From Planctomycetota bacterium (GTDB lineage Bacteria > Planctomycetota > UBA11346): a stretch of DNA of 55,478 nt. A program made the translations under genes and the position numbers. Under the pieces are notes generated by a model. That model saw nothing but the letters and a program-made list of their open reading frames with translations. It was not told where the DNA came from and ran no database searches. The stretch lies in contig JAQIBG010000385.1 in NCBI GenBank assembly GCA_027859175.1, forward strand, positions 1 through 55,478. The letters are read 5' to 3'. Position 1 is the stretch's first letter; every line of letters starts with the position of its first letter. Shown piece by piece: positions 1 through 55,478 of this stretch.

Positions 1-2
1 TG

Positions 3-70
3 GGCCTGGTTGCAGCAGCCCTCGCCACCAGTGACCGGGCTTGCGACCTAGCCCTCGGGCCCGAAGCTTG
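3..70 (+). CDS. Possible 3' end of an upstream gene (partial)
   Basis: One plus-strand frame is open from the window edge to a TGA at 68-70 and reads as an Ala/Leu-rich peptide ending in GPEA. The composition fits the tail of a coding region, but about 22 codons is too short to identify or to exclude chance. A short inverted repeat (AGGCTG/CAGCCT, 101-120) lies between it and the next gene and could be a weak terminator. Confidence 0.2.
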
Positions 71-140
71 ACCCTCGTTTCAGCTCACTCCCACCCCCAC
101 AGGCTGTATTTCAGCAGCCTGTTAGGCCCGCGCCCGCACC

Positions 141-860
141 ATGCCCCTCGATCACGATCAGCTCAATATTGAGCGCGACCCCGAAACGCACGACGCCGAA
201 GCCATCCAGCCCGGCGCCACCGAAGCCGATGTCGCGGCCGTTCGCGCCGCCCTGAAAACCTTCACCGCCCCCAGTGGCCCCCTACTCGACATCGGCTGTG
301 GCACCGGGCGCCACCTCCGTGCCCTGGCCGCCAGCGGCCACGCCGTGGTTGGGCTCGATTGCGACCAGCGCATGCTCGATGCCGCCGAGCAGGCAGGTGT
401 TCCCACCGATTGTCGTCTGCTGGCCGCTGATGCTTCCGATTTTTCCTGCGACGAGCACTTCGCCGCCGCCCTGCTCCTCAATCGGTCTTTAGTGTGCTTC
501 CACAGCCACCGCATGGCGACCGGGCTGTTTAGTACGGTTGCCAAGCATCTGGTGCCAGGTGGTCTATTTTTGATCGATAACTGCTGTACCGAACTCTGGA
601 ACGAGGTCGCCAACGGCAACTACTCCAATGGTTTGTCTGGCGACGGCTGCCAACAACTATTCTTCTTACCGGGCGAAAATCGCTTCGTTTGGCGCCGTGA
701 CGACGCTGTGGACCCCGAAAACTGGACGCCAAGCCCCAGTGACCGGATCTACCGCCTGTGGAGCCTGGGTGAGGTGGCACTCGCAGCGGCCGGGGCCGGG
801 CTTGCTTTGTGCTGCCTCTCCAGCGATAGTCCCCTTATCGTGTTACGTAGACAGGAGTGA
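141..860 (+). CDS. Class I SAM-dependent methyltransferase
   Basis: This 239-residue soluble protein has a Rossmann methyltransferase fold. The SAM-binding motif I LLDIGCGTGRHL is near residues 48-59, followed by the acidic end of strand 2 (VVGLDCD) and a post-motif LVPGGLFLIDN. The length and order match small class I methyltransferases of the Methyltransf_11/25 type, which act on many small molecules. The substrate cannot be read from the sequence. No strong Shine-Dalgarno precedes the ATG, but it is the only convincing start. Its stop is six bases before the next gene, so the two are probably cotranscribed. The fold is secure; the role is not. Confidence 0.8.
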   Translation: MPLDHDQLNIERDPETHDAEAIQPGATEADVAAVRAALKTFTAPSGPLLDIGCGTGRHLRALAASGHAVVGLDCDQRMLDAAEQAGVPTDCRLLAADASDFSCDEHFAAALLLNRSLVCFHSHRMATGLFSTVAKHLVPGGLFLIDNCCTELWNEVANGNYSNGLSGDGCQQLFFLPGENRFVWRRDDAVDPENWTPSPSDRIYRLWSLGEVALAAAGAGLALCCLSSDSPLIVLRRQE

Positions 861-866
861 CTGCCC

Positions 867-2225
867 GTGGGCACTTTCCACGAGTTTTTCTTCGACCATA
901 AGTGGGTCGGCCTATTGGTGTTCCTAATCGGAGCCACCTATGCGGGCTATTTGTACTTCCGTAGCTATGAGCAATGGGTTGCTGAGAAGCGCAATCAGGG
1001 CTCAAAGGTACCACAGATCCAACGTAAGCCTTCGCAGAGTAGTGCAGCTGGGCGCGTGGTGCATCCTCCGCAAACCGGCGATGGCCAGCAGGAAGACCTG
1101 CTTGCCCGTCTGGCTCGCGAAGAAGAGGACGAGCGCGCCAAGAGCGACAACCTGCTGCCTGATGCGGCGCCAACCGTGCGCTCAACCCGCAGCGACCTCA
1201 AGCCCGATCCCGCCTACCGCAGCACCAATATCCTCAAGCGCGCCTCCGACGAAGAGGATGAGGGCCAAGGCGAAGACCGTACCCCCCTGCAAAACGCGAT
1301 TCGTGCCGCCGTTGAGGAGAGCCTCGAAGAAGATGCCGGCGTTGAAGGTCTGGATGAAACCGGACAGGATTCAGCTCTCACCCGCCGCGTCGCCACAGAT
1401 GATCCCGAAGCCGACGCTGCTGCCACTGAGATAGAAGATGAGCAAACCACTACCGGCATCGAACAACGCCGCGGCAGCGCCAGCCACGCCGAAATTCTGC
1501 GACGCGCCAAGCGTCACGAAGAACTTGGGCTGCACCGTGAGATTCAGGCCGACCATCTCGAAGCCGGTGATGTCCGACGCATTAGCGATGATGAACGCAA
1601 GCGCCGACTCTCTGAACTCGGCATCTCGATGGAATCCAACGCAAGCGAGGATGCCGAAGAGCGCAACAAGCGCCTCGGCACAGCTGAGTTGGATGACATC
1701 CTCGGCCGGCTTGACGCCGCCCTGACTGATGTTGCCGAATCAGACGCACCGGCCGAAACGACTCCCGAAGCCAGCGAAGACGCTAGCGCCACCGCAGCCC
1801 CCGAACCCGAGCCTGCGGTAGCCAGCACCGACGAAGATGCTGAGGCCGCCGCCGAAACACCCGTCAACAGTCCTGAGCCAACCCAGCTCATGAGCGATGA
1901 CGACCAAGCCGCAGCCAGCGCTGCGGCTGGTGATGATCAAACCCTGCTGATGGACTCAGATACCGAGTCTGGTCACAGTGATGCCGCCTCCGCGATCGAC
2001 GCCCTATTCGATGCCGGAAACGACGAAACTCCTGCCCCCGCCGCTGAAGAAACCGCCTCCTCCGATAGCACCCCCACTGATTCGAGTGCTGATACGGATG
2101 ACGCCGATGATGATGATGACGCGGCTTCCGACGACGTGATCCCCGACTGGGCTCGCGCCGACACCTTTGACGATGAACCTGGCACCGACAGCAACGGCGA
2201 GCCAGAGCAGCAGAAGCTGTTCTGA
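867..2225 (+). CDS. Membrane-anchored acidic low-complexity protein
   Basis: I do not recognise this 452-residue protein. It begins with a GTG, has one hydrophobic helix at about residues 13-31, and then a very long polar tail rich in Asp, Glu, Ala, Ser and Thr. The only region that looks folded is around residues 200-285, with charged helical sequence (HAEILRRAKRHEELG, ERKRRLSELG, LDDILGRLDAALTD). The last 150 residues are strongly acidic and probably disordered. The single N-terminal anchor followed by charged helix and disorder suggests a scaffold or envelope-tethered protein, but that is only inference. It follows the methyltransferase by six bases and lies upstream of pyruvate kinase. 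Confidence 0.7.
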   Translation: MGTFHEFFFDHKWVGLLVFLIGATYAGYLYFRSYEQWVAEKRNQGSKVPQIQRKPSQSSAAGRVVHPPQTGDGQQEDLLARLAREEEDERAKSDNLLPDAAPTVRSTRSDLKPDPAYRSTNILKRASDEEDEGQGEDRTPLQNAIRAAVEESLEEDAGVEGLDETGQDSALTRRVATDDPEADAAATEIEDEQTTTGIEQRRGSASHAEILRRAKRHEELGLHREIQADHLEAGDVRRISDDERKRRLSELGISMESNASEDAEERNKRLGTAELDDILGRLDAALTDVAESDAPAETTPEASEDASATAAPEPEPAVASTDEDAEAAAETPVNSPEPTQLMSDDDQAAASAAAGDDQTLLMDSDTESGHSDAASAIDALFDAGNDETPAPAAEETASSDSTPTDSSADTDDADDDDDAASDDVIPDWARADTFDDEPGTDSNGEPEQQKLF

Positions 2226-2271
2226 TCACCCACCGCCCTCCGCCCGCTGTCGGCTGCTGAATTGGCAGTCT

Positions 2272-3750
2272 ATGAAAACCTATACACATGATCTGAACCC
2301 TCGCGCCCCGCGCTCGAGCCAACAACTCACTGCGCGTGGTCGCAAGCGCACCAAGGTGGTAGCCACCTTGGGCCCCGGTTGTGACGACGATAACATCCTG
2401 CGGGCGATGTATCACGCCGGCATGAACATTGCCCGGTTCAATATGAGCCATGGTGATCATGAGACGCACAGCCTGCGCCTGGAGCAGATCCGCCGGCTCA
2501 ATCACGAACTCGATCGCCCGGTTGGCGTGCTGGTCGACCTCCAAGGCCCGAAGATCCGCCTGACCCGCTTTAAAGGCGGCAGCGCACCCTGGCCAGAGGG
2601 TCATCGCACCATTATCACCACCGAAGACATGGGCGAGGGCGACGCCGAGCGCATTGGCTGCACCTACAAAGAACTGCACCAAGACGTGCGCGCTGGCAGC
2701 ACCATCCTGATTGACGACGGTCGCCTACGGCTGCAGGTGATTTCGGTAGACGGTCGTGACGTGCACTGCGAAGTGCTGGTTGGCGGCGAGGCCAAGAGCA
2801 GCAAGGGCGTCAACCTGCCCGGTGTTGAAGTCAGCGCGCCGTCGCTCACCGACAAAGACAAGGCCGACCTGACCTGGGCCTTAAGTAATGAAGCCGATTA
2901 CGTTGCGCTCAGCTTCGTCCGCAGCGCCCAAGACATTCGCAATCTGCGCCGCCGCATCGCCGAGTCGGGCCGCAGCTTGCCCATCATCGCCAAGATCGAA
3001 CGGCCCGAAGCCGTTCAAGACATGGACGAGATCATCATCGCCGCCGACGGCATCATGGTGGCACGCGGCGACCTCGGCATTGAGATCTCCAGCGAGCGCT
3101 TACCGGCGGTACAGAAGCACCTGATCGCCCGAGCCAATGCCCACGGCAAACTGGTGATCACCGCTACCCAGATGCTCGAATCGATGATCACGAGTCCTAT
3201 CCCCACCCGTGCTGAAACGTCAGATGTCGCCAATGCCATTTTTGACGGCACCGATGCGGTGATGCTGTCGGCTGAAACCGCCGCCGGCAAATACCCAGCC
3301 GAGGCCGTTGAAGAAATGATGCGGATCTCGGTTGCCGCCGAAGACAGCCCCTACCTGACGATCACCGAACTCGACCCAGCCCTGGTCAGTAGCCAACGCA
3401 TGAGCCACGCCCTGGCCAGCGCGGCGGCCCACCTCGCCGACAACATCAATGCGCGGGCCGTGATGGTGTTCAGCCATGGTTCAGAAAAATCACTGCTGCT
3501 GTCGAAGCTGCGCGCCACCAAGGCCCGCACCATCTGCATGTGCTACGACGACGCCACCTGGCGCCGGGTCAGCCTGTTCTACGGCACCATCCCCCTGCGC
3601 ATCGACTACCACGATGACCCCAGCGATCTGCTCGAAAAGGGCATCGCTGAAGCGTTGCGCCAGAAAGTGGTCAGCCAAGGCGAGATGGTTGTGGCCTTAA
3701 TGGGATTCGCTTCCGACACCGCTAGCGCGATCAAGGTTGTGCGCGTGTGA
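2272..3750 (+). CDS. pyk: Pyruvate kinase
   Basis: The protein (492 residues) converts phosphoenolpyruvate and ADP to pyruvate and ATP, the last step of glycolysis. It shows the family blocks in order: RTKVVATLGP, the NMSHGDHETH loop, DLQGPKIRL, SFVRSAQDIRNLRR, the active-site IIAKIERPEAVQDMDEI and MVARGDLGIE, then ATQMLESMI and the C-terminal effector domain. The position equivalent to muscle Glu117 is Lys (GPKIR), the type associated with potassium-independent enzymes and seen in E. coli PykA. The frame is open 35 codons further upstream, overlapping the previous gene, but the ATG at 2272 leaves a family-normal N-terminus and was chosen. Its TGA overlaps the GTG of the channel gene. Confidence 0.95.
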   Translation: MKTYTHDLNPRAPRSSQQLTARGRKRTKVVATLGPGCDDDNILRAMYHAGMNIARFNMSHGDHETHSLRLEQIRRLNHELDRPVGVLVDLQGPKIRLTRFKGGSAPWPEGHRTIITTEDMGEGDAERIGCTYKELHQDVRAGSTILIDDGRLRLQVISVDGRDVHCEVLVGGEAKSSKGVNLPGVEVSAPSLTDKDKADLTWALSNEADYVALSFVRSAQDIRNLRRRIAESGRSLPIIAKIERPEAVQDMDEIIIAADGIMVARGDLGIEISSERLPAVQKHLIARANAHGKLVITATQMLESMITSPIPTRAETSDVANAIFDGTDAVMLSAETAAGKYPAEAVEEMMRISVAAEDSPYLTITELDPALVSSQRMSHALASAAAHLADNINARAVMVFSHGSEKSLLLSKLRATKARTICMCYDDATWRRVSLFYGTIPLRIDYHDDPSDLLEKGIAEALRQKVVSQGEMVVALMGFASDTASAIKVVRV

Positions 3751-4796
3751 CCATCGTGAGCCGAGCATGCCTGCTTATGGCTGCGGCATGCGTCTGTCTT
3801 GCCGGGGCCGAAACCACGCACCTGCGGGTCGCAATCAAGGAAGCACCCCCCTTCGTCATGATCGACGAAGCGGGGGTTCCCCAGGGCATCAGCATCCAAC
3901 TGTGGCAGGCCATTGCCGACGACAATGCGTGGACCACCGAATGGGTGGTCACCGATCTAGCCGGCGTCTTGCGCGCCGCCGCCAAAGCGGAAACAGATCT
4001 CAGCATCGCCGCCATTACCGCCACTCCGAGCCGGGAAGAGGTCATGGACTTCTCGCTGCCCTACCTCACTACCGGTCTTGGTATCGCCGTGCGAACCGAT
4101 GAGGGCAGCCTCACACGGCTGCTGCGCATCGCCTTTTCAGGTCCGTTTTTTGCTGCCATCCTGAGCCTCATGGGGCTGTTGGTCCTTGTTGGGACCGTGC
4201 TCTGGGTCTTTGAACGCAAGCACAACAGTGACTTTGATGAACGCCCTGTGCGCGGAATCGGTGGCGCTGTATGGTGGGCAGCGGTCACCTTGACAACCGT
4301 TGGATATGGCGACAAAACGCCCAAAACGCCGCTCGGGCGGACCCTTGGGCTATGGTGGATGTTTGCCGGTTTGTTAGTGGTGGCTTCATTCACTGCTACC
4401 ATCGCGAGCTCAATGACCCTCGATGGTTACACGACTACGATTCATGAACCAAAAGACCTCGGGGTGGCAACGGTTGCCGTGGTCGCCAACACAACGGCCG
4501 CGCACAGCACTGCTTTTCACGCCAAAACCCTGGTGTTAACCGAGAGCCTCGACATCGCATTAAAACGCCTCACTGACGGTCAGGTATCAGCGGTGGTTCA
4601 CGATCGCCCCCTGCTGCGCTACGCCCGACATCACGAGGGGATCACTGTCCTTGGCGCCAGCTTCGATGAACAGCTCTATGCCATCGCGATGCCGGAAGAC
4701 AGCCCGTACCATGAATTGATCAACCGCAGCATTCTCAAGCTGCACGCCGAAGGCGACATCGATAAGATTCTAGAGTCTTACTTCGCCAAAGACTGA
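3747..4796 (+). CDS. GluR0-like ligand-gated potassium channel
   Basis: This 349-residue protein is built like bacterial ionotropic glutamate receptors. It has a signal peptide (about residues 1-21), a first periplasmic-binding half (25-125), a membrane helix (133-153), a pore loop with the potassium selectivity filter TVGYGD at 184-189, a second helix (203-222), and the second ligand-binding half (225-349). In GluR0 this order yields an amino-acid-gated, potassium-selective tetramer in the inner membrane. Here the filter is intact. The first half keeps the binding-protein pattern (LRVAIKEAPPFVM and FSLPYLTTG). The ligand cannot be read. The GTG start overlaps the pyruvate kinase stop (GTGA), indicating translational coupling. 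Its 3' end overlaps the convergent gene by 19 bases. Confidence 0.88.
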   Translation: MTIVSRACLLMAAACVCLAGAETTHLRVAIKEAPPFVMIDEAGVPQGISIQLWQAIADDNAWTTEWVVTDLAGVLRAAAKAETDLSIAAITATPSREEVMDFSLPYLTTGLGIAVRTDEGSLTRLLRIAFSGPFFAAILSLMGLLVLVGTVLWVFERKHNSDFDERPVRGIGGAVWWAAVTLTTVGYGDKTPKTPLGRTLGLWWMFAGLLVVASFTATIASSMTLDGYTTTIHEPKDLGVATVAVVANTTAAHSTAFHAKTLVLTESLDIALKRLTDGQVSAVVHDRPLLRYARHHEGITVLGASFDEQLYAIAMPEDSPYHELINRSILKLHAEGDIDKILESYFAKD

Positions 4797-5770
4797 GTCA
4801 GCGCGACGCGCAGCACCACGGCATCGCGACCCGCCTCCGGCAGACTCATGGCCAGCGGGCGGCTCAGCGCAACACCCCGACCCGCCACTAAACAATCAGC
4901 ACGCCCGAAGGGGCGCGGCAGCGTCTCCAGTGCCGGCATACCGCCCAGCGGAACGGCCAATCCCGCATCTCGCACCAAGCTTTGCCAGCGTGGGCTCGCC
5001 TGCTCCCAACCACGCGGCAAGCTCACCACAAGCGGCCCTTCGATTTCTGCCAAAACTCTCCGTAACTCATCGATCACCGGTAATTGCCGCACAAAACCCT
5101 GCGGCCGTGAGCCGTCTGGCAGCACCGGCACCACTACCGTCAGCGCTCCTTCGCCGCACGGCACCGAGAAGGCCCATACGCCACCGTCTGTCTCCGGCAC
5201 CAAGCGCTGCTGCAACAAAGGCGGACGCCGGCGCGCAGCAAGGCATAACCACTGCTGAGCGGTCCCGCTGGCGTCGCGCATTGCCCGCACCTGCTCATAA
5301 TTGTGCTCGGGCATCTTTCCCAGCACCTGTGCCAACTCACCGTCGCTCGGCGCCAAGGCAATAAGCACGTCGGCACCGCTCCCGTTCAGCGCGGCACGAA
5401 CGGCCTTGGAGTCTGAACCCGCCCAAGCCCGTGCATCCCACAGGCATACGCTCACGCTGGGCTCATCGCCCACCTCGGGAGCTTCCGGCACCCAGCCAGC
5501 GTAAACCCAGGGCCACGCGGCCGCAAGAATGCCAACCACGGCCATGCCGGCATGGGCACGATCACGCCGCATAACCACGAGTAGCACCGTCAGCACCAGC
5601 ATCAGCACTGGCGACCACGGCAACAACTGCTCGCCAAGCCACAGCCATGGCACAAAGGCCACCGCCAAGCAGGCCAGGGCGGTGAGTTCGGTGAGCACCC
5701 CAACCGGGCGCCACCACCATGGTGGTGGCGCACTTGGCGTCTCGTCTTGGCTGTGCTCGGCGTTGGCCAC
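4778..5770 (-). CDS. Membrane protein with degenerate EEP-like domain
   Basis: The 330-residue product starts with a short polar segment and three hydrophobic helices (about residues 23-86), followed by a soluble domain of about 240 residues. Its outline (SVSVCLWDARAW, then ADVLIALAPSDGELAQVL, and a late DCLVAGRGV) resembles membrane-anchored endonuclease/exonuclease/phosphatase proteins. The usual catalytic residues (N of the first strand, E of the second, the DxN pair, the final DH) are not evident, so it is probably inactive as a nuclease or phosphatase. The assignment is tentative. It begins with GTG seven bases after the leucyl aminopeptidase stop on the same strand, so it is probably in that operon. 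Confidence 0.7.
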   Translation of the reverse strand: MANAEHSQDETPSAPPPWWWRPVGVLTELTALACLAVAFVPWLWLGEQLLPWSPVLMLVLTVLLVVMRRDRAHAGMAVVGILAAAWPWVYAGWVPEAPEVGDEPSVSVCLWDARAWAGSDSKAVRAALNGSGADVLIALAPSDGELAQVLGKMPEHNYEQVRAMRDASGTAQQWLCLAARRRPPLLQQRLVPETDGGVWAFSVPCGEGALTVVVPVLPDGSRPQGFVRQLPVIDELRRVLAEIEGPLVVSLPRGWEQASPRWQSLVRDAGLAVPLGGMPALETLPRPFGRADCLVAGRGVALSRPLAMSLPEAGRDAVVLRVALTQSLAK

Positions 5771-5777
5771 GTTTTAC

Positions 5778-7193
5778 TTATAGCTGCTTAGCGAGAGCGG
5801 CAAAGCTCCGTGCCGCAAAAGCGGTGGAACCCTTGCCGTAGTAGCGCCAGCCATCAAAGCGCATGGCCGGCCCGGCGATGTCGCAATGCGCCCACTGCAC
5901 CTTGTCAGTCACAAACTCAGACAAGAACAGGCCGGCGGTAATCGTACCGCCAAAACGGCCACCAATGTTGTTCAGATCGGCATGCGGGTAATCGAGCAAC
6001 TTGGTGTACTCGCCGTATAGCGGCAGTTGCCAGAACTCCTCGCCGCGGCTCTGCCCGCTGCTGCGCACTTGCTCCACCCACTCCTGATCACCAGCGCGGC
6101 CCATGACACCAGCGATGCTGGTGCCCAAGGCCACCAAGCAGGCGCCGGTCAAAGTAGCGGCGTCCACCATATGGGTTGCGCCTTGCTCGCAGGCATAGGT
6201 CAGCACGTCCGACAACACCAAGCGCCCTTCGGCGTCGGTGTTATCAACATGGATCCACTTGCCGTTACGCGCCTTGTAGATGTCGCCAGGACGCTGGGCC
6301 TTCGACGAGGGCATATTCTCGGCCAAGGCTATGTAGGCAGTAACCGGAACCGATGGCTTCTCATTCGCGATCATACGAATCGCGCCAAGCACTGCGGCCG
6401 CGCCACCCATATCAACTTTCATCTCACCCATATTGGCGCCGGGCTTCAAAGAAATGCCGCCGGTATCAAAGGTGATGCCCTTGCCGACCAGGGCCAGTTT
6501 CTTGCCACCCTTTTTAACCTTCTTGGGCTTGTAACTAATTTCCAGCAGGGCTGGCGGTGCGCTGCCGGCCTGTCCCACCGCAATCAGGCCAGGAAAGCCA
6601 GCGGTACGCAATGCCGGAATGCCCTGCACTACCGAGATACGCAGACCGCAGCCGGTAAGCACCTTGCGCGCACGCTGAATGAAGGTGCTTGGGTTGAGCA
6701 TATTGCCAGGCAGGTCGCCAAACTCGCGCGCGATGTTTTGACTCTCGGCCGTAGCGAGGCCAGTCGCCACCGTCTTCTTCTGGCCTGGAACGCGCACGGT
6801 CACGCGAGTCCTCTTAGCAGCCTTGCCGCTACGGCACAGGGTGAACTGGTAGTCGCCCAGCACCACGCCCTCAACCAAAGCGGTGACGTCTGCCTTGTTG
6901 CCGTCAATCGCCACCAACACCGAAGCGTGGCCCAGGGCACGCGTCTGCGCAATGATCTGGCTGCCGAGCAGGCGCCACGCTTCGCCGCCAACCAACCACG
7001 CATCTTCAGACGGCTTAAGGACCACGTACGATCCAGATTCGGTAACGACAGTGAGTGGTCCGGACACTTTGCCGGTGGCAAGGCGAGCTGCCTCGGCCTC
7101 AACCACCGCCGGCACCTCATGGGCACAATGACCAACGATAACGGCGGTGACATCGCACTTGCCAGAACTGGCGGTAACGCTGCAAGCGTGCAT
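5778..7193 (-). CDS. pepA: Cytosol leucyl aminopeptidase (M17)
   Basis: This is a 471-residue M17 aminopeptidase, which forms hexamers with two metal ions per subunit and removes N-terminal residues from peptides in the cytoplasm. The C-terminal catalytic domain is complete: LVGKGITFDTGGISLKPG supplies the metal-binding Lys and Asp, followed by MKVDMGGAAAVLG and the NTDAEGRLVLSD signature, then DAATLTGACLVALG. The N-terminal half is the more variable domain. The ATG at 7193 was preferred over a GTG two codons upstream because an AGGAG lies five bases before it. It follows purine nucleoside phosphorylase on the same strand and precedes the EEP-like gene by seven bases. Confidence 0.95.
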   Translation of the reverse strand: MHACSVTASSGKCDVTAVIVGHCAHEVPAVVEAEAARLATGKVSGPLTVVTESGSYVVLKPSEDAWLVGGEAWRLLGSQIIAQTRALGHASVLVAIDGNKADVTALVEGVVLGDYQFTLCRSGKAAKRTRVTVRVPGQKKTVATGLATAESQNIAREFGDLPGNMLNPSTFIQRARKVLTGCGLRISVVQGIPALRTAGFPGLIAVGQAGSAPPALLEISYKPKKVKKGGKKLALVGKGITFDTGGISLKPGANMGEMKVDMGGAAAVLGAIRMIANEKPSVPVTAYIALAENMPSSKAQRPGDIYKARNGKWIHVDNTDAEGRLVLSDVLTYACEQGATHMVDAATLTGACLVALGTSIAGVMGRAGDQEWVEQVRSSGQSRGEEFWQLPLYGEYTKLLDYPHADLNNIGGRFGGTITAGLFLSEFVTDKVQWAHCDIAGPAMRFDGWRYYGKGSTAFAARSFAALAKQL

Positions 7194-7231
7194 GGGCACT
7201 CCTGAATGAAGACGGCTAGGGTGTAAAAACT

Positions 7232-8065
7232 CTAGGTGGTGAATTCGTGTTCGAGAACATGGCTGATCAGGCCGGCCAGTACAGGCTCGGCGCTGTTAGC
7301 AGCCTCAATGATTTTAGCAATGTTGGCCGGTTCTAGGGCATCGGGCAAACAACGATCGGTAACGATACCAAAGGCCAACACCCGCATGCCGCAATGCACG
7401 GCGGCGATGGTTTCCGGCACCGTACTCATGCCTACCAAGTCAGCCCCGAGGACCCGCAGCATGCGGTACTCGGCGCGCGTCTCCAGGCACGGCCCGAGCA
7501 CCGCCACGTACACCGCCTCATGCAAGCGCACCTGCTGACTCAGGGCGGCCCGTTCGGCCGCCGCAATCAGTGACTCGCTGTAGGGCTCGATCATATCGGG
7601 CCAGCGGCCGCCGAGGCGCTCGTCATTGCGGCCCACCAGCGGATTGCCGCCAAGCAAGTTGATGTGGTCAACCAGCACCGCCACCTCACCCACATCGTAA
7701 TGGGGATTCATGCCGCCGCAGGCCGAGGCCATGATCAGGGTTTCGGCACCCAGCAACTTGGCCAAGCGCACCGGCACCACCACCTCTTGCAGGCTGTGGC
7801 CCTCATAGGCATGCAAGCGCCCACTGAAGGCCACCGTGGGAACCCCGCACAGGCGCCCCAAGATCAATTCACCCTTATGGCTCTCGGCTGTCGACACCGG
7901 CATGCCGGTGAGATCTTGGTAGGGAATGGTGACCTCGGCCTCAATGCGTTCGGCAAGACCGCCAAGGCCGGTGCCGAGCAACACCGCTATACGCGGCTCC
8001 AGGCTGCTGCGTTCGCGTACCTGTACTACGATTTGCTGCAGCAGGTCAACGTCACCATAATCCAT
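7232..8065 (-). CDS. Purine nucleoside phosphorylase, type I (trimeric)
   Basis: The enzyme (277 residues) cleaves purine nucleosides with phosphate for salvage. Family features are the phosphate-binding GTGLGG (31-36), SGRLHAYEG (81-89, with the conserved His), ASACGGMNP, GPCLETRAEY (Glu199 contacts the purine base) and VGMSTVPE. At the base-specificity position, where 6-oxopurine enzymes have Asn in a TN pair (Asn243 of human PNP), this protein has Asp237 (IVTDRC). Asp at this position is found in methylthioadenosine phosphorylases and is reported to broaden human PNP to adenosine, so the substrate range may differ. The ATG at 8065 follows AGGAGACC; a longer reading to 8107 is less likely. 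Confidence 0.93.
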   Translation of the reverse strand: MDYGDVDLLQQIVVQVRERSSLEPRIAVLLGTGLGGLAERIEAEVTIPYQDLTGMPVSTAESHKGELILGRLCGVPTVAFSGRLHAYEGHSLQEVVVPVRLAKLLGAETLIMASACGGMNPHYDVGEVAVLVDHINLLGGNPLVGRNDERLGGRWPDMIEPYSESLIAAAERAALSQQVRLHEAVYVAVLGPCLETRAEYRMLRVLGADLVGMSTVPETIAAVHCGMRVLAFGIVTDRCLPDALEPANIAKIIEAANSAEPVLAGLISHVLEHEFTT

Positions 8066-8122
8066 GACTCTGGTCTCCTGTGGCAGACTTGACGACGCCG
8101 GCAGCAATGCAAGGGGCGGACC

Positions 8123-10426
8123 TTGGCCTCGGACAGCAGTGCCCTATCCTCCGGCATGACAGCGCGCCGTCTCGTGATGCGCCGCTACGGCGGCTCAAAC
8201 CAAGTTCTCCTGCGTACCTTCAGCGATCTGCTCGAAGCGCTTGAGCTTCCTGAGGCCTGGTGGGCTGCCACCGCCTGCCCAATCCCGGGCATGCGTTGTG
8301 ACAGCGAGGTTTTGGCACGGCTCGATGCCGATAAAGACGGCATCATCCATCGTGACGACCTGTGTGCGGCCATCAGGTGGACGGCCGAACGCCTGACCGA
8401 CCCCGAATCCTGCATCACGGAGTCTGAAAGCCTTGCCCTCGACAGCATTGCAGAACCCGGCGCCATGCTCCGAGACGCCGGCGCCCTCGTGCTCAAAAAC
8501 CTCAAAGCGGAGCAAACCGACACCGTCTCCTTAGCCCAGATCCGCACCCACCAAGCCGTCATGCGCCCGGGCGCCTCCAATGGCGACGGCGTGGTGCCGG
8601 TTGAATGCTTTGCTCCTGAACTGCAAGAGATCGCTCGCTCGATTCTGGTGGTGGTACCCCCTGAAACGGATCGCAGCGGCGACCCCGGCGTCGGGAAAGT
8701 ATGCTTCGACGGCTTCTTGGCGGCTCGCGAGGCAGCCCTTGCCTGGTTCAATAAGGGTGACGAACTCGGCGGCTGGGACGAGGCCTACGTGGCGCGCTGC
8801 GCCAGCATCGTTGCGCTTGAACCGAATGTGCAGGCCTGGTTTGCCCTGTCGCGCCTGGCCGGTGTTGACCCGCGGCGCGCCAGTCGCATTGCTGGCCCTG
8901 AAGGCGAAGACCCCCCACCCAATGACCCCGCAGCGATGGCCTGCCTGCTAGCCTCGCTACCCATTGCCCTGCCCGAAGCCGACGGCCTGCTCCGATTCGA
9001 GCGCCTCACGCCGAGCCCGGCCGGCGACACGCTGCGCGCAGTGCAAAGCTTCCTGGGTGAGCACCTTGCTAACCCAGGCCAGATCAGTGCGGCAGAGTGG
9101 GCGACGATCGCCAGCCAAGCCCGCGCTGTCATTGATTGGCACATCCAGCGAGAGCAACTGCCCGGCGTGGCGCTGGGCCGCGAGCGCCTCCTCGAGCTCG
9201 ACACCGAGGCCATTGCGCCGCTGCGCATTATCAGTCACGACGACGCCGAATACGCTGATGAGATCGCCGCAATCGACGTTCTCGAAACCTTGGTGCTGTA
9301 TCGCCGCTGGCTGTTTCCGATCGCCAATAACTTCCTCAATTTCAGCAAACTCTATGCGCTCAATGAACGAGCGTTGTTTGAGCACGGCAGGCTGTTCATC
9401 GGCGGGCGCGAACTGTGTTTCGCAATGCGCGTAACCGACCGCAATGCCCACCTGCCCTTGGCCAAAGCCAGTGGCATCCGCGTGCTCTATGTGGCGGTTG
9501 AACAAGACGAATATGCCGTGCCCGTTACCGCCGGCAGCGGCAATGACCTGATTATCGGACGTCGCGGCGTGTTTCGCCGAGTCAGCGGCGTCCTGGTCCC
9601 GGCCAAAGTCGTGCATGTGGTTGAGAATCCGGTGTCGCTCGGCGAGGCCGTTGCCCAACCATTCGTTCGCATCGGCAGCCTGATTACCGGTCGCCTCGAA
9701 AAGTGGCAAAGCGAAGCCGGTAAAGACTTGGAAAGCACTGTCACCAAAGCCGGCAACGAAGCGCCGCCGCCACCGGCGGATGCCAATAAGCAAGGTAGCA
9801 GCCCGCTGCTGGGTGGCAGCCTCGCCTTTGCCGCAATCGGTTCGTCTTTCGCCTTCATCACCCAACAACTGTCGCAGATTCAGCCCGCCACCATCGTGCT
9901 CGCTCTGCTGTCGGTCGTCGGCGTGATTCTGGTGCCAACCGCGGTGCTGGCCGGCATCAAATTGTACCGCCGCAACTTGGCCGCCTTGCTCGAGGCCAAT
10001 GGCTGGGCGATCAACGATCGCATGCGCTTGAGCTGGGCCCAGGGCCGCCTATTTACGCGTCGCCCCGATCTGCCCAAACAGGCACGGCTCGAAATCCACG
10101 ACGAGGTCCTCACGATCCTTGCCACCAGCGATCCCACTGCGATTAAGCGCAATCGCCAAGCCATCGCCGTGATGGCATTGGCCCTTCTCGCCGTGCTCAG
10201 TTGCCTCGCTGGATGCCTGCTTTACGCCAGCATGCCGGGCCTCGCCGCGCTGTGCACCTGCACCGGCGCCGTGCTGGTTCTTGCCGCCCTTATTCTGGCC
10301 AAACAACAACGCCGTGAACGACCCGGCCTACTCGGCATCGCGGCCGTCACATCGGTGTTGGTGATTATGCTCGGCGGCTGGATGGCCTGGCGGGTCCTCG
10401 ACACCATGTTTTTAGCAGGCTGGTGA
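8123..10426 (+). CDS. EF-hand multi-pass membrane protein of unknown function
   Basis: This 767-residue protein is not one I recognise. Near the N-terminus it has a canonical-looking EF-hand loop, D68-A-D70-K-D72-G with further ligands at I74, H76 and D79, and a weaker second one in GASNGDGVVP. A long soluble middle follows (about residues 90-550), including an aromatic-rich segment (LYRRWLFPIANNFLNFSKLY). The last 200 residues hold about five hydrophobic helices. Calcium sensing attached to a membrane domain is the obvious guess but is unsupported beyond the loop. The start used is a TTG with AAGGGGCGG in front; an ATG at 8156 is the alternative. It diverges from the phosphorylase gene, and its stop lies inside a perfect palindrome. 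Confidence 0.75.
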   Translation: MASDSSALSSGMTARRLVMRRYGGSNQVLLRTFSDLLEALELPEAWWAATACPIPGMRCDSEVLARLDADKDGIIHRDDLCAAIRWTAERLTDPESCITESESLALDSIAEPGAMLRDAGALVLKNLKAEQTDTVSLAQIRTHQAVMRPGASNGDGVVPVECFAPELQEIARSILVVVPPETDRSGDPGVGKVCFDGFLAAREAALAWFNKGDELGGWDEAYVARCASIVALEPNVQAWFALSRLAGVDPRRASRIAGPEGEDPPPNDPAAMACLLASLPIALPEADGLLRFERLTPSPAGDTLRAVQSFLGEHLANPGQISAAEWATIASQARAVIDWHIQREQLPGVALGRERLLELDTEAIAPLRIISHDDAEYADEIAAIDVLETLVLYRRWLFPIANNFLNFSKLYALNERALFEHGRLFIGGRELCFAMRVTDRNAHLPLAKASGIRVLYVAVEQDEYAVPVTAGSGNDLIIGRRGVFRRVSGVLVPAKVVHVVENPVSLGEAVAQPFVRIGSLITGRLEKWQSEAGKDLESTVTKAGNEAPPPPADANKQGSSPLLGGSLAFAAIGSSFAFITQQLSQIQPATIVLALLSVVGVILVPTAVLAGIKLYRRNLAALLEANGWAINDRMRLSWAQGRLFTRRPDLPKQARLEIHDEVLTILATSDPTAIKRNRQAIAVMALALLAVLSCLAGCLLYASMPGLAALCTCTGAVLVLAALILAKQQRRERPGLLGIAAVTSVLVIMLGGWMAWRVLDTMFLAGW

Positions 10427-10443
10427 ATTCACCAGCCTGCTAA
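10412..10443. terminator. 32-bp perfect palindrome between convergent genes
   Basis: A 16-base arm (10412-10427) is followed directly by its exact reverse complement (10428-10443). It includes the TGA of the EF-hand protein gene and ends 20 bases before the stop of rsmG. It could form a long stem in either transcript and act as a bidirectional terminator or 3'-end stabiliser. No T-run follows on either strand, so it is not a textbook intrinsic terminator. Confidence 0.6.
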
Positions 10444-10462
10444 CCTCAAGCACCAGTGGCGC

Positions 10463-11218
10463 TCACCGAGTCCGCTCAAACACCACAAACAGGCGTTCCG
10501 GATCATCGTCTTCCAATTGGATTGCGCTCACGGTCACGAAGCGCAGACCGATCTTCGGCGCAATGTCGGCCGCGCGATCGTGCTCTTCCTGGCTATAGTT
10601 GGGGCCCTTGTAGATCACGATCTGGCCCTTGGGCGCCAACATGTCGACGATCTCGGGCAGCAACTTATCGACGGCACCGGCTGCACGTGACACCACCAGC
10701 TGACATTGCTGAAACAGTTCCGGCGCGGCGCTGCCTACCTCGCGGCCACGGAAATGCTTGGCCGTCACATTGGGGCCCACCAAAGACCCGGCAGCCGCCA
10801 AGAAATCGACCTTGCGCCGTCGGCTGTCAACCAGCGTCCACGGCACCTGTGGCTTCCACAGCGCCAACGGCAGCCCGGGGTAACCGCCACCAGCACCCAG
10901 ATCAACGCAGGGCACGCCATCGACCAGGCTCTGACACCGCGAATCAGGCCACAGGCTCAGGCTGTCGAGCAGATGCAGCTTCAGATACTCGCGCGGGGCG
11001 GTGATGCGGGTCAGGTTGAACCAGGCGTTCACGCCGCAGAGATGCCCGTACAGGCGCTCAATCACGGGGCGATGGCTATCCGCCTCATCAACCCCAAACA
11101 CCGCAGCACGCTGCTTGAACCACGCCCAATCGGCATCATCGAAGGGGATCGCCGGATAGACGGCTGGGTCGAGGTTACCGGCGTTAGGGATGTCGGCTTT
11201 GCTGCGTTGCTCGTTCAC
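10463..11218 (-). CDS. rsmG: 16S rRNA (guanine-527-N7) methyltransferase RsmG
   Basis: The 251-residue product is RsmG (GidB), which methylates N7 of G527 in 16S rRNA. Support comes from CGVNAWFNLTRIT near the start, HLLDSLSL, and the SAM-binding VDLGAGGGYPGLPLAL, followed by VDSRRRKVDFLAAAG. The tail, with QIVIYKGPNYSQEE and a final LFVVFERT, also matches. The frame is open 47 codons further upstream, but that region is proline- and arginine-rich and not family-like. The GTG at 11218 gives a normal length; there is no strong ribosome-binding site to settle it. It is divergent from dnaX, with 183 bases between the two chosen starts. Confidence 0.9.
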   Translation of the reverse strand: MNEQRSKADIPNAGNLDPAVYPAIPFDDADWAWFKQRAAVFGVDEADSHRPVIERLYGHLCGVNAWFNLTRITAPREYLKLHLLDSLSLWPDSRCQSLVDGVPCVDLGAGGGYPGLPLALWKPQVPWTLVDSRRRKVDFLAAAGSLVGPNVTAKHFRGREVGSAAPELFQQCQLVVSRAAGAVDKLLPEIVDMLAPKGQIVIYKGPNYSQEEHDRAADIAPKIGLRFVTVSAIQLEDDDPERLFVVFERTR

Positions 11219-11234
11219 GCGCGCAGCCTGTCTG

Positions 11235-11255
11235 CACTTGTGCGGCCCACAAGTG
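11235..11255. promoter_or_regulatory. Inverted repeat in the rsmG-dnaX intergenic region
   Basis: CACTTGTG and CACAAGTG form a perfect 8-bp inverted repeat around a five-base loop. It lies 16 bases upstream of the chosen rsmG start and about 145 bases upstream of dnaX. It could be an operator or a leader hairpin; nothing else indicates which. Confidence 0.35.
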
Positions 11256-11401
11256 AGCACCTGTGGGTGGCTGGTAGGGGTCCTGGGTCCTGGTACGCGC
11301 CTGGCGGCGCTTGGATCCTGGGGACAGCCAAGGCACAACTGGGCGGGGTACCGCCCCACGCCCCTCCTTGCAGGTCAGCGCCGGGGGCCACCATAGCCGC
11401 C

Positions 11402-12580
11402 GTGGATTACCTCGTCATCGCCCGCAAGTACCGCCCCCAAACCTTTGCTGAGGTCGCGGGGCAGGATGTCATCTCCCGCACCCTGACCAACGCGATTGGC
11501 AAGGGGCGGATCGCCCATGGCTTCTTGTTCACCGGCCCGTCTGGCGTCGGCAAAACCACGATGGCCCGTATCCTGGCCAAGGCCCTGTCGTGCGAGACCG
11601 GCATTACGTCCGAGCCCTGCGGCGTGTGCGACCACTGCAAGATGATCGCCGACAGCACCCATCCCGACGTGTTCGAGATCGACGCAGCCACCCACAACGG
11701 CGTCGACGACGTGCGCGAGCTGGCCGAACGCGCCACCTACTCGCCAACCATGGGCCGCTACCGGATCTATATTCTCGACGAAGTGCACATGCTGTCGCAG
11801 GCGGCCTGGAACGCGCTGCTCAAGTTGCTCGAAGAGCCGCCGCCACACGTGTATTTCATCTTCGCCACTACCGAGATCGAAAAAGTCCCGGCTACGGTGG
11901 TGAACCGCTGCCAGCGCTTCGATTTCCGCTCGATCGACCGCGAAGACATCGTCGACCGCCTGCGCGACATCTCACGCGCCGAAGGCATCAATCTTGAAGA
12001 CCCCCTGCTGATGCGCATCGCGCGCGCTGCCGCCGGTGGCATGCGTGAAGCGCAGACCATGCTCGATCAGCTGATCGCGATGTGCGACAAGGAGGTCACT
12101 GAAAACGACCTCAATCTGCTGTTGGGTGCTGCACGCAGTGATGACCTGCGCGGCCTGGTTGACGACCTCCTCAAGGGCAACGCAGCCGGGGCCATTGAAG
12201 CCCTCGACCGTCTGTGTGCCGACGGCGTGGCACCCGCCACCTTCCTCGAGCAGTTGGTCGAATACGTGCGCATGCTGTTGCTGATCACCACCTGCGGGCC
12301 TGAATCGGCCCCGGTGCAACGCCTCGGCAGCGCTGACGACACCGCCCGCGCTCAGGCCGAGGGCGCCGGCGCCGACAAGCTGCTGCGGATGGGGCAGATT
12401 CTGGTGGGCAGCCAGCAATCGATGCGCCACGGCGTTGACGCCCGCCTGCAGCTCGAGCTGGCTTTTGTGCGCATTGGCCAGTTGGGCGAGGTACTCGATG
12501 TGGACGGTCTGCTGCGGCGGATCGAACGCATGGAGAAGAGCTTTGCCAGCCACGGAGGCCTTGCCGCAAGCCCCAGATGA
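11402..12580 (+). CDS. dnaX: DNA polymerase III subunit gamma/tau, core part (DnaX domains I-III)
   Basis: The 392-residue protein is the clamp-loader ATPase. It begins in the family-typical way (YLVIARKYRPQTFAEVAGQ), has Walker A GPSGVGKT at 45-52, zinc-ligand cysteines C64, C73, C76 and C79, the Walker B region YILDEVHMLS, and the sensor FATTEIEKVPATVVNRCQ. The collar domain III follows and ends at IERMEKS. There the frame closes at TGA 12578-12580, so the product resembles a bacterial gamma form. The next gene starts inside this stop (ATGA) and encodes what is normally the tau C-terminal region. The GTG at 11402 was chosen because homology starts there; the open frame extends far upstream antisense to rsmG and is not meaningful. 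Confidence 0.93.
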   Translation: MDYLVIARKYRPQTFAEVAGQDVISRTLTNAIGKGRIAHGFLFTGPSGVGKTTMARILAKALSCETGITSEPCGVCDHCKMIADSTHPDVFEIDAATHNGVDDVRELAERATYSPTMGRYRIYILDEVHMLSQAAWNALLKLLEEPPPHVYFIFATTEIEKVPATVVNRCQRFDFRSIDREDIVDRLRDISRAEGINLEDPLLMRIARAAAGGMREAQTMLDQLIAMCDKEVTENDLNLLLGAARSDDLRGLVDDLLKGNAAGAIEALDRLCADGVAPATFLEQLVEYVRMLLLITTCGPESAPVQRLGSADDTARAQAEGAGADKLLRMGQILVGSQQSMRHGVDARLQLELAFVRIGQLGEVLDVDGLLRRIERMEKSFASHGGLAASPR

Positions 12581-13161
12581 GGCCGGGCGCGGACGCCCGT
12601 CCGTTCCCGGCCCAGCCCCCCAATCAAGATCAGTCGCCCGGTGAGGGCCGCAGCAGCGGCGCCCGCAGTGGCCGTGCCGTGCCCGAATCTGGGCTGGCCG
12701 AACTCCAGTCCGACTGGGACCGCATCTGCCAGCACGCCCTCGATAGCGGCCCGCAATGGGCTGGCGCGATCACCGGCGTGCGCCCAGCGGCGCTCAGCGG
12801 CGACAAGCTGCGCCTGTTGGTGATCGACGACGCGATGGATCCAAGCCAGCTCGGCCCCGACACGCCCGGCCTAGCACTACTGCAACGCCTGGTCAGCAAT
12901 CGCATCGGCCGCCCACTGCAGGTCGAGGCCCTGCACGGCCGTGGCTCAGCCGCCAGCGGCAATGCCGACACGCGCAATCGCGCCTATACCGAAGCCCAGA
13001 ACCACCCCTTGGTACAAGACATCCTCAAACGCTTTGAAGGCGAAGTGGTGGCACGCGAGCCACGCCCCAGGGCCGATTTCCTAGCTGAGCGCGCAGCAGC
13101 CGAAGGCGCCAGCGACGTAGCCAGCGACGTAGCCAGCGATACGCCCGACGACACGGCCTGA
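12577..13161 (+). CDS. Separate DnaX C-terminal (tau-like) domain protein
   Basis: This 194-residue protein starts with a Pro/Gly/Arg-rich linker (residues 1-37). It continues with a domain resembling the C-terminal region of single-chain DnaX proteins: LAELQSDWDRICQHALDS, a DKLRLLVIDD strand, and the closing NHPLVQDILKRFEGEVV. It overlaps dnaX by four bases (ATGA) and lies in the -1 frame relative to it. The -1 frame is open from 12439. The simplest reading is a split dnaX with translational coupling; a programmed -1 shift, possibly on C-CCC at 12571-12574 just before the stop, is an alternative. The tail is acidic and carries a short tandem repeat. Confidence 0.75.
   Translation: MRPGADARPFPAQPPNQDQSPGEGRSSGARSGRAVPESGLAELQSDWDRICQHALDSGPQWAGAITGVRPAALSGDKLRLLVIDDAMDPSQLGPDTPGLALLQRLVSNRIGRPLQVEALHGRGSAASGNADTRNRAYTEAQNHPLVQDILKRFEGEVVAREPRPRADFLAERAAAEGASDVASDVASDTPDDTA
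13108..13140 (+). repeat. 12-bp tandem repeat within the tau-like gene
   Basis: The unit GCCAGCGACGTA occurs twice and is followed by a partial third copy ending in T. It encodes a repeated Ala-Ser-Asp-Val in the acidic tail. Its length is a multiple of three, so gain or loss of a unit would keep the frame. Confidence 0.7.
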
Positions 13162-13269
13162 AGTGGCTTCGTAGCCAGTTAGTCGCAGCACAATCCGGGC
13201 CTCGTACTGGCTCGCCCAGCCCTCGTTTGCCCCTGTGCTAACCACGCTCATGTGCTAGCCTGCACGGCT

Positions 13270-16005
13270 ATGAGCGGCACCCCACGCGTACCGGCCAACG
13301 ATCGCATCGCGCGATTGGAAACCGAGATGCTGCCGCCGCATCGCGCTAGCGCGCTGCCCAAAGCCTATCGCATCGGCCCCTATGAAATCGATGGTATCAT
13401 CGGCAAGGGCGGCATGGGCGTGGTGTACCGCGCCAAGGTGGTGGAGAGCTGCCCGGTACCGCTCGATCAGGTGGTGGCGCTCAAGATGCTGTCTGAGCAA
13501 AACCTCGACGAGCTCGACCGCCGCCGTTTCGAGCGCGAAGCCGCCTACCTGCAGGCGCTGCGCCATCCGGGTATCGTTCGCATTCTGGACCTAGGCGAAC
13601 ACGAAGGCCGGCCGTTTCTGGTCATGCAGTTGGTTGAAGGCAAAACCCTCGACGAAGTCTTGCAGCACCGCATGCGTCAAGAACGGCTCATGCATTTGGC
13701 CGCCGAAGAGTCGGCCGATATCTTAGTGCAAGGCCTTGAAGCCCTCCACGTGGCGCACATCGCTGGTATCCTGCATCGCGACCTCAAGCCCGGCAATCTG
13801 ATGATCACGCCGCAGGGCGGGATCAAGATTCTCGACTTCGGCATGGCGCGGCGCATTAGCGCCGAGCACAGCCGCCTCACTGCCTCGGGCTCGGTGCTAG
13901 GCACCCCCGCCTACATGCCGCCCGAACAGGCCGCTGGAGCCCGCGATCTGCTCGGCCCGCGCACCGATATCTATTCAATGGGCGCGGTGTGCTATGAACT
14001 CACCACCGGGTGCCAGCCGTTCACCGCTGACACCTCGCTGGCAGTGCTGCGCCGCATTCTCGATGAAGACCTGACCCCGCCGAGCGTGCACAATCCCACC
14101 ATCCCGCGCGACCTGGAAACCATCATCCTCAAGGCCATGGCCAAGGATACGCGCGACCGCTATCCCTCAGCCGAAGAAATGGCCCAAGACCTCCGTCAAT
14201 TCCGCGCTGGCCGCCGCATTCGCGCCCGTCGCCTCGGCACCATGAAACCGCTGATGCGCAAGCTGTGGGCCAACCGCAGCTTAGTCACGGCGGTATCGCT
14301 GGGCTTGTTCATCACGGCCGTGCTGGTGGCGCTGCTGGCGCGCCAGGTCAAACATCACATGGAAGGCCGCGAGGTCGAAATCCAAGAGCAAGTGCGCAGC
14401 GAACTCACTGAGATGTTGCAGCCGAAATGGCTGACTGCGTGGGAACACAACGGCTTGCTCGACTGGGTCAGCGTTAAACCGCACACACAAACCCATCCGC
14501 TGTTTCCCGAACTCCAGGTACTAACGCTACCGTCTGTGTCATCGAATGTGGCCTTGGGCCTCGACGTGGCGCCCCTGGATAACGCCCTGCTCGAACTCCT
14601 CATTGCCGACCGTTCAATTGGTGACGGCTACGCCTTGCGTTATGAACGCGCTGATGGCAGCGGTGAACTGCAACTTCTGCGCGGCAGCGCCGACGACACC
14701 GGCCGCCGCACCGAGATTGGCCACGTCTCGCTCGATTTGGTGCGTCCGTTCCGCTTGTCTTTGGTTCGCGAAGACGACCTCATCACCGCCCGCGTTGATG
14801 ACCGCGAGGTCATTCGCTTTCCCGACTTGGCACCGATTGAAGGGCTCGAGAACGACAAGGTCTCGCTTGCGATGCGCCCAGAATCGGTGCGCTTGGCCAA
14901 TATCGTCCTCGAACGTCAGCGGCCGCCTGAAAAGGTCAGCCGCCTCGTTGCCATCGACATGGTACGCCAGCAGGGCCGTTACGATCGAGCCATGACGATG
15001 TACCGTGAATTTCTGCGCGATTTCCCGGACAGCGAAGACAGCCGCAGCGCGCACTACCGGATTGGCCTGTGCCAAGAAAAACTCGGCCGCTACGACGATG
15101 CGCTCGATACCTTCGCCGAGCTCAGCCGGCAAAGCGAAGACAACCCACGCTACTTCATCAACTCTACCTTCCACGCCTGGTCCACCGCGTTGAAGCTCGC
15201 GCGCTACGACGAAGCCGACGGCTACTTCGACTCGATTCGACGCCGATTTGACCTGCGCCAGCTACTGGCCGCGGTTCCCTTTGACACCCTCGCCAGCCTA
15301 CCGATGGACTACATCAAACGGGCCCGCGAAGCCGAAGACCCCGAACGCGCCCACAGTCTCTACCTGACCGCGGTAGACATTGCGTCTTACCTTGAGAAAT
15401 GGTCGCTCATGCCGCTGGGCCTGCTTGGGGCCGGCGATGTGACTTTGGCAGAAGGCCGGGTTGCCGAGGCCATTGAGTACTACCGCCAAGTGGCAAACGA
15501 CGAGCGCTTCGCGACCAGCGATCAACACTTGGCGCAACTCAAAACCGGCGAAGCCGAACGCTTGCGATTCCGCTTCAGTGAATCGCAAGACGCCTACCAG
15601 TTGGTCATCGATGACAGCACCCGTGGCGAAGCCCAGTGGGCTCGCCTGTGGTTGGGTGATCTGCTCTTATATCTCGGTGACCGCGAAGCCGCGATCCGCG
15701 TGTGGCGGTCGTCAACCGAACCCGTCACGCGGCCCGGCAAGCTGATGGCGCACCTGGTTCAGGCCAGCGATCCGCTGCCGGTTGGCGACGATCCGTTTTT
15801 CGCCAACGATATCGAATATTTCAATGCCGTGCTGAGCCTGCTCGAAGGTAACGAACTGTCGTACCGGGAGCGCCTCGAAAACGTTATCGCGATGTCTGAG
15901 CCCCACGATTGGCCAGCCAGCTTGGCTCGCCAAATCGTGAGCGAACTCGAGCATTACCCGCCTTATCCGGCCCCTGACGGCGAACGCTTTCAAGACGGTC
16001 CGTAG
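13270..16005 (+). CDS. Transmembrane serine/threonine protein kinase with TPR-like tail
   Basis: The 911-residue protein has a complete Hanks-type kinase domain: glycine loop GKGGMG at 45-50, Lys72, HRDLKPGN at 169-176, DFG at 189-191 and PPEQ in place of APE. It ends near residue 312. A single membrane helix spans about 338-357. The C-terminal 550 residues should lie outside the cytoplasm: first a beta-rich segment (about 390-560), then TPR-like helices (for example YDRAMTMYREFLRDFPDSED and YDDALDTFAELSR). The architecture suggests a receptor kinase sensing an envelope or periplasmic cue; the ligand and substrates are unknown. The ATG at 13270 was preferred to an in-frame GTG at 13252. A stem-loop follows its stop. 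Confidence 0.92.
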   Translation: MSGTPRVPANDRIARLETEMLPPHRASALPKAYRIGPYEIDGIIGKGGMGVVYRAKVVESCPVPLDQVVALKMLSEQNLDELDRRRFEREAAYLQALRHPGIVRILDLGEHEGRPFLVMQLVEGKTLDEVLQHRMRQERLMHLAAEESADILVQGLEALHVAHIAGILHRDLKPGNLMITPQGGIKILDFGMARRISAEHSRLTASGSVLGTPAYMPPEQAAGARDLLGPRTDIYSMGAVCYELTTGCQPFTADTSLAVLRRILDEDLTPPSVHNPTIPRDLETIILKAMAKDTRDRYPSAEEMAQDLRQFRAGRRIRARRLGTMKPLMRKLWANRSLVTAVSLGLFITAVLVALLARQVKHHMEGREVEIQEQVRSELTEMLQPKWLTAWEHNGLLDWVSVKPHTQTHPLFPELQVLTLPSVSSNVALGLDVAPLDNALLELLIADRSIGDGYALRYERADGSGELQLLRGSADDTGRRTEIGHVSLDLVRPFRLSLVREDDLITARVDDREVIRFPDLAPIEGLENDKVSLAMRPESVRLANIVLERQRPPEKVSRLVAIDMVRQQGRYDRAMTMYREFLRDFPDSEDSRSAHYRIGLCQEKLGRYDDALDTFAELSRQSEDNPRYFINSTFHAWSTALKLARYDEADGYFDSIRRRFDLRQLLAAVPFDTLASLPMDYIKRAREAEDPERAHSLYLTAVDIASYLEKWSLMPLGLLGAGDVTLAEGRVAEAIEYYRQVANDERFATSDQHLAQLKTGEAERLRFRFSESQDAYQLVIDDSTRGEAQWARLWLGDLLLYLGDREAAIRVWRSSTEPVTRPGKLMAHLVQASDPLPVGDDPFFANDIEYFNAVLSLLEGNELSYRERLENVIAMSEPHDWPASLARQIVSELEHYPPYPAPDGERFQDGP

Positions 16006-16014
16006 CGTGGGCGC

Positions 16015-16039
16015 GGGTGCGCCTGAATCAGGCGCACCC
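16015..16039. terminator. Stem-loop between convergent kinase and small acidic protein genes
   Basis: Two 12-base arms, GGGTGCGCCTGA and TCAGGCGCACCC, flank a single central base. It begins nine bases after the kinase stop and ends ten bases before the stop of the minus-strand small gene, so it can serve both. There is no T-run. Confidence 0.65.
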
Positions 16040-16049
16040 CTAGCGTGGG

Positions 16050-16211
16050 CTACTCCTCGTCGTTATACGAGTTCTCATCCATTTCGTCTTCGACCCCCTC
16101 GGTCTCTTCTTCGACAATGGTGATAAACTCATCGAGGGCGTCATCAACAGCCTCGTTGAGACGGTACCCTTCTTCTTTGAGCAGCTTCTTGATCTCGCTC
16201 TTTAGGCTCAT
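16050..16211 (-). CDS. Small acidic protein, 53 residues, unknown
   Basis: An ATG at 16211 preceded by AGGAGAGG at good spacing opens a 53-codon frame ending in TAG. The product starts MSLKSEIKKLLKEEG, continues with a second helix (NEAVDDALDEFITIVEEE) and ends in a strongly acidic tail. It looks like a short amphipathic helical protein with a disordered tail. I know of no family for it. The ribosome-binding site and the hairpin immediately downstream support it as a real gene. It lies 164 bases downstream of cysH on the same strand and could be cotranscribed or separate. Confidence 0.7.
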   Translation of the reverse strand: MSLKSEIKKLLKEEGYRLNEAVDDALDEFITIVEEETEGVEDEMDENSYNDEE

Positions 16212-16375
16212 GACCTCTCCTGATTCGGTCGTGAATCCACCGCCAGGAAAACCTGTTCACGGTGACCTTGATTGCCCCTCGTGTGAGGCCTGTGCCGATC
16301 GTTACCAAAGCGGCGCGCCCCCTGCAAGCACCGATCTGGTTTCGGCCTGGCGAGTGGGCGTCACCACGCGCTGAT

Positions 16376-17017
16376 TCAGCCCTTACCCGGATGCAGCCCG
16401 CACTCACGATTGCCATGCACTTTGGTTGGGTCGAAATACACGGTCTCATCAGGCAGCTTGTGCTGCGTCAGGTAGGCGGCCATGTCGGCCTCGGTCCAAT
16501 CCAACAACGGCGCCACCTTCACCAAGGGCGTCTCAATCAAACCAGACTGCTCCTGATCGAAGTACGTCATACCGGCGCGGAACGCGGTTTGCTCGCGACG
16601 CACGGCGGTCAGCCACACCGTCGGTGCGAGTGCGCGCAGGCCGCGCTGGAACGGCTCGAGCTTGAGCTCTTTGGTCAACTCGTCGTGCTCAGGGGTGTCG
16701 GGATCGGGCAAGGCGCCCGCCACCGCTTCACGATGCGCACGGGTCCGCTGCGGTACGAACAGCTGAACGTTCAGCCCCAACTGCTTGATCACCTGGTCGG
16801 CGAAGCGGTAGGTGTCGTCGGTATTGTAACCGTGATCCACCCACAGCACCGGGATGTCAGGCTGCACTTGAGCGCACATGTGCAGGATCACGGCTTCGCC
16901 GGGGCGAAAGTTGGTAGACACCACGGCACCGCCATCAGCGCCTTCAATGGCGTAGCGAACCAGGTCTTGGGGTGGCTTGCCTGTAGCGAAGGCATTAGCG
17001 GCGGCGATGTCGAGCAT
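16376..17017 (-). CDS. cysH: Phosphoadenylyl-sulfate (PAPS) reductase family protein
   Basis: The 213-residue protein reduces activated sulfate to sulfite. Family signs are VVSTNFRPGEAVILHM (PP-loop-like nucleotide site), PVLWVDHGYNTDDTYRF, TAVRREQTAFRAG, and the C-terminal catalytic ECGLH. It has only one other cysteine (ILHMC) and lacks the CC...CXXC cluster ligands of APS reductases, so the thioredoxin-dependent PAPS type is the better match. The ATG at 17017 was chosen although the frame stays open upstream, because the upstream sequence is not family-like. No sulfurylase or sulfite reductase genes are nearby. It follows dapD by 58 bases. Confidence 0.88.
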   Translation of the reverse strand: MLDIAAANAFATGKPPQDLVRYAIEGADGGAVVSTNFRPGEAVILHMCAQVQPDIPVLWVDHGYNTDDTYRFADQVIKQLGLNVQLFVPQRTRAHREAVAGALPDPDTPEHDELTKELKLEPFQRGLRALAPTVWLTAVRREQTAFRAGMTYFDQEQSGLIETPLVKVAPLLDWTEADMAAYLTQHKLPDETVYFDPTKVHGNRECGLHPGKG

Positions 17018-17075
17018 GGTGGTGGCTTTCAGATTGGGGCGATGGTGGTGAGTACGCAACGCGGATGGCCTGTGC

Positions 17076-18218
17076 TTAGTTAGCGTGCAAGGACTCGTTG
17101 AGCTCAACCGCCGTCGTATTGCGAATCGCCTCAACGCCGCCGGTCAGCGAGTTGCGGCGGAACAACAGGCCGTTGTCGCCGCTGAGTTCACCGGCCTTGC
17201 GGATTTGCTCGTCCCACTTGCACAACACCTTCGAACCCGCCGTCAGATACAAGCCGGCCTCCACGATGCAGTCATCGCCAAGCGAGATGCCGATACCGGC
17301 ATTGGCGCCGAGCAAAGTGCGTTCGCCAATCGCGATGACCTGCTTACCGCCGCCACTCAAGGTGCCCATGATCGACGCGCCACCGCCCACATCGGAGCCG
17401 TTGCCAACCACCACGCCGGCCGAAATACGCCCCTCAACCATAGACGCACCCAGGGTGCCCGCGTTGAAGTTGACGAAGCCTTCGTGCATGACGGTGGTGC
17501 CTTCGGCTAAATGCGCACCGAGGCGCACGCGATCGGCATCGGCGATACGTACGCCGGCCGGCACCACGTAGTCGGTCATCCGCGGGAACTTGTCGACGCT
17601 GAACACCTGCAAGCATTCGCCACGCATGCGCAGACGAGCCCGGATGCAGTCAACCGCCTTGGCCGCAATCGGGCCGTGGCTAGTCCAGGCCACGTTGGTC
17701 AGCAGGCCAAACACGCCATCCAAGGTGCACCCATGCGGCTGCACCTTGCGGTGCGACAACAGGTGCAGGCGCAGGTAGGCATCATGGCCGTCAACCGGGC
17801 CGTCAGCCAGGTCGCCGATGAAACACGCCACCACCTTCTGTACCGCGTGCAGGCTGGGGCTGTCGAGTTCGGCAACCGCTGCCATCGCTTTGAGCGCGGT
17901 AATGTTGGCATGCGGTTGACCATCTTCGAGGTACGGCGTGAAGCAGCTCAGGGCCTCTTGCACCTGGGCCGCGTCGAGCGCGTAGCTGGCCGAACCGCAG
18001 GTATGCCCGGCAACGCGTGCCAGCACCGCGGCAGTACCGTAGTTCTCGCCCTTGTTGACCACCGGGTAGTAGACATCGAGCAGGTCCGCGTCATCGGCAC
18101 TGCCGGCGTAGCGCGCTACACCGAGGGCAAAGGCAGCCGGCTTTTGGTAGCCTGCCTGGGCTTCCACATCGGCTACGTATTGGCGAAACTCGGCGTCGGT
18201 ACTGATCGTCGGCATCAT
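17076..18218 (-). CDS. dapD: Tetrahydrodipicolinate N-succinyltransferase
   Basis: The 380-residue enzyme transfers succinyl from succinyl-CoA to tetrahydrodipicolinate in lysine and diaminopimelate synthesis. Its C-terminal half is a left-handed beta-helix of hexapeptide repeats (for example VRLGAHLAEGTTVMHEG, VNFNAGTLGASMVEG, VVVGNGSDVGGGASIMG). The N-terminal 180 residues are the longer helical domain found in the larger DapD class, which is longer than the E. coli form of about 274 residues. The ATG at 18218 has AGGAG six bases upstream and was chosen over a start further out. It lies 75 bases downstream of priA on the same strand. Confidence 0.92.
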   Translation of the reverse strand: MMPTISTDAEFRQYVADVEAQAGYQKPAAFALGVARYAGSADDADLLDVYYPVVNKGENYGTAAVLARVAGHTCGSASYALDAAQVQEALSCFTPYLEDGQPHANITALKAMAAVAELDSPSLHAVQKVVACFIGDLADGPVDGHDAYLRLHLLSHRKVQPHGCTLDGVFGLLTNVAWTSHGPIAAKAVDCIRARLRMRGECLQVFSVDKFPRMTDYVVPAGVRIADADRVRLGAHLAEGTTVMHEGFVNFNAGTLGASMVEGRISAGVVVGNGSDVGGGASIMGTLSGGGKQVIAIGERTLLGANAGIGISLGDDCIVEAGLYLTAGSKVLCKWDEQIRKAGELSGDNGLLFRRNSLTGGVEAIRNTTAVELNESLHAN

Positions 18219-18292
18219 GCTCTCCTTACAGGGGGCGCCGAGCATTTGCCCTGCGGGCGCGCCTGCAAGCGGCAGCCCTTGGCCCGGCCGCT

Positions 18293-20479
18293 CTAGCTGA
18301 TCGCGTACGGGTCGACGTCTACCGCCACTTTAACGCCACGCTTGGCCTTCAGAGGGCCGTCAGCCAACAGGCGGTCGAGGAACTGTTGAGCCGCCCCCCT
18401 GCTCGCCGCCTTAACTAAGGCATGCCACCGGTGCTGGCCCTTGAGAAAGGCCAATCCGGCTGGGGTTGGCCCCAGCACCACCTCGCCCTGAGCCGCAGCC
18501 TGCAGACGCTGGCTATGCTCCTCGGCCACCGCTTGCACCCGAGCCGCGTCTTCGCCGCGCCACAGGATGCGCAGCAAGCCGCCCGCAGGCGGATAGCCAT
18601 ACTCACTGCGTAAATCAATCTCAGCGGTGTAGAAGGTTTTCGGCCGACCACGCAAAGCGCAGGCAATGGGTGGCGCCTCAGCGTCGAAGGCCTGCACGAT
18701 CACGCGACCAGGTCGCTCACCACGCCCAGCGCGGCCCGCCACCTGGGCCACGAGTTGGTAGGTTCGCTCGCTGGCTCGAAAATCGGGGATCGACAGGCCG
18801 TGATCGGCAGCAACCACACCCACCAAGGTCACGCGCGGGAAGTCCAAGCCCTTGGCCACCATCTGCGTGCCGACCATGCAATCGGCCTCGCCCTTCGAGA
18901 AGGCTTTGAGCACGCGGGCATGGCCCTGACGCGAGCCAACGGTGTCGGCGTCTACGCGCAACAAGCGCAGACCAGGAACCAACTCGCTGATCTGCGCGGT
19001 CAACTGCTCGGTCCCAACGCCTTTGGTGCTGAGATCAGGCTGCTCGCAGGCCGGGCACAGCCGCGGCAGCGGCACAAAGTGCCCACAGTAATGGCAACGC
19101 AGGAGGTCTTGCCCTTTGTGGTAGGTCAGCGACACGTCGCACTGCGGGCATTTCATCGCATGGCCGCAGCCCATGCACGATACCACCGGGCTCCAGCCAC
19201 GCCGGTTGAGCAACACGATGGCCTGCTCTTTGCGATCGCGCACGACTCGCAAGGCCTCCACCAACTCTTCACTCAACACCGCGTGGCGCTTTTGCCGCCG
19301 GCACTCTTCGCCCATGTCGATCACTGTCGGCGTTGGCAGAGCCCCACCGGCTGGCCGGTCGCGCATGGTCAGCACCGTATAGCGACCCGTGCGGGCGTTT
19401 TGGTAGCTCTCCAAGCTCGGCGTTGCCGTACCCAGAATCACCGGCACCGACAATTGCCGCGCATACACAATCGCCAGATCGCGCGCCTGGTAACGCGGGG
19501 TGCTGTCCTGCTTATACGAACTGTCGTGCTCTTCATCGACCACGATCAGGCCCGGCGCCGGCATCGGCGCAAACAGCGCAGAACGGGCGCCAATCACGAG
19601 ATCCACTTCACCCTGGGCCACCTGCCGCCATTGCTCGGCGCGCTCGCCTGCGGTGAAACCAGAATGCCACACCACCACGCGCTCAAAGCGACGCCGGAAG
19701 CGCGCCGCCAACTGCGGCGTCAGGCCAATCTCCGGCAACAGCACCAGAACCTGCTTGCCGCTGGCGATGACCTTCTCGGCGAGTTCCAGATAGGCCAAGG
19801 TCTTACCAGAACCGGTCACACCATAGAGGAGGTAGGTCTCGTGGCGGGCCTCGTCTAAAGCCTGGGCCACGGTGGTGACCACGGCCTGCTGTTCGTCGGT
19901 GAGGGCAAAGCGTTCGTCTTTGACGTCGAGACGCGTCTCTTGGATGTCCTGATTCTCATCGAGAACCAAGGCGCCAGCCGTCACCATGCGCTCGAGCGTC
20001 TGGCCCGTACAGTTGGCCCGGCGCCGGGCATCGGCAAACGGGATCGCATCCGGCGGCAAGAGCTTGAGCACTTCCTGCTGACGCGCAGTCAGAGTGCCGG
20101 CAAAGCCTGGCACCGGACGCAGCATCCGCTCGCGCTTGATCGCGGTGCCCTCGCGCACCGGCGCTGGCACCACGCCGGCGAAAAACTCACCCAGCGAGCA
20201 CCGGTAGTAGCTGGCTGCCCAACGGATCAAGTCCATCAGGGCTGGCGGCAGACGAACCCCGGCGCGCCGGTCCAATACGGCCTTCAAGGTAACGCCGTCG
20301 GGCGGTGCGCGCCGCCCGACGGCGGCCACAAAGCCCCGCTCACGGCGCGGGCCGAAGGGCACCAATACGCATTCACCCACGGCCAGGTCGGCCAATTCGG
20401 GCGGAACCAGGTAGCTATAGGCATCACGGCCGGGCACATCCAAGGCCACATCGGCGATAAGGGGCAGGTCGTCGCTCAC
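18293..20479 (-). CDS. priA: Primosomal protein N' (replication restart helicase)
   Basis: PriA (728 residues) is the 3'-to-5' superfamily 2 helicase that recognises stalled forks and reloads the replisome. The order is complete: N-terminal 3'-OH binding domain (VALDVPGRDAYSYLVP), Walker A LLYGVTGSGKT, the DEEH box IVVDEEHDSSYKQ, GTATPSLES, a zinc region with paired cysteines (CMGCGHAMKCPQC, CHYCG, CPACE), then VGTQMVAKGLDFP and QVAGRAGRGERPG. The length is normal. The ATG at 20479 is used. It precedes dapD on the same strand and is divergent from tRNA-Ala. Confidence 0.95.
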   Translation of the reverse strand: MSDDLPLIADVALDVPGRDAYSYLVPPELADLAVGECVLVPFGPRRERGFVAAVGRRAPPDGVTLKAVLDRRAGVRLPPALMDLIRWAASYYRCSLGEFFAGVVPAPVREGTAIKRERMLRPVPGFAGTLTARQQEVLKLLPPDAIPFADARRRANCTGQTLERMVTAGALVLDENQDIQETRLDVKDERFALTDEQQAVVTTVAQALDEARHETYLLYGVTGSGKTLAYLELAEKVIASGKQVLVLLPEIGLTPQLAARFRRRFERVVVWHSGFTAGERAEQWRQVAQGEVDLVIGARSALFAPMPAPGLIVVDEEHDSSYKQDSTPRYQARDLAIVYARQLSVPVILGTATPSLESYQNARTGRYTVLTMRDRPAGGALPTPTVIDMGEECRRQKRHAVLSEELVEALRVVRDRKEQAIVLLNRRGWSPVVSCMGCGHAMKCPQCDVSLTYHKGQDLLRCHYCGHFVPLPRLCPACEQPDLSTKGVGTEQLTAQISELVPGLRLLRVDADTVGSRQGHARVLKAFSKGEADCMVGTQMVAKGLDFPRVTLVGVVAADHGLSIPDFRASERTYQLVAQVAGRAGRGERPGRVIVQAFDAEAPPIACALRGRPKTFYTAEIDLRSEYGYPPAGGLLRILWRGEDAARVQAVAEEHSQRLQAAAQGEVVLGPTPAGLAFLKGQHRWHALVKAASRGAAQQFLDRLLADGPLKAKRGVKVAVDVDPYAIS

Positions 20480-20663
20480 AGACTCCCAGGTGTCGTGCCC
20501 GCGCCACGATGCGCAAGACCCGCACCGGCTATTACATGCCTGCTAGGCATCATCAAGCTCGGACCAAAATAGGGTCTTGCGGTGGCCTCCGGTGATCATA
20601 TGTTCCCCGCCCTGCTGCGACGGAGAGCACTCCAGATCAGCGGCCAAGCTTGAGGACAGGCTC

Positions 20664-20739
20664 GGGGACATAGCTCAGCTGGTAGAGCGCTACAATGGCA
20701 TTGTAGAGGTCAGGAGTTCGACTCTCCTTGTCTCCACCA
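20664..20739 (+). tRNA. tRNA-Ala(GGC)
   Basis: A 76-base cloverleaf: acceptor GGGGACA pairs with TGTCTCC (one G-U), the D arm is GCTC/GAGC, the anticodon arm CTACA/TGTAG encloses ATGGCAT with anticodon GGC, and the T arm AGGAG/CTCCT encloses TTCGACT. A 3' ACCA is encoded. A possible -35/-10 pair (TTGCGG at 20577, TATGTT at 20599) lies about 60 bases upstream, and a strong hairpin follows. Confidence 0.97.
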
Positions 20740-20742
20740 AAC

Positions 20743-20782
20743 GCAGGGCCGGTGATCACAGATCACCGGCCCTGCTTCGTTT
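20743..20782 (+). terminator. Intrinsic terminator after tRNA-Ala
   Basis: A perfect 15-bp stem (arms 20743-20757 and 20761-20775, loop ACA) is followed by TTCGTTT. It starts four bases after the tRNA. Confidence 0.88.
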
Positions 20783-20867
20783 ACGACGTGGCGTCAAGGC
20801 CGCTACCCCCCTCACGGAGTGTTGTACACGCGCACAAGACGCCTGTCATCAGAACGCCTTTGCTGCC

Positions 20868-20896
20868 TTGAGACTGGGCCGGCCCCTGTCTAAGGT
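20868..20896 (+). promoter_or_regulatory. Possible sigma-70-type promoter for the secreted protein gene
   Basis: TTGAGA, a 17-base spacer, and TAAGGT at 20891-20896 place a start about 28 bases before the ATG at 20931, leaving room for the GAGGGG ribosome site. It is judged by eye only. Confidence 0.35.
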
Positions 20897-20930
20897 AGGG
20901 CGAAGCCTACCACCGCCTGAGGGGTCACAC

Positions 20931-22529
20931 ATGGCGATGCGTTCTCTGTCCGCACTCATTCTCGGCTGCGCCCTGAGCCTGCCGCTTGTTCCACTATCGG
21001 CTGTCGAGTCCCCCTGGGACGACACGTGGAGGATGGAACTCAAGGGTGAGGAGCGGGTCTACGCCGACTACGGCGGCTCCAGCTACCTACAGGTGACCGT
21101 CGACGAACTCGCCGACATCGCCTTCCTGAAAGACAAAGACGTCTTGTTGACCGCCAAGTTTGCGGCCCTCGATCAAACCAAGGTTACCTTCTATGGCCTC
21201 GATGGTCTCACCATCGAGGGTGCCACCGAAGCCTGGGCCCGCGCGCTCGATGGCGACAACCTGTATCTGCTCGGCAAGCTCACCTTGAAGAAGGACGCGC
21301 GCGTCTTCACCGTCAGTCATGTGGTGCCAGCCCCATCTGACGCCGAGGTCGTTGCTGAACGTCTGAGCAAGCTCAAGCCCGACGACCTGCAAGGCCGCCT
21401 CGATGTGGCCGCCTGGGCTCGCACGACCGCCGACGGCCAGGGCAATAAGACTTGGTGGCTCCAGGCTTCCGACCAGATCGTTGCCGACACGGTCAACGCA
21501 GCGGCTGAGAAGGCCCAAGCCAACAAAGACACCACCCTCCTCATCACCGCCATGACCTGGGCGATCGAGAACGGCAATCGCGACCTCGCAGCCGAACTCG
21601 GCAGCACGCCCTGGGTTCTTGAGGGCGACGAGGAAACCGCCACCAAGGTGGCGACGATGATGGAATCATTGGGCTATGTCTTACATGGCAGCGGCGACAG
21701 TCAGAAGTGGATGACCCAAGCCACCGCGCTGCGCAACGAATACGATGAGCGCCTGGAAGCGCTGCACTGGAAAGACGCCGATGGCTATTTCCAACTCGGC
21801 CGCTGGGCCGACCAACACGCTGACGTGTTGCCGCACGCGCGTGAACTGGCCCACACCAGTTATCTCAAGGGTCAGCAGGCCGATCCTCGCCATCCGGGCA
21901 TTCGCCGCGAGCTGGGCCTGCCGCCCACCACCGAAGGTGACGGCGAGCAGGTCTACCAACTCGATTACGATAGCGACGGCTTCCACCTCAGCGCACCGCA
22001 AGGTTGGGACCGCACCGCCAAGCCGGTGGTGTCTGGCTCTGACGTCACGTGGATCGATCCACGCAGCGACACCGCCTTCATCGCAGCCAAAACCGTTGAC
22101 GATAGCACGAAGCCTAGCATCGATGTGATCTGGCGTATGCAGATCGAAACCCTGCGCATTCGCCCTGGTTTTGAGGCCAGCCCTGTGCAAATCGCCAGCC
22201 ATGGTGCCGGCGAAATGCGCCGCATGGGTTACAGCTCGCGCAGTGGCGATGAGCAACGCCCGGCCGAACTGGTCCTCATTTACAATAAGACATCTGGTTT
22301 CGGCATGGCGCTTACCGTGAGCTTTGTTGAGAAGGAAGCCGAAACGGCCCGGGCTGCCCTCAATAGCGTAGTCGACAGCACCTCACTGCCACAACGCATG
22401 GTTCAGGCCGCGCCGATGCAGCCACCCGGAGTGTCTGTGCCGACTCCGGGCCAAGCACCAGGACAGGCTCCTCTAGTCCCAATGCCAAATGCGCCCCAGG
22501 GCGATGCGGGCGCTGCCTTCGACCCCTGA
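20931..22529 (+). CDS. Secreted protein of unknown function
   Basis: The 532-residue protein begins with a clear signal peptide (residues 1-24, ending at LSAVES), so it is exported. The first part (about 25-110) looks beta-rich (WRMELKGEERVYADYGG, VLLTAKFAALDQTKVTF). A helical region follows (about 120-300), then a last domain (about 345-500) resembling a small fatty-acid/lipid-binding or DcrB/LpqN-like fold (FHLSAPQGWDRTAKPVV, TWIDPRSDTAFIAAK). The C-terminus is proline-rich. No enzyme motif is visible. The ATG at 20931 has GAGGGG upstream; the frame stays open further 5' but runs through the tRNA and is not coding there. A terminator follows. Confidence 0.8.
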   Translation: MAMRSLSALILGCALSLPLVPLSAVESPWDDTWRMELKGEERVYADYGGSSYLQVTVDELADIAFLKDKDVLLTAKFAALDQTKVTFYGLDGLTIEGATEAWARALDGDNLYLLGKLTLKKDARVFTVSHVVPAPSDAEVVAERLSKLKPDDLQGRLDVAAWARTTADGQGNKTWWLQASDQIVADTVNAAAEKAQANKDTTLLITAMTWAIENGNRDLAAELGSTPWVLEGDEETATKVATMMESLGYVLHGSGDSQKWMTQATALRNEYDERLEALHWKDADGYFQLGRWADQHADVLPHARELAHTSYLKGQQADPRHPGIRRELGLPPTTEGDGEQVYQLDYDSDGFHLSAPQGWDRTAKPVVSGSDVTWIDPRSDTAFIAAKTVDDSTKPSIDVIWRMQIETLRIRPGFEASPVQIASHGAGEMRRMGYSSRSGDEQRPAELVLIYNKTSGFGMALTVSFVEKEAETARAALNSVVDSTSLPQRMVQAAPMQPPGVSVPTPGQAPGQAPLVPMPNAPQGDAGAAFDP

Positions 22530-22555
22530 TTATCTCAGCAGCGATACCACTTAGC

Positions 22556-22590
22556 AGAGCCTTGACCCTCGGGTCAGGGCTTCTGCTTTT
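22556..22590 (+). terminator. Intrinsic terminator after the secreted protein gene
   Basis: An 11-bp stem (arms at 22558-22568 and 22571-22581, one G-U pair) with a tight CTCG turn is followed by TTCTGCTTTT. It lies about 28 bases after the stop and upstream of tRNA-Leu. Confidence 0.7.
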
Positions 22591-22657
22591 GGCGCCAACG
22601 ATCGACGCACACTTGCCCCCACGTCGAGTCCTGGTATCGCCTGTGCTTCGACACCAC

Positions 22658-22741
22658 GCCGGGGTGGCGGAATTGGCAGACGCAAGAGATTTAAAATCTC
22701 TCGCCCGCAAGGGCGTACGGGTTCGAGTCCCGTCCCCGGTA
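22658..22741 (+). tRNA. tRNA-Leu(UAA)
   Basis: An 84-base class II tRNA with a long variable arm. The acceptor GCCGGGG pairs with CCCCGGT, the anticodon arm AGAGA/TCTCT encloses TTTAAAA with anticodon TAA, the variable arm is CGCCCGCAAGGGCGT-like, and the T arm ACGGG/CCCGT encloses TTCGAGT. The 3' CCA is not encoded, in contrast to the nearby tRNA-Ala. The next coding region starts about 20 bases later. Confidence 0.97.
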
Positions 22742-22831
22742 GTGTTTTCATACCTGTGAAATGAGCATCGCATCGGCACCCCGGTCTGCATTTATCACCG
22801 AAATTGCCTCGACGGACGCTGCGCCGCTGCG

Positions 22832-23632
22832 GTGATTGCTCGTTTCGAGGGCAAGGTCGACCTGCGCCCGGCGCATCACAACACCACGATCAAAGACACC
22901 TTCTTTGGCCGCCGTGTTTACATTGTTGATGTAGCCCTCACCGAAGCAGAGATGCGCCGCATCCAGGCCGAAGCGAGCGAGGTGATCTGGCTCGACCATC
23001 ATCAGACCAGCGTGCCGCTTCAGGCGAGCCTCGGCTGGGGCCGCATTGAGCAACACCACAGCGGCGCCACGCTCGCCTGGGATCACTGCTTCGGCGACCA
23101 AGCCCTGCCCGATATTTTGGCCTACGTCCGCGATAAGGATCTGTGGCAATGGCGCCTGCCGCACAGCCGCGCGATTTGCACAGCACTCGACCAAGATATT
23201 GGCGACGAAGACATCCCGCGCGTGCTCGACATCGATCCCGCCGGCCTTATCGAACGTGGCACCGCCTTGCGCCAGAAGATCATGACCGAAGTCACCATGA
23301 TCGCACGCCGCGGCGTTGCCGTCAGCGAACCCTACGGTTTACGCAAGGTCACGGCCCTGGTGGTCAACAATCTCAACCACGTCAACGAAGTCGGCGACTT
23401 GGCCGTGCGCGCCACCAGTGATGGCGGCCTGGGCCACCACTTGGCGATTTGCTTCGGTCTGCGCCAAGACGGTCGTTGGATTCACAGCCTGCGCTCGTCG
23501 GCCGGGGTCGACTGCGAGCGCATCGCGGCCAACCGTGGCGGCGGCGGCCACAAACAATCGGCCAGTTACCTCGCCGACCGGCCCTTCCCCCTCAGCATGG
23601 ATTGCCTCGACTGGCCCGTATCGCTCGACTGA
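22832..23632 (+). CDS. DHH-family phosphoesterase with anomalous start
   Basis: The protein has the DHH core (IWLDHHQTS) and the DHHA1 ending (NRGGGGHKQSASY), so it should be a manganese-dependent phosphoesterase of the oligoribonuclease/nucleotidase type. The start given is the first in-frame start codon (GTG/Val of AAAVIARF). However, homology clearly continues upstream: codons from 22760 read CIYHRNCLDGRCAAA, which is DHH motif I with its metal-binding Asp. No ATG, GTG or TTG precedes it in that frame before a TGA at 22757-22759. The well-placed ATG at 22761 is in another frame. Either translation begins at a rare codon, the ribosome shifts, or one base is missing near 22761-22800. The rest is intact. 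Confidence 0.75.
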   Translation: MIARFEGKVDLRPAHHNTTIKDTFFGRRVYIVDVALTEAEMRRIQAEASEVIWLDHHQTSVPLQASLGWGRIEQHHSGATLAWDHCFGDQALPDILAYVRDKDLWQWRLPHSRAICTALDQDIGDEDIPRVLDIDPAGLIERGTALRQKIMTEVTMIARRGVAVSEPYGLRKVTALVVNNLNHVNEVGDLAVRATSDGGLGHHLAICFGLRQDGRWIHSLRSSAGVDCERIAANRGGGGHKQSASYLADRPFPLSMDCLDWPVSLD

Positions 23633-23635
23633 TTT

Positions 23636-23655
23636 CATGTCGTTGCGACATGTTT
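23636..23655 (+). terminator. Short hairpin after the DHH gene
   Basis: CATGTCG and CGACATG form a perfect 7-bp stem with loop TTG, followed by TTTA, starting four bases after the stop. It is a plausible weak terminator. Confidence 0.45.
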
Positions 23656-23795
23656 ACTAGCGATTTGGTACCGTTTCGGCCGTTTTTACTTGGCACATCC
23701 TGCGCTCACCTTGAGACGTGCTGGCATTCTGCCACACCTCAGGATTGCCACTGTTTCGCTCCTGAGTCATCGACTGCCACCGGAAGGAGCGTCTA

Positions 23796-26441
23796 ATGAT
23801 CGACCCCCAAACCATGACTGAAAAGACCCGGCAGGCCCTCAATGCCGCCGGCGAACTCGCCCACAATTTCCAACACGCCCAAATCCACCCCCTGCATCTG
23901 GCCACCGCCCTGTTTAGCGATGAAGACGGGCTGGCACGTCGCCTCGCGACCAAAGTCGCCAGCGACCCCGCCGCGGTGGAGCGCGAACTACGCCGGGCCC
24001 TCACCGCTATTCCGAGCCAAGACCCGGCGCCGGCCCAACCTGGCTTGAGCGAGGCCCTGGCCAAAACCCTACGCAGCGCCGAAGCCAAACGCAAAGCCGC
24101 CGGCGACAGCCATCTTGCCGTCGACCAACTCTTGCTCGCCGTGTGCGACGACCGCGCCACCAAGGATGCGCTCAGTGCCTGCGGACTAACGCCCAAGGCT
24201 CTGGCTGAAGCCGTGACCGCGGTTCGCGGCAGCCACAGCGTCACCAATGATCAAGCCGAAGGCAGCTTCGAGGCCTTAGAGAAATACGGTCAAGACCTCG
24301 TGGTCTTGGCCCGTGACGGCAAGCTCGACCCGGTTATCGGCCGTGACGACGAAATCCGCCGTGTGGTCCGCGTGCTATCGCGCCGCACCAAAAATAACCC
24401 GGTGCTCATCGGCGAACCCGGCGTTGGCAAAACGGCGATCGTTGAAGGCCTCGCGCAGCGTATCGTTAAGGGCGATGTGCCTGAAACCTTGCGCGATCGG
24501 CGCGTGATCTCGCTCGACATGGGCGCACTGGTCGCCGGCGCCAAGTACCGGGGTGAATTTGAAGAACGCCTCAAGGCCGTGCTCAAAGAAGTGCACGACG
24601 CCAACGGCCAAGTCATCTTGTTCATCGATGAGATCCACTTGGTGTTAGGTGCCGGTCAAACCGAGGGCGCGATGGACGCCGCCAATTTGCTCAAGCCGAT
24701 GCTGGCTCGTGGCGAACTGCGCTGCATCGGTGCCACCACCCTCAACGAATACCGCAAGCACGTTGAGAAAGACCCCGCCTTTGAACGGCGCTTCCAGCAA
24801 GTGCAGGTCGGCGAACCCTCGGTTACCGACACCGTGTCGATCCTGCGTGGCCTCAAAGAACGCTATGAAACCCACCACGGCGTACGCATTGCCGACGCCG
24901 CGCTGGTCACCGCCGCTCAGTTCGCCGACCGCTACATCACCAACCGCTTCTTGCCCGATAAAGCCATCGACTTGATCGACGAGGCCTGCGCCAACGTGCG
25001 CGTGCAGCTCGACTCGCAGCCCGAAGCGATTGACCAACTCGAGCGGCGCAAACTGCAGCTTGAGGTCGAAGCAACCGCGCTTGAACGCGAAAAAGACCAA
25101 GGCTCAGCTACCCGCCTAGCTCGCGTCCACGAAGAGTTGGCGGCCATCAAAGAAGAGTTGGCCACCCTTCAAGCCACCTACCAAGCCGAGAAGGCGCGCG
25201 TGCAAGGCACCCGCGACATCCAGCAACAGCTTGAACAAGCGCGCCACAGCATGACCGAAGCCGAGCGTGCCTACGACCTCGGTAAGGTTGCTGAGTTACG
25301 CTACGGCACCATTCCCGAGCTTGAACAACAGCTCGAGGCGGCTGCTGCGGCCGAGACCGATAATGAGAGCAGCGGCACCAGCTTGCTGACGGAATCGGTC
25401 AACGTTGAGCAGATCGCTGAGATCGTTAGCCGGTGGACCGGGATCCCGGTCACCAAGCTCGGCCAGAGCGATCGTGATCGCCTGCTGCACCTCGACACCG
25501 TGCTGCATCAGCGCGTCATCGGGCAAGACGAAGCCGTGGAGGCCGTTGCCGAAGCGGTGCTGCGCAGCCGCGCTGGTCTTGGCCGCCCGCATCAACCCAC
25601 CGGGAGCTTCCTGTTCCTCGGGCCCACCGGCGTCGGCAAAACCGAACTAGCCAAGGCGCTTGCCGCTGAACTGTTTGACGATGAGCGCCACATGGTGCGT
25701 ATCGACATGTCCGAGTACATGGAGCAGCACAGCGTGGCTCGCCTGATCGGTGCGCCTCCCGGCTACGTTGGCCATGATGAAGGTGGCCAACTCACCGAAG
25801 CCGTGCGCCGCAAGCCGTACAGCGTGTTATTGTTCGACGAGGTAGAGAAGGCCCACCCGCAGGTCTGGAACGTGTTGCTCCAGGTCCTTGACGACGGCCG
25901 CCTGACCGATGGCCAAGGCCGCACCATCGACTTCTCCAACGTGGTCATCATCATGACTTCAAACCTGGGTGCCGAACACCTGCTCGAAGGCGTGACCGAG
26001 GGCGGCGACCTCAAGCCCGGCGTCAAAGACAAGGTCATCGAAACGGTGAAGCGGCACTTCCGCCCGGAATTCCTTAATCGCCTCGATGACCTAGTGGTGT
26101 TCAGCCCGCTGTCGCGCGAAGATCTGCGCAGCATCGTGCATCTGCAACTGGCCGACCTCAGCGCCAGACTGGTTGATCGCGACATCCTGCTCGACCTGCA
26201 CGACACCGCGCTCGATCTGATCCTGACAGAAGCCTGGGACCCACACTACGGTGCCCGCCCCTTGCGTCGCTACCTCGAGAAGCAGATCGGCACCGCGGTA
26301 TCCAAGTTGTTGATCAGCGGCAAACTGCTCGACCACAGCACGGTGCATGTGGTTGCCAATGGCGACACGCTCGACTACCGCGTCGAATTACGTGGGCCGA
26401 GCGCCACTGGTAGCGGCGGCCAGCGCGCCATCAGCGCCTGA
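23796..26441 (+). CDS. clpB: ATP-dependent disaggregase ClpB
   Basis: ClpB (881 residues) is a hexameric AAA+ chaperone that threads aggregated protein with DnaK. The domain order is full: the N domain (about 1-150), first ATPase with GEPGVGKT and DEIH, the coiled-coil middle domain (about 410-525, rich in Glu, Gln and Lys, with LEREKDQG and [18 protein letters not shown]), and a second ATPase with GPTGVGKTE, the pore loop GYVGHDEGG and FDEVEKAHP. The C-terminal domain ends with [15 protein letters not shown]. The middle domain distinguishes it from ClpA and ClpC. An AGGAGCG lies six bases before the ATG. An intrinsic terminator follows. Confidence 0.96.
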
Positions 26442-26459
26442 CCAGCGCCTGATCAATTC

Positions 26460-26496
26460 AACCCGGCGAGCAGGATCCTGCGCGCCGGGTTTTTGT
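26460..26496 (+). terminator. Intrinsic terminator after clpB
   Basis: AACCCGGCG pairs with CGCCGGGTT around an inner GCAGGATCCTGC palindrome, then TTTTGTT. It lies 18 bases after the clpB stop and abuts the convergent sulfatase gene. Confidence 0.85.
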
Positions 26497-27956
26497 TATC
26501 CCTTCAAGGGCATCGGATGATGAAGGCCACGTTGCCCGCCGAGTCCGCGATCGCTGCCGCTACCGCCGCCCGAGCGCTCATCGAGGCCCACCAGCACACC
26601 ATCGCTCACCCAGTCTTCGTCGCCGCTATGTAATTCGGCAATCAACTGCGCAGTCAGGCGGTCACGCACACTGGCGTATGCCGGATCGTCAATCGCATTG
26701 CGCTGCTCTTTCGGATCCAATTCCAAGTCGAACAACAAGCGCGCATTGCCGGCCGGGAAATAAATCAACTTGTGGCGGCCATCATGAACCATGCGCGTTG
26801 CCGCGTGGCCTTCGCTGCACTCACCGAACAAGGTTTCACGACGCTCGCCACTAAACATAGAACGCCCCTCCACCGAGGCAGGCACGTCGATCCCACAGAG
26901 GCTCAACAGCGTGGGCATGATGTCTTGCCAGCCCACCAGGCGCCCATCGGCTTCACCTGCGGCCACTTCATGACAGGCATGCTCGGCACCAAGCACAATC
27001 ATCGGCACGTTAGCCGAGCCTTCCAAGAACTGCCGCTTGGCCCACAGGCCGTGATCACCGAGGTGATCACCGTGATCAGCGGTAAACATGATCACGGTAT
27101 TATTCAGCAATCCCTCCTCGCGCAGGGTGCCAATCACCAAACGTAGTTGATGATCGATGTGGGTACACAGCGCGTAGAAGGCTCGCAGCGCGATGTCGCG
27201 CTCGCGCGGGCCGTACATGGTATCGAAACTACTGCGCGCGCCCGCGAGCGGAGCCGGCATCCGCATCGGGTTTTCAGACCAGTTGCCGAACACGGCTTCT
27301 GGCAATTCCGCATCGCGGTACAAATTGAGGTAACGCTGCGGCGGCACCAAGGGCGGATGCGGCGCCATGTGACTGAGATACCAGAAGCCCGGTCGCTTGG
27401 GATCCCGCCGGCGAATTTGCCGACACATCGCCCGCGTAGCCCACTCGGTTGGGTGATGACGATCATCAAGGTGCCACGGCGCCACGTGGTACTGATTATT
27501 GCACATGCCGTGACCAAAGAATTCACCGGGTTGGCCAACGTCGGCCAGATACGCCTCGTAGTCGTCGGTCACGCCGTACTGGGTGCGGCCCTCTTCAAGC
27601 AACACCACGTCGTCAAAACCGATCCGATCGCGCTGCGGGTAGACGTGTAATTTGCCCACCGCCTGGCACTGGTAGCCGGCATCGCGGAAGGTGCCGGCCA
27701 AGGTCGGCACATCCGGCATTTCCAAGCGGTCGCGGTAGGTGCGGTCACCGTGAAAACGCGGCGTGGTACCGGTCATCAAGGTACGCCGTGCCGGAATACA
27801 CACCGGGCACTCGCTGTAGCAGCGATTGAACACGGTGCCGGCCCGGGCCAATTGATCGAGGGTGGGCGTCATCACCGCCGGATGGCCGCGATGGCCAAAC
27901 AGGGCACTGGGCCAGTGGTCGGTGCAAATCAGCAAAACGTTGGGGCGGTCGCTCAT
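26496..27956 (-). CDS. Type I sulfatase
   Basis: The 486-residue enzyme hydrolyses sulfate esters. It has the modified active-site motif C53-I-P-A-R57, in which Cys is converted to formylglycine, metal-binding residues near the start (ICTDH) and in FTADHGDHLGDHG, and VGKLHVYPQRD. No signal peptide is seen, so it is predicted to be cytoplasmic, unlike many polysaccharide sulfatases. The C-terminal 25 residues are Gly/Ser-rich. The substrate is undetermined; choline-sulfatase-like or glycan sulfatases are both possible. It is divergent from an SGNH hydrolase, which may act on the same compound. No authentic maturase is in the window. Confidence 0.9.
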   Translation of the reverse strand: MSDRPNVLLICTDHWPSALFGHRGHPAVMTPTLDQLARAGTVFNRCYSECPVCIPARRTLMTGTTPRFHGDRTYRDRLEMPDVPTLAGTFRDAGYQCQAVGKLHVYPQRDRIGFDDVVLLEEGRTQYGVTDDYEAYLADVGQPGEFFGHGMCNNQYHVAPWHLDDRHHPTEWATRAMCRQIRRRDPKRPGFWYLSHMAPHPPLVPPQRYLNLYRDAELPEAVFGNWSENPMRMPAPLAGARSSFDTMYGPRERDIALRAFYALCTHIDHQLRLVIGTLREEGLLNNTVIMFTADHGDHLGDHGLWAKRQFLEGSANVPMIVLGAEHACHEVAAGEADGRLVGWQDIMPTLLSLCGIDVPASVEGRSMFSGERRETLFGECSEGHAATRMVHDGRHKLIYFPAGNARLLFDLELDPKEQRNAIDDPAYASVRDRLTAQLIAELHSGDEDWVSDGVLVGLDERSGGGSGSDRGLGGQRGLHHPMPLKG

Positions 27957-28096
27957 GCCGCAAGGCTAGGCAGCGCGCCTGCATGCGCAGCAGGCAGCGG
28001 CACATCCTCGCGGCCACCGTTCCACCGGTGATATTGTTGCGGACCAATCGCAGCAAAGCCCTCCCCCCAGAAACACCGTCAGCATACTAGCGCACC

Positions 28097-29086
28097 ATGA
28101 ACATCAGCGTCAGCGCCAACGATCCGCGCCTCGAGTGGGCCGGAGCCCCCCACCTCCATCGCGACAACAACTGCGTTATTCCGCTGCGCTGCGATCCGGC
28201 TGAAGACCTACTCTTTCATGAAGGCCTGCGCGATAAACTGCACTGCCCAGCCGGAATTCGAATTCGTTTCAGCACCACCGCCACCCACATCAAGGGTACC
28301 CTCAATCGGGCCCTGACCGCCAAGCCGGTGGCCTGCACTTGCGATGGTCAGATCTTGGCCAGCGCACCGCTCACCGACAGCGACCACTTCATCTTTACCG
28401 AGCTTCCGAGCGGTAGTAAAACGCTTGAGCTGTGGCTGCCACAAACCTGTCCCGACTTTGGCCTCTGTGCCCTCGAACTCGACGCCGACATCACCCCAGC
28501 CCCAAACGGCGGCCCGCGCTGGGTCCACTACGGCAGCTCCATTAGTCAGTGCGCCGCAGCCCAGACCCCGGCCGAAACCTGGCCCGGCACCGCAGCGCGC
28601 CTCGGCGGTCTCGATCTCACCTGCTTCGGTTTGGGTGGGCAATGTCATCTCGACCCGATGCTGGCGCGCGCGATTCGCAACCGCAAGGCCAACGCAATCT
28701 CGCTCAAACTGGGCATCAACATCTGCGGTCAGTCGAGCCTCAATGCGCGCACCTTTGGCCCCGGCATCTGCGGTTTCGTGACGCTGCTGCGCGAACGGCA
28801 CCCAACGATTCCGATTGTGTTGATCTCGCCGATCTTCTGTCCCCATCGTGAAACCAACGACAATGCCGTTGGCATGAATCTCGAGAAGATGCGCGTTGCG
28901 GTTGAACAAGCCGCCACCGACCTGCGCGCCTGTGGCGACCGCGCAATTCACTCCCTCTCGGGACTCGAGTTATTCAGCAGTGACGACGCGCATCTCTTGC
29001 CCGATAATCTGCATCCCAATCACGAAGGCTACCAACTGATGGGGCAGCGCTTTCACGACAAGGTAACCCAGCGCTTCTTCATCTGA
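28097..29086 (+). CDS. SGNH/GDSL-family hydrolase
   Basis: This 329-residue protein has an N-terminal beta domain (about 1-135) joined to an SGNH esterase domain. The blocks are YGSSIS (catalytic Ser148), the GLGGQCHLD Gly region, LKLGINI in the position of the Asn block, and DNLHPNHEG, which supplies the Asp and His. Two-domain members with a leading beta-sandwich act as carbohydrate esterases, often deacetylating glycans. No signal peptide is visible. It is divergent from the sulfatase (140 bases between starts), consistent with a joint role in a modified sugar or sulfated ester pathway, though this is inference. Confidence 0.85.
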   Translation: MNISVSANDPRLEWAGAPHLHRDNNCVIPLRCDPAEDLLFHEGLRDKLHCPAGIRIRFSTTATHIKGTLNRALTAKPVACTCDGQILASAPLTDSDHFIFTELPSGSKTLELWLPQTCPDFGLCALELDADITPAPNGGPRWVHYGSSISQCAAAQTPAETWPGTAARLGGLDLTCFGLGGQCHLDPMLARAIRNRKANAISLKLGINICGQSSLNARTFGPGICGFVTLLRERHPTIPIVLISPIFCPHRETNDNAVGMNLEKMRVAVEQAATDLRACGDRAIHSLSGLELFSSDDAHLLPDNLHPNHEGYQLMGQRFHDKVTQRFFI

Positions 29087-29104
29087 GCACCCGCCACCGA
29101 ATCG

Positions 29105-30415
29105 CTAGACGCCTAAACTGAGCAAAGCGGCGGCAAAGCGACGCGCACCCTCAACGAGCTCTTCGTCACTGGCAACACCATAGGTCAGCCGGAGACGATC
29201 GCTCGGCTTGCTGCGGCCAGGCTCGGGCGCAAAGGCATAACAGCCCGGCACATACAAAACCCGCTGTTCCAAGCAGGCCTTGAACAGAGCGCCATCGGGG
29301 CCGGTGTCAACTCCCGGCACCTGCAGCCACAAGTACAGCCCACCTGAAGATTCGGCCCATTGCGCCGAGCCCGCAGGCAATTCGCGATGCAAGGCCTCAC
29401 TGAGAATCTGCGCCTTGCGTTGGTACACAGCGCGTAAATCGGCAACCTGCTCGTCGAACACGCCAGTCGCCAGGGCCCGCGCTAAGATATGGTGGGCAAA
29501 ATTGTTGGACCCGAAATCGTGATTGCCCTTGAGGTGCACCACCGCCGCCACCAAACGTGGTGGCACCACCATAAAGCCGGTCTTGAGACCCGGCGCGAAC
29601 GGCTTCGAGGCGGTCAAAAAACTCGCCACGCGATCACCACTGGCATCCATCGTGGCCATCAACGGCGGCCGCTGGTCGGGTTCGAAGGCCAGTTCGTAGT
29701 AGGCCGCATCCTCAATCAGGAGAACCTGCTCGGGCAGACCATGAACCAAAGCCATCAAGGCCTGGCGCCGTTCAAGCGATAGCGTCCACCCGCCTGGGTT
29801 TTGGTGGTAGCTAACCACGTAAATTGCTTTGAGCCGAGCCAACTCGCCGCTGGCGCGCAATTGATCGAGCAGCAGCGCGAGCTGATCCACCTGCATGCCG
29901 TCGGCGTCGCTGGCGACGCCACGAATATCGCAGCCGAAACTCTCGAGCACCCCGGTATACACAAAATAAGTCGGATCTTCTACGATCACGATGTCGCCCG
30001 GATCGTAGATCGCTTCCCCGAGCAGTTCCAGACCCTGCTGGGATCCGGTGCATACCACCACTTGGTCGGCGTCATCATAGGCGGTGCCGGCGCAGTAGCG
30101 CGCCCGCACCAAATCACGCAGCGCATGATGCCCCGGCGTCGTGCCATACTGCAAAGCATCTCGACCGGCCTCGGGGTCGGCGAGGATCTCGTTGACCAAG
30201 GCCTGCACACGCGCGCAGGGCAGGCTGGCTCGGTCAACCAGACCGGCCGCCAAGCTGATTAAACCCTCCACCTCTACAGCCTGCTGCATCAGCCAAGAGA
30301 TCGGTGGGGCCTGGGTTCGAATCGCGCGTGAGCTCAGCATCTCGGCAGGGTGCCGAAACAAACGCCTGAGTCCATCGCGGCGATCTGGCCGATTCAGCGA
30401 AAGTGACATTTGCAT
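29105..30415 (-). CDS. PLP-dependent aminotransferase, fold type I (LysN/2-aminoadipate type)
   Basis: The 436-residue protein is a class I/II aminotransferase. It shows ALQYGTTPGHHALRDLVRARY, the TGSQQGLELLGEAIYDPGD segment, VVSYHQNPGGWTLS, LLIEDAAYYELAF, and the PLP-lysine segment TASKPFAPGLKTGFMV. The pattern is that of the 2-aminoadipate/MocR-like group, but there is no DNA-binding N-domain. The amino donor and acceptor are unknown. The start at 30415 has GTAGG in front; an ATG two codons in is possible. It is convergent with the SGNH gene (18 bases between stops) and divergent from the outer-membrane protein. Confidence 0.88.
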   Translation of the reverse strand: MQMSLSLNRPDRRDGLRRLFRHPAEMLSSRAIRTQAPPISWLMQQAVEVEGLISLAAGLVDRASLPCARVQALVNEILADPEAGRDALQYGTTPGHHALRDLVRARYCAGTAYDDADQVVVCTGSQQGLELLGEAIYDPGDIVIVEDPTYFVYTGVLESFGCDIRGVASDADGMQVDQLALLLDQLRASGELARLKAIYVVSYHQNPGGWTLSLERRQALMALVHGLPEQVLLIEDAAYYELAFEPDQRPPLMATMDASGDRVASFLTASKPFAPGLKTGFMVVPPRLVAAVVHLKGNHDFGSNNFAHHILARALATGVFDEQVADLRAVYQRKAQILSEALHRELPAGSAQWAESSGGLYLWLQVPGVDTGPDGALFKACLEQRVLYVPGCYAFAPEPGRSKPSDRLRLTYGVASDEELVEGARRFAAALLSLGV

Positions 30416-30437
30416 CCTACGCGCAGGTGGTTAGTAT
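30410..30437 (+). promoter_or_regulatory. Possible promoter for the outer-membrane protein gene
   Basis: TTGCAT, a 16-base spacer, and TAGTAT at 30432-30437 give a start near 30444 and a leader of about 67 bases. It overlaps the start codon of the divergent aminotransferase, so the two could interfere. Confidence 0.35.
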
Positions 30438-30510
30438 GCGGCTACGCCTCTGCCCTCCCTGATGTCACACAACATAAGGCAAGGCAAACCTACTGCGCCC
30501 AGGAGATCCG

Positions 30511-32103
30511 ATGAATCGCCCTTACCTGCTGCCTGTGATCGCCACGCTCATTGCCGGATCAGGCGCCACTGGATCGATGCTGGCCGCTGCTGAAACACCC
30601 TTCGTTGGTCCGGCCGCCACCGCCATGGGCGGTAGCAGTGTCGCTATTGCCGATGACGCCCTAGCCCAATACCACAACCCGGCGTTTTTTGGATTCATGG
30701 GCCGCACTCCAGACACACCCGTGGCACCCGAAGGTGAAAACGGCACCGCGCCCGAGCACGCTCGCGCCGATCGCCGCGATCTCGGCGACCGACGTTTCAG
30801 CCTCAACTACGTCGATGTCAATATGGGCGGCCAACTACTTGGCAACCTGGGCACCTTGGTCAGTCAGCTCAATGACATCAATACCGACGCACTCGAGAAC
30901 GCCAGCAGCCTCACAGCGCAAGACATCAAAGACATCACCACCCTCGCCGCCAGCCTGTCCAGCATCGACGACCCCGGCAACTTGGCCTTGCTGGATGCCA
31001 ACGCTGGCGCCTCTATCCAAATTGGATCGATTGGCGTCGGGCTCCGCAGCTTTGGTATGGCCCAGGCCTACGTCGATGATGTAGACCTGCAAAACCTCGG
31101 CCTCGATTTTGCCAATGGCGCCGCGCTCGGTAACGAAATCGCCTCGACCGCCGCGTCAGATCCAGGCTACACACCCGGCTCACTGCAGGTGCTGAGCAAC
31201 GACCAAGCAACTGAACTCGGCGGCAGCCTTGGCGGCAACGCCGCTGCCGTTCAGTACATCGATCATCAACTCCAGCAGGGCTTAGCCGATGGCACCATTA
31301 CGCCCGACCAGATTGACGAAACCATTGCAACCCTGACCGCCATCGGCAATGCCACGGGCACTGGTGGCAGTCTCGATCAAAACACCACTTTGCTGGTCGC
31401 TAGCGGCATTGGCCTGTTTGAGATTCCGGTCAGCTATGGCTATGCTTTCAACGACAACCTGAGCATTGGCATTACCGGCAAGCTGCTGATGGGTCGCGTC
31501 TACGGTGGAGCAGCGCGCGTGTTCGATGACGATTTCGAAGACGCATTCAGCGACATCACCGACAACAGTAAGGAAACGACCACAGCAACTTTCGATCTGG
31601 GCGTCGCCTATCGCGTTGGCCAATTTCAGCTCGGAGCCCGCGGCACCAACCTCACCAAACCTGAGTTCGACGGCCCACAAGTAAGCGTCGACTCCAACGG
31701 CAACGGCACCATCGAGCCCGGCGAGCAGTTCACCGTCGATACCATCACGCTTGACCCGCAGCTCACCATTGGCGGCGCGTGGATTCCCTGGTCCAACCTG
31801 GTGCTCACGCTCGAAGGTGACCTGCTGGAAGCCAGCACAGTTTCAGAGTTTTATGACACGCGCTACATTCGTGGCGGCCTCGAGTGGGACGCCCTCGACG
31901 TACTCGCCCTGCGTGGTGGTGCCTACATGAACACCGCCAACAGCGATGCGCCCCTCGTGATCACAGGTGGCGTTGGCCTCGATCTCTACCTGCTGCAAGT
32001 CGACTTGGCCGCTGCGGTCAGCCCCGGTGACACCGCGGAGTTCGACGGCGATGAATACCCCGAGGTGTTCCGCGTCAGTCTCGGCGTCAAATCAGTCTTC
32101 TAG
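30511..32103 (+). CDS. TraF-like outer-membrane beta-barrel protein
   Basis: The 530-residue protein has a signal peptide (about 1-27, ending MLAAAETP) and then the pattern AATAMGGSSVAIADDALAQYHNPAF, typical of the conjugal-transfer TraF-like/PorV-like barrel group. A long polar insert (about 100-290) includes LVSQLNDINTDALENASSLT. The C-terminal half shows alternating strands (FEIPVSYGYAFNDNLSIGITG, TATFDLGVAYRVGQFQLGARG, NLVLTLEGDLLE) and ends in VSLGVKSVF with a terminal Phe, as barrels do. No conjugation genes are around, so transfer is an unlikely role. The start has AGGAGATCCG. It ends 30 bases from the convergent methyltransferase. Confidence 0.82.
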   Translation: MNRPYLLPVIATLIAGSGATGSMLAAAETPFVGPAATAMGGSSVAIADDALAQYHNPAFFGFMGRTPDTPVAPEGENGTAPEHARADRRDLGDRRFSLNYVDVNMGGQLLGNLGTLVSQLNDINTDALENASSLTAQDIKDITTLAASLSSIDDPGNLALLDANAGASIQIGSIGVGLRSFGMAQAYVDDVDLQNLGLDFANGAALGNEIASTAASDPGYTPGSLQVLSNDQATELGGSLGGNAAAVQYIDHQLQQGLADGTITPDQIDETIATLTAIGNATGTGGSLDQNTTLLVASGIGLFEIPVSYGYAFNDNLSIGITGKLLMGRVYGGAARVFDDDFEDAFSDITDNSKETTTATFDLGVAYRVGQFQLGARGTNLTKPEFDGPQVSVDSNGNGTIEPGEQFTVDTITLDPQLTIGGAWIPWSNLVLTLEGDLLEASTVSEFYDTRYIRGGLEWDALDVLALRGGAYMNTANSDAPLVITGGVGLDLYLLQVDLAAAVSPGDTAEFDGDEYPEVFRVSLGVKSVF

Positions 32104-32144
32104 CCTGACATTCTGCAGCCCAGGGCACGGCCTTCAGCAGGCTA
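32101..32144. terminator. Imperfect hairpin between convergent genes
   Basis: TAGCCTG (which includes the TAG of the barrel gene) and CAGGCTA at 32138-32144 form a 7-bp stem with a long loop, inside which CTG/CAG can pair. It is a weak candidate for a bidirectional terminator. Confidence 0.3.
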
Positions 32145-32988
32145 CCCGCGCATAGATACCCGCCGGCAAAATACGGTCGTCGTTCGCATGCGCGACGCCC
32201 AACTCACCCGCAGTCACCTGGCCATAGCTGCGCAGCAAATTCACCAGCGCCTCGCGCTGAGCCCCGGGTGTATGGCAACTGAGCACCAACTCGCCACCCG
32301 GCGCCACCACGGCCGCGCAATCAGCAACCATCTCGGCGATATCGGATTCCCAGTTCCAGGTCTCGTTCTTCTTCTTGCCATGCCCAAAGCTTGGCGGGTC
32401 GGCAAACACCACGTCGTACGACCAGCCCCGTTTGCGCGACAGACGCAAAAAGGATCGCACATCATCAACAATCCACTTGAGCGACGCACCATCGAGCCCC
32501 GACAAGTTCTGGTTGGCCTGTCCCCAATCAACAACGCCGCGAGCACTATCAACGTGGAATACATCGGTGCCGGCCGCCGCCACCGCCAAACTAGCGCTGC
32601 CGGTGTAACCAAACAGGTTGGCAAAACGTTGACCGCTACCGAGCACCGATTGGAAGTGGCGCCACAGGGGTTCTTGTTCAAAGAACACGCCGCAATGGCC
32701 AAACTCTGTCAAGCGTAAGCCGAAACGCACTGCGCTCCCGTGCTCGCCCCGCCAGCTGATCTCCATCGGGCCCAGCGGCTCATGGTGAATCCAGGTGCCA
32801 CCACCGGTGCTCTTGCGCCGGCATTCGCTCGCTGCGTCAGCCCATTGGTCTGGATACGCGGCGGCCCACACGGCCTGACTGCACGGACGAATCACCGTGC
32901 GACCGGCAATCCGTTCGAGCTTGCGACCAGAACCGGAGTCGAGGAGTTCGTAGCCAGGGATGGCATTGGCAATCAGGTCTGCTGACAT
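32134..32988 (-). CDS. RlmI-like SAM-dependent methyltransferase
   Basis: The 284-residue protein resembles the catalytic part of 23S rRNA m5C1962 methyltransferase RlmI and its relatives. It has FGHCGVFFEQEPLWRH, a SAM motif FANLFGYTGSASLAVAAAG, then VDSARGVVDWGQAN, IVDDVRSFL, and VFADPPSFG. The last gives the DPP nucleotide-binding motif. The PUA domain of full-length RlmI is missing, so it belongs to the shorter group. The ATG at 32988 has AAGGTGG upstream; the frame is open a further 16 codons. It is divergent from, and its upstream region overlaps, the pseudokinase gene's 5' side. Confidence 0.85.
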   Translation of the reverse strand: MSADLIANAIPGYELLDSGSGRKLERIAGRTVIRPCSQAVWAAAYPDQWADAASECRRKSTGGGTWIHHEPLGPMEISWRGEHGSAVRFGLRLTEFGHCGVFFEQEPLWRHFQSVLGSGQRFANLFGYTGSASLAVAAAGTDVFHVDSARGVVDWGQANQNLSGLDGASLKWIVDDVRSFLRLSRKRGWSYDVVFADPPSFGHGKKKNETWNWESDIAEMVADCAAVVAPGGELVLSCHTPGAQREALVNLLRSYGQVTAGELGVAHANDDRILPAGIYARVAC

Positions 32989-33100
32989 GGCGCGCCACCT
33001 TGCCATGCGCCGCGTTTGGGCCATGGATTTTTGCATGGTGTGGGGAAACCCAACGCGATCACCACTGGCACCGGGCTGTGCCGGGCGCCATAGTCAAGGC

Positions 33101-34381
33101 ATGGCCGAGCGTGCTGCCCTCTATCCTTCTGGTCTTCTCCAACTCGCCCAACGCCGCGGCCTTGTTGATCGGGACCAAGCCAAAGCCTGGGGCCGCGCCT
33201 TTATCAGCGCTGGCGCCACCGATCACGCCAGCATTGCCGCCACCCTCAGCAGCGCCGGTCTGCCGCAGGCGGCCGCCGTGCAGAGTCTCCTCACGCCTAC
33301 GGCGCGCAGCTTCGGTGAATGGCAGGTCATTGCCGACTTACCAGCTGGCCCCCTTGGCCCCAGCTTCCTGGTCTGCTCGCCCGCCACTCTCGGCGTTGCC
33401 AAGCACCTGCAGGGCGACGCCGCCGCAGCGCGCGCGCAAGCAAATCGCGAACTCGCGATCAGCCCCAAGGCACGTCACGTGCTGCGTCCGATCACGGCGG
33501 TGAAGGATGTGGTGATCAGCGCCTATTTGCCTGGCCGCAATCTAACCGAACGCCTGCAAGCCCGCGGCCAAGCCAGTGAACGACGCGGGCTGCGCCTGGT
33601 CAGACACCTGCTCAAAGGCCTGATGCGGCTGCATCGCGCCGGCACCCTGCACGGCGATCTCCGCCCGGGCAATGTGCTCCTGACCACCGACCACCGCGCC
33701 GTCTTTACCCACCACGGCCTCGCCATCTGCGCGGATTCTTGGGCCAGCGGTTTTACTCCCTACGCCGCCTGGCTCGCCCCCGAATGCACTGACGGCCCGG
33801 GCGATGAACGCAGTGAGGTCTATGCCCTGGCCTGTCTGCTGTACCAAATCCTCAGCGACCGCGAGCCCTTCCCGGGCCAGCGACAGGCCCTGCAACACGC
33901 CAAGGCCGCGCGCCCAGACATTCGCCAGGTTGCCCCCGGGATTACCGAACGCACAGCCAAGACCATCGCCAAGGCCATGGCCATCAACCCGGCCGACCGC
34001 TACCCCAACGCCGAGCACTTGCTCAAAGCGATAATGGCCTGTCGCGACCACCTCCCACAAGCCGACCCGGCCAATCCCGGCGACCCAAGGGTTGCCACCC
34101 TGGCAGCTGCCAGCGCTGCTGGCGCGCCACTCGGTGAGCTTGAAGACCTTGACCAACTCGATCTCGACGACGCCCTGATCGACAGCGATGACACGCTCGA
34201 CTTCGACAGTGACCCCGGCTTTTTAGACGACCACACGGTGGCAACGCATAGTCCGCAGGCTGGGCCCAGCGCAGCACCACGCACCCACGCCACCCAGGTC
34301 AGCCCCCCTGGATCGGATACCGAAATCGATCTCGCTCTCGATGACAGCGATAGCTTCTGCATCAACGAGCCCGATGACTGA
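33101..34381 (+). CDS. Predicted pseudokinase with acidic tail
   Basis: The 426-residue protein has a kinase-like fold: an N-terminal helical segment (1-70), a glycine loop reduced to LPAGPLGP (80-87), candidate lysine K101 (VAKHL), HGDLRPGN (184-191, catalytic Asp kept), then HHG at 204-206 where DFG is expected, and LAPE at 225-228. Loss of the DFG Asp and the poor glycine loop argue against normal catalysis, although the HxD is intact. The C-terminal 95 residues are Asp-rich and probably disordered. No membrane helix is seen. It could scaffold or regulate a true kinase. The ATG at 33101 has AAGG close upstream; the frame continues upstream but homology does not. Confidence 0.8.
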   Translation: MAERAALYPSGLLQLAQRRGLVDRDQAKAWGRAFISAGATDHASIAATLSSAGLPQAAAVQSLLTPTARSFGEWQVIADLPAGPLGPSFLVCSPATLGVAKHLQGDAAAARAQANRELAISPKARHVLRPITAVKDVVISAYLPGRNLTERLQARGQASERRGLRLVRHLLKGLMRLHRAGTLHGDLRPGNVLLTTDHRAVFTHHGLAICADSWASGFTPYAAWLAPECTDGPGDERSEVYALACLLYQILSDREPFPGQRQALQHAKAARPDIRQVAPGITERTAKTIAKAMAINPADRYPNAEHLLKAIMACRDHLPQADPANPGDPRVATLAAASAAGAPLGELEDLDQLDLDDALIDSDDTLDFDSDPGFLDDHTVATHSPQAGPSAAPRTHATQVSPPGSDTEIDLALDDSDSFCINEPDD

Positions 34382-34405
34382 GCCTCTTTGTATTGGTCTT
34401 GAGCT

Positions 34406-35224
34406 TTAGCCCAAACGCTGGGCCGTGAGCACCAAGAACATCGGGAACTCGCGCGCCGCCCGTTCTTCCGCCTCTTGTTTACGACCGGCGGAGCCACGCT
34501 TCGGCGAGCAGAGCTCTTCGCACGCCACCACGCCCCAGCCCTCGGCACCAAGCGCATTGAGGTAATGGCTCAGCGGCCGGTGAAAACTGGTGCTCGCCAA
34601 TTCGGCGTCTTGACCGGGCCGGGTGCTGATTGGCACGCTGCGCGGCTGAAGATAGCCATCAATACGACGGTATTGGATCGAGCGCTGTTCGTCCCACCCA
34701 AAGCGCGCCTGCTTGGGAATCCGAAACGCCGGATGCGTCATCACCAACACCAAGCGGCCCCCTGGCGCCACATGCTGAGCAATCCCCGCCAATACCGGCT
34801 CGATCGGATCAAGGTCCTGCAAGGCCAGCACCACGGCGGCGTGATTGAAGCTGGATCCATCCAACACGGCCGCCAAATCACGCGCATCACCAAGCAGGTA
34901 CTGCTCGGCAGGCCCCGCCCGTTCCTTGGCGCTGGCAATCAGGGCCGGCGCCGCATCAACGCCCACAACGCTGTTACCTTGGCTAGCCAGCAGGCGCGCC
35001 AACACGCCCTGGCCGCAACAGCAATCGAGGATCCGGTCGCCGGGCGCCGCGGCCAACTGCCGCAGCACCGCCGGTAGCACCACCTCGCTATGCAAGCGGT
35101 CACCACCGGCACCATGCCGCTCATCGTACCACGCAGCCTGGCCTTCCCAGGCGGTTGCCGCCGCGGGCTTGCCGGATTTGCCGCCAGATGCCGAGTTGGA
35201 GCGCGGCTGTCGATGCTTGGCCAT
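34406..35224 (-). CDS. Class I SAM-dependent methyltransferase
   Basis: This is a 272-residue Rossmann methyltransferase. Motif I is RILDCCCGQGVLARLLA, followed by VVGVDAAPALIASAKERA, LLGDARDL and VAPGGRLVLVMTHPAFR. The N-terminal 25 residues are Lys/Ser-rich and probably flexible. It is of the Methyltransf_11 kind; similar proteins include ubiquinone-pathway and natural-product enzymes, but the substrate cannot be assigned here. It is downstream of the coiled-coil membrane protein gene by 31 bases on the same strand, so they may be cotranscribed. It is convergent with the pseudokinase gene, with a gap of 24 bases. Confidence 0.85.
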   Translation of the reverse strand: MAKHRQPRSNSASGGKSGKPAAATAWEGQAAWYDERHGAGGDRLHSEVVLPAVLRQLAAAPGDRILDCCCGQGVLARLLASQGNSVVGVDAAPALIASAKERAGPAEQYLLGDARDLAAVLDGSSFNHAAVVLALQDLDPIEPVLAGIAQHVAPGGRLVLVMTHPAFRIPKQARFGWDEQRSIQYRRIDGYLQPRSVPISTRPGQDAELASTSFHRPLSHYLNALGAEGWGVVACEELCSPKRGSAGRKQEAEERAAREFPMFLVLTAQRLG

Positions 35225-35255
35225 CAGTGCAGCCTGTCAGGGGTCTGATCCTGGC

Positions 35256-35723
35256 TCAAGCCTGATCGTTGCCGCGCTCGCCAAGCTTGCGCAGGGCTTT
35301 CTCACTGAGCCGGGCCGATTTGTGCTCAAGCTTCTCGGCCTGCCGCGTGACCTTCTGCGCCTTGGTCGCATTGCTGCGCTTGAGCTGCTTGCTGCGTTTG
35401 CGCAACCGGTCGGCCCGGCCCCGCAGCCGGTCGGCCTGGGCTTTCAGCCACAGCCCCTCACGGATCCGGTCCCAATTGCGGCGCAGCAAGAAGGCGCCCA
35501 CAATAATCAGCGGGCCGATAACCACAAAGCTCTGACTTAACCAGCGATAGTGATCAATTTGCTCCTGTGAGGTCATTTTGGCCATGAGACGGTACAGGCC
35601 CGAGCCCACGGCGGCGCGCACCTGGATCTCCACCATGACCCCATAAGCCGTGAGGGCCCCACCGATCAACCACATCACCACCACGTAACGCCAGCGCAGC
35701 ATGCCGCGATCATAATGGCCCAT
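35256..35723 (-). CDS. Small membrane protein with basic coiled-coil tail
   Basis: The 155-residue product has two hydrophobic helices, about residues 9-31 (RWRYVVVMWLIGGALTAYG) and 64-82 (LSQSFVVIGPLIIVGAFLL). A basic, strongly helical tail follows (about 85-150), rich in Arg, Lys, Ala and Gln (for example RADRLRKRSKQLKRSNATK). The tail probably lies in the cytoplasm. It could bind nucleic acid or a partner; no family is recognised. The ATG at 35723 was chosen; an ATG at 35702 is possible, and the frame is open further upstream without looking coding. It is divergent from the NfeD gene. Confidence 0.7.
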   Translation of the reverse strand: MGHYDRGMLRWRYVVVMWLIGGALTAYGVMVEIQVRAAVGSGLYRLMAKMTSQEQIDHYRWLSQSFVVIGPLIIVGAFLLRRNWDRIREGLWLKAQADRLRGRADRLRKRSKQLKRSNATKAQKVTRQAEKLEHKSARLSEKALRKLGERGNDQA

Positions 35724-35904
35724 ACCGCCCAGGCCAAGGGCTGTGCCAGGGGGACAGGGCCCGCCACCACGCAGCCCTGCGCCACTCAGGGGCAAGCACA
35801 ACCAGATCTGCGCCGTAAGCATAGCGACACTCGCTGCACACCACGCCTGCTCGGCACCCAAGCCGAGCGGGTGACAAGGGCTCCCAGCGCCCTAGGATCC
35901 TCCC

Positions 35905-37971
35905 GTGCCCATTACTCGCTCGCTGCTGACACTCCTCGCCCTGACCCTCTGCTGCCTCGGCGCGGCTGAGTCGGCCAGTCCTACTCCCGCCCTCGTTCTG
36001 AGCCTCGACCACGTCGGTCGCTCCAGTGCCGGTGCCCTCAATCAGGCCCGGAATCAAGCCCGGGAAGCCGGGCTCAGCACCATCGTGCTCGATCTTCGTG
36101 GGAGCAGCGCTGATGCCGACTCTGCGATCGCGCTCACCGAAGCCGCACTCAGTGACGACGACATCCAAACCGTCGCCTATGTCAGCGGCACCATGGGCGG
36201 CGGGGCCACGGCCTTTGCCCTCGCCTGCGATGCCGTGTACCTCGGCCCCAAAGGCTTGCTTGGCGCCATTGGCACCCCTGAGGATGCGGCCACCGCATCT
36301 CTGCTCACCGCCAAGCTGCGGCAAATAGCCATCACCCGCTCGCGCCCCGAAGATGCCCTGCTGGCCCTGGCCCTGGGCGAAAACCCACAGAGTTTCCTCG
36401 CCCACGAAGCCAAGCAGCGCAAGCTGATCAACGGTACCCATGGCTCGCTTGATGAGCTCCTCAGCGCCCTCGCACTGAGCCGTCACCAGGAACCCGAACA
36501 AGCACCCGCCGCAACCGACACTGGCGCCGTCGCCGCAGCGGCCCCAAGCACCGCCACAAAGCTGCAAGCCGGCACCGCGGCCTGGATTGAAATCGAAGGC
36601 ACCATCGACCCGGTTCAGCTGGCCTATCTCAAACGGGCCTTTGCAGCCGCCGATGAGGCCGGCGTCAGCGTGATCATCACCAGCATTAAGTCGCCCGGTG
36701 GCTACCTGCAGTCAGCAATCGAGATGCTTGAGCTGACCCTGTCCTATCAAGGCCCTGATCACCCCAAACTGGTGGCCTACGTTGAAAACGAAGCGATCTC
36801 AGCCGCCGCTGCGCTGGCTTACAGCCATCACGAGATCTACCTCAAGAATACCGCCAAGATTGGCGACATTGGCGTCATCTTCCAGACCTCCGAAGGCATC
36901 GAATACGCACCAGAAAAAATCGAGACCTTCATGCGCGTCCAATTGCGCACCCTGGCCGACGTTCGCGGCTGGGATCGCGCGCTGTTGTCAAAGATGACCG
37001 CCCGCAACCAGATCTTATATGAGATTCACCACTACGACGGTCGCCTTGAATATGTGATTGGTGACGACCTGCCCAGTTTCCGTAAGCGCAACCCCGGCAT
37101 TGATGATAGCCAAGTCGTTGAATCCAGCGGCGAAGACCGCCTGCTCACCTTAACCGCCAAAGAAGCGGTCGATATGGGCATGGCATCAGGGTTGGTTGCT
37201 GACCGCGAGGCCATGCTGGCCCACCTCGGCATCGACTCTACCAAGGTCATTGACCTCTCACCCAGTGCGACTGAGGAGTTGGCCTGGGCGCTGGGGGCCT
37301 GGGCCCCACTGTTGGCTGCGGCCACGGTCTTATTCATCGTGTTCGAGCTCAAAACACCCGGCGTTGGCATCTGGGCCATACTGGCCGGCATTTCCGGGAC
37401 CGCGTTTTTGGTCTGCCAATACTACCTCGAAATGGCCTCCCACTTTGAGGCCGTGCTCCTGATCATCGGTGCCATTTTGATTGCGGTAGAGCTCTTCACC
37501 ATGGCAACCAGCGGGCTGTTGGCTATTGGCGGTGCCATAATAATGGTCATGGGCCTCTTCTTTGCCTTCATGCCCAATGGCGTTCAGTTTGAGTTTGCCG
37601 ATGAACGCTGGGCCCCGGCCATTGAAAATGCCCTGCTTCAAGCGCTGCTCTCGCTCGGCATCGCTGCCCTTGGTGTGATCATGCTCGCGAGCCGCCTGCA
37701 CAACAGTCGACTGATGAAACGCCTGGCGGTTACCGCTGAAATATCCGGCGACAGCGGCGGCGTAATGGAACACGACGCCAGCCTGATTGGCCAGCGCGGG
37801 ATCGTTAGTTCCCCGCTGCATCCAGGCGGCACAGTGATCGTTGCCGGCAATGAGGTCAGCGCCCGTAGCGAACACGGCGAAGCCCTCGAAAACGGCCGCG
37901 CCGTCATCGTCATCCGCGCTCAGTTTGGCGAACTCGTGGTGCGGCCCTGCCGCCCGGAGGACGAGGCATGA
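35905..37971 (+). CDS. Long-form NfeD membrane serine protease
   Basis: The 688-residue protein has a signal peptide (1-20), two ClpP/crotonase-like domains in tandem, and five membrane helices plus a C-terminal OB-fold. The first domain (about 30-190) has an eroded active site. The second (about 225-430) has KSPGGYLQSAIEMLELTL and ENEAISAAAALAYSHHEIYL, where Ser299 sits at the expected nucleophile position. Helices fall at about 470-600. Long NfeD proteins cleave membrane-associated substrates such as stomatin-type proteins, and here a flotillin lies two genes downstream. The GTG start has AGGATCC upstream. It overlaps the next gene (ATGA). Confidence 0.9.
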   Translation: MPITRSLLTLLALTLCCLGAAESASPTPALVLSLDHVGRSSAGALNQARNQAREAGLSTIVLDLRGSSADADSAIALTEAALSDDDIQTVAYVSGTMGGGATAFALACDAVYLGPKGLLGAIGTPEDAATASLLTAKLRQIAITRSRPEDALLALALGENPQSFLAHEAKQRKLINGTHGSLDELLSALALSRHQEPEQAPAATDTGAVAAAAPSTATKLQAGTAAWIEIEGTIDPVQLAYLKRAFAAADEAGVSVIITSIKSPGGYLQSAIEMLELTLSYQGPDHPKLVAYVENEAISAAAALAYSHHEIYLKNTAKIGDIGVIFQTSEGIEYAPEKIETFMRVQLRTLADVRGWDRALLSKMTARNQILYEIHHYDGRLEYVIGDDLPSFRKRNPGIDDSQVVESSGEDRLLTLTAKEAVDMGMASGLVADREAMLAHLGIDSTKVIDLSPSATEELAWALGAWAPLLAAATVLFIVFELKTPGVGIWAILAGISGTAFLVCQYYLEMASHFEAVLLIIGAILIAVELFTMATSGLLAIGGAIIMVMGLFFAFMPNGVQFEFADERWAPAIENALLQALLSLGIAALGVIMLASRLHNSRLMKRLAVTAEISGDSGGVMEHDASLIGQRGIVSSPLHPGGTVIVAGNEVSARSEHGEALENGRAVIVIRAQFGELVVRPCRPEDEA

Positions 37972-38543
37972 ATCCGCTCTGGATCCTCGCGCAAACCGCT
38001 CCCGGCCTAGAAGCCAACAGCACCAGTCCGCTTGAATCGCTGATTCTGGCAACCGGCCTCATGCTCGCTGCGGCGGCCCTGATGGTGCTCGAACTGCTGA
38101 TCATCTCATTCGGCATCCTCGGTATCGGTGCCGCTGGCTGTGCCGTCGCTGGCATCGTCATCGCCTTCCAAACCAACCTCGCCGCCGGGTGGACCTTCCT
38201 GGCTATCACCCCGATCGCTGCCGTACTGCTGGGCCGCTGGGGCCTAGCCCGCCTGCAACGCTCAAGCCTAGTTCCGCAAGCTGAAGTCACAGCCGACGCC
38301 GGCGCCCATCACATTGCAGAACGCATCGGTGCGAGTGTGGGGGCGATCGGCACCCTGGCCACCAACGCCCGCCCCGGCGGACGCGCCCGCTTTGCCGGTG
38401 GCGAATGCGATGTCCACGTCATTGGTGGGGCCCTCAACAAGGGCACCGCCATCATCATCAAGTCTATCAACGGCCCCACCATTTCGGTAGTCGCCGCACC
38501 CCCTCCTGATTCCTCCGACTCCCCCAAAGGAGATCCGCAATGA
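37968..38543 (+). CDS. Short NfeD-like membrane protein
   Basis: The 191-residue protein has three membrane helices (about 25-90: [53 protein letters not shown]) and a C-terminal OB-fold with [24 protein letters not shown]. This is the NfeD C-terminal module without the protease part, as found beside flotillins. The tail is Pro/Ser-rich. It overlaps both neighbours by four bases (ATGA), so the three genes form a tightly coupled operon. Confidence 0.88.
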
Positions 38544-39550
38544 GCCCATGGGTCATTATCGGTATCGTCGTCATCGTCATCGCCTTTTTGGCATTCTTCG
38601 TGTTGGCAGGCCAAGCCATCTCGTTGTGGATCCAGTCGATCCTGTCAAACGCGACGGTTGGTCTGTTCCAAATCATCTTCATGCGCTTGCGGAAGGTGAA
38701 TCCGGCGGTCATCGTCACCGCACGCATCACGGCGCAAAAGGCCGGCCTCAGCATCGGATCCGAAGAGCTGGAAGCCCACTACCTCGCTGGTGGCCGCGTG
38801 GTCCGCGTGGTATCCGCGCTGGTTGCGGCCAAAAAAGCCCGCATCCCGCTCGAATTCGATCAGGCCTGTGCCATCGACTTGGCCGGTCGTGACGTCAAAG
38901 AAGCGGTCAACACCTCGGTCAACCCCAAGGTCATCGATGTGCCCTCCGGTCAAATGGCTCGGTCCAGTATCGACGGCATCGCTGGCGACGGCATCCAGCT
39001 CAAGGTGAAAGCACGCGTCACCGTACGCACCTCGCTCGATCGCCTAGTTGGTGGCGCCACCGAAGAAACCATCGTGGCTCGTGTCGGTGAAGGCATCGTG
39101 ACCACCATCGGTTCGGCTGAGAACCACATGCAAGTACTCGAAAACCCCGATCGCATCTCAACCATGGTGCTTGAGAAGGGCCTCGACGCCAACACCGCGT
39201 TCGAAATTCTCTCGATCGACATCGCCGACATCGACGTCGGTGAAAACATCGGTGCCCGACTCAAGATCGACCAAGCCGAAGCCGACAAGAAGGTCGCCCA
39301 GGCCCAGGCCGAACGGCAACGCGCGCTGGCCGTGGCCCGCGAGCAAGAGATGAAGGCCCTGACCCAGGAAAACCGCGCCAAGGTGGTGCTGGCTGAAGCC
39401 GAGATCCCGCTGGCTATGTCCGAAGCCTTCCGCACGGGTCGGCTTGGTGTGATGGATTACTACAACATGCAGAACATCACTGCCGACACCAAGATGCGGA
39501 CCTCGATCGCCGAAGACGGCGCCCCGCCGCCCACGCCCCAGGACGGCTAA
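38540..39550 (+). CDS. floA: Flotillin-like protein FloA
   Basis: FloA (336 residues) is an SPFH-domain protein that organises ordered membrane regions. It has an N-terminal membrane helix (about 5-27), the SPFH/PHB domain with RAFTVR-like segments ([25 protein letters not shown]), and a helical Glu/Ala-rich repeat ([19 protein letters not shown]) used for oligomerisation. It ends with [19 protein letters not shown] and a short Pro-rich tail. The product matches the UPF0365 family in length and ending. It is coupled to the short NfeD gene, and the two are a common pair. Confidence 0.94.
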
Positions 39551-39556
39551 TTCGTC

Positions 39557-39910
39557 ATGGGACTGTTCGACGAACTCCGCCGCCATATCCAAGAGGCGAT
39601 TGACGAGGCCCAAGGCCAAGGGCAGCCGGCACCAAGCCGGCGCCCGCGGCCGCGTGCGGCCAAGGCGACTGGGCCAGATCTGATTGATCTGACCCGAGAA
39701 GATCACCTTCCGCCGCCCCCACAGCAGTATCAGCAAGAACCGGTGCGCCGGGTTAAGCAAACCGCTGACGTCAAAGCACCCGAGCGCGTTCCGCTCGAGG
39801 CGCGCAGCAGCGTGCGCAACGCGATCAAAAATCGCAGAGTTTTGCGGCGAGCCCTGGTCCTCAAAGAGGTGCTGGGGCCGCCGGTTGGCTACCTGAGCCG
39901 ACGCCGGTGA
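39557..39910 (+). CDS. Small basic protein downstream of floA
   Basis: I do not recognise this 117-residue protein. It starts with an amphipathic helix (MGLFDELRRHIQEAIDEAQG), has a Pro/Arg/Gln-rich middle, and ends with a basic helical part (VRNAIKNRRVLRRALVLKEVLG). It follows floA by six bases and precedes a hairpin, so it is probably the last gene of the operon. The N-terminal helix could lie on the membrane or on FloA, which is a guess from position. Confidence 0.68.
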   Translation: MGLFDELRRHIQEAIDEAQGQGQPAPSRRPRPRAAKATGPDLIDLTREDHLPPPPQQYQQEPVRRVKQTADVKAPERVPLEARSSVRNAIKNRRVLRRALVLKEVLGPPVGYLSRRR

Positions 39911-39925
39911 AGCGCCAAAGCTCAT

Positions 39926-39954
39926 GCAGGGGGCAGCCCAGTGGCGCCCCCTGC
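39926..39954 (+). terminator. Stem-loop after the nfeD-floA operon
   Basis: GCAGGGGGC and GCCCCCTGC form a 9-bp stem around an 11-base loop, 15 bases after the last stop. No T-run follows. Confidence 0.5.
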
Positions 39955-40011
39955 TGCTGCATCTGTAAGGCTCGCCTGCTACCTACTAATGCGTTCTTGT
40001 CCGGCCCAGGC

Positions 40012-40039
40012 TTGAGGCGCGCTCGTCGGTGGTTAATTT
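40012..40039 (+). promoter_or_regulatory. Possible promoter giving a near-leaderless transcript
   Basis: TTGAGG, a 16-base spacer, and TAATTT at 40034-40039 would start transcription around 40045-40047. The next gene's ATG is at 40048 and has no ribosome-binding site, so the mRNA could be nearly leaderless. Confidence 0.35.
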
Positions 40040-40047
40040 AGGCCGCA

Positions 40048-40380
40048 ATGGCCACACTGCCGGTTCGGAAATTTGCTATCTCGATCGACCCTGAAGAGGT
40101 TGTCGACTTCGAGGAACCCCTCGCGTACTTCGAAGAGGTGTTTGCTGAATTGCACTTTGAACAAGTCGGCAACTACAAATTCCGCTACGCCGATCGTGAA
40201 GCCACGATCACCGGCGAGCTCAGTTCGAGCCGCGATGGCTATGAGCTGTGGATGTTGGTTCAGGCGCCCGATGAGCACGAATACCGCATCGCGGAAGTTG
40301 CTGACGCCTTCGCTGGCCACGTTATCTCCAGTTCAGGCACCCGCAGTTGGTCAAGCGGCTCTTACAGTCATCGCAGCTGA
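40048..40380 (+). CDS. Small soluble protein, unknown
   Basis: The 110-residue protein has no recognised family. It begins MATLPVRKFAISIDPEEVV, has an acidic helix (FEEPLAYFEEVFAELHFEQ), then beta strands (YKFRYADREATITGELSSS, YELWMLVQAP). It ends in a Ser-rich tail. The mixture looks like a compact alpha/beta domain. It has its own likely promoter and is flanked by gaps of about 137 bases on both sides, so it is probably a single-gene unit. Confidence 0.7.
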   Translation: MATLPVRKFAISIDPEEVVDFEEPLAYFEEVFAELHFEQVGNYKFRYADREATITGELSSSRDGYELWMLVQAPDEHEYRIAEVADAFAGHVISSSGTRSWSSGSYSHRS

Positions 40381-40518
40381 ACTAACTGCACCTTGCCACA
40401 CACCCTAAGGGATGCACCGCAAGCGGTTGCCACCCAGCATTTGGCCCCCACGATCTGAGCTTTCAGGCCCACGCCCTGTAGATCCATCGGGCGTATCGCC
40501 ACCGAGGTAGTTCGTCAC

Positions 40519-43500
40519 ATGGTCGATCGTGACTCCATCCAGCAACGCATTGATGCGCTGGCACAACTCGAGCGGGCTCGCGAACTGCAAGCCAGCGGCG
40601 ACCTGCCTGCGGCCCGCTCGGCAGTCTCCGCCTGCCTCGACATCCTGCCCGATCACCCTGAAGCCCTGGCCATGGTCGATGAACTGGGCCCTGGCCCAAC
40701 CGAGGCCGCCACCGCCGACAGCTTCGACCTGTCTGACTGGCTCAGCGAAGAAAAGGCCCACCAACACGGGGACCCCACCGATCAGGGCGACCTCCGCAGC
40801 CAATTGCGCGCCGCCATCCGCGACGGCGAGCACGAAAAGATCATCTCGCTCGGCGAAGCGATGCTGACCATAGCCGGGCCCAATACCTTGGTCTATCACG
40901 AGCAGGTAGCCGCCAGCGCCGAGTATCTGGTCGACAAGAACACCCCTTGCGCGCTCGATCACGCCCTCGGCTGGGCCGACACCTGGTGGCGCGTCTGCCG
41001 CGACCCCCAGGCCAAGGAGATCGCTCGCGACCTGAAGGGCCGCATCGCCAGCGTTGGCAGCCGCGAACAGCGCCTGCGCGATGCGCTCGGTGGCCAGCGC
41101 CTCGGCGAGGTCATGGAGGCCCTGCACGCGCTCACCGCCAGCGGCGACCGGCTCAGCACCAGTCAGCAATTGATCGACCAAGCCGAAACCGCGCTCAAGG
41201 CCCTGCGTCGTGACGTCGCCGAATCGAAGCAGGCGCTGGCAGACAACGTCCCTGGCCGCATCGATCAAGCCTGCCGCCTGCTCGAGAACATCATTGAGGC
41301 CGAGCCCACCGCAGAACACCACGCCCTACTGCGCGACCTCAAACAGCGCGAGCGCGCTGCCGCCGCACTCCATCAGACGGTTGAACTACAACTCGACCGC
41401 GGCCACCTCACGCCACTGGAACAGGCCTGCTATCGGCTCCGGGCCAGTGGTGACCACCTCTCAACGAGCATCCACTTGCTTGAACGCGCCGAAGCCACGC
41501 TCGCGCACCTCGGCAAACAACTCGCAGCCAACCTCGAAGCCTACCAGCGCGGCCTAGTCAACGATTTCGAGCAGGCCGTGGTCGCGCTCACCGCCATCCG
41601 TCGCATCGACCCCGACCATGATCTCTGTGCCCGCCTCGGCAAAATGGAACGCCAACTAGCGCGCCTGGAAGACCTCCACCACGACATCGAAAACCAGGTT
41701 TCCAGCACCAATATTCTTGGTCTGCGCCAAGGCTTGGCCCGGCTGCAAGGCACCCATCTGCGCCTACAACAAACCGACAAGCTGGTTCGCCGTGCCGAAC
41801 GCACTATTGCCGACGCCGAATCCCGCGAACGCCGACACCGTAGCATTGTGCTCGGGATCACCGCAGGCTGTGCTATCGCCATTCTGTTGCCAGTCGCGTG
41901 GTGGCTCTACAGCCGTTCAACCTGGCACGGCCTGCTCGAACAGGCCGACGACCAGAACAAGCTCGATGCCATCGTTGCCTTTGCCGACAATCCGGTGCAC
42001 GCCTTTTACGCCACGTCGGCCAGCCTTGAGGCGCAACGCCTGGAACAGGCCTTGATTCAGACCGAGTTCGATACCGCTGCCACCAATCCTGACGACGCGC
42101 AGCGTATCGCAGCCTTGAACGGCTTCATCGCGGCCCATCCCGAGCACGATCTGGCCACCAACGCGCAGCAATTGATTGACCAGGTGGGTCAGGAGGCCAG
42201 CGAAGAGGCCTTTACCGCGGCGCGCGCCATTAAAGACCCGGCACAACGCATTGCGGCCCTCACCGCCTACCTTGCCGACGATGCCAATGCTGCCTACGCC
42301 GAGCTCGCCCAGGCCGCCATCAACACCGCACAAACCGAACGAGACGATGCCGCCTGGGCCCAAGCCAGCAGCCCTAATGGCGATCGCGCAGCTAAACTGA
42401 CCATCTACCTGAATGGTGACACCGTGAAGGGGCACGCTGCTGAAGCGCGCGAACAACTCGCAAGTATCAGCAGCGCTGCCGCGAAAGCGCAGCAACAAGC
42501 CGCTGATGACGGCGCCTGGCAACAAGCGAATGCCAGCACCGAACCCCAAGCACGCCTGACCGCACTGGAAGCTTATCTCGGTAACGAGATCTACAGCGCA
42601 CACCGCAGCGAAGCCGAGCGCGCACTCAGCGCCGCCAAAACAGCGCTCGACACCCAACGCTGGCAAGCCACCGCCGCCAGCACAAGCACCACCGCCGAAA
42701 AGCTCAAGCGCATCCAAAACTACTTGAGCTGGGACGTCGACTTCCGCACCCACCTGGTGGAAGCCCGCAAACGTCAAACCGATCTGGAACGCATCCTCGC
42801 GCGCGAGCAATGGAATGCTGCCAGCGCCCCAGGCCCGATCAGTGCGCGCACCGCGCGTCTGCAGGAGTTTTTAAGCAAGCACCCCACTTCGCCGCACAAG
42901 GCCGACGCCGAACTACTCCTCAGCCAACTGCAAGACAAGGTCGACTACGATCGCTACGCCAAAGCCCGTAGCGTACTCGACCCAGCCGGTCGCGTGCTAG
43001 CCCTGCAAGCCTATCTCGCTGGTGACCGCAGCCTGAGCAATGCCGACAAGGCCACGGCTGAAATTGCCAAAGCCCTCGATGGCCTGGCGGCCCTGCCACC
43101 AGCTGACATGGCCCTGCTGCCACCGGACGTCCTCGTTCAGCTGAGCCCTCAGGCGCGCGCCACCCTGCCGCAAAGCGTGCAACTCGCGCTGCCTGCCAGC
43201 AGCCTGGCCACACTTCCCCCCGCCGCCCAAGCGCGCCTCCCCATTAGTGCCTTTAAAGACCTGAGCCCGGCCGAACAGGTGCGTATCGCCCGCAAACCAG
43301 CCTGGTGTCAACGCGCCGGTCTGGATGCCATCGGTGCCTGGATTGAGTGCGACCTGCCGCGCAGTGCGGTGCTTCGCCTACGGCTGGTTGTTCCTGGCGC
43401 AGTCACCCTCGACGAGGGTCTCGCCGCGCTTGAGACACCCGTCTGGGTAAGCGAATCCGAAATCACCCAGGCCCAGTGGCGCGCTATTGCCGGCAGTCAC

Positions 43501-43959
43501 AGCAGCCGTGACAAGGGTGACGATTTTCCGGTGCTCGGCGTTGAGTATGACCGCACTGAGCGCTTCCTGAGCCGACTAAGCAAACGCCTAGAACTCGACG
43601 ACGCCCAGGCGCCGCGTTTGCCCACGGTCGCGCAATGGCGCTTTTTGTCGCACAGCGCTGGCACCGGCGCCGCTGGCCTGCCAGAGACCGCCACGCCACA
43701 AGCCCCTGAGACCATCGACGCCCAAGCCATGCACAGCGGCACCAGCAAGGGCAGCGTGCACAGCGTCACCGCTCTACCGGCCGATGCCTGGGGCTTGCGC
43801 GGGCTCTACGGCAATGTCAGTGAGTGGACCCAAGGCGGCAGCGCCCTTGGTGGCAACTTCGATTTGCCGGCCACAGCCTGTGGCCCCAACGCCAAACTGG
43901 CCGCAGTTACCGATGATGACCCGCGGGTTGGCCTGCGGATTGTGATCCCTGCGCGATAG
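40519..43959 (+). CDS. Large single-pass membrane protein with helical repeats and degenerate FGE-like domain
   Basis: The 1146-residue protein has an N-terminal cytoplasmic part (1-440) of helical, TPR-like and coiled-coil sequence (for example RARELQASGDLPAARSAVSA), a membrane helix at about 444-465, then an outer part. The outer part has at least six diverged copies of a 55-70 residue helical unit with the pattern W..A....R...L..YL (about 510-860), a Leu/Pro linker (LPPADMALLPPDVLVQLSP), and a C-terminal FGE/SUMF1-like domain (about 965-1146: WVSESEITQAQWRAI, LPTVAQWRFLSHS, LYGNVSEWTQGG, GLRIVIPA). The FGE catalytic Cys pair is not preserved, so formylglycine synthesis is doubtful. The ATG at 40519 lacks a clear ribosome site. 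Confidence 0.82.
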   Translation: MVDRDSIQQRIDALAQLERARELQASGDLPAARSAVSACLDILPDHPEALAMVDELGPGPTEAATADSFDLSDWLSEEKAHQHGDPTDQGDLRSQLRAAIRDGEHEKIISLGEAMLTIAGPNTLVYHEQVAASAEYLVDKNTPCALDHALGWADTWWRVCRDPQAKEIARDLKGRIASVGSREQRLRDALGGQRLGEVMEALHALTASGDRLSTSQQLIDQAETALKALRRDVAESKQALADNVPGRIDQACRLLENIIEAEPTAEHHALLRDLKQRERAAAALHQTVELQLDRGHLTPLEQACYRLRASGDHLSTSIHLLERAEATLAHLGKQLAANLEAYQRGLVNDFEQAVVALTAIRRIDPDHDLCARLGKMERQLARLEDLHHDIENQVSSTNILGLRQGLARLQGTHLRLQQTDKLVRRAERTIADAESRERRHRSIVLGITAGCAIAILLPVAWWLYSRSTWHGLLEQADDQNKLDAIVAFADNPVHAFYATSASLEAQRLEQALIQTEFDTAATNPDDAQRIAALNGFIAAHPEHDLATNAQQLIDQVGQEASEEAFTAARAIKDPAQRIAALTAYLADDANAAYAELAQAAINTAQTERDDAAWAQASSPNGDRAAKLTIYLNGDTVKGHAAEAREQLASISSAAAKAQQQAADDGAWQQANASTEPQARLTALEAYLGNEIYSAHRSEAERALSAAKTALDTQRWQATAASTSTTAEKLKRIQNYLSWDVDFRTHLVEARKRQTDLERILAREQWNAASAPGPISARTARLQEFLSKHPTSPHKADAELLLSQLQDKVDYDRYAKARSVLDPAGRVLALQAYLAGDRSLSNADKATAEIAKALDGLAALPPADMALLPPDVLVQLSPQARATLPQSVQLALPASSLATLPPAAQARLPISAFKDLSPAEQVRIARKPAWCQRAGLDAIGAWIECDLPRSAVLRLRLVVPGAVTLDEGLAALETPVWVSESEITQAQWRAIAGSHSSRDKGDDFPVLGVEYDRTERFLSRLSKRLELDDAQAPRLPTVAQWRFLSHSAGTGAAGLPETATPQAPETIDAQAMHSGTSKGSVHSVTALPADAWGLRGLYGNVSEWTQGGSALGGNFDLPATACGPNAKLAAVTDDDPRVGLRIVIPAR

Positions 43960-44044
43960 ACACAGCTGCACGCCACAGCCCGCCAAAACACGAAGACTCC
44001 TAGCGACCGCCTACGGCCGGCCTAAGTTCTGGTTGGGAGTAAGC

Positions 44045-44164
44045 ATGCGGCGACGTATTGTGATAGCCGCGTGGCTCGCAATCGGTGTTGGGATAGCACT
44101 GGTGGCGGCTGATTGCTGGTGGCGCATTGCGCGCGAAAACAGCGTCATGACAGCTCCTCTGTGA
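44045..44164 (+). CDS. 39-residue micro membrane protein
   Basis: ATG 44045, preceded by GGGAGTAA, opens a 39-codon frame ending in TGA 44162-44164. The peptide begins MRRRIVIAAWLAIGVGIALV, a positively charged end followed by one hydrophobic helix, then a short tail with WWRIAREN. Its TGA overlaps the GTG of the next gene (GTGA), as in coupled operons. The good ribosome site and the coupling support translation. It may be a small subunit or only a translational leader for the following gene. Confidence 0.6.
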   Translation: MRRRIVIAAWLAIGVGIALVAADCWWRIARENSVMTAPL

Positions 44165-44727
44165 GAAGCGCCCTAGCGGCTGGAACGCTGCTGACGATCG
44201 GCCTCGCTCTCATCGGCACCGCCGCTTTCGTCGACCGCCGCCGGCACGCGGTGCAGGTCTACCCGCAGACCAAACAGCGAGCGGCAACCACACGTGACCT
44301 TGCGTGGGACCTCCCAACAGGCTGGCGCACTGAAGACACCCTAGGCCCCGCACTGGCGACCCTCAGCGCCGCCCTCACGCCGCCAGCCCGCGCTCCGTGC
44401 AGCATCACCGTGGTGGCCAACGGCCCAGGCATGGTGGCCGATAATCTCGCACGCTGGCGCGGCCAACTCAATCTCAGCGCGCAGGATCCCGTGGTCGACC
44501 TCGGCCAACACAGCTGCGCCCTTGGCACCGTTCAGGCCCTCAAAATGGTGACCGCAGACCAGGGCGAGCGCGGCTTTCTGCTTGGCTATCTCCCCATTGA
44601 TGATGGCCCCGCCGGCGAACAACTGATCACAGTCAAACTCAGCGCAAACAGCGCAGGGTTAGCGACACTTGAAACCGATTTTATCGACCTGCTCACCAGC
44701 CTGCGGAGCCTTAATGGCCAACCCTAG
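44161..44727 (+). CDS. Single-pass exported protein upstream of resB
   Basis: The 188-residue protein has a membrane helix or uncleaved signal (about 5-23) and an outer domain starting near 30 with alternating strands (DLAWDLPTGWRTED, CSITVVANGPGMVADNLARW, SCALGTVQALKMVTADQGERGFLLGYL). The GTG at 44161 overlaps the stop of the 39-codon gene; a TTG at 44113 is the longer alternative. It overlaps resB by 14 bases. The position suggests a role in cytochrome c maturation or in handling heme or thiols, but no motif shows it; only one Cys pair of interest is absent, so a thioredoxin role is unlikely. Confidence 0.7.
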   Translation: MRSALAAGTLLTIGLALIGTAAFVDRRRHAVQVYPQTKQRAATTRDLAWDLPTGWRTEDTLGPALATLSAALTPPARAPCSITVVANGPGMVADNLARWRGQLNLSAQDPVVDLGQHSCALGTVQALKMVTADQGERGFLLGYLPIDDGPAGEQLITVKLSANSAGLATLETDFIDLLTSLRSLNGQP

Positions 44728-45805
44728 AGCCGATCCACGCTGGCTTCGGCAACTGGGCAACCCAGCCATCTTCGCCTGGTCGAGTGCGTGGCTGATGGTG
44801 CTCTTGGTGGTCGGCACGATAGACCAGAAATACCATGGCCTGTACGCCGCGCAGGATCGCTATTTTTCCTCCTGGCTGTTGTGGGCCTTCGACATCATCC
44901 CCCTGCCCGGTACGCGGCTCACGCTCACTATCGTGTTTGTGTGCCTCGTCTGCTTCTGCTTTACCCGCCGCGCACTGCGCAAGCCGGGCCTATTGATCGC
45001 CCACATCGGCGCCGCGCTCTTGCTCCTGGGCGGCTTCCTCACCGAGACCTTGCGCCAAGAAGGCACCATGCCCCTGCTCGAAGGGCAAGCTGGGGTCATG
45101 ATCCAATCCGAACGTGCCATAGAACTAGCCGCAATCAACGAGAGTGGACCCGAACACGATCTCGTGATCGCGTTCAGTGACGCCAGCCTGCAGGCCGCGG
45201 CCGAACTCAGTCACAGCCAACTGGGGTTTCGCGTGCACGTCCTCGCGTGTCACCGCAATGCCATACGCGGACCCGCCGGAAGCCTGATCGCCAAGCCGGA
45301 AGCGCCCGACCCTGAGGCCAACAGCCCAGCCATAGAAATTACCGTCAGCGGCACCAGCCATGATGGCCAGCATATTCTTGTATCCGGCGAGGCCCCGCTC
45401 GCCTTGACTGCCCAAGGCCAAAGCTACCGACTACAGCTACGCCCAGCACGTCTGCTGCTGCCCTTTTCACTGCGCCTTGATGACGTCACGGCACGCATGC
45501 ATCCTGGCACTGACAATCCGGCCAGCTTTCGCTCGCACGTCACGGTCATCCGCCCGAATGGTGATCAACGCCAGGCCGTGATCAGCATGAACCAACCCCT
45601 GCGCGTGATGGGCTACACCATTTACCAGTCCCACTACGACCAAACTGCGGAAGGCGAACGCAGCGGCTTTACCATCGCGCACGACCCGGTCGCCCTACTG
45701 TCGTTCACCTATGCCTATCTATCGTCCATCATCATGGCCATCGGCCTGGTGATTCATCTGACCTTGCAGTTGCCCCACCTGCTGGCCCGCAAGGCGCAAT
45801 CATGA
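44714..45805 (+). CDS. resB: Cytochrome c biogenesis protein ResB/Ccs1
   Basis: The 363-residue protein is the ResB (Ccs1) half of system II cytochrome c maturation, which holds apocytochrome and, with CcsA, joins heme to CXXCH. Three membrane helices are near the N-terminus (about 17-38, 68-84, 93-112), followed by a large outer domain of about 200 residues and a final helix (about 330-352: YAYLSSIIMAIGLVIHLTLQ). The TIYQSHYDQ segment before the last helix is family-typical. The ATG at 44714 has GGAG upstream; the frame is open earlier. It overlaps CcsA by four bases (ATGA). Confidence 0.9.
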   Translation: MANPRADPRWLRQLGNPAIFAWSSAWLMVLLVVGTIDQKYHGLYAAQDRYFSSWLLWAFDIIPLPGTRLTLTIVFVCLVCFCFTRRALRKPGLLIAHIGAALLLLGGFLTETLRQEGTMPLLEGQAGVMIQSERAIELAAINESGPEHDLVIAFSDASLQAAAELSHSQLGFRVHVLACHRNAIRGPAGSLIAKPEAPDPEANSPAIEITVSGTSHDGQHILVSGEAPLALTAQGQSYRLQLRPARLLLPFSLRLDDVTARMHPGTDNPASFRSHVTVIRPNGDQRQAVISMNQPLRVMGYTIYQSHYDQTAEGERSGFTIAHDPVALLSFTYAYLSSIIMAIGLVIHLTLQLPHLLARKAQS

Positions 45806-47664
45806 GAGCCCTGTTCCTCAGTCTGTTGCTGTGCTGTGGTACCGCACTCGCGGCAGCGGACAGGGCCGAGATGTCACAGATTGTGGCCTCGCTCCCAGTG
45901 CAGCACCAGGGCCGCATCAAGCCCTTGGCAAGCGTCGCGCGCGCCTGGCTGCTCACCGTTCATGCTCGTCCGTCACTGCGCCTGCCTGATGACCGACGCA
46001 GCGCCACCCAGTGGCTGATGGAACTGCTGTGCGATCAGGAAAATGCTTTCAGCTGTCCGGTGTTCACCGAACGCAATCCGGCAGTGATCCAAGCCCTTGG
46101 CCTAGAAGACAACCCGCATTCGGCCTATAGCTTCAATCAATTGGCCGGTGCCTGTAACCAACAGGCCAGCTTTCTTACCGCGCTGCACGAGCGCGACGCC
46201 GCCACCCTCGATGTCACCGAGCGCGAACTGCTGCGTCTATTTTCGGTGATTAAGAGCTACCACGCTCTCAGTCAGTCGCTCACCGCCCTGTTGCCGGTCC
46301 TCGACCCAGGAGCCGCCGTTCGCGCCGAACTCGCGCTCGAGCCCGGTCCTTATTCCTTTTACCAACTCCGGCAACGCAGCGACGCCCTCGCCACGGCCTT
46401 GGCCACAGCACGCACCAGCAGCGCCACTCCTAACCCGCTCCTGACCCAAATCGTGACACTCGGCAGCCACATGCGAGAACTCGAGCAACATGGCGGCCAT
46501 GAACTAGCGCTGTTCCCACCACAATCAAATACAGGGCCCTGGGTCACCCCGTGGCGCCTCGAACAATCGCCCGACGTGAACCCCCGCCTGATTCTCGCGT
46601 GGCAGCGTCTTACCCAGGCCTGGATTCAGCACGACCAAGCGGCTCTCAGCGCAGCCGTCACCAGCATCCAACATGAGATCGCGCCCCATGCTGACCTCAC
46701 GCGCCTAACGCTCGAGGTCAGCTATCTCCAGGCCTCTTGGTACGCTTGGGCCAAGCTTTGCTATATCCTGGCCCTGGTGGCAGTGGGCCTCGGACTCCTC
46801 ACCACACGCTCCTGGCCACTACGCCTCGCCACCACACTCACTGTTCTGGCGCTGCTCGTGCACCTTACCGGCATTGGCATGCGGATCTGGATCCTACAAC
46901 GGCCACCGGTAACCACCCTTTACGAATCCATTTTGTTCGTAGCCGCCGTCGCCGTCATCGGCGGCCTGATCTGGGAAGCCCTGCGTCGCGATGGGCTCGC
47001 CACCTTTGTCGCCGCCCTCCTGGCCACCACGCTTTTATTCGTGGCAGATGCCTACGCCGATGACGGCGACACCATGGGCATGCTGCAAGCCGTACTCAAC
47101 TCACGCATGTGGTTGACCATTCACGTTCTGACCATCGCAACCGGCTACAGCATCGCCCTGATCGCGGGGGTCATCGGCCACTGCTACCTCGGCGCTGCCA
47201 TCGTGTGGCCGCAAGACCGACAACGCCTCACCTCAATTGAGCGCGCCATGCATGGCATTGGCTTGGTTGCGCTGCTCCTGGTTCTCGCCGGCACCATTCT
47301 CGGTGGCATCTGGGCTGACCAAAGCTGGGGCCGCTTCTGGGGTTGGGACCCCAAGGAAAACGGCGCCATGTGGATCGTGCTGTGGCTCCTAATGCTGTTC
47401 CATATGCGCCTGTCTGGGCAAGCTCCCGCGCTAGCCTACGCCGCTGGTATGGTGGTTTTGAACGCGGTGGTCGTCTTGGCTTGGTTTGGCGTCAATCTGC
47501 TGGGGATAGGCTTGCATAGCTATGGCTTTACCGACTCGGTGGTGGCCACGCTGCTTGGTTTTGTGACCGCTGAAATCGTACTCGCAGTCGCGCTGTGGGC
47601 GCTGGCCCATAAACGGGCACGGCCGCGCATTCAGCCACAGGTGGCGGCAGCCGAAACGCTCTAG
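45802..47664 (+). CDS. ccsA: Cytochrome c assembly protein CcsA/ResC with N-terminal exported domain
   Basis: The 620-residue protein carries a signal peptide (1-18), an outer domain (about 20-310), and eight membrane helices. The WWD heme-handling motif WGRFWGWDPKENGAMW is present, as are conserved His residues in IHVLTIATGYSIA, VIGHCYL and LFHMRLSG. This is the CcsA/ResC/CcmF superfamily protein that exports heme and, with ResB, attaches it. The outer N-domain of about 300 residues is an addition to the minimal CcsA. It is coupled to resB. Confidence 0.92.
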   Translation: MRALFLSLLLCCGTALAAADRAEMSQIVASLPVQHQGRIKPLASVARAWLLTVHARPSLRLPDDRRSATQWLMELLCDQENAFSCPVFTERNPAVIQALGLEDNPHSAYSFNQLAGACNQQASFLTALHERDAATLDVTERELLRLFSVIKSYHALSQSLTALLPVLDPGAAVRAELALEPGPYSFYQLRQRSDALATALATARTSSATPNPLLTQIVTLGSHMRELEQHGGHELALFPPQSNTGPWVTPWRLEQSPDVNPRLILAWQRLTQAWIQHDQAALSAAVTSIQHEIAPHADLTRLTLEVSYLQASWYAWAKLCYILALVAVGLGLLTTRSWPLRLATTLTVLALLVHLTGIGMRIWILQRPPVTTLYESILFVAAVAVIGGLIWEALRRDGLATFVAALLATTLLFVADAYADDGDTMGMLQAVLNSRMWLTIHVLTIATGYSIALIAGVIGHCYLGAAIVWPQDRQRLTSIERAMHGIGLVALLLVLAGTILGGIWADQSWGRFWGWDPKENGAMWIVLWLLMLFHMRLSGQAPALAYAAGMVVLNAVVVLAWFGVNLLGIGLHSYGFTDSVVATLLGFVTAEIVLAVALWALAHKRARPRIQPQVAAAETL

Positions 47665-47876
47665 CGGCAAGCCCTCATGCGTCCGCATCGCGTACAGCGC
47701 CATATGCTAATGCCTTGCAACAGCGCCAGGAGCCGCAGGCCCTGTGTTAGCACAAACCAAAAGGTGGATTTTTTATGCGCGTTATCGTGCAGGAAATCGC
47801 TAGGCTTGTAGTTGCCTCCCCCACCCCTTCACCGCTCATGCGCCATCACAGATGGGCACGACGCGAAAGGATCTCG

Positions 47877-48974
47877 ATGAAACTCCCACTCACCGTTCTT
47901 GCCATGGCTAGTGGCGCTTGCCTGCTCGGAGCCCTCGGCTCCTGCGGCGACGCGCCAGGCGATACCAACAGCACCTCCACGACTCCAGCAGGGGCCGCAG
48001 CCAGCACCGACGTGGTCAGCATCAAAGTTGATGCCCCAATCGCGATCGACGCCAAGGTTGAAGCTGCGTGGGATAATGCCCCTGCCACCACCATCACGGT
48101 CGACAAAACCCCCTATAAGCCCAGTAATGGCTACGAGGGCATGACCAGCACCACGATGACCATGCAGTCGCTCTACGACACGGAAAATGTGTACTTCCTA
48201 GTGAAGGTCAAAGACCCAACCAAGAGTTTGGCGCGCTTCCCCTGGATCAAGCAAGACGACGGTAGCTGGAAGCAGTCAGCCAATAAAGACTCAACAGGCC
48301 ATGACAATACTTTCTACGAAGACAAGTTTGCCGTCTATTGGGACATCAACACCAAGGGCTTCGCCAAGAAGGGTTGCGCGATCTCGTGCCACATGAATGA
48401 GAATGGCAAAGTCAACGACATCGATGACACCTCAGCCGGACGCAAGTACACCAATGCCCCTGGTGAAACCATCGACATGTGGCACTGGAAGGGTGTTCGC
48501 ACCGGCTCGGTTGGCCAGGTCGACGATCAATACGTCAACAACGACGCACCCGGTGACAACAAAAACTGGGGTCGCCATGGTGACACCAAAACCGGCGGCG
48601 GCTACAGCAACAACAAGAGCGAAGACGGAACCTTGCCGGCCTTCATGAACCCGCCATCAGCCAGCGCCAACACCTATTGGATCAAGGCTAGCGATAAGGT
48701 CGCGTTCAAAGACACCTTCAAAGCTGGCGATATTATCCCAGGCATCATCGTCAGTCCCTTCACTGGCCACCGCGGTGATATCAGCGCTGAAGCGGTATGG
48801 GCTGATGGGGTCTGGACGATAGAGATGCAACGCAAGCTTGTCACCGAAGGTGGCGAGCAAGACGTTCAGTTCAGCGACCTAGCGAAAACCTACCACTTCG
48901 GTGTATCGGTGTTCGACAACAGTCAGATCAACCATGTCTATCACGAAGGCGTCCAAACCTTCAGCTTCAAGTAA
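47877..48974 (+). CDS. Lipoprotein of the ethylbenzene-dehydrogenase-gamma-like heme-binding group
   Basis: The 365-residue protein has a lipobox ending LGSC (Cys23), so it should be a lipid-anchored envelope protein. The mature part has the beta-sandwich pattern of the gamma-subunit-like heme-binding family (IAIDAKVEAAWDNAPATTI, SLYDTENVYFLVKVKDPT). It contains C167-A-I-S-C171-H172, a CXXXCH rather than the usual CXXCH, a candidate heme c site. Its position just after the cytochrome c maturation genes supports a heme protein. The ATG at 47877 has AAAGGA upstream. A strong terminator follows. Confidence 0.82.
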   Translation: MKLPLTVLAMASGACLLGALGSCGDAPGDTNSTSTTPAGAAASTDVVSIKVDAPIAIDAKVEAAWDNAPATTITVDKTPYKPSNGYEGMTSTTMTMQSLYDTENVYFLVKVKDPTKSLARFPWIKQDDGSWKQSANKDSTGHDNTFYEDKFAVYWDINTKGFAKKGCAISCHMNENGKVNDIDDTSAGRKYTNAPGETIDMWHWKGVRTGSVGQVDDQYVNNDAPGDNKNWGRHGDTKTGGGYSNNKSEDGTLPAFMNPPSASANTYWIKASDKVAFKDTFKAGDIIPGIIVSPFTGHRGDISAEAVWADGVWTIEMQRKLVTEGGEQDVQFSDLAKTYHFGVSVFDNSQINHVYHEGVQTFSFK

Positions 48975-48991
48975 CCCAATACCTGAGCACC

Positions 48992-49034
48992 ACGCAGCGG
49001 CATCGCAAACGCGATGCCGCTGCGTTTTTCTTTT
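48992..49034 (+). terminator. Strong intrinsic terminator after the lipoprotein gene
   Basis: Arms 48992-49006 and 49011-49025 form a perfect 15-bp stem with loop AAAC, followed by TTTTCTTTTG. It ends 15 bases before the next start. Confidence 0.95.
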
Positions 49035-49048
49035 GATCGGAACCTACC

Positions 49049-49804
49049 ATGTCGCGCTCTCTCAGGTCGCTCAATACGCCAAACAAGATCAGCATCTCGT
49101 TTTTCTTGCTGTCGATCATCATCGGCACCATTTCAGCGCTGATCATGCTGGGGCTGCTGTTAAGCGAGGCTGACTCGGGGCTGAACTTGCCTTCGGTTGA
49201 GAAGATCAAACTGAAGTACCATTACCCCGAACTCGTTGCCGCCATGAAAACCACCATGTACGAGTACGTGGCCGACGACGCCGACATCGAGGTCGTGGCC
49301 AACTGGATTAGCAATGGCAGTAGCGAAGAAGTCTTTGAACAAAGCATCAAGCCGATCATGCGCCGTGATTGCACCAGTTGTCACAACCCCACCTCAACCA
49401 TGAGCGACGCCATGCCGGGCATGCCGCTAACAACCTACGCCGAAGTCACCAAGCACACCAAAGCTGGTTACAGCTGGGTCAAGATGGCCAAGCAGGCCCA
49501 TGTCCACCTCTTCGGCATTGGCACCTTTTTGATCATCGTCACCACCATTTTCGCCTTCACCAGCTTCCCCTCGTGGATCCGCAGTACGCTGATCACGATT
49601 ACCTGGACCGCACTCCTGATCGATGTGCTGTGTTGGTGGATCACCAAGTATTATCTGATCTTCGCCTACCTGATCGTTGGCGCCGGTTCCGCCATGAGTG
49701 GTGGCATCATTGCCATGGCAGGCTTGGCCTTACTCGACTGCTGGATCGTGATCCCGTTCTTGAGCAAGAAAACCCAAGCGGTGGCCACAGACAGCGACGC
49801 CTAG
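49049..49804 (+). CDS. Membrane c-type cytochrome
   Basis: The 251-residue protein has an N-terminal membrane helix (about 15-38), an outer loop with C108-T-S-C111-H112 (a heme c CXXCH), and four more helices (about 150-245) with His residues in AHVHLFGIG. It resembles a mono-heme cytochrome fused to a membrane domain, as in some quinol-related or gas-related oxidoreductases, but no family is certain. It begins 15 bases after a strong terminator, so it may have its own promoter or rely on read-through. A role in electron transfer with the upstream lipoprotein is inferred from adjacency. Confidence 0.8.
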   Translation: MSRSLRSLNTPNKISISFFLLSIIIGTISALIMLGLLLSEADSGLNLPSVEKIKLKYHYPELVAAMKTTMYEYVADDADIEVVANWISNGSSEEVFEQSIKPIMRRDCTSCHNPTSTMSDAMPGMPLTTYAEVTKHTKAGYSWVKMAKQAHVHLFGIGTFLIIVTTIFAFTSFPSWIRSTLITITWTALLIDVLCWWITKYYLIFAYLIVGAGSAMSGGIIAMAGLALLDCWIVIPFLSKKTQAVATDSDA

Positions 49805-49851
49805 TCGACGAAAACGCGGAGCAAGGCCGTATCAAATCATTGACTGATCGA

Positions 49852-50892
49852 TCAATCAGGCAGATCGACCTGCTTGGCCTTGACCGCGGCCACAACCTGC
49901 TCTTTCCAGTCAGCGGCCAGATGCGCCACCGAGATACCGCTCTCGCCAGCAATGCTGTAGTACAGCCAGGCTCTGCCCTCGGCCTCGAAATAGGCTGGAT
50001 CACGCAATTCGTGTAAACGTTTCTTCGCCGCGCCTTTGGCGCTCGGCTTCACGGGTAGATCAGCCCCCTCCAGTGGCCCTTCGGGTCGCAACACGGCCAC
50101 CGGCGGCGACAGCTGCCATTGGTTCCAGTCGCGCTTCAAGTCTGCATACGACACCACAATGCGCTCAGGCTTGTCACCCCAGCGCGAATAAAACACATAC
50201 AGGCGATCGCCATCGATGTGGACCGCGCAATGGCGCCAACTTGCCACGGGCTCTGCGCGCTCAATCATGGTGGCAGTGCCATCGGGCCAGGCCGCACCGT
50301 CCCAACGAAACACCAAGCCACGCGCCGTCAGGCCAAACAACTGTCCACGCCACACAAACACCCGCAGGTAACTGAACGCGAGTGGCACCGACCCTCCGGC
50401 CGCAAAATCCAGGCCATCAGCTGAGCTCGCCACCCCCGTGAGTTGCTTGAAGTTGGTGCGCAAACGACCTTTCGCCTCGGCACTGGGCCATTTGTGCGGA
50501 GCATGGAAAAACATCACAATCCGCTTAGCCCTGTGATCGACATGCACATCGGGCGACGCAAGGTGCCCCGTATAGCCAGCAGTCTTCACCGCTGCCAAGG
50601 GCAAGACCTCGTCACCATGCACCGTCCACGGACCGGCCGGGTGATCGGCATAAGCCAAGCGAATAAAATCGCCGCCATGGTGCGCGAAGTACATGTAATA
50701 TTTGCCGAGCGGCTGCTTGACCCAATCCGGAACGGCAATCACCGAGGGTCCATTGATATTGGTGCCGATTGCCCCCGATGCCGGCGTGATCAGCGGGTTA
50801 TTGGCAGAACGCACCGTAAAGGGCTCCACAGCGCCTAGGCTTGCACCCGCGAGCAAATAAAGGCACACAAGGCTCTCCCACAATAATCGCAT
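49852..50892 (-). CDS. Secreted beta-propeller glycosidase-like protein
   Basis: The 346-residue protein has a signal peptide (1-20) and a five-bladed propeller pattern like GH43/GH32/GH117 enzymes. Early blocks NGPSVIAVPDW and YYMYFAHHGGDFIRLAYA, then LASPDVHVDH, VASWRHCAVHIDGDRLYVFYS and ELRDPAYFEAEGRAWLYYS recur at blade spacing. Asp residues in NGPSVI/SPDVHVD/LRDPAYF could serve the catalytic roles, but I cannot assign them. The function could be hydrolase or lectin-like. The start has GGGGCGAAG upstream. The preceding membrane cytochrome is convergent. Confidence 0.78.
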   Translation of the reverse strand: MRLLWESLVCLYLLAGASLGAVEPFTVRSANNPLITPASGAIGTNINGPSVIAVPDWVKQPLGKYYMYFAHHGGDFIRLAYADHPAGPWTVHGDEVLPLAAVKTAGYTGHLASPDVHVDHRAKRIVMFFHAPHKWPSAEAKGRLRTNFKQLTGVASSADGLDFAAGGSVPLAFSYLRVFVWRGQLFGLTARGLVFRWDGAAWPDGTATMIERAEPVASWRHCAVHIDGDRLYVFYSRWGDKPERIVVSYADLKRDWNQWQLSPPVAVLRPEGPLEGADLPVKPSAKGAAKKRLHELRDPAYFEAEGRAWLYYSIAGESGISVAHLAADWKEQVVAAVKAKQVDLPD

Positions 50893-51247
50893 CTTCGCCC
50901 CCTAGGCTGGTCAGCATCACTACACTAGCGCAAAGTGCTCGGTCACGCCCTTTTCGCACTACGTCAAGTAGGGTCTCACCAGCCCCAGCACTGATGAACG
51001 GCGCCATAAACCTCTATTTTCGCAATTTTTCGTTATCCACACCATTACTCCACGCCGCCCCACATCAACCTGAACGGTCAAGCCTCTCGCTGCCGCGACC
51101 ATGAGAGCGCACTCGGTGCCCCCTAACGTGTGAGACACGGCCTTCCAGCAGTGGTAGCTAATAATTTCTCGGCGGAAGTAATCCCGAGCAACTGAGCGCC
51201 CACACCCTAATAATGAACGCTACCTAGCCAACGACCTGGAGCCTCCC
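50893..51247. other. 355-bp intergenic region
   Basis: This lies between the divergent propeller and HEAT-VWA genes. It holds an AT-rich patch (about 51006-51035), one exact TTATCCACA at 51033-51041, and a small CTCGG/CCGAG inverted repeat around 51164-51184. No convincing gene is seen; promoters for both genes should be here. Confidence 0.6.
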
Positions 51248-53053
51248 ATGCCAAGCCCTGGCGCCATCTTCACCTCACTGTGCTGCCTTCTCCTCGTGAC
51301 CGCCGCCTGGGGCGAAGAAAACGTCGTCACTTCGTCGCAAGCGAAGGACGCCGAAGAGGCGATAAGTCTCGCCCTCAGCAGCAAGAGCCAGGGAGCATCA
51401 TGGAATGGCTTCGCCAACTATGTCAGGCTCATTGACCAGCCTGACTTCAAGCGCATTTACCAGTTCGCCGGCAAAAAGGGCAATCTCAACAAAGCGGCAC
51501 AAATGCTGGCCGCCGCCGACCGGCCCGAGGTCCTGATTGCGCCCTTGGTTGAAATCAAGGCCACGCGCACCCTAGCGGCTAGGGCTCTAGCCGCCGAAGC
51601 GATGATGTTGCGCGCCGATATCGACAAACGCACCTTTATGGCAGAGGCCTCAGAGGCGACGCAAACAATTGAGCCCCTGGCCAAGGCCCCCAAAAAAACC
51701 AGTAAGAACAAGCGAAAGCCAAAAAAGCAGAAGGACGTCGCTGATGACGACGCCAAAGACGACGCCAAACCAGCACAGCCTGCCAATGCCGACCCCAGAG
51801 TGGCATGGCTGATTGATTTACTGGCTGAAAAAAACGACGACATCCGTGAACACGCCATGATCGCAGCCGCCCAGTACGGGTTGAAAGATGAGGCCCTCAG
51901 CGCCGCGATGGATGCGGTAGACGATCTTGAAGGAGCCATGCTCGGCGCGCGCCTGCTGTATCGCGCACGCACGGGCGCGCCAATCACGGCCGATGAACTC
52001 AACGCCGCTTTCGGCAAGATCAAAGGCGCGGTACCTGAAATCAAACGCGTTGACCCTGTCCTCGCCGACATGCTGGTGCGGGTTCCGACTCCCGCATTAG
52101 CGTGCCAAGCCATTGGCGTCATTGCAGGGCCAGAACACCTACCCCTTCTCCATGAGGCCCTCGAACACGATGACATTCGTGTTCGCGTTGATGCGGCCAC
52201 CGCAATCGCCGACATCGCCGACCAGAGCTCGGTACCCGTGCTGATCGCCCAGTTGGGCGAGTGCGAATGGCCCGTCCTGATCCACGTGTGCCGCGGCCTT
52301 GGTCGCGCCCCCTCGGCTGAATCCATCGAGCCCCTGATCAAGGAACTCGGCGACCATAAAGGACGTTTCCGTATCGACCTGATCCATGCTCTCAGCTCTA
52401 TCGCCGGCAGTCAGTTTGGCCGTCAAACTGCGGAGCAATGGGCCGAGTGGTGGAACGAAAAGAAAGCCGAGGACTTCACCGTTGATCCCGCCGCAACGGC
52501 CGACTTCCGGTCCAAAAACCGGGTCCAAGATATGAGCATCGTCGGCGCGCTCAGTTTCTACGGCCTACAAGTTCCCAGTGACCGCTTCGTGTTTGTGCTC
52601 GACAGGTCGGCATCAATGAGGGGCGACCGCATCGACAACTTGCGCGAGACTTCCGAAGCCAGCATCACCGAGATGGCCAACCACGTCCAATTCAACATCG
52701 TTGACTTCGGTGGCCGGGTCGCTTGGTTCTCCGAGTCTGGCCTGTCGCGTGACCGCAAGGACGCCATTAAATACATTACCAACATGCCCCTCACCTGGGG
52801 CACGCGCACCTTCGACGGCGTTGAAGAAGGCGTGCGGCACCGCGGCATCGACAGCATCGTGTTTTTGTCAGATGGCTCACCTGTAATCAGTCAGGCACCC
52901 AGGTGGGACGATATTTTCACCGCCACCAACATGATGAATCGCTATCGGCCAGTAGCCGTGTGGGCGGTGTGCTTCCAAGCCGGCAAGGGTGCCGCCACCT
53001 CCATGGACATCTGGGCCGGCGAGCATTTTGGCCGGAGCACCAACATCGAGTAG
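51248..53053 (+). CDS. Exported HEAT-repeat and VWA-domain protein
   Basis: The 601-residue protein has a signal peptide (1-22), a helical first third that includes a Lys/Asp-rich segment (about 155-180), HEAT-type repeats (about 180-385: HDDIRVRVDAATAIADIADQ and SVPVLIAQLGECEWPVLIH), and a von Willebrand A domain (about 445-601). The VWA domain keeps the metal-site DRSAS (D452) and FLSDGSP. VWA domains bind ligands through a divalent metal. The combination occurs in planctomycete-type envelope proteins, where the partner is unknown. The ATG has GGAG upstream. Confidence 0.88.
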   Translation: MPSPGAIFTSLCCLLLVTAAWGEENVVTSSQAKDAEEAISLALSSKSQGASWNGFANYVRLIDQPDFKRIYQFAGKKGNLNKAAQMLAAADRPEVLIAPLVEIKATRTLAARALAAEAMMLRADIDKRTFMAEASEATQTIEPLAKAPKKTSKNKRKPKKQKDVADDDAKDDAKPAQPANADPRVAWLIDLLAEKNDDIREHAMIAAAQYGLKDEALSAAMDAVDDLEGAMLGARLLYRARTGAPITADELNAAFGKIKGAVPEIKRVDPVLADMLVRVPTPALACQAIGVIAGPEHLPLLHEALEHDDIRVRVDAATAIADIADQSSVPVLIAQLGECEWPVLIHVCRGLGRAPSAESIEPLIKELGDHKGRFRIDLIHALSSIAGSQFGRQTAEQWAEWWNEKKAEDFTVDPAATADFRSKNRVQDMSIVGALSFYGLQVPSDRFVFVLDRSASMRGDRIDNLRETSEASITEMANHVQFNIVDFGGRVAWFSESGLSRDRKDAIKYITNMPLTWGTRTFDGVEEGVRHRGIDSIVFLSDGSPVISQAPRWDDIFTATNMMNRYRPVAVWAVCFQAGKGAATSMDIWAGEHFGRSTNIE

Positions 53054-53106
53054 GAGTAGAAGTCGTTGCCAGCCACAACTGGGCACAACCACACCACGAG
53101 CAACGG

Positions 53107-53535
53107 CTAGACCCCCGCAGCAGATCCTGACATATGGCCGTGCACAAAGTCGCGCACGGCCTCGGCTGCAGCCACAATCCGGTCTACATCCTTGGGCTCC
53201 GGCCGCTGCGAGGCATCCGGCACCACGGCGCACAAGCCCTCCTCGAACTTGGCCAGGTAGAGTAGCTCCTGTCGCAGGTACCCATCAACCGGCACCACGT
53301 CGCGCACCGCACGGTACAGATCCGGGATGGTGTGATTGGCCGGTAGCGAGCCACGCTGCATCAGGAAGGCCATGAATAGACGCTCAATCGCCATGCACGC
53401 CGTCTGGTAGATGATCTCAGGCGTGAACACCTGCGGCCGATGTCGTCCGTTCACCGCCGTGCGCAGGTAAGCGTGTCCGTGCTCTAAGGATTGATCCCAG
53501 CCACGAACCGCTGTTCGCTCATCACAATCCGTCAT
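53107..53535 (-). CDS. HEPN-like helical protein
   Basis: The 142-residue protein is all-helical in appearance. A segment TACMAIERLFMAFLMQRGSL followed by HTIPDLYRAV resembles HEPN domains, and it ends with an AAEAVRDFVHGHM helix. The HEPN RNase RxxxxH motif is not evident, and no MNT nucleotidyltransferase is adjacent, so toxin activity is not supported. The ATG at 53535 has GGAGG upstream and was preferred to one eleven codons earlier. It is convergent with the HEAT-VWA gene and divergent from the prepilin genes. Confidence 0.65.
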   Translation of the reverse strand: MTDCDERTAVRGWDQSLEHGHAYLRTAVNGRHRPQVFTPEIIYQTACMAIERLFMAFLMQRGSLPANHTIPDLYRAVRDVVPVDGYLRQELLYLAKFEEGLCAVVPDASQRPEPKDVDRIVAAAEAVRDFVHGHMSGSAAGV

Positions 53536-53902
53536 AGCCGTCCTCCGATCACCTGCCTCAGCAGGCACCGTGGCTCTCCAACCGATGCACCACCGATAGT
53601 AGCGCAGCCCAGCCCCCCGCTACGCCCAGAACTGCTGCATGACGAGGCCAATGAGCTGCCTGCAGGCATCTATAGACCCCCTGCTCTGAGACAGCCCGTC
53701 CCACCCATGATTATGCCACTAAGCGACTTACATCCCGCTCCCCATCGCCCTTGAGGTGGATCCGTCGGGCCGTGTCGGAGTTGATCTGTCCGGATTCCCC
53801 GTTTGCGAGCATCTAAGGCCATAGAGAACTTCTCTAAGGCCATAGATAAACGACGAGGCCGCCCGATGCATGGACGCCTTGGGCCTCAGAAAGGGCTGCG
53901 AC
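53536..53902. other. Divergent intergenic region
   Basis: This 367-bp gap holds a 12-bp palindrome (TGCCTGCAGGCA, 53657-53668), and a pair of 14-base direct repeats around a palindrome near 53812-53846, close to the prepilin start. No coding region is convincing. Confidence 0.55.
53812..53846 (+). promoter_or_regulatory. Direct repeat with nested palindrome upstream of the prepilin genes
   Basis: TCTAAGGCCATAGA occurs at 53812-53825 and again at 53833-53846, a spacing of 21 bases (two helical turns). Between and overlapping them lies AGAGAACTTCTCT (53823-53835), six-base arms around one base. This suggests an operator for a dimeric regulator, about 57 bases before the chosen start. Confidence 0.45.
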
Positions 53903-54601
53903 ATGGGATCTTCGACGCGCACCACGACCACAAACACAGCGCGTTCCGCCTTTACGGCGGTCGAGCTTCTGGTCGTCATCGGGATCATCAGCCTGCTCGC
54001 TGGGATGACCGTTCCGGCAGCCCTGACGGCCATGAGCCGGGGCGCCGTCAATCAGTCAGCCAGCGGCCTCCTGCGCGTGATAGCGCAAGCCCAAGACCTA
54101 GCACGCAGTCAGAAGCTCACCACTGGCCCAGCCGCGTCCCAAGATCACTACGGAATCGTCATCGTCGCAGCCAATCCGAGCCAACCCGCCTACGCCACCA
54201 TCGTGTACGGCACCGCCCTCAGCGATGAACTGCTGGTCGATGGCCGAGCGGTGGGCCACTTCAAGCTCGGCGCGGGGGTCAGGCCCTTCGTGGCGCAGGG
54301 TACGGCCAGCGCAACAGCCCTCACCGGGCGCCTCGGTTGGTTTTTCCAAGCAGGAACCGCGCGCCCCCTCAGAAGGACCACCGATACCGAATCAGTCGAC
54401 ATCGGAACCCGCGCGCGGGCCGCAGACCCCGGCGACTACACCACCGGCGATACCGAAGCCTGGCGCACCTTCGCGCCACCGCTCCCAGCAGTGGCGGCCA
54501 GCCCGGTATGCAGCGAACTGAGCCTGCGCACCCTCGACGGGCGCAACCAGGTCTTGATCCAGATGCAGCGGGTCGGCACGGCCCTCACGGTCGAGCCCTA
54601 G
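53903..54601 (+). CDS. Prepilin-type protein (GspH-like)
   Basis: The 232-residue protein has a prepilin leader: a short polar N-terminus ending RSA, then FTAVELLVVIGIISLLAG, cleavable by a prepilin peptidase before Phe and kept as the pilin helix. The Glu at position 5 of the mature helix is present. The C-terminal globular part (about 55-232) is beta-rich, with no recognised fold. The ATG at 53903 with AAAGGG upstream gives a family-normal leader; one at 53870 adds eleven residues. The next gene starts two bases after its stop, so they form an operon for pseudopilins. Confidence 0.85.
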   Translation: MGSSTRTTTTNTARSAFTAVELLVVIGIISLLAGMTVPAALTAMSRGAVNQSASGLLRVIAQAQDLARSQKLTTGPAASQDHYGIVIVAANPSQPAYATIVYGTALSDELLVDGRAVGHFKLGAGVRPFVAQGTASATALTGRLGWFFQAGTARPLRRTTDTESVDIGTRARAADPGDYTTGDTEAWRTFAPPLPAVAASPVCSELSLRTLDGRNQVLIQMQRVGTALTVEP

Positions 54602-54603
54602 CC

Positions 54604-55478
54604 ATGCGTAAGGGTTTCACACTATTCGAGGTGGCGGTGTCGCTCGCCCTGGTGGCGATCGGGGTCCTAACCCTGGCCGGCTTTCTACCATCGGCGATCA
54701 AGGTTCAGGAGCAGGCGCGATTCCAGGTCTACGCGGCAACCAAAGCCCTCGACATCGTCGAGGTCTTGAGCGCCACCAGCCCCAATCTGGGCGACGCCCA
54801 CGTTGAGGCCGACCTGCCCTGGGATGTTCCCACCGGCTACGCGGTCACGGCGCCCGACATCGAGCATCAACTCGCCACCATCCGCAACGGAATCCTGCCC
54901 CTGCCGCTGGATATCGCACGCCGCCTCGACAGCCGCGACGGGCTCATCCGCGAGGTGCTCGATGCCGGCGGCCACCTGTACTACGCCAACCCCAACGCCT
55001 CGATTGCGATGAAAAACGAAGCCGGCCTCGCAATTCGACCACCTGCCGAATCGCGTCGCTTGGTTTTCGCAGTGCTCGGTGCAGCCCAACAGAACGCACT
55101 GTTGACCCTGCCGTGGAAATCATGGCCCTATTACGGCCAGTATCCGGCCGGGCCCTCTCACGGCCTGCTCAAGCCTGGTTCACTAACCGATAGTAACGCG
55201 CCGCCCTGGGAAGGGCGCATCGACCCCGACCTGCGCTCAGTATGGCAAACCGAGCTTGGTGACCACGACGGCAATTATACTGCCGGCTACCTCGATTATG
55301 CCCGCATGGATATGGACGGCGATCCGGGTTGGCTGCTGTGTCGCTATTACGTGGCACTGGCCCTGTGGTACGCGGCCAAGAAGGGTCTGCCCAGCGCCTT
55401 CCTCAACGGCGTAGCAAGCGATGCTGACATCGCCGCCAGCTATACCGATCCGGAGCGAGTTCGGGCGATGCGCATCCT
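54604..55478 (+). CDS. Prepilin-type protein, 3' end outside the window (partial)
   Basis: An ATG two bases after the previous stop opens a frame that runs without a stop to the window edge (291 complete codons). The product begins MRKGFTLFEVAVSLALVAIG, a class III prepilin leader cut between Gly and Phe, with Glu5. The globular part has PWDVPTGYAVT, LDIARRLDSRDGLI and a region near the end with YTAGYLDYARMDMDGD. The resemblance is to minor pseudopilins of type II secretion or to planctomycete-type FTxxE proteins; no secretion ATPase or secretin lies in the window. The 3' truncation is from the window, not the gene. Confidence 0.85.
   Translation, partial: MRKGFTLFEVAVSLALVAIGVLTLAGFLPSAIKVQEQARFQVYAATKALDIVEVLSATSPNLGDAHVEADLPWDVPTGYAVTAPDIEHQLATIRNGILPLPLDIARRLDSRDGLIREVLDAGGHLYYANPNASIAMKNEAGLAIRPPAESRRLVFAVLGAAQQNALLTLPWKSWPYYGQYPAGPSHGLLKPGSLTDSNAPPWEGRIDPDLRSVWQTELGDHDGNYTAGYLDYARMDMDGDPGWLLCRYYVALALWYAAKKGLPSAFLNGVASDADIAASYTDPERVRAMRI

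Follow-up and report, generated by a model that had tools for sequence, protein, structure and literature searches.

A conserved C_CCN candidate slip site and a probable −1 frameshift to tau in the dnaX gene of a Planctomycetota lineage

How is tau made from a dnaX gene whose reading frame ends just past the collar domain, with the remainder lying in the −1 frame? The question is raised by a Planctomycetota bacterium whose genome is an incomplete draft of 5.6 Mb. The window, by which we mean the whole 55,478-nucleotide stretch of DNA that was analysed, carries a dnaX originally predicted to be split into a gamma-like gene and a separate tau-C gene overlapping by ATGA, with a low-level −1 shift as a possible extra. 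The features of the locus are as follows.

11402–12580, plus strand: dnaX 0-frame ORF encoding gamma (AAA+ ATPase, lid, collar); GTG start, 392 amino acids, TGA stop
12554–12558, plus strand: Shine-Dalgarno (SD)-like GGAGG, candidate upstream stimulator, 12 nt before the slip site
12571–12574, plus strand: putative slip site C_CCC; 0-frame Pro codon 12572–12574, with −1 re-pairing also on CCC
12574–13161, plus strand: tau extension in the −1 frame after the predicted shift; 195 amino acids comprising a linker, the tau C-terminal domain and an HPLVxxxxxRF motif
12577–12579, plus strand: ATG overlapping the stop (ATGA), which starts an ORF at 12577–13161; no counterpart in other species of the lineage
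12578–12580, plus strand: 0-frame TGA stop ending gamma, inside the 6-nt spacer between slip site and hairpin
12581–12612, plus strand: GC hairpin; 5′ arm GGCCGGG at 12581–12587, inner stem at 12589–12604, 3′ arm CCCGGCC at 12606–12612

The first ORF contains the AAA+ clamp-loader ATPase, the lid and the collar of DnaX, with profile matches above cut-off to PF13177, PF22608, PF12169 and TIGR02397. The collar (PF12169) spans residues 232–372 of gamma and the stop follows 20 residues further on. The tau-like remainder is encoded in the −1 frame, which stays open over 12439–13161, and the elements at the junction are ordered GGAGG-(12 nt)-C_CCC-AGA-TGA-GGCCGGG...CCCGGCC. On the minus strand, an ORF at 10463–11359 that reads like rsmG (16S rRNA methyltransferase) is divergent from dnaX, its listed start lying close upstream of the dnaX start. 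A large ORF 3′ of dnaX (13252–16005) resembles a Ser/Thr protein kinase whose C-terminal part is rich in repeats.

A family-level search returned 23 genomes, all drafts, and searches at order and class level returned the identical 23. Eighteen of them, in one family, order and class and covering 10 genera, have a readable dnaX junction; G018 was left out of the count as its gamma is truncated at a contig end. Four genomes have no gamma match, and in three of these a tau-C-like sequence starts no more than 20 nt from a contig end, where a contig break has cut dnaX. The three contigs (L235, L236 and L237, from G010, G009 and G017) start within 20 nt of tau-C, and assemblies perhaps break at the dnaX GC hairpin.

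All 18 readable relatives have a 0 frame that stops just past the collar domain, with the tau extension in −1. By this comparison, the −1 split is genuine and not a sequencing error. The layout originally predicted, with a first ORF ending after the collar and a second part in the −1 frame, is therefore borne out by the alignment to relatives that had been proposed as its check. What is kept is a cassette: an in-frame C_CCN preceded by an SD-like element at ~10 nt and followed by a 0-frame stop no more than one codon away (17 of 18) and a GC hairpin. The junction of L010 departs from this pattern: its gamma stop has moved to four codons past the slip codon, inside the hairpin, which is a weak one of 6 bp, yet its SD-like element is the strongest.

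The element common to every junction is the slip motif. An in-frame NNC CCN is found in 18 of 18 (CCT in nine, CCC in seven, CCG in two, CCA in none), while C_CCN occupies ~1.2% of codon positions elsewhere in the same ORFs. The slip codon is CCY in 16 of the 18 against the 37% expected from the share of CCY among Pro codons elsewhere (P 8e-6, computed with kinship ignored); L009 and L010 carry the poorer variant, CCG. In E. coli reporters, tetramers rank in the order A_AAG > U_UUY > C_CCY > A_AAA, whereas C_CCA and C_CCG are barely active (PMC4066793). The preference for CCY agrees with this rule, as C_CCY is the active C tetramer. Where the −1 frame opens just 22–31 nt before the gamma stop (L021, L006 and L012), a shift would be confined to that stretch, and in five species (L004, L010, L012, L017 and L018) C_CCN is the sole Z_ZZN motif in the ORF overlap. 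The junctions hence carry the conserved Z_ZZN in the overlap of a bacterial −1 programmed ribosomal frameshift signal. A full X_XXC_CCN heptamer is present in 4 of 18 (L006, L014, L015 and L021) and the window's own site has none. The C-CCC run pointed out originally holds up as a candidate shift site, though it is not immediately before the stop, since an AGA codon (12575–12577) intervenes; the remark that an A-rich heptamer is missing was correct, with no A run at the junction in this lineage.

Other slip elements fit less well. Neither the Arg codon nor the stop itself is invariant among the 18, and only C_CCN is. A +2 shift fails to re-pair in the CCT and CCC-TAA variants, whereas −1 re-pairing works for all by inspection. 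Only CGG and TGG tRNA-Pro were found among the 30 tRNA loci read in the window's draft. We make no claim for an odd tRNA-Pro set as an explanation, because the relative G004 has GGG, TGG and CGG. The latter genome also contains an array of 22 tRNA genes in ~4.2 kb (L208; G004:C10:155900-160500), many of which duplicate tRNAs located outside the array. The pattern CCCNMGNTAGGGYCG gave five matches outside dnaX in the 23 genomes, fewer than a reversed control pattern, and none of the five lies in a convincing two-ORF arrangement.

Two further elements, both missing from the original prediction, flank the slip site. On the downstream side is a hairpin whose 5′ arm (GGYCG or similar) starts at +7 from C_CCN in all 18 species, in L012 by inspection. 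Its mean stability is −27.8 kcal/mol, the mean folding energy of 40-nt windows has its minimum exactly at the junction, and in most species the hairpin window ranks among the most stable of the gene. Seven of 10 stem pairs show changes on both sides, giving 30 double-changed cells where shuffling yields 7.8 on average and 16 at most; as the arms were picked as paired, with small bulges omitted, the double changes alone count as evidence and the percentage paired does not. Both the +7 arm, which is within the 5–9 nt of a −1 frameshift signal, and the compensatory changes are those of a downstream structure.

Upstream, the 8-mer CGGAGGCC pairs with the anti-SD at −9.5 kcal/mol, ranking first of 74 in the gamma ORF. 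Across the 18 species, the mean anti-SD pairing dips to −4.0 kcal/mol at −10, a value reached by none of 290 control columns. L003, L006 and L010 have a strong element and several other members a weak one or none, so that the mean dip fits the optional SD-like stimulator of such signals though some species lack it. A CCTCC anti-SD is present in the 16S-like tails of several relatives and was not found in the window's own draft.

The −1 frame encodes a tau C-terminal domain. The window's tail alone matches tau C-terminal families weakly (PF12362, E 0.018), and among members DnaX_C (PF20964) is found in two and PF12362, weakly, in seven. A profile of the tau-extension family is homologous to the C-terminal regions of 29 fused DnaX of the phylum (hhalign 98.1%, E 6.6e-14), confirming that the second part is tau as had been proposed. 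Searched as a profile against the PDB, tau-C had no significant match. The AlphaFold2 model has a confident core at residues 40–120 and a low pTM (0.47); its best structural matches are to DnaA domain I (E 2e-3). Further down come DciA and, at rank 44, the E. coli tau C-terminal domain, neither with a significant E-value. The pN/pS of the extension is 0.43–0.93 and below 1 in all 11 pairs, indicating that it is under purifying selection. In L013–L016, L018 and L019 it is reduced to 60–99 amino acids, the middle domain being gone and the terminal HPLVxxxxxRFxADIVxREP kept. DnaX is also short (~460–480 amino acids), though unbroken, in L088, L102 and L111 of other planctomycete families, which suggests that the middle tau domain was lost there too.

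Taken from the sequences, dnaX in this lineage is very probably one gene read in two frames, with termination giving gamma and a programmed −1 shift at the Pro codon giving tau. Most ribosomes would end at the stop just past the collar, yielding the clamp-loader ATPase gamma. Some would move back one base with tRNA-Pro on C_CCN, CCN re-pairing with CCC, aided by SD-like pairing ~10 nt upstream and by the GC hairpin at +7 downstream. Reading on in the −1 frame, these ribosomes would produce tau, that is, gamma plus the linker and the tau C-terminal domain. The two frames and their conservation, the slip motif, the covariation in the hairpin, the SD-like dip, the homology to tau and the purifying selection are seen in the sequences; we infer the slippage itself, the tRNA and the step involved, its efficiency, and that both proteins would be made and used.

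Several points count against frameshifting. Cells usually require much tau from dnaX, in amounts comparable to gamma. In E. coli, C_CCN is weak, and a strong pseudoknot brings even the most active tetramers to no more than a few per cent (PMC4066793). The CCG codon of L009 and L010, the shifted stop and weak hairpin of L010, the lack of an SD-like element in several members and the draft state of all the genomes also weigh against it.

ATGA-type overlaps commonly permit reinitiation, and the window species has one. Ribosomes that end gamma at the TGA could accordingly restart at the overlapping ATG to make a free tau C-terminal protein. We consider such coupling very unlikely as the explanation for the lineage, since a start codon overlapping the stop is found in no other relative. 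Moreover, between −30 and +60 nt relative to the stop, 12 of 18 have no ATG, GTG or TTG, and in seven of 18 the entire tau frame is devoid of ATG. At 18 nt upstream of the ATG, the GGAGG is too distant to be a normal ribosome-binding site but is suitably placed for a frameshift stimulator. Nor would coupling preserve C_CCY, a spacer fixed at 6 nt and the pairing of the hairpin. The ATG at 12577 is thus probably incidental, although in the window species reinitiation could occur alongside frameshifting. With the overlap confined to that species and seven of 18 relatives having no ATG in the tau frame, a separate tau-C gene is not upheld, and the shift, rather than a low-level extra, is probably the main conserved route to tau.

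The tau frame could also be restored before translation, if RNA polymerase added or dropped bases at the C run and the edited mRNA were translated normally. The run is just 3–5 C and variable (C_CCG in two species), and known transcriptional slippage runs are longer. The direction is exclusively −1 in 18 of 18, and an SD-like element and a hairpin at fixed distance suit a ribosomal event, making slippage of the polymerase highly improbable despite its precedents in Thermus dnaX, at a run of nine identical bases (PMC5009743), and probably in poly-A two-ORF dnaX genes (PMC3711429). The tails of 60–99 amino acids in six members and a pN/pS near 0.9 in some pairs would fit a lineage that is losing tau, where gamma alone is enough and the −1 tail is a decaying remnant. 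This is extremely improbable, as all 18 keep an open frame that is always the same one, most keep the terminal HPLV...RFxADI..REP motif, pN/pS stays below 1 in every pair and the cassette itself is conserved. Finally, the GC-rich hairpin at the site and the three draft relatives with contigs starting inside tau-C are the setting in which a base-calling or assembly error might have split a single frame in the window genome. Seventeen other independently assembled genomes share this −1 split at the corresponding position, which brings the chance of such an error close to nil and refutes it for the lineage as a whole.

The proposed −1 shift to tau resembles that of E. coli dnaX in that a single gene gives two products by means of an SD-like element, a slip site and a hairpin a few nucleotides downstream. 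The roles are reversed, as the E. coli shift gives gamma, whereas here normal reading would give gamma and the shift tau. The sites differ as well: A_AAA_AAG, an A-rich heptamer, in E. coli and a C_CCN tetramer with one tRNA-Pro here. Two-ORF dnaX genes in which gamma ends in the 0 frame and tau is made in −1 by recoding were described in 2013, mostly as poly-A genes, in the GeneTack dnaX cluster (for example, in Chlorobium); 12 of the 17 sites in that cluster are runs of 7–10 A that probably act by transcriptional slippage (PMC3711429). No run of 7–10 A is present at the junctions described here, which instead have the hairpin and the SD-like element. The single-codon slip motif, with C_CCY among its active forms, is shared with the Z_ZZN tetramers of the IS1 and IS3 families and of E. 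coli reporters, but the IS1/IS3 tetramers are mainly A_AAG, U_UUY and A_AAA (PMC4066793).

Recoding of dnaX was reviewed in 2016 (PMC5009743). In the literature searched, which lay outside subscription journals, C_CCN was not described as a shift site of dnaX or as the conserved site of a cellular gene, and nothing specific to frameshifting in planctomycete dnaX turned up. A C_CCN site conserved across a whole lineage therefore looks new for dnaX, within the well-known frameshifting of this gene. dnaX is a textbook recoding gene whose slip sites described so far are A-rich, and lineage-wide C_CCN in a chromosomal housekeeping gene would widen the set used in searches, as surveys built on poly-A/T heptamers would miss such sites. 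Annotation pipelines, too, are prone to call these genes truncated and to overlook the tau tail. The 18 natural variants of site, spacer and hairpin offer material for studying useful −1 shifting by one tRNA.

Elsewhere in the phylum, dnaX is unbroken in most other planctomycete families. In family f3 (L114–L143, the family of G024), 29 of the 30 loci read have a two-frame dnaX with tau in −1. As in the window's lineage, gamma is in the 0 frame with a nearby stop, and a hairpin and an SD-like dip are found at the same distances. f3 differs in having canonical in-frame heptamers in place of C_CCN, A_AAA_AAA in 25 loci and G_GGA_AAA in four; in 27 of these loci the heptamer is no more than four codons from the stop, which is usually TGA and usually one codon after the site. 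It also falls in another part of the DnaX tree. In this tree, a quick search with weak deep branches, the window's lineage and f3 form distinct clades (support 100 each), the latter nested within a mostly fused group of 40 rows (support 97). This placement favours independent origins of tau-by-frameshift in the two lineages over one old origin of two-frame dnaX with many losses. Two planctomycete lineages seem to arrive at one and the same pair of products from different slip sites, which bears on the need for short and long DnaX in a set ratio.

We regard as evenly balanced the wider proposition that the whole lineage relies on single-tRNA-Pro −1 slippage at C_CCY, a weak site in E. coli, for an essential replication subunit, that either its ribosomes or its tRNA-Pro slip far better there than those of E. 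coli, or little tau is needed, and that the phylum acquired tau-by-frameshift on two or more occasions, using different slip sites. Within f3, one member (L133) has dnaX fused, again or still. At L095 (G026), a run of ten A precedes the gamma stop and tau is in the −1 frame, which is the poly-A type described in 2013.
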